Shown here one piece after another: positions 1-38,385 of a DNA stretch of 38,385 bases. The notes beneath the pieces were generated by a model. That model did no database searches and was not told the origin of the DNA. It worked only from the letters and a program-made list of their open reading frames with translations. This stretch comes from an archaeon (GTDB lineage Archaea > EX4484-52 > GLR71). The position numbers and the translations under genes are program-made. Numbering within the stretch: position 1 is the first letter of the stretch; each line of letters starts with the position of its first letter. The stretch is from positions 1 through 38,385 of the forward strand of contig WTCA01000043.1 in the NCBI GenBank assembly GCA_013138805.1. The letters run 5' to 3'.

Positions 1-114
1 ATCCCCAAAGACATCCATATAGTATCGCTCATACCTTTAGGCTATCCCGGGAATAACGCATCCAGAGTAAAAAAGAGAGAACTCAAAAACATCATTCACT
101 GGAATCATTTTTAG
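1..114 (+). CDS. C-terminal end of a nitroreductase-like protein (5' truncated by window)
   Basis: Frame 1 reads IPKDIHIVSLIPLGYPGNNASRVKKRELKNIIHWNHF then TAG at 112-114; 'LIPLGYP...K+EL..IIHW' resembles the nitroreductase-family C-terminus. Confidence 0.6.
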   Translation: MPKDIHIVSLIPLGYPGNNASRVKKRELKNIIHWNHF

Positions 115-256
115 GGGTCTCATCTCCTATGTTGACGCTTCTTGTCTTATGATTTCCCTTATGGAGCATATAAGCTCTTCTGCTTGTGAAACTCTTTCCG
201 CATTCATCACAGACATATTTTTTCTCAAGACCTAAAAGCTTTTTTATGAAACCCAT
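92..256 (-). CDS. Small C2H2 zinc-finger protein (54 aa), not in the ORF track
   Basis: Reverse strand 256->92 translates MGFIKKLLGLEKKYVCDECGKSFTSRRAYMLHKGNHKTRSVNIGDETPKNDSSE*; CX2CX12HX3H is a classical C2H2 finger; TATA-like stretch upstream on the minus strand (270-290). Confidence 0.75.
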   Translation of the reverse strand: MGFIKKLLGLEKKYVCDECGKSFTSRRAYMLHKGNHKTRSVNIGDETPKNDSSE

Positions 257-306
257 ACAAATTATTCTTATCTATCATATAAATATCTTTTCACTAAATA
301 GATGCC

Positions 307-1212
307 ATGCTCTATATAATCATCTTCATAATATCCCTTTTAGCCGTCATCAAGGGCGCAGACATCACGACAGACAGCGCAATCAGGATAGCAAAGCAAT
401 ACGGTGTTTCAGAATTTCTGATTGGTCTGACCATCATAGCATTCGGCACAAGCCTTCCTGAGCTGGCATCGTCCATAACCGCAGTCCTGTACAACACGCC
501 GGAACTGGCAGTATCAAACATAATGGGCTCTAATATAGCAAACATTGGCCTTGTCCTCGGCCTGACAGTTATCATATTCTCAAAGAAGATAGACTGCAAT
601 GTCAGCAAGAGCGACATCTATTTCTTTGTCTTTTCAGTCCTGGCAATTCTTGTTGTCTTCATAGACTACCGCCTGACTTTCGTAGAAGGCATGTTCTTCA
701 TATTGCTTTACATATCTTATACTGTCTATTCTATAAAGACGCATAAGATGGCAAAATCATCACACCGTACTAAGGTAGATTTCACCAATCTTGCCATGCT
801 TGCCATAGGCCTCACATTGCTGATAGCCGGCGCAAACTATTTTATCACATCAGGCATTGAGCTGATTAGCATGTTCGGGATATCAGCGACTGCATTCGGC
901 TTCATTTTCATAGCAGTCGGCACAAGCCTTCCTGAGCTTGCCGCATCGCTGATATCGATGAAGAAGAAGCATCAGGGCCTTGCAGTAGGAAACATAATAG
1001 GATCAAACCTGTTCAACACATTCTTCATCTTCGGCGCAATGGCAGGCATAGAGACAATACCCATGATAAAGTCATTCTACATCTCATCCATGCCGATACT
1101 TGTCGCGCTTACAGCCGTCCTATATCTTGCACTGATGCGTAAAAAGCTTGGTCGCTTTGACGGTTTCCTCTTCCTTGCACTATATTCTCTGTCAGTCATC
1201 CTCGTTTTTTAA
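307..1212 (+). CDS. Calcium/sodium antiporter, CaCA family
   Basis: Two inverted alpha repeats 'FGTSLPELASS..GSNIANIGLVLG' and 'VGTSLPELAAS..GNIIGSNLFN'; multi-TM. Confidence 0.92.
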   Translation: MLYIIIFIISLLAVIKGADITTDSAIRIAKQYGVSEFLIGLTIIAFGTSLPELASSITAVLYNTPELAVSNIMGSNIANIGLVLGLTVIIFSKKIDCNVSKSDIYFFVFSVLAILVVFIDYRLTFVEGMFFILLYISYTVYSIKTHKMAKSSHRTKVDFTNLAMLAIGLTLLIAGANYFITSGIELISMFGISATAFGFIFIAVGTSLPELAASLISMKKKHQGLAVGNIIGSNLFNTFFIFGAMAGIETIPMIKSFYISSMPILVALTAVLYLALMRKKLGRFDGFLFLALYSLSVILVF

Positions 1213-1265
1213 GGACAGGAAAAATCAGCGATATCTTTTTATGCTGGCGCACACAAAATTACACC

Positions 1266-1670
1266 ATGATTGCAGAGACCCAGGTATTGATACTCGCCGC
1301 GACAGGGCTTGTGTTCGCTATAGTGTCTATGGGTATATTGGGAAGAACGCAGAAGCATAAAGAACCGGTTACTCCCACATCACATGGTTTGCATCACTAT
1401 AATAATATATCTCATCAAAACCACGAGGCAGAAAGTCCCCCGCTGGGTGATATCGAAAAAGATCCTGATGCAGCAAAAATAGTTCATGATCTGGTCAAAT
1501 CGCACCACACTTCTCCGAAAGAAGATTATACTCCTCCGAAAGAAGAAGTGGATGCTTTGGTTAAAGCTTATGCTGAAAAACATGGTGATGCAGATGTTGG
1601 TAGTATCCGTAAAGCAGTCGAAAAATACTTAATCAAAGATCATTACAAGTTGCATGACTCTTCTCCTTAA
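1266..1670 (+). CDS. Membrane-anchored His-rich protein of unknown function
   Basis: N-terminal TM segment (LILAATGLVFAIVSMGIL) followed by hydrophilic His/Lys-rich tail; TATA-like sequence upstream. Confidence 0.6.
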   Translation: MIAETQVLILAATGLVFAIVSMGILGRTQKHKEPVTPTSHGLHHYNNISHQNHEAESPPLGDIEKDPDAAKIVHDLVKSHHTSPKEDYTPPKEEVDALVKAYAEKHGDADVGSIRKAVEKYLIKDHYKLHDSSP

Positions 1671-1715
1671 AACCCACCACCCAATATATAAATACAAGCC
1701 CCCTAAATAATTCTT

Positions 1716-3380
1716 ATGATATGGCTTGACATCTTTGCAAATCTCGGCTTCATCGGCTTCTACACAATCTGGGCATTCTTCGCAGGCGCAATAGCAGTCT
1801 TTGGGGTGACAAGCAATTTCGGAAAGAAAGGCCTTATAAGAGACATATTTTTCTCATGGGTCACAGGCATCCTGCTTGTAAGCATAAGCTCTGTAGGCGC
1901 AATCATATTTGCTGTAATTCTAAGAATATTCATAATAGGCATATCAAGAAGCATAGGTATAGGATCAATATCCTCAGTCCTGTCTGCAGAAGACATGTCA
2001 AAAGTAAAGCTCAAAAAGCCTAAGACAAACATAATCATGGCTCTTGTCCTCATACTTTTTTTCTTAAACATCCTCACAGCAATCTTCGCCCCGCCCATGG
2101 AGGTCGGATGGTATAAGATGGATGATGCAGAAACCATATCTGTAAGTCCCGAGACAGAAAAAGATATACAGACAGTGCAGTGGGATGATATAAAAGATAT
2201 GCGTCTGGTCTCGCAGGAATACGCGCTCCAGATACCAAAGACAATGGTGACAGAAACAGGCTGGAAACTGTCCAGTGACTGGGACGGCATATATCCGATA
2301 GACAACACGCTTTACTGGGTGATAGCATATGAGCCTACAAGGCTTGTCAACATGGGAAATCCATCGCCCGCATATATACTTGTAGATGCGCAGGATCCTT
2401 CCAAAAGGACAAAGATACATGAAGACATAAGATACTCAGAGGAAAGAAAAGGTCTTATCCCTATTGCTTACCAGCTCCTGTTCTCCGGCAGGATACAGGA
2501 TGTATCTATAAAATACTGGCTGAACCATCCGTATTTCACTTATGGCGACACAGTCTTCACGCATGACAGTGACGGCAGCCCTGTATGGTTCGCACCTGTC
2601 AAGCTTGACTTGCCGACAATATTTGTAACCAAGTTCTATACAGTCCAGGTCGGTGTCGTGACTCTTGACAATGACGGCAAAGTTGAGTTCCACAGCGAGA
2701 GTGACATAAGAGATGGCAATGCTCCTGCATGGCTCCTTGATAACCAGGCAATAATAGATGAAGACTATACTATGACAAGAACTCTTGTATGGGCAAAGTA
2801 CGCAAGCTGGAAAGGCTTCATAAACTACTATCTCCAGCACGAGAATGTCTATGAGATTGCAAGAGAGTTCTACTTCCAGTATGATAAGCCTGATGACCGC
2901 TTTTTCGGTCTTGTGCAGCTTGAGCCTGAAGGCAGGACAAGGAAAGCAATAACCCATTATGTTGAAATAGAAGCATCGGGCACAGATTATGGCACAGTGA
3001 AAATATATGACACAAGAGCTCTGGGACTTATAGGTCCTGAGCGTGCCCTTGACGGTGCAAGAGGCGAAATCAGCCTGTATTCTGATTGGTATCCTCTCCA
3101 GCCGCTTTTCAAGAAGATAGAGAACGGATATTTCTACATTATACCTATCTATTCAGGCATCTATGAGTCTATGGTCTTAAAAGCAGTTGCAGTCGTAGAC
3201 GCAAAGACTGAGCAGGTAAAGCTTTTCCCGTGGCACGATATAGAAGCTGACGGAGAAGATATATCCTCAGACAGTCAGGAAGATGACTCAGTACTTGAAA
3301 GCTCCCGGTTTTCAGACTGCACAATCCTTTCAAGCAAAAATGTTGACGGCAAGCTCGTGATGACAATTGAATGCAAGTGA
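1716..3380 (+). CDS. Membrane protein of unknown function (N-terminal TM helices, large C-terminal domain)
   Basis: 554-aa ORF, TM-rich N-terminus; TATA-like 'atatataaata' about 26-30 nt upstream of ATG. Confidence 0.75.
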   Translation: MIWLDIFANLGFIGFYTIWAFFAGAIAVFGVTSNFGKKGLIRDIFFSWVTGILLVSISSVGAIIFAVILRIFIIGISRSIGIGSISSVLSAEDMSKVKLKKPKTNIIMALVLILFFLNILTAIFAPPMEVGWYKMDDAETISVSPETEKDIQTVQWDDIKDMRLVSQEYALQIPKTMVTETGWKLSSDWDGIYPIDNTLYWVIAYEPTRLVNMGNPSPAYILVDAQDPSKRTKIHEDIRYSEERKGLIPIAYQLLFSGRIQDVSIKYWLNHPYFTYGDTVFTHDSDGSPVWFAPVKLDLPTIFVTKFYTVQVGVVTLDNDGKVEFHSESDIRDGNAPAWLLDNQAIIDEDYTMTRTLVWAKYASWKGFINYYLQHENVYEIAREFYFQYDKPDDRFFGLVQLEPEGRTRKAITHYVEIEASGTDYGTVKIYDTRALGLIGPERALDGARGEISLYSDWYPLQPLFKKIENGYFYIIPIYSGIYESMVLKAVAVVDAKTEQVKLFPWHDIEADGEDISSDSQEDDSVLESSRFSDCTILSSKNVDGKLVMTIECK

Positions 3381-3419
3381 CTCTAAATATTTATAAACTA
3401 CTCTGACAAATTGATTACT

Positions 3420-4118
3420 ATGACTGGCTATAATTTTAAACCTAAAAATAGTAAAACACCTGCATCTATGCACAAGAAAAAGACAGTGGACACCACACCT
3501 AAATCCAATCCTCTTGCAGGGATGAAATATGTCAGGAAACCTGTCTTCATCGCAGCAGCGATTATTCTTCTTGTGTTTATCCTTGCCGGCCCGAAAATAA
3601 CAGGCAACATCCTTCTGAGCAGCGAAGACAAAGCGCTTGCAGATAACCCTGATTTCCCTGACCTTCCCGCCTTTGAGGCAAACAAGCAGTTTTATCTCTG
3701 CCAGAACCAGCTGAATGAGGAATCAGGAATACTTTCCCAGTACCAGCTTGAGCTTAATGCAAAGTCCACGACCATGGAATCCTGCCTTCAGGACAAGAGC
3801 ACAATCTCATCCCAGTACAGTTCATGCTCTTCCGACCTTTCATCATGCCTGACTAGCTTCATCGCATGCAACTCATCAAAAGAATCGCTTTCCGCAGAGA
3901 TTAAGATATGCAACGATGACCTGACAATAAAGAATCAGGACCTCTCAGAGCTTGAGCTTGAGAGCTACGCGATAAAGAATAATTATGCAGACAGCTACTG
4001 CTGCATAAAAAGAGCGGTTGACGCTAATCCTGATATCAAGTATTACAGGTTTGAGAACAATAGGGTCATATGCACAACAGACAATGATTATGAAGAATTC
4101 AACTGGGAGGGTTGTTGA
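3420..4118 (+). CDS. Single-TM protein with coiled-coil/Cys-containing extracytoplasmic region
   Basis: TM at 'PVFIAAAIILLVFILAGP'; ATG 3420 preferred over TTG 3411 because TATA-like 'aatatttataaac' lies about 28 nt upstream. Confidence 0.65.
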   Translation: MTGYNFKPKNSKTPASMHKKKTVDTTPKSNPLAGMKYVRKPVFIAAAIILLVFILAGPKITGNILLSSEDKALADNPDFPDLPAFEANKQFYLCQNQLNEESGILSQYQLELNAKSTTMESCLQDKSTISSQYSSCSSDLSSCLTSFIACNSSKESLSAEIKICNDDLTIKNQDLSELELESYAIKNNYADSYCCIKRAVDANPDIKYYRFENNRVICTTDNDYEEFNWEGC

Positions 4119-4123
4119 TAACA

Positions 4124-5491
4124 TCATTTTTTTGCATTTTTAGAATCTGTTTTCTTGGCTGTTTTTTTAGTCACTTTCTTCTTGCCTTTCTCAAACACGC
4201 CTGACTTCTTTAGAGCATATGTCGCAGGGTTAAGTATCTTCTGGCAGAACCCGTCAGGAACGCACACTTTCATGTCCTTGTAATATCCCTTGTTTTCGCA
4301 GTTGGCAGGAAGGATAGCTGCCTCTTTCTGTGCCGCGTAATTAAGCTGCGTCGTTATATAGACAGTCTTTATCGGATCTGGATTTCTCTTGTTCCATTCA
4401 AGCAGGATATCCTCAATCTCTTTCAGTGGCCAACCACATGTCATAAGAAAATTTATAAGTATGAATATCGCTCTTTTCCTCCCGTCCTCAAGCCCCTCAA
4501 GTATCTTTTTGATGCACGGGGGAAAATACTGCTCATCAATCTTTTTCAAAGGACCTTCAAATCTTTTGCCCTCATATTTATTCGGATTGTCCTTCTTCAT
4601 CTTTTTATCAAGCTCTTCCTGAATCTCAGCCCAGTCCATTGTCTCAAGAACAAGGGTCGCTGCCTCATCCTCTTCCCAGTTTTCTAGAAAGCCGATATCC
4701 CCGGGAACATTTTCCGGCTGCGCATCCTCAAACCTGAAACCGGAAATATCCTCTTTCCTCAAAGGCCTGCTCACAAGCCATGTCTTTTCATTGAAAGAGT
4801 ATGGAAGCCTGAACAGGTGCCTAACTCCCCAGTTTTCCTCGACATCAACAATATTATAAGGATCCAGTTCCTCTGATCCCTCATCCTTCATCAGCCTTTT
4901 GGAAGACTGATCTATCTCAAGGAATTTCTCAGTAAGTTGTTTTCTTATAAATGCCCGGAGAAATCCGACAATGTTTCTGGGAAGTTCAGGATACATATCG
5001 CTTATATGCCTGCCGTCAATCTTCTCGGGAAATGCCTTGTGCGATACAGCCACATGTATGCCGCGGCTCCCGCTGAACTTGGCAGATATATTCTTTATCC
5101 CGAAAGTCTCAAGAGCGCTTATCAGTAGAATCGCAGTCGCACGCGCATATTCAAACCCATGATCGCAGTCTATGTCAAGTATGAAATCCCAGCCGGAACG
5201 CAAAGAATCAAGCTCCTGCTTCTTAAGCTCGCTTGATAGTGCAAAAGGATTCTTCCACAATTCCACAGACCCGTGAAATGATGTCGCCCCTTCCTTGACC
5301 ATATACTCAAGGTCGCCGATAAAAGGCACAGACGACGGCCTTTTGCCGTAGTAGTTGGCATTGAATCTCGGCACTATCTCTTTTCCCGGGCTTATGGAAA
5401 ACATGTGCTTGAGTATCTCCGGACGCAAGTAATATTCTTTTATCTTGTCAGGCGACGGCCTCTCCGATACAGGCACCTTATCATTATCCAT
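4124..5491 (-). CDS. Archaeal primase, PriS catalytic domain fused to a PriL-CTD-like Fe-S domain
   Basis: PriS motifs 'FILDIDCDHG' and 'AKFSGSRGIHVAV', 'DVEENWGVRHLFRLPYSFNEKT'; C-terminal 'PPCIKKIL...ANCENKGYYKDMKVCVPDGFCQKILNPATY' supplies four Cys as in PriL-CTD. Confidence 0.88.
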   Translation of the reverse strand: MDNDKVPVSERPSPDKIKEYYLRPEILKHMFSISPGKEIVPRFNANYYGKRPSSVPFIGDLEYMVKEGATSFHGSVELWKNPFALSSELKKQELDSLRSGWDFILDIDCDHGFEYARATAILLISALETFGIKNISAKFSGSRGIHVAVSHKAFPEKIDGRHISDMYPELPRNIVGFLRAFIRKQLTEKFLEIDQSSKRLMKDEGSEELDPYNIVDVEENWGVRHLFRLPYSFNEKTWLVSRPLRKEDISGFRFEDAQPENVPGDIGFLENWEEDEAATLVLETMDWAEIQEELDKKMKKDNPNKYEGKRFEGPLKKIDEQYFPPCIKKILEGLEDGRKRAIFILINFLMTCGWPLKEIEDILLEWNKRNPDPIKTVYITTQLNYAAQKEAAILPANCENKGYYKDMKVCVPDGFCQKILNPATYALKKSGVFEKGKKKVTKKTAKKTDSKNAKK

Positions 5492-5678
5492 GTATCAATA
5501 TTGTCCAGATATTTTTATTAAAGATAAGTGCATTTGGACACTGTATAAAATTTTCTTGAATCCAAACAATATTATCACCACCCGAAAGACGAACCTTTTT
5601 ATTTATAGTGGCCATCCCTGAAAAATATATTGTGATGTTAATCCAAAGCAGAGATGTAATATTTATAAGGTTTGAATT

Positions 5679-6683
5679 ATGGCACAATTGTTAAAACAGA
5701 AAGAGAAAAAGAAAGAGTTGGATAGATATGACCAACTGCTCGGAGATATCAAATCCATACTTCAAAGAGGATTATCAAAAGCATATAAAGCAGTGGATAA
5801 TCTAAAGGTCCAGACCTACTGGCAGATTGGTGAAAGAGTTGTGAGGGAAGAACTGGAGCATAAAGGACGGGCAGATTATGGTAAGAAGATTATAGACAAT
5901 TTATCTAAAGATTTGAATATTGATAGGCGTTTATTTTATAGAATCGTTAAGTTCTACAGATTATATCCTATTGTGGTGACAGTGTCCCCACAATTGAGTT
6001 GGTCACATTATGAGATATTGATAGGTATAGAAGAGAATCATATAAGGCAATTTTATGAAAATGTTTCAATAAGAAATAGCTGGAGTGTAAGGGAACTAAA
6101 GAAGAGAATAGATGATAAGGAATATGGGAACGCGCGCAAAAAAGGTGAGATAACTATCAGACTGCCTAGGCAATTGCCAAGCCCGGATGATGTTTTTAAG
6201 CAAAGTTATAACTGGGACTTTATAACTCTTGATGAACAGCATACAGAAAAAGAGCTTGAAGATGCGCTGATAAATGATATTCAGAAGACGTTACTGGAAT
6301 TCGGATGTGGTTTTGCATTTATTGGACGGCAGCAAAAAGTGTTGATAAATAATAATTGGCATAAGGTTGATTTGCTTTTTTACCATATCCTGCTGAAATG
6401 TTATATTGTGGTTGAACTTAAATCAAGAGCATTGATTCCGGGAGATATTGAGCAGGTGACAAGATACCTGACTTATTTCAGGGAAAATAAAATGCATGGA
6501 GATACAGATCCTATTGCGCTTGTGATATGCAAAAGCCATGATAAGATTGATGTGTATTACAGCGCAGGAAAAAACAGGGATGATATATTTATGGCAGAAT
6601 ATAAGACAAAACTGCCTACTGAAGACGAGATCTCAAGAAAGCTTGAAGCTCTAAAAAAGGAAATAAGAGAGAATCATTATTAG
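5679..6683 (+). CDS. DUF1016/YhcG-type PDDEXK nuclease
   Basis: N-terminal 'VDNLKVQTYWQIGERVVREE...YGKKIIDNLSKDL...LSWSHYEIL' plus C-terminal 'HKVDLLFYHILLKCYIVVELKSRALIPGDIEQVTRYL' (PD-(D/E)XK). Confidence 0.88.
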   Translation: MAQLLKQKEKKKELDRYDQLLGDIKSILQRGLSKAYKAVDNLKVQTYWQIGERVVREELEHKGRADYGKKIIDNLSKDLNIDRRLFYRIVKFYRLYPIVVTVSPQLSWSHYEILIGIEENHIRQFYENVSIRNSWSVRELKKRIDDKEYGNARKKGEITIRLPRQLPSPDDVFKQSYNWDFITLDEQHTEKELEDALINDIQKTLLEFGCGFAFIGRQQKVLINNNWHKVDLLFYHILLKCYIVVELKSRALIPGDIEQVTRYLTYFRENKMHGDTDPIALVICKSHDKIDVYYSAGKNRDDIFMAEYKTKLPTEDEISRKLEALKKEIRENHY

Positions 6684-6741
6684 TAGACACAAAAAACCTT
6701 TTTAAAGTTTAACATCGATATATAATATATAGGTAGTAGAT

Positions 6742-7803
6742 ATGTCTGATGGTTGCGGTTCCTGTGATAGCGGTTCATGCAGTCCTTATAGTCTCCCGTC
6801 AACAATAAGTCCAGAAAGTCCTGTATCTTTAGGCGATTCATATAATTCTTCACCATCTTCAGTCTACTCAGATATCCGCGATGCCGGAGGCCTTGATGCA
6901 GCAATAGATATATATGACATTGGGTCTTTAGCCAAAGAAATATACCTTGACCATTCATCTAATCCTGAAAGAATTGCAGACTTATTAAAGAATACAGACA
7001 TAGAAGGTGTTTACGGTCTTCCGCCCAATGTTGCAGGGGTGAATAGTTCAACTATTGGGTATAATCCTTTTACGGGTGAGGGAATTGTAGATTCTGATAT
7101 TGCCTATGATAATAATCTTTCTCCTGATGATCAGCTTTATACAGCACTTCATGAATTATGCCATTGCGAACAGCTTGAATACTCAAAAAACATGCCCCTC
7201 TCTTTCAAAGAAGGCGATGCAGAGACATATACTGATCTTATTATTAATGACTATGTAAGCAAGCTTGAAGATTTATATGAAGGAAGCCTGAATACATCTA
7301 ACTCATCTGATCCGACTTACATTGAGTCCAAAGCTCTGGTCACAGACATCTATGAGAATATAGGTGATGGGGACATAGAAAGAGGACGAGAGAAGTTCTA
7401 TGAGGCTCTTGACCAGTACAAAGAAGACTTCAATCCGGCATTTGAATCTTTCAGGGAAAAGCTTGCCGAAAACGGTCTGGACATTGACACAATATACAAT
7501 GTATTTAATGGTCTTGACAGGGATATTGAGGCAAAGAACCCTTACACAGACAGTAATCAAACAACACCTTATGATGATATGATACCTCCCGGTTTTGGTG
7601 GTCTTGGTCCGATATATCCAGGTATTGGCGGTCTTGGTCCTGAAGCTCCTGGCTTGCCTTATGGACCTTACGGTAATGCCTTAGATCCAGGATATATGGG
7701 TATGCAGGTAGATCCGGTGTCAAGCAATAAAATGCTTGATGATGAACTTCTGCACAAAGCCCCACAAGTTCACAAGGAATATATAAAATTAATATCTTCC
7801 TGA
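6742..7803 (+). CDS. Putative HExxH zinc metallopeptidase-like protein with Cys/Ser-rich N-terminus and GGLGP-rich C-terminal segment
   Basis: 'LYTALHELCHCEQLEYS...FKEGDAETYTDLI' has HExxH plus downstream EGxAE; N-term MSDGCGSCDSGSCSP; 'GFGGLGPIYPGIGGLGPEAPG'. Confidence 0.6.
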   Translation: MSDGCGSCDSGSCSPYSLPSTISPESPVSLGDSYNSSPSSVYSDIRDAGGLDAAIDIYDIGSLAKEIYLDHSSNPERIADLLKNTDIEGVYGLPPNVAGVNSSTIGYNPFTGEGIVDSDIAYDNNLSPDDQLYTALHELCHCEQLEYSKNMPLSFKEGDAETYTDLIINDYVSKLEDLYEGSLNTSNSSDPTYIESKALVTDIYENIGDGDIERGREKFYEALDQYKEDFNPAFESFREKLAENGLDIDTIYNVFNGLDRDIEAKNPYTDSNQTTPYDDMIPPGFGGLGPIYPGIGGLGPEAPGLPYGPYGNALDPGYMGMQVDPVSSNKMLDDELLHKAPQVHKEYIKLISS

Positions 7804-7923
7804 GTGATATTTATACCGGATAACCAAAAATAGCGCACCTTTCTGAAAACAAAAGACGGCAACACAAACCTATATAAGCATGCCAAAAAAATATTTATTG
7901 TCATACATTCTGGAGCAATATTT

Positions 7924-8409
7924 ATGTATCAATGGAAAGAAGAGAAAAATGACCTCAGGTCTTTTACAAGAAAACTCGCAAGGAACGAGACTGTAGGCGA
8001 TATATTTTACATCCTCTTAGGCATCTTCTTCGCGCTTTTAATATACACAAGTCTCAAGATAGTTCTAAGCACCCCGGACCCGATAGTGACTGTCGTCTCC
8101 GGCTCCATGATACCGGCGCTCCAGATCGGCGACATGCTCATACTCAAAGGCATAGACCCGCAGGATATAGATGAAGGCGACATAATTGTCTACTATTACC
8201 CGCCCATGGACAGGCTCATAATCCACCGTGTCTTTGAGATGTACGACGATGGCACTTTCCGGACAAAGGGCGACAATGCCATAACAAACGCCCAGCCGGA
8301 TAGGTGGGTGGTCCAGCCGGAATGGGTTCACGGCACACCCTTAGTGAAGATACCGTATCTGGGATACCCGAGAATTCTTCTTGAAAAAGCATGGCAGCTG
8401 GTTGTTTGA
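7924..8409 (+). CDS. Signal peptidase I, archaeal/ER type
   Basis: Catalytic Ser in 'VVSGSMIPALQIGDMLILKG', 'GDIIVYYYPPMDRLIIHRVFE' (His in place of Lys), 'RTKGDNA'; N-terminal TM. Confidence 0.92.
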   Translation: MYQWKEEKNDLRSFTRKLARNETVGDIFYILLGIFFALLIYTSLKIVLSTPDPIVTVVSGSMIPALQIGDMLILKGIDPQDIDEGDIIVYYYPPMDRLIIHRVFEMYDDGTFRTKGDNAITNAQPDRWVVQPEWVHGTPLVKIPYLGYPRILLEKAWQLVV

Positions 8410-8433
8410 AAATATGTCTGCATCTAATTTTTA

Positions 8434-9714
8434 TCAGCTATAATCCAGCCCGGACAGCCCCCACAAAGAGATATGGTCATTGTCAATCAGGAACCCGACA
8501 GCAAGATCAGTCCCGGGCGAACTCTCAGTCACACCTTTTATCTTCTTGCCTGAAACCTCATCAAAATACTTGAAATCAACACCCGAATACGGGTTCTGCA
8601 GCTCTTCGGGAAGTTCAATGACTGATATGAAAGAAGCTATACCTATAGTACTGTTTGTGACATTGTACTTTGCAGTCGTGTTGAAATTCCCTTCAAGCCT
8701 GTCAAGAAAGCTCGGACCCAAAGAGTCAATGAAATAGCACGACTCATTCAGTTCATCATAGATATAGCTTGACCATACATTGTCTCCTTCCATGACAATT
8801 ATAGGGGCAAAACCCAGCCCAGAAAGATTAGACACAACAGAAGACGCTCCGAATATATAATCAGATATCCCGCTCTCATCATCAGACACATTCTCGCTCA
8901 CGACACCGCGGAAATCATCTGCATTGTTCGGCCCGTCAGGTATATCTGTTATCACAAGTATTTTCTCAGAAGGGTCAGGATCATTGATATCAAGGCTCAG
9001 CCTTCCGCTCGTCCAGTTGTCCGACCCGGAATAATCAAACACGCCGACAGTTGATATCTTCTGCGCATGATAAGGATATTTCGTTGTGTTGCATCTTGTA
9101 ATGATCTGCCTGAGATATCCGTAGCTCTCAATTGATATAAAAGGATCTTCTATAGCCTCTATCTCTATTATGCTTTCTGATGTCGCAGAATCATTGAACT
9201 GTATCCCGAAAATTTGGCACACAACAGACAGGTTCACATCATTTGATAGCGCAAGCGAAAAAGCATCATAAGGAGACACGCCTGTGCTTATGATATCTAT
9301 GCCTACATATATCCTGTGCAGCTGCCCAAGAGAATATATGCTGAATGCCCAGTCCTCTATGGTGGAGTTTTCCATCAGGGCCGGCGTACTGTTCCCATAC
9401 ACCCCTGTTTCAACAAGGCTCTCTATATGTTCGCTCGCAACCCCGTCAGTATACTCCCCGTCTTTCAGTATATCATCTATAAGGGCAATCACACCCCTTT
9501 TGCCTGATATATAGACACTTCTCCCGAAATCCTGTTTTGCCCCTTCCTTAAAATAGAAAAGCTCATCAGTGCGCAGCTTCTCATCAATGTTCATCTTTAA
9601 GTTCTTGTCTATGTCACTGTTTGCGTTTATTGACAGAAGACCTGTAAGGGTCATGATGACAAGCACTGAGAACAGCGAGTACACAAACCCTTTTCTCAGT
9701 ATCTTCTCTGCCAT
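8434..9714 (-). CDS. Prepilin/pseudopilin-like exported protein, last gene of pilin operon
   Basis: MAEKILRKGFVYSLFSVLVIMTLTGLLSINANS: basic KG then hydrophobic helix; ATG at 9714 fits just after the stop of the upstream gene; ORF track start is 9738. Confidence 0.7.
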   Translation of the reverse strand: MAEKILRKGFVYSLFSVLVIMTLTGLLSINANSDIDKNLKMNIDEKLRTDELFYFKEGAKQDFGRSVYISGKRGVIALIDDILKDGEYTDGVASEHIESLVETGVYGNSTPALMENSTIEDWAFSIYSLGQLHRIYVGIDIISTGVSPYDAFSLALSNDVNLSVVCQIFGIQFNDSATSESIIEIEAIEDPFISIESYGYLRQIITRCNTTKYPYHAQKISTVGVFDYSGSDNWTSGRLSLDINDPDPSEKILVITDIPDGPNNADDFRGVVSENVSDDESGISDYIFGASSVVSNLSGLGFAPIIVMEGDNVWSSYIYDELNESCYFIDSLGPSFLDRLEGNFNTTAKYNVTNSTIGIASFISVIELPEELQNPYSGVDFKYFDEVSGKKIKGVTESSPGTDLAVGFLIDNDHISLWGLSGLDYS

Positions 9715-9721
9715 ATCAAAA

Positions 9722-11635
9722 TCATCTCCACATCTCAAAAGTCAGGTATGCAGGTCCCCACATCCAGGGTACCTGCGATATTGCAATCGCTTCATTCTCT
9801 ATGGATGTCGCTTCCGCATATTCCCCGAGAATCTCATCAAGCCGCAGGTTGGCATCTGCGATAGCTTCCTCTTTTGTCGGGAAATTGTTCCCATAGCCGA
9901 CCATTGACGGAACAAGTATGCTTAACTCAAGGGTAGATTCAGGCAGTATAACATTGTCACTGCTTCCGCCGATAAACCCGTCTCTTGCCTTTATCCAGTT
10001 GACTTCGCCCCTGTTCAGCCTGTCAAGAGGTATATATATGTCTGTCGGGACCACTCGCCCGGTGGCTGATATAAATATCTGGTAATCTTCCCATTCATTG
10101 CCTTTCCATGCAGGCTCATTCTCATCCTCGTTCCAGACAGCAATCGCAACCCTCCAGCTATAGTACTGCGCAAGATGTATAAATGCCTTGGTGATCTCCC
10201 TGTCAGGAAGCGTAAAGTTAGCCTTCTTCACAAGCTCAGGCCCGCCATTGTTGAACTCTTCAACTCCTGTGACCTCTATCATGCCGTATTTAAGTATCCC
10301 GCCGGGAACAGTATACTCAAGTTCTATATATGAATTGTTGCTCACTTCACATTCATCCTGGCCGCCTGTCTCAGGCTCGCTTCCCAGCGGGTTCATGTCA
10401 AGATAAACAGCAACAGTATTAGTCTCGCCCGTGCTGTAATACGACCCGTCAGATAAGGTGGCATGCATATGATCTATCAGGTCAGAAAAACCGAAGTCAT
10501 AGCTGTTGTTTGAAGGAGGATCATTCTCATTGTATATCTCATCAGCATTCACCCATATGCTCACTTTCTTCTCTACATAGTTTCCTTCAATATGCATTGT
10601 CACATTTGTGATATTGGCGCCTTTTGGCATATGGAACGGCACGACCTGCCATGCGGCCGCATTGCCCATAGTGTTGTCAAAATAGAACTTTTTCTTCAGG
10701 GGCTCGTAAAGCGTGTCAGACTGGTACTGCACCTTAAAGAGCATTCCCGGATGCACATAAGAACTGTGTTCACCATTCTTGATGATTAACCTGATATGAT
10801 TGCTTCCGTTGACAAGCGCACTGGCAAGCCTGCTGGAATTTATTGTGCCGTAGACTCCATAACCCTTCCCTGCATCATACTCATAATATAGCCAGTATAT
10901 GTCCGACTCGTTGAAAGATTCTCCGTTCACCAATAATCCCTCTATGTCCGGGTAATAGCGCATTGATATAACAAATGTTGCATCGCTCACCGTAGTGTTT
11001 CCCGGAAGGTCAAAATACTTGTCCACAGTCAGGTTCTCCCCGTCCCAGCCACTGCCTGCAAGATTGAAAGGTATTATCTTTGTGGAATTCTTGCGCGCCT
11101 CAACAGCCCAGGCAGACGCCACAAAGCTGTCAGAGGGTATATCTTCTTCATAACCTGATATTATCCTGTAGCCGGACACAGAAAACTTGCTTATGTTCCT
11201 GTAAGGTCTCAGCATATCTGTCTCATATATGTTTGTGTCATCACCGCTGCCTTTTATCTTCATAGAATATCCATAGCTGAGAGGTATCACATCCTCAAAG
11301 AACTGGTACACTATCTGTGATGCATAGTCTGAATCGTTGTATGCCCACAGCTTCCCAATTATGTCAGGCAGTGTCTTGTTGATCTCGTCAGCATCCACTT
11401 CTGTATTGCTTATGATTTCATCCCGCAATGTTTCGTTTATCTGGTTGAATTGCGTATTTGAAAATATGTTCATGCTGTCCACTGCATTGAGATGCAGCTG
11501 CTGAAAATTAGTCTTCTGCTGAAGAGGCCTGACATTATAGTCCATCACAAACACATATCCTGCCATGATAAGCATCAGGGCTATCAGAGCATCCAGTGTG
11601 AATATCAGCCCCTTCCGTCTTATCATATTTTCCAT
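9722..11635 (-). CDS. Large prepilin-like exported protein
   Basis: MENMIRRKGLIFTLDALIALMLIMAGYVF; large Asn/Ser/Thr-rich ectodomain with NxS/T sequons; 13-bp overlap with upstream gene. Confidence 0.75.
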   Translation of the reverse strand: MENMIRRKGLIFTLDALIALMLIMAGYVFVMDYNVRPLQQKTNFQQLHLNAVDSMNIFSNTQFNQINETLRDEIISNTEVDADEINKTLPDIIGKLWAYNDSDYASQIVYQFFEDVIPLSYGYSMKIKGSGDDTNIYETDMLRPYRNISKFSVSGYRIISGYEEDIPSDSFVASAWAVEARKNSTKIIPFNLAGSGWDGENLTVDKYFDLPGNTTVSDATFVISMRYYPDIEGLLVNGESFNESDIYWLYYEYDAGKGYGVYGTINSSRLASALVNGSNHIRLIIKNGEHSSYVHPGMLFKVQYQSDTLYEPLKKKFYFDNTMGNAAAWQVVPFHMPKGANITNVTMHIEGNYVEKKVSIWVNADEIYNENDPPSNNSYDFGFSDLIDHMHATLSDGSYYSTGETNTVAVYLDMNPLGSEPETGGQDECEVSNNSYIELEYTVPGGILKYGMIEVTGVEEFNNGGPELVKKANFTLPDREITKAFIHLAQYYSWRVAIAVWNEDENEPAWKGNEWEDYQIFISATGRVVPTDIYIPLDRLNRGEVNWIKARDGFIGGSSDNVILPESTLELSILVPSMVGYGNNFPTKEEAIADANLRLDEILGEYAEATSIENEAIAISQVPWMWGPAYLTFEMWR

Positions 11636-12126
11636 AATGTGAACCTCAGCAATCCTTTTTCTAAAGTGCCTGTGTCATCATCCTGTAAGAGAACCACTCT
11701 TTCAATAGGTGTTATGTAATAAGACTCCATATCTATCTCTTTTCCCGCAGTCTTGTATATAGTGTCGCTTTCTATAGTCAGGTTGAAATCATAGTATGCA
11801 AGCCCCCACATATAGGTGAGGTTATCATAGCTTATGTTTTCAAGTTCATTCATCCTGCTTATGTTGATTATGTTCGGGCTGTCCGCAAGGCCGGGGATGT
11901 CTATGTATGTACTGTTCCAGTCATGCGGAAATCCCGGAGTCCTTGCAAGCATGTCTGTTATGTAAAATATCTTTCTCTGCATATTATCCGACTCAAAATC
12001 AATAGTCTTGTCCTGCGCACTGTTCCATGCAAGAAAGGCAATATTTACTATGAAGATAAATATCACTGCGCTGAAGAAGAAATCAGGTGTGAATGTCTGG
12101 CCTTTCCGTAGAGCTTTATCTTTCAT
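11623..12126 (-). CDS. Prepilin-like protein
   Basis: MKDKALRKGQTFTPDFFFSAVIFIFIVNIAFLAWN: RKGQ then hydrophobic helix. Confidence 0.75.
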   Translation of the reverse strand: MKDKALRKGQTFTPDFFFSAVIFIFIVNIAFLAWNSAQDKTIDFESDNMQRKIFYITDMLARTPGFPHDWNSTYIDIPGLADSPNIINISRMNELENISYDNLTYMWGLAYYDFNLTIESDTIYKTAGKEIDMESYYITPIERVVLLQDDDTGTLEKGLLRFTLWKI

Positions 12127-12134
12127 ATCTCATC

Positions 12135-14657
12135 TTATCCTCCATTCATCTCTGCGTCTCCAACAGATATCGCAGGCATGTTCTTTCTCTGGAACAGAAG
12201 CTTCCATATAAACTGCTCAAGTATCCTTTCAGGAGCACTGGGATATGCGCTTGTCTCTGAAGCAGTTGACGGGTAGTTTGTGAAGCCTATGAACCCGCCA
12301 TAATAGTCGCATGCGCTTATCATCACCTGGCCGTCACCTTCATCAGCTTCAACGCACGATTCAGCGTATATATCAGAACCCCCCTGGTCAATATACCCGT
12401 AGCTCATAGAGTTCCTTTTAAGCTCGGATTCTATGTTGTGCGTGTATATGGTCGTCTCAAGGTCGCCGTATTTCTGATGGTTGCTTGAGACGTAGCCTGC
12501 GATAGGAAGATCTGTCGTAAGATCCTTGCTTGGCGTAAAGATAATCATCATATTGTTATTCTGCATCCATGAGTCAAAGTTGAATGTCGGGCTGTCAGAC
12601 TGCCCGAGTATCACTGCATTTTTCCCTGCATCTATATTGCTCTCCTTAAGGTTTGGCGACACAGTGCCTGTATTGGTCGTTGACCAGTCAGTGATCCATC
12701 TATTGTCCTCAAGAGACTGCAGCACATTTTCCATCTTGGTGCAATTGGAATAATAATATCCTATATGAAAAAACTGGACATCATAATCCATAGCAATTGT
12801 TGATGCATTATTTGAGATGTTCTCTGAGTTGAAATAGATGTAGTAGTTCCGTGTCTCACCCATTTCAGTTGCGCCATCAAGCATCCAGAATACATCAAGC
12901 GTCGCGTTCGTGCTCTCGTTGTATAGCGATGTCTCTTTCTTTATCATAAGCTCTATATTGTCAAAATAGGCGCCGAGACCTTCTGTTGTAGTATGGCCGT
13001 TGGAGTCGCTGTCCACCCAGTCCACCTTGCCGCCAAGATCAAGATAGTACCAGCCTTCGCCTGTTATATATTCAGTGACATAATCTTCAAACACGCCCGA
13101 TACAAGATCATCCCATCCGTTGTTCGGGTCGTCTACAGATGCCCATATCTCAGGTGTGGCATCAGAATATGCACAGTCTGTGTCAAGGTCGCTTCCAAGG
13201 TAGTTCATAGATGTGGAATTGCCGAACCTTGCCTTTATCCATGCGCCTTCCTCAAGGTCGTCGTCAAGGTCATCCGCATAATAGTCAAATAAGAGAACAG
13301 CCCATCCTCCATCCTGGATTGCAGAATACATCTCGCCTGTCACATAGAACCTGATGCCCCACGCGCCGCTGTCAAGTATCTCTTCCCCTGTGTTAGGATC
13401 ATCAGCCATGTTCCCGATTATGACAGCTATATAATTTGAATCTGCAGGAAGATCCGGTTTTGACGCTCCTGAACCAACATCTGTATCAAAGTCAGAGTCG
13501 CCGTCAGGATCGCCAAAAATCGCAAAATAATTTGCCTGGCCTGCATTATGCCCGTAAGGCGCAAGAGACGATGAATTTGTCCAGTCCCAGCCGTCATCAC
13601 TTCCTGAGACACCCCATGTATTTCCTGTCTGGTTAAGTCCGCTTGTGAAATCAATGCTTCTTGTCGCCGTATCTGCTGTCATGTCCCAGAGGTCTGGAGA
13701 CAAGATATCTATCTTCGTGATTTCCTTGCTGTTCACAGCAGTCTCATAATTCTGCTCAAGCGTATCATTCCACTCTACAATACGTATAGAGTCTGCATCA
13801 AAGCCATTGCTGTCTCCAAGGTTAGACAGCATCTGCGTGAAATTTATGCGCACCTGTACAGGATAGTCATGCCGTGCATAGTCTTCTCCTGTAATATTCA
13901 TAGATATCCTATAAGGCCAGTCTGCATCCCACCACGCTGAGCCCTGTGTGGATACGGAAAATGTCAATGATCCATACCCTATGTATCCGTCAGTATCATT
14001 GCATCTCGCGTAATATGTATATGTTCCTGTTGACAGGTTGCCTATGCCTTCATCTGCAGTCTCGTAAGGCTCGTCATATGCACCGTCATATGCATCTGTA
14101 TAGTTCCAGGTCACCTCATCATAAGAGATATAGCACCCATCAATATTCATGTTCCCTGTATATGTGTCATCAGATATGATGGTCAAAGTTATGTTGTCAT
14201 CCGGTTTCGGGTATGCAGGTGACTTTGATATCGTGACTGCCGGTACCTGCGTGTATGCAGGGTTCAGGTACAGCGAACCGCCCAGGTTTTCAATATAGTT
14301 GTATCCTTTTATGAGCTCTCCCGATATATTGTTCGTAATGATGTATGCTGCATGGGAATTGCCTGCCCAGTCGACAAAGGCAGCCTTTCTTGAGAATGTT
14401 ATATTGTAGTCATGCCCGTATATGTTATAAGGTATGTAAAACCTTTTCATGTAACCTTGCCCTGATGTCATGGCAATGTTGATTTCATAGGCAATCTTTT
14501 CGGCAATAGATATGCTAAGATGGTTTTTCTTTGCTTCAATGACATCAGCGCTGTTGTTGTTGATCACAGTGCTGTATGATGTGAATATGAGAAGGACAAA
14601 TATGATAAGAATCATAAATTCCAGCCCGCCCTGACCTTTTTTTCCGCACTTTGCCAT
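12135..14657 (-). CDS. Giant class III-signal-peptide pilin-like protein with DUF2341-type domain
   Basis: MAKCGKKGQGGLEFMILIIFVLLIF (class III signal peptide); 'WWDADWPYRISMNITGEDYARHDYPVQVRINFTQ' is DUF2341-like. Confidence 0.82.
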   Translation of the reverse strand: MAKCGKKGQGGLEFMILIIFVLLIFTSYSTVINNNSADVIEAKKNHLSISIAEKIAYEINIAMTSGQGYMKRFYIPYNIYGHDYNITFSRKAAFVDWAGNSHAAYIITNNISGELIKGYNYIENLGGSLYLNPAYTQVPAVTISKSPAYPKPDDNITLTIISDDTYTGNMNIDGCYISYDEVTWNYTDAYDGAYDEPYETADEGIGNLSTGTYTYYARCNDTDGYIGYGSLTFSVSTQGSAWWDADWPYRISMNITGEDYARHDYPVQVRINFTQMLSNLGDSNGFDADSIRIVEWNDTLEQNYETAVNSKEITKIDILSPDLWDMTADTATRSIDFTSGLNQTGNTWGVSGSDDGWDWTNSSSLAPYGHNAGQANYFAIFGDPDGDSDFDTDVGSGASKPDLPADSNYIAVIIGNMADDPNTGEEILDSGAWGIRFYVTGEMYSAIQDGGWAVLLFDYYADDLDDDLEEGAWIKARFGNSTSMNYLGSDLDTDCAYSDATPEIWASVDDPNNGWDDLVSGVFEDYVTEYITGEGWYYLDLGGKVDWVDSDSNGHTTTEGLGAYFDNIELMIKKETSLYNESTNATLDVFWMLDGATEMGETRNYYIYFNSENISNNASTIAMDYDVQFFHIGYYYSNCTKMENVLQSLEDNRWITDWSTTNTGTVSPNLKESNIDAGKNAVILGQSDSPTFNFDSWMQNNNMMIIFTPSKDLTTDLPIAGYVSSNHQKYGDLETTIYTHNIESELKRNSMSYGYIDQGGSDIYAESCVEADEGDGQVMISACDYYGGFIGFTNYPSTASETSAYPSAPERILEQFIWKLLFQRKNMPAISVGDAEMNGG

Positions 14658-14693
14658 GATAAAACCTGAATATTTTTTATTTAGAAAGATCTT

Positions 14694-15116
14694 TCAGCCG
14701 CCTGTGATATTTACCCATGTCACGCCTGATATCTTGACAGCCTGTATCGTTATGTCGTACCTGCCATTGTTCTGTGGCAGATATCCTGTGACATTGAAGT
14801 CAAATCTGTTGACAATGTCTGTGACTCCGCCATAAGCGTTCAGCCGTATCATTATCTCCCGGGAACCTATATATGTCAGGTTTATGTTTTCCGGAAATTC
14901 AGAATTGACAGTGATCTTGGCAGGCTCTCCCTGTGCAAATACAGACTCGACAGCATCGCTTATCTCGTTCACAGCCTCTTTTGCAGTCATGACATTCACC
15001 TCGCTTTTCAGGTCGGTGAGCATAGATGTGCCTTTGAGTATGACAGGCGTTATGAGAAGCATTGCAATGATGACAATAATCATGTATTCCAGCCCGGACT
15101 GGCCTTTTCGCATCAT
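14694..15116 (-). CDS. Class III signal peptide pilin
   Basis: MMRKGQSGLEYMIIVIIAMLLITPVIL: near-canonical class III (EppA-type) signal peptide. Confidence 0.85.
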   Translation of the reverse strand: MMRKGQSGLEYMIIVIIAMLLITPVILKGTSMLTDLKSEVNVMTAKEAVNEISDAVESVFAQGEPAKITVNSEFPENINLTYIGSREIMIRLNAYGGVTDIVNRFDFNVTGYLPQNNGRYDITIQAVKISGVTWVNITGG

Positions 15117-15273
15117 GCTTTTTAATTGGGTTTCTGCCGTATAAATAGATGTCCTGGGTTCTATAAGATTGTCTATGCCTGCCGACGTATCAAAAGCGAA
15201 ACCCAGTAAAGTAATAGATTTAAAGGCTGATTTTCTGAAAGATTTTTAAAGTTATAAGTAGTAACATGATATT

Positions 15274-15639
15274 ATGGAAATAGTTGAATATCAAACAGAA
15301 AAACTTAGAGATTGGAAAATCTCTGAAAAAATAGCTGAAGAAGTAAGAAATATATTTGATAAAGGACATCTGGTTAATAGTTTATATAATTCCATTGAAA
15401 ATTCAATAGATCTGCGTGAGGGAAAAAAGATTCACATATATAGTTATAATACTGCTACAGTTATTGTTACTGAATGGACTACTCATGAATGTATTTATAG
15501 TGAAAAAAAAATGTATAATATTGGAGTTGTAAGTTGTAGATGGGCATGTGATAATCCCATAGTCGACAAATATATAACAGAACAATTAGACAAAATTGAA
15601 GGTATAGAAAAGGACATTATTAATTATAATCTCCCCTGA
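15274..15639 (+). CDS. Hypothetical protein
   Basis: 121-aa ORF, AT-rich; TATA-like upstream sequence 'aagttataagtagtaac'. Confidence 0.5.
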   Translation: MEIVEYQTEKLRDWKISEKIAEEVRNIFDKGHLVNSLYNSIENSIDLREGKKIHIYSYNTATVIVTEWTTHECIYSEKKMYNIGVVSCRWACDNPIVDKYITEQLDKIEGIEKDIINYNLP

Positions 15640-15774
15640 TAGATTTAATTCAGCTGAATAATAATAAAATCTGCATATATCCAAATTTAGACGACTTCTG
15701 ATTGGATATGACATCCATCCATCCCCATAACCACACTTATAAACATCCGATACAAACTAATTTTGTGCATTATT

Positions 15775-16221
15775 ATGAGTGGTGAATGGAGTGAAAAGAC
15801 TATTGATTATCTGCTATCCTGCCTTGAGATTGCAAAAAATCTTGACATAGAAGATGATTCGCTTAAGCATAACAGCCCTTTTCCTGAAATAGGCCCTATT
15901 GAGATTTATAGACATATGAATGCAGGCCCCAGTGTTGAATTTAAGCCTGGCTGCTGGGACACTTTATATCAAAATATAGACAATTTATTAGAATTTACAG
16001 GCAATTTATCTGCAGCAATCGCAAAAAAAAGATATTCTGGAGAACTTCATGCAAAACATTTATTTAATGATAGCGCAATGTCTTATTCAGCAGATCTTAA
16101 GATGAATAGTTCTCCTTATTATATATTTAAGATGAATGAATCCGGAATAGTAATACATGATGAAAAAGGTGCTTATATTCTGCAGGATGCATTGAACAGC
16201 ATCAAAAAATATATTGATTAA
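15775..16221 (+). CDS. Hypothetical protein
   Basis: ORF from ATG 15775 (track start 15763 is GTG); TATA-like 'cttataaac' about 31-38 nt upstream of the ATG. Confidence 0.55.
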   Translation: MSGEWSEKTIDYLLSCLEIAKNLDIEDDSLKHNSPFPEIGPIEIYRHMNAGPSVEFKPGCWDTLYQNIDNLLEFTGNLSAAIAKKRYSGELHAKHLFNDSAMSYSADLKMNSSPYYIFKMNESGIVIHDEKGAYILQDALNSIKKYID

Positions 16222-16346
16222 TATATTTAGTCAGGATTTAAATATATATGAATCATTTTGTGCAAATACAATAGATACTTGTATATTATCCAAATCCAGA
16301 AAAGATATATTAACTAAAACATACAAATATCATTAAGTGATAACAG

Positions 16347-17147
16347 ATGAGTGACTGGAAAGAACTTATACTCAAGACCGGTGTCGACAAGCTTCTGGAA
16401 ATAATAGCATCGACAGGCGAGATAACTTTAGGCGAGGCATCAAGGCAGCTCAGCGTAAAGCCTTCCATAATAGAGTCCTGGGCTGATGCCCTCGCAGATG
16501 ACAAGATGATAACCACAAGCTACAATGCTCAGGGCGAGCTTGTCTTCAGGTCTACAAAAGCGAATCTGAAAGTCAAGGAAGGAAAGATAGACCAGCTGAA
16601 AAAAGAGGTAGGCACAACCATAACATCTGTAGAGTCTGACCTTGATGAAGAGGAGAAGATGCTTGATGTATCAAAGAGCCATATCCGCTCTTTTGAGCAG
16701 GTGCTGAAGTCAGACATAAACCATATAGAGATATTCACCAAAAACCTCAAGCAATACGATTCCAAGAAGTCAGAGCTTATGCATCTTGTCAATCATCTCA
16801 AGGCAGAACAGAGCACTCTTGAGAAGCAGATAGGCAGGATAGACGGGCAGGAAAAGAAGATCCTTGCAGAGTCTGACAAAGTTAAAAAGACAGTGGACGC
16901 CAAGGTAGTTGAAGTGGCAAAGAGCAAGGAGAACATAATTGCGATAGAGAAATCAAAAGAAGAGCTCAAGCGCGACTTTGAGGTCTTGAGGCGTATATCA
17001 AACGCTATCCGCAAAGCTCACCCTGAAGATGTAGGAAAAAAGATAGAAGAGATAGAGAAAAGGACAGGCAACTTAAAGACGCACAACAGCCTTGTCAAGC
17101 AGAAGTTTGAGAAACTCAACAATATTATGCACCATCTTTTCAAGTGA
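16347..17147 (+). CDS. wHTH-like N-terminus plus long coiled-coil protein
   Basis: 'DKLLEIIASTGEITLGEASRQLSVKPSIIESWADALADDKMI' HTH-like; then heptad-rich Lys/Glu region. Confidence 0.65.
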   Translation: MSDWKELILKTGVDKLLEIIASTGEITLGEASRQLSVKPSIIESWADALADDKMITTSYNAQGELVFRSTKANLKVKEGKIDQLKKEVGTTITSVESDLDEEEKMLDVSKSHIRSFEQVLKSDINHIEIFTKNLKQYDSKKSELMHLVNHLKAEQSTLEKQIGRIDGQEKKILAESDKVKKTVDAKVVEVAKSKENIIAIEKSKEELKRDFEVLRRISNAIRKAHPEDVGKKIEEIEKRTGNLKTHNSLVKQKFEKLNNIMHHLFK

Positions 17148-17154
17148 CCCCGAA

Positions 17155-17514
17155 TCAAACAGAAAGCCTTGCATCATTTATCCTTTCAGCCTTCCTCTTA
17201 TCAAAATATTTGCGTGTCTCCTTTTCTGCAGAATCCATCGCGTTTGTTACTGCATCTATCACCGAGAAATCTGTCTTCTCTGACATGAATGTCTTGTGCG
17301 GTGTCTCAACAGATACTCTGACCTCATACTTTGGGCTGCCTTGCGGATTATCGTGATGTTTCTTGAAATATATCTTGGCTTTGGAACTGTCATTTATGCT
17401 CTGTATCTTATCAAACCTTTTCTGTATCTCGTCTTTGATAAGTTCTGTATCCATTTCATCCCCCATCTGGGCGATGTCAACAAGCTGGATTTTATCATTC
17501 ATAATACCACTCAT
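17155..17514 (-). CDS. HPF/RaiA (S30AE)-like putative ribosome-associated protein
   Basis: 'KYEVRVSVETPHKTFMSEKTDFSVIDAVTNAMDSAEKETRKYFDKRKAE' matches the beta-strand/'D...AID.A...LE.Q..KYK.KR' pattern of S30AE proteins. Confidence 0.5.
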   Translation of the reverse strand: MSGIMNDKIQLVDIAQMGDEMDTELIKDEIQKRFDKIQSINDSSKAKIYFKKHHDNPQGSPKYEVRVSVETPHKTFMSEKTDFSVIDAVTNAMDSAEKETRKYFDKRKAERINDARLSV

Positions 17515-17614
17515 ATATTTGTCTGGGAAAGGATATATATCTTGGGTATTTATCTCAAAGATGTTGCGACTGCAATATCATAACATTTAAATAATTAACT
17601 TTATTATTTATTGT

Positions 17615-17935
17615 ATGCCAGAAATTGATTTTACGCAGGGTTCTGAAGAGCCAACACAATATTTGGATGATTTGTCTCCGAATGTGCTTCAGGAATTAGG
17701 AAACGCTGTGAAACAGATAAAAAAAGGATACAGCACTTTGCGTGAACATATAATTGGAGATACTAAATATGGAAAAATAGTATCTGCTGGAGACTTTTTC
17801 AGTCTTTTAACAAGTTATGCTGAAGGAAATGATATTGACTCTATTGCAGATTCATATCAACAATCACCAGAAAATATAATAGAAATTCTTAAAACAATAG
17901 GTTTTAGTGAAGATGAATTAAAAAAAGATATTTAA
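17615..17935 (+). CDS. Hypothetical protein, possible C-terminal helical domain
   Basis: 106-aa ORF with its own upstream AT-rich promoter-like region; convergent with DUF655 gene (6-bp gap). Confidence 0.5.
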   Translation: MPEIDFTQGSEEPTQYLDDLSPNVLQELGNAVKQIKKGYSTLREHIIGDTKYGKIVSAGDFFSLLTSYAEGNDIDSIADSYQQSPENIIEILKTIGFSEDELKKDI

Positions 17936-17941
17936 AAAAAC

Positions 17942-18520
17942 CTAAAACTCATCTTCCCCGTACCCTTTTGGCGGGGTCGTGAAAAGGTACCACTTCGTGT
18001 CACCCTCAAGTTCTTGAACAATCCTTTTGACAACCGACTTTTTCGGGTTGGGCAAAAGCTTCACTCTCTGCTTGATATCATCAAATGAGGTGAAAGTACC
18101 TTTCTTCCTCTCATCAAGTATCTCCCACATGTGCTTTTTGCCTATGCCTGGCAGAAGCTCAAGCTGGTGCTGCCTTGTGGTGACAGGGCCTGACATGTTG
18201 AAGAATTCTATAAACTTGTCCGGGTTCTTGTCAATTATCTGGTTAAGTGCATCTTCTATTTCATTCTGTGCATTGCCTGTAAGATCATCAAACAGCAGCT
18301 TTTTCTTTATTGATTTGACTATCTCTCGCTTTTCAGTGCCTATATATACCTTTTCAAGAGGCTTTATGCTGTGGTCTTCCTTAAGCTCGACTTCAAGAAG
18401 GTTAAAATTTATCTCGCCCATAACCTGTGCGATAGGAGTGGCTCTCCTGTCTGCAGAGTGCCCGCTGTGAAGGAAATCAAGAACTATAGCATATTCATCT
18501 TTCATAAGAGCAAACCTCAC
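17942..18520 (-). CDS. DUF655 family protein (HhH-containing, archaeal)
   Basis: 'YAIVLDFLHSGHSADRRATPIAQVMGEINFNLLEVEL', HhH 'LLPGIGKKHMWEILDERKKGTFTSFDDIKQRV'; downstream of rpoF as expected. Confidence 0.9.
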   Translation of the reverse strand: MRFALMKDEYAIVLDFLHSGHSADRRATPIAQVMGEINFNLLEVELKEDHSIKPLEKVYIGTEKREIVKSIKKKLLFDDLTGNAQNEIEDALNQIIDKNPDKFIEFFNMSGPVTTRQHQLELLPGIGKKHMWEILDERKKGTFTSFDDIKQRVKLLPNPKKSVVKRIVQELEGDTKWYLFTTPPKGYGEDEF

Positions 18521-18547
18521 AGATTAATATTTATGTCACAGAACTAT

Positions 18548-19000
18548 TTATTCTTTCGGCTCTTTTTTTGCATCGTTAGCCTTATCTTCTGCAGCAGGGA
18601 TGCTCTCTGTCTTCTTCTTTTCTGCCTTTCTGGCAACTTTTGCAGGTTTCACTTTCTTGATGATATCAGCAACCTTTACCATCTGGTCTTTCTCAAGCTT
18701 CAGCCTCTCTTTTGCAAAAAGCACTTCTACATCTTCTTCGCAGTCAGGAAGCGTGTCAATTATCATGATTACCTGATGCTCTTTAAGTGTAGGCACAGCT
18801 TCAAGCAGGTTTTTTGCAGTCTCTTCAGAAGTCTTCTTGTCAAGTATAGGTATGACTCTCAAATATTCAAGAGTTATCCTCTGCTCATGGCCAAGCTCTC
18901 TCTCATTGTTCTTGAGCTCTTTTTCCTTATCCTCAAGCACACTCTTTGCCTCGGCAAAAGTGACTGGTGTCTCAGAAATCGTCTTCAGCATATCATTCAC
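18548..19000 (-). CDS. rpoF: DNA-directed RNA polymerase subunit F (Rpb4-like)
   Basis: 'VTFAEAKSVLEDKEKE...EQRITLEYLRVIPILDKKTSEETAKNLLEA...HQVIMIIDTLPDCEEDVEVLFAKE'; neighbour of L21e. Confidence 0.92.
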   Translation of the reverse strand: MNDMLKTISETPVTFAEAKSVLEDKEKELKNNERELGHEQRITLEYLRVIPILDKKTSEETAKNLLEAVPTLKEHQVIMIIDTLPDCEEDVEVLFAKERLKLEKDQMVKVADIIKKVKPAKVARKAEKKKTESIPAAEDKANDAKKEPKE

Positions 19001-19006
19001 CTCAGT

Positions 19007-19288
19007 TTAGATGTTCTTTATGTGTTCAGGCCTTGATAGCAGGCTCTTATCTTTATTGCCGTCTTTTATAGCAATCATGTAAGATATGCCTCTTTTTTCA
19101 GTTATCTTGCCTGTCTTTCCGTAATGCCTCGGGTGAGGCATACCTTTCTGTACAGATGCATCATGCATGACAATGACTGTTTCGCCTATATTGAAAGTAT
19201 TAAGTGTCTTTGTTATAGTTCTTCGTACTGTTTTTCCAATCTTTAGCGTGTTTCTTGTACCGCTTCTGAATCCTCTTGATCTTCTCAT
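19007..19288 (-). CDS. 50S ribosomal protein L21e
   Basis: 'MRRSRGFRSGTRNTL...FNIGETVIVMHDASVQKGMPHPRHYGKTGKITEKRGISYMIAIKDGNKDK'. Confidence 0.96.
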   Translation of the reverse strand: MRRSRGFRSGTRNTLKIGKTVRRTITKTLNTFNIGETVIVMHDASVQKGMPHPRHYGKTGKITEKRGISYMIAIKDGNKDKSLLSRPEHIKNI

Positions 19289-19391
19289 CTGTTTTCACCT
19301 TTATTGATACGTAAATCTAAATAATCTATCGGTTTATCTTAAACATTTGCGCTATGTTTTTATAAAGCTTTTGGAAAAAGACATTGCAGAC

Positions 19392-21566
19392 TCAGAGCTT
19401 CTTTCTTTTCATCAAAAGCGAATTGGTAATAACAGACACAGAACTCAATGCCATAGCAGCACCGGCGACCATAGGATTTAAATATCCAAGTGCTGCAATA
19501 GGAATCCCCACTGCATTGTATACCAAAGCCCAGAACATATTCTGTCTTATTTTATCCATAGTGATCCTGCTTAATTTTATTGCTTTATGTACATCATAAA
19601 GATTGTTTCTCATAAGGACAATATCTCCTGTTTCCATAGCAATATCTGTTCCGCTGCTCATTGCAATCCCTATATCTGCCTGGGCCAGAGCAGGCGCATC
19701 ATTAATGCCGTCACCTACCATAGCGACCAACCCTTTTTTTTGAAGTCTCTTTACATAATTCAGCTTTTCTTCAGGCAAAACTTGCGCAAATACATTAGTT
19801 ATGCCTGCCTGCCTTGCAATAGCTTCGGCAGTTTTCTTATTGTCTCCGGTAATCATGTATATGTGGATGCCAAGCTTTTCAAGTGTTGAAACTGCCTTTT
19901 TAGCCGTATCTTTTATTGTATCTGCAACAGCTATAAGGCCCAGGACTTTCCCGGAACGTCCAAGAATCATTACTGTCTTTCCATCATCTTCTAATTTATC
20001 CTTGATATCTAAAAGTTCAGTTATATCAGTATTATAATCTTTCATAAGTTTTTCATTGCCGATATAATATTCAACAGAACCGATTCTTGCAAAAACTCCA
20101 TGTCCCGGGATTGCATTGAAACCGGATATTTTTTTGATACCTGCTTTTTCTTTTTTTGCATGATTGACAACAGCAACAGCTAATGGATGTTCTGAATAGG
20201 TCTCAAGACCTGCAGCAGCACCCAGAAGTTCATTTTTTGAAATGCCTTCTGCAGGAATCATATCTGTTACTGATAATATGCCGTTAGTTATAGTTCCTGT
20301 TTTATCAAAAATGACATATTTTAGTTTATGAGCATTTTCTAAAACATCTCCGCCCTTTATCAGTATACCGTTTTTAGCACCAATGCCTGTCCCAATCATG
20401 ATTGCAGTTGGTGTGGCAAGACCGAGAGAACACGGACACGCGATTACAAGCACAGCAACACTTATTAAAAGGGCAGATGAAAACGGTGCCGATGCAATAA
20501 AATACCATCCTGCAAACGACAGCATAGCAATTATGATCACTATAGGAACAAAATAAGATGATACCATATCTGCAAATCTTTGTATCGGTGCTTTTTTGAC
20601 CTGTGCTTCTTCTATCAGATTTATTATTCTTGAAAGCGTGGTTTCTGCTCCGATTTTTTCTGCCCGGAATCTAAAGCTTCCCGTTTTATTAAGTGTGCCG
20701 CCAATTACAGTATCACCTTTTTTCTTTTTGACAGGCATGCTTTCACCTGTGATCATAGACTCGTCAACAGAAGATGAACCTTCAATTATTTTGCCGTCAA
20801 CCGGAATTTTTTCTCCGGGCTTTACAATGATTATATCTCCTAAAACAACACCATCAACAGGTATCTTAATCTCTTTTTTGTCTCTGATAACTGTTGCGAT
20901 CTTAGGTGATATAGCCATAAGTTTTCGTATGGCCTCAGACGTTTTTCCTTTAGCTATAGATTCCAGCAGCTTACCGAAAAGTATGAATGTTATAAGCATT
21001 GCAGCCGTCTCAAAATATTGGCCCGTGCCCGGCGAAAACAAAATAAGATACACACTGTAAAAATAAGCAGCACTTGTTCCTATAGCAACTAATGTGTCCA
21101 TGTTTGACGTTTTATTTTTTAATGCCACCCATGCACCCTGGTAAAAGGATTTTCCCGCGATAAATTGAACAGGTGTTGTAAGTATCCACAATATATAGCC
21201 TTTATAAAGAATTTCTACTGAAAGCCATGTAAAGACCATGCTTATGATAAAGACAGGCACAGTAAAGATAAGACTGAAATAAAACATTTGTTTTTGTTTC
21301 TTAAGTCCTTCATTTTTCTCCAGCATTTCCTGATCCTGTGCAGTTTTTTGGTTTATGATAGATGCTTTGTAATTCAGGCCATTGATAATGCTTATGATCT
21401 CTTCTTGCGTAATTTTATCTGGGTCAAACTCAACAGACGCTTTTTCTGTTGCAAGATTGACGCTTGCATTTGTAATGCCTTCAGCTTTGTTAAGCTTTTT
21501 TTCAATCAGAGTAATGCAGTTCTGGCAGTGCATGCCTCCTATTGAAATATCAATTTTTTCCATCAT
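19392..21566 (-). CDS. copA: Copper-translocating P1B-type ATPase
   Basis: HMA 'GGMHCQNC', 'TGESMPV', '[11 protein letters not shown]', 'DKTGTIT', '[18 protein letters not shown]'; ATG at 21566 (or 21563) follows stop of upstream gene. Confidence 0.95.
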
Positions 21567-21568
21567 GA

Positions 21569-23056
21569 TCACACTCCGCACCCGCAGATGCTACCTGAAT
21601 CAGCGCTGCAGGTAGGCGAACCGCACGAGCCTCCGCAGCTCCCGCCGGCAGGTTCAGGCACGCTTTCAAGCTCTTTTTGGACTGCATCTGCATCAAAAAG
21701 ATCAATGTCTGATTTAACGATAAAAGTGCCGGGTATCATCCCCATCCAACAGCTCCACGAGATCACCCCTTCTTTGTCCGGAACAAATTCAATTGTCTGT
21801 TCGCCCTGTTTTATATCGAATTCAAGTCCCAGTTTTGGAACCTGTATCGCATTATTGCATCCGTTTATTTCTATGCCGTTGATTATCCATTTTACAGGGA
21901 CATCTTTTTTCAGGACAAATTTATCCGGTTCCCACCCATTATCTGTCACATCCATACGGATTGTCTGGTACCCGTCTTCAATTACGATACTGCTTTCAGC
22001 CGGCAAATTTTGAAAATTTTGATTTTGAGATACTGTGGAAACAATCAACGATTCTGTATCATAACCGGTACCGGTCAAAGCCAGGCCCCGATTCATCATG
22101 ATAAGGCCAAGTATAATTATTATTATTCCTGATACTTTTAATATCTTGCGCGTCGCAGACGATGAAATGATGCTGGCCGCATAACCAAAACCAAGCATGA
22201 CAGGCAAAGTTCCAAGCGCGAATATAAAAAGCATCTTTGCACCCTCAATCATGCTTCCGGTTCCTGCAGCCATGATGTATATTGCCTGCAAAGGTCCGCA
22301 TGCAAGCATAAGACCGTTTAAAAGGCCTATTTTAAGAGGGCTTGAATGTCCTGAATTGCTGCCCGCAAATTTTTGAATAAATCCTGGTGTTTTTAATCTT
22401 ATTTTTCTCAATGAAGGAAACACATTCAGCATATTTAATCCAAACACTATGAGGAAAAGTCCGGCAATTATTCCGGCAGTCCCCCGCATAAAAGGTGTAA
22501 ATGCTATGATAGATCCTAAAAGACCAAATGCTGCCCCGATAACAGTATAGGATATTGTTTTCCCTATACCGTATGCCAGGTGCAGTTTATGCGTTTTTAT
22601 TCCTTTTTTAGCACCTTTTGCAGTATAGCTTACAACAAACCCGCCGCACATAGATATGCAGTGAAAGCCTGTCAAAAGCCCGACAAGAAACAAAAGGCCG
22701 TAACTCATATTTTGTGTTATCTCAGGCACAGCAATATTTTCAGAAAAACGGTAAATGACAAGAGCAATTGCAATGACGCCCAATATGAAAGCAGGAACAC
22801 GGATCTTATCCATGCCCCTGTTCTTTTTTTCATCAGTGTCAGAGATAGAGCATTCATAACCTGCATCATCTATTGCAGCAATTATTGTTTCTTTCTTTAT
22901 TTTTTGATTATCAAAAGATACAGAACATGTCTGTTTTTCGTAATTTACAGAGACATGTTTTATACCTTCTAACTCTTTTACACTGTCTTCTATTATTTTT
23001 TTACAGCTGTTGCAATGAATTCCGTCAATATCAAATTTTAATTTTTCCTGTGTCAT
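21569..23056 (-). CDS. HMA + TauE/SafE (UreH/DsbD_2-like) membrane domain + cupredoxin-like domain with Cys-rich tail
   Basis: N-term '[13 protein letters not shown]' HMA; '[24 protein letters not shown]' membrane domain; cupredoxin-like '[24 protein letters not shown]...[18 protein letters not shown]'; tail [25 protein letters not shown]. Confidence 0.88.
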
Positions 23057-23155
23057 CTGAATACCGCCCCGTCTATATAATTGTGTTCTGCTGGTATCTA
23101 TTTCAGATGTAACTGCCTATTAATCTGTGTATGTAACTGGTTTCAAAAGACTTAT

Positions 23156-23617
23156 TTATCTCAATATGACAACATTTGTCATACCGCGCCTTTTTCTTTC
23201 AATAACCCGTTTTCCTTCTAATCTGTCAAGAATTCGTGTAACTTTTACTTTACTAAAGCTTGTTGCTTCAACCAATGCAGATTGAAATATTGTGCCGTCA
23301 GCATCAATTATTGTAGTAAGGACAAGTTTTTCTTCATCACTCAATGTTTTCATGATCTGTCTGTAATCCTTTCTTGATTGAACAGCATCATTCTCTCTTG
23401 TAAAAAAAGCGATATAAGCCCCCAAAATTATTAATGATGCCATAATGCTTATACTGATATTTGTCTGAAAATTAATTGTGCCCCACATAGGACAGGTACT
23501 TCCATGGACACAGGCCTCATTTACTATTTCTGTAAGTGCACGGTTGAACGAATAGATTATAAATCCTATCAATGCAGATATCCCGACAATAAGCAGACCT
23601 ACAGTTCTGTTTTTCAT
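23156..23617 (-). CDS. Membrane-anchored winged-HTH transcriptional regulator
   Basis: Two N-terminal TM segments, then MarR-like wHTH 'LSDEEKLVLTTIIDADGTIFQSALVEATSFSKVKVTRILDRLEGKRVIERKRRGMTNVVIL'. Confidence 0.8.
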   Translation of the reverse strand: MKNRTVGLLIVGISALIGFIIYSFNRALTEIVNEACVHGSTCPMWGTINFQTNISISIMASLIILGAYIAFFTRENDAVQSRKDYRQIMKTLSDEEKLVLTTIIDADGTIFQSALVEATSFSKVKVTRILDRLEGKRVIERKRRGMTNVVILR

Positions 23618-23632
23618 AAATCTTATTCTCCA

Positions 23633-24910
23633 TCACTCAATCCCGACAACATCAAGGTCAACAACCTTTGCCCCGACACCCAGCACAGAGCTTACAGACG
23701 GCTTTGTCCTTCCCCCGTCAGACGACACAAGCTCTTTGATGTAAAGCCCTGCCTCGCCCTTCACACTGATTTTTATCTTTTTAGAGCTGACAAATTCAGC
23801 CGAGATGTCAAGAACTTTCCTGTCCCGCACAAGATCTGCCCGCCTGTGCATCACCCTTTCCGGTGTCTGCTGCTTTATTGTCTTTCCTTTGAGAATATCA
23901 ATCTTTTTCAGGTCCTCTTTCTTCACAGGAGCATCAAGTTCGACAACAGCAAGATATGTCTTGTCTGCCTTCTTGTCCTTAAGCTCAACAACCTTTGCCT
24001 TGTCGCACATCTCAAGATTTTCAACAGAGACCTTATCCTTATTTATCTTGTTTATCTCCTTCTCAAGCTTTTTAAGATCCAAAGACCTCTTGACAGGCTC
24101 CTGTATCTCAAGCACGAACTCGCGCCCGCACAGGTTAAGCGCATCAATATCTTCCCTGCCTGCGCCATGGAACTTGGAATTTATCCCGGATGAAGCTTCA
24201 ATGACAGGTACAGCGATAAGCTCTTCCACAGTCTCCTTGTACTGCTTGCCAGTCCATTCGCATGATTCGCAGCCAAGGCCTCTGCACTTGGAGCACGGCC
24301 ATTTGGTCTGCGGTATACCTCTCTTGAATTTCTTGTATGTCCCGTAGATATACAGCGAATTGACAGTTATCTCAAAATCATCTTCCTCAAAATCATAGAC
24401 GACAGTGACCTGCGGGTTTGCCCTGTCAAGATCCTTTTTCATAGCAGAGGTGACAGACTGCCCCATATCTCTTGAAAGCTCGCTCTTTATAGACTCGCAG
24501 AACTCAATCCCGCTTGCCTCCCACTGTGTTTCCTCTTTTTCGATAAGATTTCCTGAAAGCCTTGCCCCGACAAGGATAGTGTCAAATTCGTAATCCTTAA
24601 GGTTATCAACAACCCTTTTGGCCTTCTCAGGTATAGTATCAAATATATTGTCGCATACTTTGCATACAGGAACTTTCTTCTTCTTCGGCTTAAAATCCCT
24701 GAACTTGAGGTCTTGCAGGTTGACATCATCAATCTTGAGCTTCTCGCCTGAATCAAGGGCGAAACCTATGACTGTCCTTATATGCCTGCCTCTCTCAATG
24801 TTTGTGTATCCTGAAAGCAGCTTTGCGAACTGGCGTCCCAGGCAGTGGTCGCAGACATATCCCTTTTCAAGTATCTTTGCAGCAGTATCAATAATCTTCA
24901 TAGGAATCAT
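23633..24910 (-). CDS. pus10: tRNA pseudouridine synthase Pus10
   Basis: 'VCDHCLGRQFAKLLSGYTNIERG', CxxC pairs 'VCKVCDN', 'CSKCRGLGCESCEWTGKQY', 'EFVLEIQEPVKR', 'YIKELVSSDGGRTKPSVSSVLG'. Confidence 0.94.
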   Translation of the reverse strand: MIPMKIIDTAAKILEKGYVCDHCLGRQFAKLLSGYTNIERGRHIRTVIGFALDSGEKLKIDDVNLQDLKFRDFKPKKKKVPVCKVCDNIFDTIPEKAKRVVDNLKDYEFDTILVGARLSGNLIEKEETQWEASGIEFCESIKSELSRDMGQSVTSAMKKDLDRANPQVTVVYDFEEDDFEITVNSLYIYGTYKKFKRGIPQTKWPCSKCRGLGCESCEWTGKQYKETVEELIAVPVIEASSGINSKFHGAGREDIDALNLCGREFVLEIQEPVKRSLDLKKLEKEINKINKDKVSVENLEMCDKAKVVELKDKKADKTYLAVVELDAPVKKEDLKKIDILKGKTIKQQTPERVMHRRADLVRDRKVLDISAEFVSSKKIKISVKGEAGLYIKELVSSDGGRTKPSVSSVLGVGAKVVDLDVVGIE

Positions 24911-25038
24911 TATTTGAAGTTATTTTTATAAATGGATGCAGCTTAGAATCAGGATAGTGTTTATCACTTTAGCAGGGTATAAAATTTAATAAAGCTTTAT
25001 GTATCATTATTGACATAATTATTGTGTTGAGGATAAGT

Positions 25039-26121
25039 ATGGTTAATTTGGCAATTCCTGATTTGATTTCAGATATGTTTGATCCCAGCCAAAGTCAGTT
25101 CATTCAACCATATTATTTTGATATTGATGATTATAATATAGTTTTCACACACCCTAAAGCTGTTACAGGTTTAAATGATCCGGTTCATCCCCTTTCAGAT
25201 TTCAGGCCTGAAAACCAAAGGAGCATATATGGAGAAAATGGTGCAGCACATCAGTCAGACAGGCTCACGATTACTGAAGACATCTTAAATGCATTTAAGC
25301 AATGTTATAATGGCGGCTCAATAGACAGTATGATTAAAAAGCAGAATTTCAGCCCGCCAGAATATCTCGGATTATTTTTTGTATCTGATCTTGAATCCGC
25401 ACCACACATGACAGTCACAGATCAGGATAAAAAAAAATTGAGCTTGTTCCTTGAATGGGCCTATGAGAACCGGTCTTCTTTTGATGCATCAGATATTTCA
25501 GGAGCTATTATAGGATATATTGAAGATAGATGTTCTGTCATGCAGAACATGGCACCGGAGACAATCTCTCTGGAGATGATGCATAATTATATGTCCTATA
25601 TGTCTTGCTTGAATTCACTTTTTGATAAGCTTAATCTGCTGGATGAATGTGTAAGGTCAAAAGACAGGTCTCCGGGATATATTCTGTTTGGTTCCATAAG
25701 CAGATCTGTTGAGAGATACGTGGTTGAGAATATAAATCCTATGGTCAATGCAGACCTCTTATTCAACACATTGAAGCAGAAGCACCAGAACAGGTACGCA
25801 CCGCATCTGTTACTGGATATTGCCGCATTCTCGGAAGAGTGGAATCTTACTGAAAGATACGGGTTTATGATGTTGCATATTCTTGAGCTTTTTTCATCAA
25901 GTTATCTAAAAAGAGATATAAATAGAACTCTTGATGCGTACAAGTCTGATCTTCAGGAGATATACGAAGATCTTGGCGGCAATAGAGAACTGTTTCCGTA
26001 TCAGGAGCATGTTAAGAAACCGTCTACAGAAGGAATATTAATACTACGTACTCGCGGTTTTAAAAATAGTAGTAGAAAACCAGGATCTGGAGTTACTAGA
26101 CTACAGATCCATGAAAAATAG
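25039..26121 (+). CDS. Hypothetical protein, paralog of the next gene
   Basis: ATG 25039 (track start 25024 is GTG); shares 'LFLEWAYEN', 'LFDKLNLLDECVRS', 'YAPHLL', 'IYEDLGGNRELFP' pattern with the downstream ORF. Confidence 0.65.
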   Translation: MVNLAIPDLISDMFDPSQSQFIQPYYFDIDDYNIVFTHPKAVTGLNDPVHPLSDFRPENQRSIYGENGAAHQSDRLTITEDILNAFKQCYNGGSIDSMIKKQNFSPPEYLGLFFVSDLESAPHMTVTDQDKKKLSLFLEWAYENRSSFDASDISGAIIGYIEDRCSVMQNMAPETISLEMMHNYMSYMSCLNSLFDKLNLLDECVRSKDRSPGYILFGSISRSVERYVVENINPMVNADLLFNTLKQKHQNRYAPHLLLDIAAFSEEWNLTERYGFMMLHILELFSSSYLKRDINRTLDAYKSDLQEIYEDLGGNRELFPYQEHVKKPSTEGILILRTRGFKNSSRKPGSGVTRLQIHEK

Positions 26122-26260
26122 TTTTTGCATTGAAGACCCTCTTCCATTCTGTCCATATAAACATTAAAAAACACAATTATCTTTTAATTTTTTTATCGTA
26201 AGATGGTAAAAGTTAATAAATGTTCCTGGATTAATATTAATACTAAAATAGCATAAATAG

Positions 26261-27226
26261 ATGGTTTTTATGGAAATTATAGACGATTCTGCAGATACAG
26301 GTGTATACAAAGGCCCAAGAAGAGGTGTTGATACAAGTTCCCTTGATTATCATTCAAGACCTTTATCTTATAATGATCTCAATAACTTCAGGTCTTACAA
26401 GAACAGAGCTGACAGCAATGGTGCAGTTGAGCCGTCAGATAAGCTTCATAATATAGATATGGATAGGATTAATTTCAGGATATGTTATACTGATAGCGAT
26501 GCTGATAGAGTGACTAAATTTTTTGGCGACGATATCAATTATTATCTTGAACTGTTCCTGGTATCAAATACCGAAGATGATAATTCTACCGTAAATACAG
26601 ATACAGACCAGCTTGATTTCTTTTTGGAGTGGTTATCTAAAAATATATATGGCATGGATACATCCGAACTCACAGATGATCTTGCAGGATATGCATTGTC
26701 AATAAGCGAGAATTTTTGGAACAAGAATTATATAACATATGATGAAGATCCACATATCGTGGATATGCAGATGTATATATCTAAGTTAAATATGCTTCTA
26801 AATAAGCTTGATTGCCTTGACAGCTCAGTAAGGTCATTTGAACAGACATCTACAAATTTCGCTTTAGGGGCAGTATACGACAGCTTAACATCATACATGA
26901 AGCAGAACATAGACAAGATAATGAATGTCAATTCAATGGCTGATATGATAGTCAACAAAAAAAATAATCATTTCGCACCTGCAGTCTTTGCTGAACTTTT
27001 GATTTTTTTGGAAACGGTAGATGAAATAGGCAAACATAAAGATAAGATAAAAGAGACGCTTGAGACTTTTTCAGACAGTTACAAAGAAGACCGGATATTC
27101 GGAAACCCGGATGATCCGAACCATACTCTACAATATGTCTATGAATCCGTCGGCGGCGAAAAAGAGCTGTTTCCGGTAAAGGATACTCCGACAGGACAAT
27201 ATCTCAGGTTAAAGCCCACATCTTGA
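26261..27226 (+). CDS. Hypothetical protein, paralog of the previous gene
   Basis: 'FFLEWLSKN', 'LLNKLDCLDSSVRS', 'FAPAVF', 'VYESVGGEKELFP' align in order with the 25039-26121 product. Confidence 0.65.
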   Translation: MVFMEIIDDSADTGVYKGPRRGVDTSSLDYHSRPLSYNDLNNFRSYKNRADSNGAVEPSDKLHNIDMDRINFRICYTDSDADRVTKFFGDDINYYLELFLVSNTEDDNSTVNTDTDQLDFFLEWLSKNIYGMDTSELTDDLAGYALSISENFWNKNYITYDEDPHIVDMQMYISKLNMLLNKLDCLDSSVRSFEQTSTNFALGAVYDSLTSYMKQNIDKIMNVNSMADMIVNKKNNHFAPAVFAELLIFLETVDEIGKHKDKIKETLETFSDSYKEDRIFGNPDDPNHTLQYVYESVGGEKELFPVKDTPTGQYLRLKPTS

Positions 27227-27826
27227 TCACTTCTCCGCCTTCTCTTCTATCCTGTCCATATACATATTCAGGAACCCGACGCAATGGCTGGTAAGATAAG
27301 GAGTCTTCCCGAGCGATATCTTTTTAGCACCATATTTCTCAAGTACCTTTACCTCATCATCTGAAATATCTTCCTTGTCACCTAAGACAAAAAATGCGTT
27401 CTCAGAGATATCAACAGAAGATATATCATCCCCGTCTTCGCAAAGAAGATAGAAGTCGCAGTCCTTGTTCTCTTCAACAAGCTCTTCAAAAGTCTTACTG
27501 CTGGAAAATATCCCCGGCGTCGTCTGTGTCACCCGTCCTTCCTCAAACCTCTCAATAGCCTTTTTAAGAAATATTGTAATGTTCCTCTCATCAGGCTGAA
27601 CTTTCCTGACTTTCTCACCTGTTATCTTAATATAGATAGGTGGATTCGGCTCGCCGAAAAGAATAGTATGAAATACGACATCCCTTCTCAGAGAATGCGA
27701 CAGCCACAGCGCGGAATTCACAGCCCTCGCTATTATATCAAGCCGTCCCGCTCCGCCTGCAGTATCATTCAGGTTGAAATCCCCGCAGGTCTTCCCTTTT
27801 GTAGATTTGACATAAAAGTGTTTCAT
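27227..27826 (-). CDS. trmY: tRNA (pseudouridine(54)-N(1))-methyltransferase TrmY
   Basis: SPOUT protein with 'DFNLNDTAGGAGRLDIIARAVNSALWLSHSLRRDVVFHTILFGEPNPPIYIKITGEKVRKVQPDERNI' and C-term 'KISLGKTPYLTSHCVGFLN'. Confidence 0.93.
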   Translation of the reverse strand: MKHFYVKSTKGKTCGDFNLNDTAGGAGRLDIIARAVNSALWLSHSLRRDVVFHTILFGEPNPPIYIKITGEKVRKVQPDERNITIFLKKAIERFEEGRVTQTTPGIFSSSKTFEELVEENKDCDFYLLCEDGDDISSVDISENAFFVLGDKEDISDDEVKVLEKYGAKKISLGKTPYLTSHCVGFLNMYMDRIEEKAEK

Positions 27827-27858
27827 AAAAAGACTTATTAAGAGAGTTTTATAAAGTA

Positions 27859-29154
27859 TTATTCACCTTCATATTCAAAATCAGCAATAACACCATCATC
27901 GGAAATTATTTTAATTTTAAAGTTTGAAGTCTTATTTATGTCTGTTTTAAACTTTGTTGTATCTATTTTGCATACTGTTTTTTCGTTAATAAGAAGTTTT
28001 GTAATTTCACAAGATCTTGGAGTTAAGAACCGACCATCAATAATATAATCTGATTTATTTAATGATATATCTGACTGTCCTGTATTTTCAAGATGAATCT
28101 GTATTATTTTGTTATCAAATGTTACTGATTGTATAGTTAATCTTGAATTGATCTCTTTAATTCGATCCATACAAGCGACCTTTAAATACTGTCCATAGTT
28201 TGTCCAAAATGGTTCAAGATTATATAGGTTATTGTCATATACTTCAATAATATCATCATTTATATCAATATTTGATTCAACAAAATCTTCAAAAAAGATA
28301 TAATCAATATTAGTGTAATCATCTCGGGCAGGATAATTATCATCAAAAATGATACTTCTTGTAAGGTTAAGATATGTATTGAATGCAGTAAAACAAAAAC
28401 TCATTAATTCTTCAGAATTTTCTGTTTTATTTATCTCAATCATTTTAGGATAGGATAATGTATCTTCACTAAATATTTTTTTATAATATTTGTCTTTAAG
28501 TGCATCATCAGTATCATAAATAAAATAACTCTTAAAAAATGGTGTATAAATACTAAATAAAGCCAGTTGTGTAATACTTATTGCAGTAATATTATACAGA
28601 TCTCCTTTAACATATTTATACATATCACCGGTTTCTTTTTGAATATCCTCTTGAAATGAATTATAATTGATTGAGTAAACTCCTTTTGAATTGTTTATTA
28701 AAAGATTATTTTTATATGTAACTCTTACATCACATATATCATTATTAAAATCAAATGATTCATTAATTTCAACATCACAATATTCATTTTCAAAAAAACT
28801 ATTATAAAGAGCAGACACTTCTTGATTTGTTTGTTCATTTTGATTTATGATATTGTCTTCAGAAAAAATAGTAAATAATGAAATTAAAAGAATAATGCTT
28901 ATTAACACAATAATGCCTTTAGACCATAATGTTTTATTTTTTATCTTTTTTGTAATTGTATCTTGTAAATTATCTGTCTCAATATTTTCGGATTCAATGT
29001 TTGACTTGTTTTGTTCAGTCATCATATTATCAATAGCAGATATGTCATAACCTGAATTTAAAAGACGCTGCCGTATTGTTTGTTGATCATAACCTTTTGC
29101 AAATTGATCTTTTATCCATACTGCGATATCATTGTCATGTAGATTTTGTACCAT
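27859..29154 (-). CDS. Membrane-anchored protein with N-terminal small helical domain; unknown function
   Basis: N-term 'IAVWIKDQFAKGYDQQTIRQRLLNSGYDISAIDNMM' UBA-like helical segment, TM 'GIIVLISIILLISLFTIF', AT-rich coding sequence. Confidence 0.65.
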   Translation of the reverse strand: MVQNLHDNDIAVWIKDQFAKGYDQQTIRQRLLNSGYDISAIDNMMTEQNKSNIESENIETDNLQDTITKKIKNKTLWSKGIIVLISIILLISLFTIFSEDNIINQNEQTNQEVSALYNSFFENEYCDVEINESFDFNNDICDVRVTYKNNLLINNSKGVYSINYNSFQEDIQKETGDMYKYVKGDLYNITAISITQLALFSIYTPFFKSYFIYDTDDALKDKYYKKIFSEDTLSYPKMIEINKTENSEELMSFCFTAFNTYLNLTRSIIFDDNYPARDDYTNIDYIFFEDFVESNIDINDDIIEVYDNNLYNLEPFWTNYGQYLKVACMDRIKEINSRLTIQSVTFDNKIIQIHLENTGQSDISLNKSDYIIDGRFLTPRSCEITKLLINEKTVCKIDTTKFKTDINKTSNFKIKIISDDGVIADFEYEGE

Positions 29155-29264
29155 GAGCTTAATAGTTAAATGTCATTATATATATTTTATTCTTTGTTTT
29201 GTAAAAAACCGTGTATTTTTACGATAATTTAAGACTTATTAACATCTACATCCAAAATAACACT

Positions 29265-29546
29265 ATGCATCAATTCAGGATACTTGTCACAGGAAATGTG
29301 CAGGGTGTAAGCTACAGGCGCTTTGCCAAGACATGGGCAGACAATATAGGCATCAAAGGATGGTGCCGGAACCTTGATGACGGAAGGGTGGAGATTGTCG
29401 CAGAGGGAAGCAAGGAAAATATTGACCGTTTTGGAGAGAAGCTGAAGGAAGGCCCACTCCTCTCAAAAGTGTCTGATGTAAACATAAAACACGAGCCTAA
29501 AACATCGCAATTCAGCTCATTTGTTATAAAGGGCAGGGATATATAG
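29265..29546 (+). CDS. acyP: Acylphosphatase
   Basis: ATG 29265: 'MHQFRILVTGNVQGVSYRRFAKTWADNIGIKGWCRNLDDGRVEIVAEG' (GxVQGVxYR motif); track start 29211 likely too long. Confidence 0.93.
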   Translation: MHQFRILVTGNVQGVSYRRFAKTWADNIGIKGWCRNLDDGRVEIVAEGSKENIDRFGEKLKEGPLLSKVSDVNIKHEPKTSQFSSFVIKGRDI

Positions 29547-29597
29547 TTGCCCCGGCTTCTAAAAAATTATATAAACAGAATAACCTAATTATAAAAT

Positions 29598-29996
29598 ATG
29601 GTATTCTCATTTTTTAAAAAACTTAAAAAAGATGTCAACAAGAAAACGCCTAAGATGAGCATAGACAGTATAAACCCTATAACCCGTGCTATGGACAAGA
29701 ATCTTGAAAACCTCCAGAACCTAAAAGGCAAAAAAGTAACAATTGAGGTAAAATCCCTGTATGACCAGGTCTCAAATCTTCTGGTCATTAAAGAATATAT
29801 CTCCGGAAAAGTTGTATATGTAGACACCTATGGCATAATGCTTGATAATGCAGTGCGAAAAAAATATGTCAACAACAAGTATCAGGGTGGTCTGCACATG
29901 CCGTCAAAAAAGTGCCTGGTGTATCATAAGATAATAAATTATATTTATCCAGATGAAGATGTTCCTGTTTTCAGTCCGGAGAAAAAGAAAGATTAA
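29598..29996 (+). CDS. Hypothetical protein with possible Sm/LSm-like fold
   Basis: 'LKGKKVTIEV...YISGKVVYVDTYGIMLDNAVRK...CLVYHKIINYIYP' resembles the Sm1/Sm2 strand pattern; TATA-like 'attatataaac' upstream. Confidence 0.45.
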   Translation: MVFSFFKKLKKDVNKKTPKMSIDSINPITRAMDKNLENLQNLKGKKVTIEVKSLYDQVSNLLVIKEYISGKVVYVDTYGIMLDNAVRKKYVNNKYQGGLHMPSKKCLVYHKIINYIYPDEDVPVFSPEKKKD

Positions 29997-30044
29997 GTAT
30001 AAATGATAATTTTCAAGTTCTTATATCGTTTTTTCACTATTTTC

Positions 30045-30075
30045 TCTGGTCTTTCTTCAGAAAGAAGCATCCAGA
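30045..30075. other. Stem-loop with asymmetric bulge upstream of tRNA-Lys
   Basis: TCTGG-TCTTTC-TTCA-GAAAGA-AGCAT-CCAGA: 6-bp and 5-bp stems separated by a 5-nt bulge. Confidence 0.4.
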
Positions 30076-30140
30076 CCTAAAAGCATTTAAAACTATCAGC
30101 AATAATATAAAGAATTCAGTACAAAAACACATATATTTGT

Positions 30141-30214
30141 GGGCTCGTAGCTCAGTCTGGCTAGAGCACCGGACTTTTAATCCGGGTGTCGGGGGTTCAA
30201 ATCCCTTCGGGCTC
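30141..30214 (+). tRNA. tRNA-Lys (anticodon UUU)
   Basis: Acceptor GGGCTCG/CGGGCTC (two G-U), D arm GCTC...GAGC, anticodon arm CCGGA-CTTTTAA-TCCGG, T loop TTCAAAT; no intron, no encoded CCA. Confidence 0.95.
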
Positions 30215-30295
30215 ACTTAATTTTTCTACTAAATTCTCTTTAAAACTTATAACCTTTCCCCGACCAATATCTAACTACCCTTTAAGGCGATACCT

Positions 30296-31897
30296 ATGGA
30301 AAACAGCAGGTCTCAGAACTCAGAAGAGCTCATCCACTGGGCAGACCAGGTCGCAGACCAGATAATTGAAGAGAAGGGAAACAAAGATATCTACACTTGC
30401 GCATCAGGCATAACACCGTCAGGCACAGTCCATATAGGTAATTTCAGGGAAATAATAACTACAGACCTCATAGTGAAAGCTTTAGAGGACCGGGGAAAAA
30501 AAGTAAGATTCATATACTCCTGGGACGACTACGACCGGTTCAGGAAAGTCCCGAAAAATCTTCCCGAACAGGAGAGATTAAAACAGTTCATAGGATATCC
30601 TGTCATATCAGTCCCCGACCCATACGGCTGCCACAACTCATATGCCGAGCATTTCGAGAAAGAGCTTGAAGAATCTTTAAAAGACCTGAACATGAGCATT
30701 GAGTTCATAAGGCAGAACGAGAAATTCAGGGCCTGCACATACGCAGAAAGCATAAAGACAGCACTGAAAGCAAGGCCAAGAATAAAGAAAATCCTTGACA
30801 AGTTCAGAAAAGAAGAGCACAAAGAAGACTGGATACCTCTTGAGGTCTACTGCGAAAAGTGCGGAACAGACTTCACACAGATAACAGATTACGATGAGGA
30901 ATACACAATAACATACACATGCAAGTGCGGCCACACAAACAAGATAGACTTCAGGGAAGTAGGCATAGTCAAGCCGCTCTGGAGAGTGGACTGGCCTATG
31001 AGATGGGACTTTGAGAAAGTGGATTTTGAGCCGGGCGGCAAAGAGCATTCAAGTGCAGGCGGTTCAAGAGACACAGCAAAAGTGATAGTCAAGCATATAT
31101 TCAAGACAGAGCCGCCGGTATACAAGATGTACGATTACATAATACTCAAAGGCATCGGCGGAAAGATGTCAGGCTCTTTGGGAAATACCATATCTGTCAA
31201 AGATGTCCTTGAGGCATATCTTCCCGAACTGCTCCGCTTCCTTTTCGCAGGGACCAAACCCAACAAGGAATTCGCAATAGCTTTTGATGACGAGATATTC
31301 AAGATATACGATGATTTCTATAAGGCAGAGCGCGCATATTTCCTTGAGGATGAACCGAATCCCAGAAAGCTTGCGCACCTGAAAAGAGTATACAGATTAT
31401 CTATACCTTATGTTATGCCAAAGAAGCTTCCTATACAGCCCGCCTTCAGGACAGTCTGCGACACTATCCAGGCGACACAGGACACAGAGAGGACAAAAGA
31501 GATCATCCTCAGAGGTTTTGAGAAGCCGCTCCCTTTTGACAGTGTCCGTGTGGAAAAGATGATTTCCTGTGCACAGGGCTGGCTTAAAAGATACGCGCCC
31601 GAACAGTTCAGGATAAAGATAAACACAGAAGTGCCGGAAAAGATTAAAGAATCGCTCTCAAAAGAGCAGGTCAAAGCTCTAAAGGAAGTTGCCGGAAACC
31701 TTGAATCAAAAGCTTACACAGACGATGCGCTTTTCGAGATGTTCAAGAAGGCATCAGAAGATTCAAAAGTAGACATGAAAAGCTTCTTCAAAGGTTTTTA
31801 TCTGGCAATAATCAGCAGGGAAAGAGGCCCGAGGCTTGCAGGCTTTGTAAAAGCGATAGGCGAAAAGAAAGTTGCCGGAATCCTGAGAAGCCTGTGA
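30296..31897 (+). CDS. lysS: Lysyl-tRNA synthetase, class I
   Basis: 'TPSGTVHIGNFREI' (HIGH-like), 'WDDYDRFRKVP', 'GGKMSGSLGN' (KMSKS-like), zinc-binding CxxC region; LysRS-I architecture. Confidence 0.95.
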   Translation: MENSRSQNSEELIHWADQVADQIIEEKGNKDIYTCASGITPSGTVHIGNFREIITTDLIVKALEDRGKKVRFIYSWDDYDRFRKVPKNLPEQERLKQFIGYPVISVPDPYGCHNSYAEHFEKELEESLKDLNMSIEFIRQNEKFRACTYAESIKTALKARPRIKKILDKFRKEEHKEDWIPLEVYCEKCGTDFTQITDYDEEYTITYTCKCGHTNKIDFREVGIVKPLWRVDWPMRWDFEKVDFEPGGKEHSSAGGSRDTAKVIVKHIFKTEPPVYKMYDYIILKGIGGKMSGSLGNTISVKDVLEAYLPELLRFLFAGTKPNKEFAIAFDDEIFKIYDDFYKAERAYFLEDEPNPRKLAHLKRVYRLSIPYVMPKKLPIQPAFRTVCDTIQATQDTERTKEIILRGFEKPLPFDSVRVEKMISCAQGWLKRYAPEQFRIKINTEVPEKIKESLSKEQVKALKEVAGNLESKAYTDDALFEMFKKASEDSKVDMKSFFKGFYLAIISRERGPRLAGFVKAIGEKKVAGILRSL

Positions 31898-31975
31898 ATT
31901 CAGCCAACAAATCAGACATATTTTATTTTACATATTTTTGGAATGTATATATACTTCTCAGCATATAGATTATTT

Positions 31976-33931
31976 ATGTTCAATATTGCTTATGATACTT
32001 TTTTTAAGGCTTTCACCAGACAATTATTCGCATTCCTCATCATCCTTGTATTGTTACCATCTGCAAGCGCCTTAACCACGACAGCAACAGTCACAATTGA
32101 AGATCCCAACAGCGCTGTTATCGTAAACAATGCGCCGATGACCTGCGGTGCGGTTGTCTGTGTCGGCAATTTCGGCGAGGCCGACTGCACATATACCTAT
32201 GATTTTTCCACCTGTACTGTCTGGGGCGACTATAATGTAACTATCACCTATACTCATTCAGGGACAAACTGCGATGCAACTGCTCTTGATCCTGTTACAG
32301 TTGTGGAAACATATGAATACTTTATATATAATTGTCCCGATACCCAGGCACCAACTACATCAGATAATTACAGCGCAGAAGATGGTGTCTGGCAGAATTC
32401 CGACCAGACAATAATGCTTACAGAAAGCGACCCTATTCCATCCTCAGGCATATCTTCTACACAATACTGCATAGACACGACAGATACATGCATACCTTCT
32501 ATAGATTATGTAAACCCTGTCACCATCTCAACTGAAGGGACAAGCTACTTCAGGTACCGCTCTACAGACAATGCAGGCAATGTCCAGACTATTGTCAGCA
32601 GGGCAGTCATGATTGACAAGACCGCATTTTCAGTAGATGCAGGAACTGATAAGACAAGCAATTCAATATTCACTCAGGATGCCACAGTGACTGCTTCATT
32701 ATCCGGTATATCCTCTTATTCATGGACTAAAATATCAGGTCCGGGAAACATAATATTTGGTTCGCCTGCAGCCGAAGACACAACAATATGGGCAGATACG
32801 GACGGGACATACGTCATAAGGCTGACTGTAATAGATAATGCAGGGAACACTGTCTCAGATGAGATGACTTTGGTCTGGGATATAGTAGACCCTACAACCT
32901 CTGATAATTACGCAAGCGATAATATATGGGTCACAGCAGACCAGACAATAACACTTACCCCTACAGATCCTGCTCCGTCTTCAGGCATAAGTTCAACAAA
33001 ATATTGTATTGACACTACAGATGTATGCATACCTTCAACAGACTATACAATTCCTGTACCTATATCATCCGAAGGGATAAACTATTTCAGGTACAGGTCT
33101 GTTGACAATGCAGGAAATGTGCAGAGCATAGTATCGAAAATAGTAAAGATTGATAAGGGTCCGCCGTCAATCTTGATAGAATCTCCTTTGGGCGTAGTAT
33201 ATGGCACGCAGTGGATATGGTTCAATATTACTGCGACTGAATCTCATACTTCAGTTGACTGGTGCGGTTTCAGCCTAAACGGGTCTTCTAATATCACTTT
33301 ATCTGAAGATATGCCAACTCATTTCTCTTATTTCAATGATACAGTATATCTTGGAAATTATAATGTTGTTTTCTACTGCAATGACTCAAACGGTCTGATG
33401 GACAGCGCTGAAATTGATTTTGATGTCCAGTATGGCTGCACTGACGGGGTGCCTGACTATGATACCAAATGCAGTGTGGTATGTGGTGCAGATGCTGAAT
33501 GTGATGAAGATATCCATGGAGAATATAAAGACTACTGCCATATATCCGGGTTTACATATTTCATTGATATGTGCAGCGATGCATGCCTGTTGATTGATGA
33601 TACTCAACAGGTATGCAACAATACAGGCACTAATTGTGGTGGCGCTGACGTTGAATGTGACGGGTACACTACAGGGGAATGCTTTCCGGACGGCCTGCAT
33701 TTCTGCAACGCTCTCTGCCAGAACGAGACAGCATCCGGCAACTGCATACCAACACCTGTGATGAGGAAAGCTCTTGTGCATTACACTGTAGATCCTTATA
33801 ATCGCAAGCTTGAGATTAATGCAATAAAATGCCTGATAAGAATATATCTTGGAGCCACATGCAGTGACCCGAGGAGACAGGAATATATTGAAATAGCCAA
33901 AACTCTCCCTGATTCAATCCTTCCTAATTGA
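31976..33931 (+). CDS. Secreted surface protein with Ig-like/PKD-like repeats and Cys-rich C-terminus
   Basis: Signal peptide 'FAFLIILVLLPSASA'; two near-identical about 90-aa modules; ATG 31976 is about 27 nt after TATA-like 'gtatatatac' (track start 31943). Confidence 0.75.
   Translation: MFNIAYDTFFKAFTRQLFAFLIILVLLPSASALTTTATVTIEDPNSAVIVNNAPMTCGAVVCVGNFGEADCTYTYDFSTCTVWGDYNVTITYTHSGTNCDATALDPVTVVETYEYFIYNCPDTQAPTTSDNYSAEDGVWQNSDQTIMLTESDPIPSSGISSTQYCIDTTDTCIPSIDYVNPVTISTEGTSYFRYRSTDNAGNVQTIVSRAVMIDKTAFSVDAGTDKTSNSIFTQDATVTASLSGISSYSWTKISGPGNIIFGSPAAEDTTIWADTDGTYVIRLTVIDNAGNTVSDEMTLVWDIVDPTTSDNYASDNIWVTADQTITLTPTDPAPSSGISSTKYCIDTTDVCIPSTDYTIPVPISSEGINYFRYRSVDNAGNVQSIVSKIVKIDKGPPSILIESPLGVVYGTQWIWFNITATESHTSVDWCGFSLNGSSNITLSEDMPTHFSYFNDTVYLGNYNVVFYCNDSNGLMDSAEIDFDVQYGCTDGVPDYDTKCSVVCGADAECDEDIHGEYKDYCHISGFTYFIDMCSDACLLIDDTQQVCNNTGTNCGGADVECDGYTTGECFPDGLHFCNALCQNETASGNCIPTPVMRKALVHYTVDPYNRKLEINAIKCLIRIYLGATCSDPRRQEYIEIAKTLPDSILPN
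32336..33153 (+). repeat. Two copies of an about 90-aa coding module flanking a PKD-like domain
   Basis: 'TTSDNY...DQTI.LT..DP.PSSGISST.YCIDTTD.CIPS.DY..PV.IS.EG..YFRYRS.DNAGNVQ.IVS..V.IDK' occurs twice. Confidence 0.8.
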
Positions 33932-33978
33932 ATTTTTATATACTATCTTTGACAAATATAACAAGAGGGTGTTCTGAC

Positions 33979-34614
33979 TTGAAAGCTGCTATACTTTTTA
34001 TCTTTATATTATTCTTTTCGTTTATGCCTGTATCTTATGCAGCCTCAGGTAATTCTGGTGCCGGCATTATGCCCGGAAGCTTCTTGTATTCTTTTGACCT
34101 TTTTTTCGAGAGGGTTGAGCTTTTTTTCGCTTTTAATCAGCAAAAGAAGGCCAGAACTATGATATCCATGGCCCGGGAAAGACAGCTTGAGCTTGAGGCG
34201 CTTGATAATGATGCAAAAGATAGGTATTCCTCTGCTCTTGCCAGCCAGCGTGATCTTTACACAGAGATGGCAAGCAATCTGATTGATGATTCCTCTGTTG
34301 TTGTTCCTGATGATTCCTCTGTTGTTGATACGAATCCTGATGATTCTCCTTTTATTGATGATAATCCCGATAATTCTTCTGTTGTTCCTGATGAAGTGCC
34401 AGCAGACATTGAAGATGATACAGATCCTGTCACCAATACATCTTTGCAGGCAGAACCGGAGGATTCAAATATGCCAGACTCTAAGCTGTCAGTTTTCCAG
34501 GAGACTGCATGTCTTGCAGCTGATGAAGGCAATACCTGTAACACAAAGCTTTCGGAGCTTGGGCTTGTTACAAAAGAGCGGTGCTGCACAAGTCTGGGTG
34601 TGTGCTGCAGTTAG
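33979..34614 (+). CDS. Secreted DUF5667-like protein with Asp/Ser/Val tandem linker
   Basis: 'GIMPGSFLYSFDLFFERVELFFAFNQQKKARTMISMARERQLELEAL' resembles DUF5667; TTG 33979 with GAGGGTG upstream yields a signal-peptide start; track start is 33928. Confidence 0.6.
   Translation: MKAAILFIFILFFSFMPVSYAASGNSGAGIMPGSFLYSFDLFFERVELFFAFNQQKKARTMISMARERQLELEALDNDAKDRYSSALASQRDLYTEMASNLIDDSSVVVPDDSSVVDTNPDDSPFIDDNPDNSSVVPDEVPADIEDDTDPVTNTSLQAEPEDSNMPDSKLSVFQETACLAADEGNTCNTKLSELGLVTKERCCTSLGVCCS
34282..34395 (+). repeat. Degenerate tandem coding repeat (DDSSVV/PDDS/PDNSSVV)
   Basis: Recurring 'gatgattcctctgttgtt'-like units. Confidence 0.6.
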
Positions 34615-34704
34615 GTATGTTTAACACTATTTTTTAGAGTACGATATCCAGGCATCTATACCATATCTTTAAAAATTTAGCAATAGAATAGATATTGTGT
34701 TTTT

Positions 34705-35118
34705 ATGACTGACAAAGCCACTATGTCTAATATTGAATTGAATAATGATAAATCCCATGCTCTAGTTTCTGTCAATCCGCAGATATATGACAAGGAGATC
34801 ATATATTCCGCAGCATATGCGATGATTGACAGGGCATATATAGTGATTGACGGCGACCCTGAAAAAAAAGTTCTTGTAGAGATCAGACCTAAAGACAGCA
34901 GCAACGATGCAGGTCAGCTGGCTCTTGAATTCAACGAGGAGCTGATAAATTACGCAGTATACAAGTCGCAGGCAAGGCAGAACAAAGACCTTAGGAAAGC
35001 TATAATAAATCTTGCATTCACCACAAACAGCGTGCCTGACACCTGCAGCGATGATAATGATACATACATCGACGACCCGGAAGGCATAGCAAAGCCCTGG
35101 ACTCCCCAGGAAAAATGA
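34705..35118 (+). CDS. HxsD-like protein (His-Xaa-Ser system), copy 1
   Basis: 'VSVNPQIYDKEIIYSAAYAMIDRAYIVIDGDPEKKVLVEIRPKD...LALEFNEELINYAVYKSQARQNKDLRKAIINLAF' matches the HxsD pattern (EF.NEL..Y ... R.. I...AF); TATA-like element about 33 nt upstream. Confidence 0.7.
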   Translation: MTDKATMSNIELNNDKSHALVSVNPQIYDKEIIYSAAYAMIDRAYIVIDGDPEKKVLVEIRPKDSSNDAGQLALEFNEELINYAVYKSQARQNKDLRKAIINLAFTTNSVPDTCSDDNDTYIDDPEGIAKPWTPQEK

Positions 35119-35134
35119 GACTTGATTGATATCT

Positions 35135-35383
35135 ATGGATTCCGTTCAGACAGACCAAGACGAGAACATCGTAAAAGTTAAGCTAAACCTTGATTTTTAC
35201 AGTGTTGAAGATGTGCTTGCGGCAACGAAAGATTTCTTTGATCTGGGGCAGATAAACATGGCTGTTGATGATAAGAACAACAATGTCATAATCACGATAA
35301 GCCCAAAAGATAAAGCTGATAGGCTGGAGACCATAGGCTACGAGTTCTGCAACTATGTGCTTGGGATGACAAAAAACAGGTGA
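35135..35383 (+). CDS. HxsD-like protein, copy 2 (shorter)
   Basis: 'VKLNLDFYSVEDVLAATKDFFDLGQINMAVDDKNNNVIITISPKDKADRLETIGYEFCNYVLG' parallels copy 1; ATG 35135 preferred to TTG 35126. Confidence 0.6.
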   Translation: MDSVQTDQDENIVKVKLNLDFYSVEDVLAATKDFFDLGQINMAVDDKNNNVIITISPKDKADRLETIGYEFCNYVLGMTKNR

Positions 35384-35388
35384 TTTTT

Positions 35389-36822
35389 ATGGCTGAAAGC
35401 TTTTTTGACTATCCTGCTGTCGGAAACTATATATCTAACAGATATTTCCAGAAAAAGCTGGCTGACGGGAAGATGCTTATAACCACAGACCATGGCGCCT
35501 GGATTGTTCTCACACAGGAAGAATATGGGCTTCTTAGAAAAGGCAAGGTGGAGGAAAATCCCGACCTCTTCAACAATCTGTTAAAGACTGGCGTTCTTGT
35601 ATCAAAAGATAATATACAGGATATCAGCCAGTGCTTCTACAGGAGAAACTGCCAGCTGACAAACGGCGTCAATCTTCATATTCTCACACCCACCCTCAGA
35701 TGCAACCATTCATGCATATACTGCCACGCCAAATCAGTACCGTTAGACACGCAGGGGCATGACATGGACGAGGATACAGCAAAAAAGATTGTAGACTTTA
35801 TCTTTCAGTCGCCTGCAAAGAAAATAACAATAGAGTTTCAGGGCGGCGAGCCTCTTGCCAATTTCCCGATAGTTGAGTATGTGATAGAGTATGCAAAAGA
35901 AAAGAACAAGACAGCTCATAAGGATATCGCCTACCTAATTGTCTCAAACCTGACCATGATGGACGAGACCATACTCAAATATCTTATAAAAAACAAAGTT
36001 CAGCTCTGCAGCTCTCTTGACGGGCCAAAAAAGGTGCATGACAGGAACAGGTATTATTGTGACAACAAAGGAAGCTACAATGATGTTGTTCACTGGTTGG
36101 ACATAATCATGAATGACCATAAATACAATATCCATTGCCTGCCGACAATAACCCGCCACTCACTCCCGTATGCGAAAGAGATTGTGGATGAATATGTGCG
36201 ATTAGGCTTTGACAGGATACGCATGCGACATCTGATGAACTCTGGATTTGCAAACAAGAGATGGAAAGAGATTGGCTACACTCCTGAAGAGTTTCTGGCT
36301 TTCTGGAAAGAAAGTGTCGCGTATTGTATGGACATCACAAGAAAAGGCACACAATTCCTTGAAGGCATGAGCGTCATGGCTGCCCGGAAATTCCTGTCCA
36401 AAGACAGGACTGCATACACCTGTTTCAGTTCGCCGTGCGGTGCAGGGCTTGAGCAGGCTTCCTATAATTTCAACGGTGACATATATGCATGCGACGAGGC
36501 AAGGTCGTATGATGTTTTCCGTCTTGGCAATGTGAAAGATAAGACATTCAAAGAAGTCTATACAGGACAGCAGGCACTGACACTTGTAGACCTGTCATCA
36601 TCCCTGTCAAGCCACTGCGACTTCTGTGTCTGGCATGCATACTGCGGAAACTGTCTTGTAACAACTTACGGCGAGCAGAATAACCTTATACCAAAACTGC
36701 CGGTAAACAATGAGTGCAAGATAAGAAAAGGCATTATTGAGCATACATTTGATCTTCTATGGTATGATAAAGAAGCCAGAAAGACTCTTATAGATTGGTC
36801 TGCTACGGAAAAAGGCGTATAA
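35389..36822 (+). CDS. HxsB-like radical SAM/SPASM maturase
   Basis: rSAM CX3CX2C 'LRCNHSCIYCHA', 'EFQGGEPLANF', SPASM-type 'CGAGLEQASYNFNGDIYACDEARSYDVFRLGNVKD...CDFCVWHAYCGNCLV'; ATG 35389 preferred to GTG 35380. Confidence 0.85.
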   Translation: MAESFFDYPAVGNYISNRYFQKKLADGKMLITTDHGAWIVLTQEEYGLLRKGKVEENPDLFNNLLKTGVLVSKDNIQDISQCFYRRNCQLTNGVNLHILTPTLRCNHSCIYCHAKSVPLDTQGHDMDEDTAKKIVDFIFQSPAKKITIEFQGGEPLANFPIVEYVIEYAKEKNKTAHKDIAYLIVSNLTMMDETILKYLIKNKVQLCSSLDGPKKVHDRNRYYCDNKGSYNDVVHWLDIIMNDHKYNIHCLPTITRHSLPYAKEIVDEYVRLGFDRIRMRHLMNSGFANKRWKEIGYTPEEFLAFWKESVAYCMDITRKGTQFLEGMSVMAARKFLSKDRTAYTCFSSPCGAGLEQASYNFNGDIYACDEARSYDVFRLGNVKDKTFKEVYTGQQALTLVDLSSSLSSHCDFCVWHAYCGNCLVTTYGEQNNLIPKLPVNNECKIRKGIIEHTFDLLWYDKEARKTLIDWSATEKGV

Positions 36823-36831
36823 GATATATAT

Positions 36832-37182
36832 ATGAGTCCTGACAATATACTTTTAGTTGCTATGTCAAAAATACCGAAAATAAAGAGACTGATATCTTCA
36901 TTCCTGACAGAAGAGGAGGGAAAGATATCAAAGAACGCAATTCTTGTAGGCGGCGGCATAATAGCTGCTGTGACTTTGACATCCAGGCAGGCAACAGCAC
37001 ATACGGACAGCAATCCTGCGCATAATGATTCTTCCACGCCTGCAAATTACATAAGCGGCGAGGTCAGGACAACGCACTCGCATTATGATCCTGCCCACAC
37101 AAACCATGCATCACATTCATCGCATGGGTCTCATGGTTCTCACGGTTCGCATAACAGTCATGGGAGCTGTCTTTGCACTTAG
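36832..37182 (+). CDS. HxsA-like His-Xaa-Ser repeat peptide (putative modification substrate)
   Basis: C-terminus 'HASHSSHGSHGSHGSHNSHGSCLCT'; N-terminal hydrophobic segment 'NAILVGGGIIAAVTL'; immediately downstream of the rSAM gene; ATG 36862 also possible. Confidence 0.8.
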   Translation: MSPDNILLVAMSKIPKIKRLISSFLTEEEGKISKNAILVGGGIIAAVTLTSRQATAHTDSNPAHNDSSTPANYISGEVRTTHSHYDPAHTNHASHSSHGSHGSHGSHNSHGSCLCT

Positions 37183-37194
37183 ATTAAACTGTTC

Positions 37195-37422
37195 TTAATG
37201 CATCAATCTTCTTAGAATTTTGTAGTGCTTCTCTTTTTTATTCCTTTCTGGGTTTAATACCCTGCAGCTTACTTTCTTGCAGTTCCAATAGACCTGCCAC
37301 CTGAGCGAACAGCAGTGGTTCTCGTAAGAGAATCCACGCCAGATGCCCGGGCTTTCTGAAGCCCGTGTCATTAATGCCTGGGCTTTTTCAGGTTTCCTGA
37401 AAAACTTGGAACGAAGTTCCAT
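37195..37422 (-). CDS. Possible small protein (75 aa) downstream of the 305-aa gene; coding status uncertain
   Basis: Open frame MELRSKFFRKPEKAQ...; begins about 15 nt after the stop of the co-oriented upstream gene; region is unusually rich in inverted repeats. Confidence 0.3.
   Translation of the reverse strand: MELRSKFFRKPEKAQALMTRASESPGIWRGFSYENHCCSLRWQVYWNCKKVSCRVLNPERNKKEKHYKILRRLMH
37250..37421. other. Hairpin-dense segment (about 7 inverted repeats)
   Basis: e.g. 37348-37365 CGGGCTT-TCTG-AAGCCCG; 37384-37404 TTTTTCAGG-TTT-CCTGAAAAA; 37407-37421 TGGAAC-GAA-GTTCCA; 37319-37332 TTCTC-GTAA-GAGAA. Confidence 0.6.
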
Positions 37423-37436
37423 GATTTATAAGCCAG

Positions 37437-38354
37437 TTACAGGAACCATTTATCCGGATTCCCATAATTTAACATATATTTTAGTTCATATCTGCAGGTG
37501 ATGTCTTCTGTTCTCATAAATTCATTCGCTTCTTCACGCAATGTCTCTGTATCAAGACTGCAGAAATGATTGTTTTTAATAGAATATACATAATTGCATC
37601 CGCTTTTACCTTCATCAGCAATATCTGAACCGCAAAGCTTATCTGATACTATATCAGAATATGCTTCAAACCTGTCTGGTCCTACACTAAGCTTCTCTTT
37701 AAGCCCGCTTATATCGCCTGCATCGCTGAAGAAAAGAATCGTATAGTATCCTTGCTCATCTGTCACAGGAGCCGGAAGCTCAATAAACCGCCCAAACCAC
37801 ATTGCCTCTTCTTCGTCCGACATAAGGTTCATGAGCTTTTTTGAATATACATAATAACTTACATCTTTTATGTTATCATAAGTCAGCTGGGGCCTGTATT
37901 TTTCAAACCGTGCCTTGATAGGATAGGCTGCCAGAACTTCTTTATCAGACATCTCATCTATGTTCTTGCTGAACCATATCATGTAATGCAGGAATTCGTA
38001 AGGGCATTCACCTGCGCAGTTTATATATGTCTTTTGAATCGTATCTTTCGTGGCAGCTTTATTAAATGTTGAGGGAGGTATCTGTTGACCTGAAAGCCCG
38101 TAGGAATCAACATAGATAGGCATTGATGTCTTAAAAGCAAATAAATCTTCACGCAAAGATGCAAGTTCACCGGCTGAAGGCATCTGAACATCTGAAGTAT
38201 CTGTATCAACTGAAGTACCTGTATCATCTGAAGTGCCTGTATCAACAGGAGTGCCTGCATCAATAGAATCATCTGTCTGATAATGCTGATAAACCGCATA
38301 ACTTGACACAAGCAGTATAATTACAGCAATAATCGTAATCTTACTAGAATCCAT
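37437..38354 (-). CDS. Membrane-anchored extracytoplasmic protein of unknown function
   Basis: N-terminal TM 'ITIIAVIILLVSSYAVYQHY', Asp/Thr/Ser repeat linker, Cys-containing globular domain. Confidence 0.7.
   Translation of the reverse strand: MDSSKITIIAVIILLVSSYAVYQHYQTDDSIDAGTPVDTGTSDDTGTSVDTDTSDVQMPSAGELASLREDLFAFKTSMPIYVDSYGLSGQQIPPSTFNKAATKDTIQKTYINCAGECPYEFLHYMIWFSKNIDEMSDKEVLAAYPIKARFEKYRPQLTYDNIKDVSYYVYSKKLMNLMSDEEEAMWFGRFIELPAPVTDEQGYYTILFFSDAGDISGLKEKLSVGPDRFEAYSDIVSDKLCGSDIADEGKSGCNYVYSIKNNHFCSLDTETLREEANEFMRTEDITCRYELKYMLNYGNPDKWFL
38187..38279 (-). repeat. Degenerate coding tandem repeat (Asp-Thr-Gly-Thr-Ser type linker)
   Basis: Product segment 'DAGTPVDTGTSDDTGTSVDTDTSDV'. 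Confidence 0.65.
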
Positions 38355-38385
38355 AATATAATTTATGGTTGTTCCGCTATATATC

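Follow-up and report, generated by a model that had tools for sequence, protein, structure and literature searches.

The window, i.e. the whole stretch of 38,385 nucleotides analysed here, carries close to its end four tightly spaced genes read in one direction, in the order and on the strand given by the first-pass annotation (Table 1). They encode HxsD, an HxsD-like paralogue, the radical SAM (rSAM)/SPASM enzyme HxsB and a small His-Xaa-Ser (HxS) peptide. The HxsD-like and HxsB genes overlap by 4 bases and a gap of 9 bases separates HxsB from the peptide gene; translation of HxsD-like and HxsB probably starts at the ATG codons at 35135 and 35389, respectively. The host is a tiny symbiotic-type DPANN archaeon with a reduced genome (1.33 Mb in 103 contigs, 92.7% complete) and shares its genus with genome G004.

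Extent of the cluster

The window ends 1.2 kb past the peptide gene. Its last 127 bp (38259..38385) are 100% identical to the first 127 bp of contig C86 (C86:1-127), and this junction sequence has only two copies in the genome at such identity. Contig L075 of the sister genome G002 crosses the same join unbroken and carries HxsB, the peptide, the membrane-anchored gene and the SPASM rSAM gene. At its other end C86 runs into contig C23 through a 600-bp overlap with that contig's start (95% identity); the mismatches suggest strain variation in the assembly, and the C86-C23 gene order is taken from G002 contig L184, which spans this join. The assemblies are MAGs, and the joins were drawn from contig overlaps together with the sister genome. 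Followed across them, the predicted locus runs about 17 kb further (C86 146-8046, then C23 1-8523) and the whole putative Hxs RiPP cluster measures about 20 kb. The four window genes are the precursor-and-first-enzyme end of this large cluster.

The part beyond the window begins about 1.2 kb past the peptide and holds a contiguous array of nine rSAM proteins: two of the HxsC clade, four further HxsC-like ones, one SPASM protein and two tandem fusions. HxsB brings the total to ten rSAM proteins with about twelve rSAM domains, two per fusion. The description of the system as compact and reduced in the first-pass annotation does not survive this extension.

Table 1. Positions of the genes in the window and in the adjoining contigs C86 and C23.
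Feature	Position	Strand	Family match
PKD-domain surface protein gene, 5' part	window 31940..33124	+	PF22352 PKD, 43.9 bits
HxsD (137 aa)	window 34705..35118	+	TIGR03976, 51.2 bits, just above cut-off 50 (NCBIfam)
HxsD-like paralogue (85 aa)	window 35126..35383	+	NF038315 (HxsD_rel), 62.3 bits over the full model, cut-off 41
HxsB radical SAM/SPASM maturase (480 aa)	window 35380..36822	+	TIGR03978, 404.7 bits, cut-off 370
HxS precursor peptide (116 aa)	window 36832..37182	+	HxsA4/HxsA3 matches under cut-off
Signal-anchored protein, several Cys	window 37437..38354	-	no Pfam or NCBIfam match
SPASM rSAM	C86 146-1417	-	
HxsC4-like + B12-binding + second rSAM (BchE/HpnJ-like) tandem fusions, two	C86 1489-3621, 3645-5741	+	
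HxsC4-like rSAM	C86 5752-6741	-	
HxsD homologue	C86 6690-7130	-	
A24 peptidase	C86 7096-8046	-	
DUF362	C23 966-2084	-	
DUF483	C23 2122-3021	-	
HxsC-like rSAMs, five	C23, between 3025 and 8523	-	

An 83%-identical copy of the PKD surface-protein gene (C23:8605-9795) lies beyond the array, and the resulting direct repeat of host genes around the cluster offers a possible route for its gain, loss or amplification. A membrane-anchored gene containing cysteines occupies the position matching 37437..38354 in several related loci; its candidacy as a conserved family was rejected, as phmmer shows no similarity between most of these loci. A repeat-rich ORF beside the array (L041:689-979) was likewise rejected as a second His-rich precursor, being a short tandem repeat without a His-rich frame. 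This repeat (TATGACATCAACAATAAT-like, at about 780-960 of L041) is situated between the A24 and DUF362 genes and contains no meaningful frame.

Protein families, folds and the precursor peptide

HxsD, HxsD-like and HxsB all score above the NCBI curated cut-offs, so the label "Hxs" proposed in the first-pass annotation is right. AlphaFold models of HxsD (pLDDT 86.8) and HxsD-like (pLDDT 90.9) have the same beta-alpha-beta-beta-alpha-alpha fold, and comparison of their profiles by hhalign (probability 98.5%, E 3e-15) demonstrates that the two proteins, already paired as HxsD-like by the annotation, are homologous. The nearest solved fold is that of RNA polymerase RPB11/RpoL, followed at a lower level by DCoH, both being dimerisation folds; the RPB11-like matches have weak E-values (5e-3 and 1e-2) at a probability of about 1.0, and a sequence search of solved structures gave no match for HxsD. 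HxsB contains the Pfam domains Radical_SAM and SPASM, with Cys108/112/115 in the previously noticed CNHSCIYC motif and SPASM-type cysteines as well.

The HxsC-clade pair of the array (C23:3025-4932 and 5819-6661) matches nearly the full TIGR03977 model with 200.4 and 190.5 bits, the HxsC cut-off of 267.9 bits being reached by no gene in the genome. For HxsC4 (NF038332, cut-off 500 bits) the best array member scores 168.2 bits. Two trees place canonical HxsC together with a single array member from most clusters (support 1.0 in one of the trees) and show three further HxsC-like groups to which clusters from different phyla contribute (one group has support 0.999), at least four recurring HxsC-like groups in all. 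Since the groups are shared across phyla, the array represents an inherited or transferred set; a recent duplication on the spot does not account for it. DUF483 domains are recurrent in the arrays, either by themselves or joined to HxsC-like rSAM proteins (C23 (L041) 2122-4932; L164, L165, L179); in the open-licence literature searched no function of DUF483 alongside rSAM enzymes was found.

The precursor consists of the leader PKIKRLISSFLTEEEGKISK, a hydrophobic segment, seven in-register HxS repeats and a C-terminal CLCT. Its matches to the NCBIfam models HxsA4 (NF038313, 38.7 bits, cut-off 55) and HxsA3 (NF038309, 36.7 bits, cut-off 65) lie below the cut-offs and both span leader and repeat. 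The leader is kept from DPANN to bacteria (consensus PKIKKxIxSFLxxEEGKIxK), and that of the window is homologous to the leaders of bacterial peptides above the HxsA4 cut-off (L114 64.1, L120 58.1, L146 89.2 and L124 97.8 bits). In five related genomes the HxsA4 model gave no match at all, G001 and G051 with their HxS peptides included, which means that it under-detects archaeal members. Judged from its sequence, the window peptide is a divergent HxsA4/A3-type precursor; the search of the genome found no other HxS peptide. The classical prepilin cleavage motif is absent from the leader.

The seven-unit run did not arise in any of 20,000 shuffles of the identical residues, Ser codons of the TCN and AGY types are mixed within it, and comparison with sister genome G002 shows 22 synonymous against 2 non-synonymous changes (dN/dS 0.022). 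These three observations together show that the precursor is a selected protein and no satellite; a DNA microsatellite as the source of the repeat is ruled out by the mixed codons and the dN/dS value. The small HxS peptide reported earlier is therefore genuine.

Recurrence of the gene set

Profiles for the array, the leader and the A24 peptidase were built for the present analysis. With our own thresholds (HxsB at least 220 bits, HxsC-like at least 90 bits), 25 of 101 archaeal genomes have both HxsB and HxsC-like genes, 2 have HxsB only, 1 has HxsC-like genes only and 73 have neither (Fisher p 2.8e-20; 1e-16 without the genus and 2e-4 without the whole order). The 80 HxsB loci (the window's own and 79 from the genome collection) are not phylogenetically independent and many lie on short contigs; read in this way, two HxsD-fold genes adjoin HxsB in 58, an HxS peptide or leader is found within 600 bp in 43, and an HxsC-like gene within 6.5 kb in 52. 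On the longer stretches, Fermentimicrarchaeum, Woesearchaeota, Diapherotrites, further archaea and one genome of the Patescibacteria show a multi-rSAM array close to the HxsB operon. Patescibacteria, Azambacteria, Deltaproteobacteria and other bacteria also possess the HxsD-HxsDlike-HxsB core together with peptides of the HxsA4 type, the version in Elusimicrobia and Schekmanbacteria having one D gene. The earlier phrase "archaeal version" is thus correct as to the host and the Hxs type, but the arrangement is not specific to archaea.

Several loci depart from the window's layout. Same-genus genomes (L044, L046, L048) have a second arrangement, HxsD - HxsC-like - HxsD-like - HxsB, with the HxS peptide of L048 lying 6 kb off at 14777-15160 (-); G004 possesses both arrangements. 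In other families of the order, HxsD-HxsC-HxsB loci with HxsB under the cut-off carry Trp-rich W-x-N/D precursors in place of HxS (L064 8986-9309, L069 5803-6093, L072 9606-9905, L060 2151-2444, L062 85-378) and have a membrane-protein gene next after HxsB; upstream, L069, L072 and L074 also contain several short type IV pilin-like genes. None of the findings that the first-pass annotation had named as contrary to its reading (an unrelated rSAM family for the enzyme, no HxsD match, homologous loci lacking the HxS peptide) was encountered outright. The locus of genome G067 (L053 8398-8763) retains HxsD, HxsD-like, HxsB and the precursor leader and has lost the HxS repeat.

Of about 36 archaeal loci with sufficient sequence, 22 have an A24 (prepilin-type) peptidase gene immediately upstream of HxsD and in its orientation; the bacterial loci surveyed have none there. 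The window genome has its cluster copy on C86/C23, and this copy exceeds the cut-offs of both Peptidase_A24 (PF01478, C23:408-689, 34.3 bits, cut-off 26.5) and the archaeal C-terminal domain (PF06819, 26.1 bits, cut-off 23.4). Ten genomes checked contain one to three A24 genes, mostly with one separate copy away from the cluster. At 11623-15116 (-) the window also encodes proteins whose N-termini are class III-like (pilin), such as MMRKGQSGLEYMI at 15116; these would need an A24 peptidase too.

Comparison with known systems and possible chemistry

The canonical bacterial Hxs cassette (HxsA/A2, HxsD, HxsB, HxsC; Nostoc sp. C057 plasmid p057_G, Methylobacter YRD-M1) likewise has HxsD adjoining HxsB, an HxsC-clade enzyme and a His-Xaa-Ser precursor. 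Its HxsB is about 30% identical to that of the window, and in the two cassettes viewed a single HxsC follows straight after HxsB, with no array or A24 gene within 4 kb. Measured against the HxsA4, HxsA3, HxsD_rel and HxsC4 models of NCBIfam, the window's HxsD-like protein is above and the peptide and the array enzymes are below the respective cut-offs. The cluster very probably is an Hxs system and would work like one: HxsB and HxsD agree with their families above the cut-offs, while HxsC and the precursor are homologous with scores below theirs. It is not filed as an HxsC4 or a triceptide system, whose cut-offs its proteins do not reach. Triceptide systems (XncB, OscB/GrrM, MscB, HaaB, YhhB) similarly place short aromatic-x-residue repeats beside a SPASM rSAM enzyme, and H-x-S conforms to this core motif. 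In contrast to them, the rSAM family of HxsB is a different one, the cluster has two helpers of the HxsD fold and an array of several rSAM enzymes, and the product is a predicted one. Neither an NCBIfam model nor an open-licence paper was found for the array, the B12 fusions and the A24 link; open-licence papers on DPANN rSAM RiPPs, HxsA-D/His-Xaa-Ser, DUF483 with rSAM and prepilin peptidase with rSAM contain nothing on the present arrangement, and the product and role of His-Xaa-Ser systems are not described in this literature.

From the gene families, the contiguity of the cluster, the selection on the peptide and the recurrence of the set across phyla we infer the following path for this small, exported-looking peptide. 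The HxsD/HxsD-like pair, with its predicted RPB11/DCoH-type dimerisation fold, would bind the conserved leader together with the N-terminal part of HxsB. HxsB, cleaving SAM, and the HxsC-clade enzymes of the array would then walk along the H-x-S repeats and, by analogy with triceptides, might couple each His imidazole to Cbeta of the Ser at position i+2, so that the core becomes a string of three-residue rings. The further HxsC-like enzymes and the two B12-type rSAM fusions could add other modifications, e.g. C-methylation, and the dedicated A24 peptidase would cut off the leader near the hydrophobic segment. The stiffened, His-rich and probably metal-binding chain would finally be displayed outside the cell. 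This explanation of the locus as a large Hxs RiPP cluster with leader-guided His-Ser crosslinking, leader removal and display has, taken whole, an even chance in our judgement. Some rSAM modification of the repeat is very likely; a His-Ser ring within it is possible rather than probable.

The precedents for such rings made by rSAM enzymes are the i,i+2 links Phe C4-Ser Cbeta (MscB), His C2-Ala Cbeta (HaaB), His C2-Arg Cbeta (YhhB) and Trp-Asn/Asp (OscB) (PMC11002830). The HxS motif, by this analogy, would unite the His half and the Ser half of known i,i+2 rings, and the W-x-N/D repeats of related archaeal HxsB/HxsC loci (e.g. L064) represent the other classical triceptide motif and match OscB-type sites. 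Homology of HxsB itself does not predict the i,i+2 C-C bond, as by its matches the enzyme stands closer to maturases for thioethers and sulfatases than to GrrM/OscB, the cyclophane family: its nearest solved structures are 5wgg (CteB, thioether maturase) and 4k37 (anSME, sulfatase maturase), PapB (161.6 bits) is the second-best NCBIfam model ahead of nif11 (143.3) and SCIFF (128.8), the GrrM/OscB model gives 65.5 bits against an NCBIfam cut-off of 310, and the other 3-CyFE families (XncB, FxsB/MscB, HaaB) are not recognisable among the 25 best NCBIfam models listed. These relatives lend weight to a serious, if somewhat doubtful, alternative, in which the Hxs enzymes modify the repeat, for instance by oxidising Ser to formylglycine, by epimerisation, by C-methylation or by forming thioethers with C-terminal cysteines, and make no His-Ser crosslink. 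Several precursors, that of the window among them, do end in a region with Cys, and the B12-type fusions suggest methylation. Many others lack Cys and end in W or Y, so that thioethers are not the common product, and a strict three-residue period in which both His and Ser are retained agrees more with an i,i+2 link than with chemistry on single residues.

The array could also serve a second substrate. That the cluster combines two neighbouring functions, HxsB and HxsD modifying the HxS peptide and the array with its DUF483, DUF362 and B12 components making an unrelated small molecule or modifying another surface protein, is improbable. The array and the HxsB operon often lie on opposite strands a few kb apart, and the membrane-anchored Cys gene and the PKD surface proteins in and around the cluster are possible other targets; but HxsC-clade members of the array group with canonical HxsC at the support given above, and HxsC-like genes occur in 25/27 archaeal genomes with HxsB against 1/74 without it. 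A stand-alone system in which HxsB alone, with no HxsC, modifies the peptide is hardly credible and was rejected: no HxsC gene lies in the window, none reaches the cut-off genome-wide and G067 combines HxsB with no HxsC-like gene at E <= 1e-18, but its repeat is gone, and the contig joins, the sister-genome contigs and the trees place two HxsC-clade genes in the cluster.

The crosslinking explanation can be carried further, to a conserved assembly line, common to DPANN archaea and some bacteria, in which one precursor would be worked on by HxsB, by HxsC and by at least three additional recurring rSAM groups (here also by the two HxsC4-like/B12-rSAM fusions) and then set free by a private prepilin-type peptidase as a heavily crosslinked, His-rich surface fibre; in this full form we regard it as rather unlikely. 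In the polytheonamide and bottromycin RiPP clusters several radical enzymes, some of them cobalamin-binding, act on one precursor. Here, by comparison, ten rSAM proteins with about twelve domains are gathered in one cluster of a reduced-genome archaeon, and if all of them act on one peptide, the pathway would be among the most radical-enzyme-dense peptide pathways known to us. Because a private peptidase accompanies at least five recurring enzyme groups, the order of action, the recognition of the leader and the product are testable by co-expression. The HxS and Trp-x-Asn/Asp cores with their related enzymes form a natural pair for probing HxsB as a cyclophane former. Hxs systems in bacteria range from plasmid-borne cassettes to candidate phyla; if all the enzymes do serve one peptide, the upkeep of such a cluster by a 1.3-Mb genome with few genes to spare suggests that the product matters for the organism's way of life.
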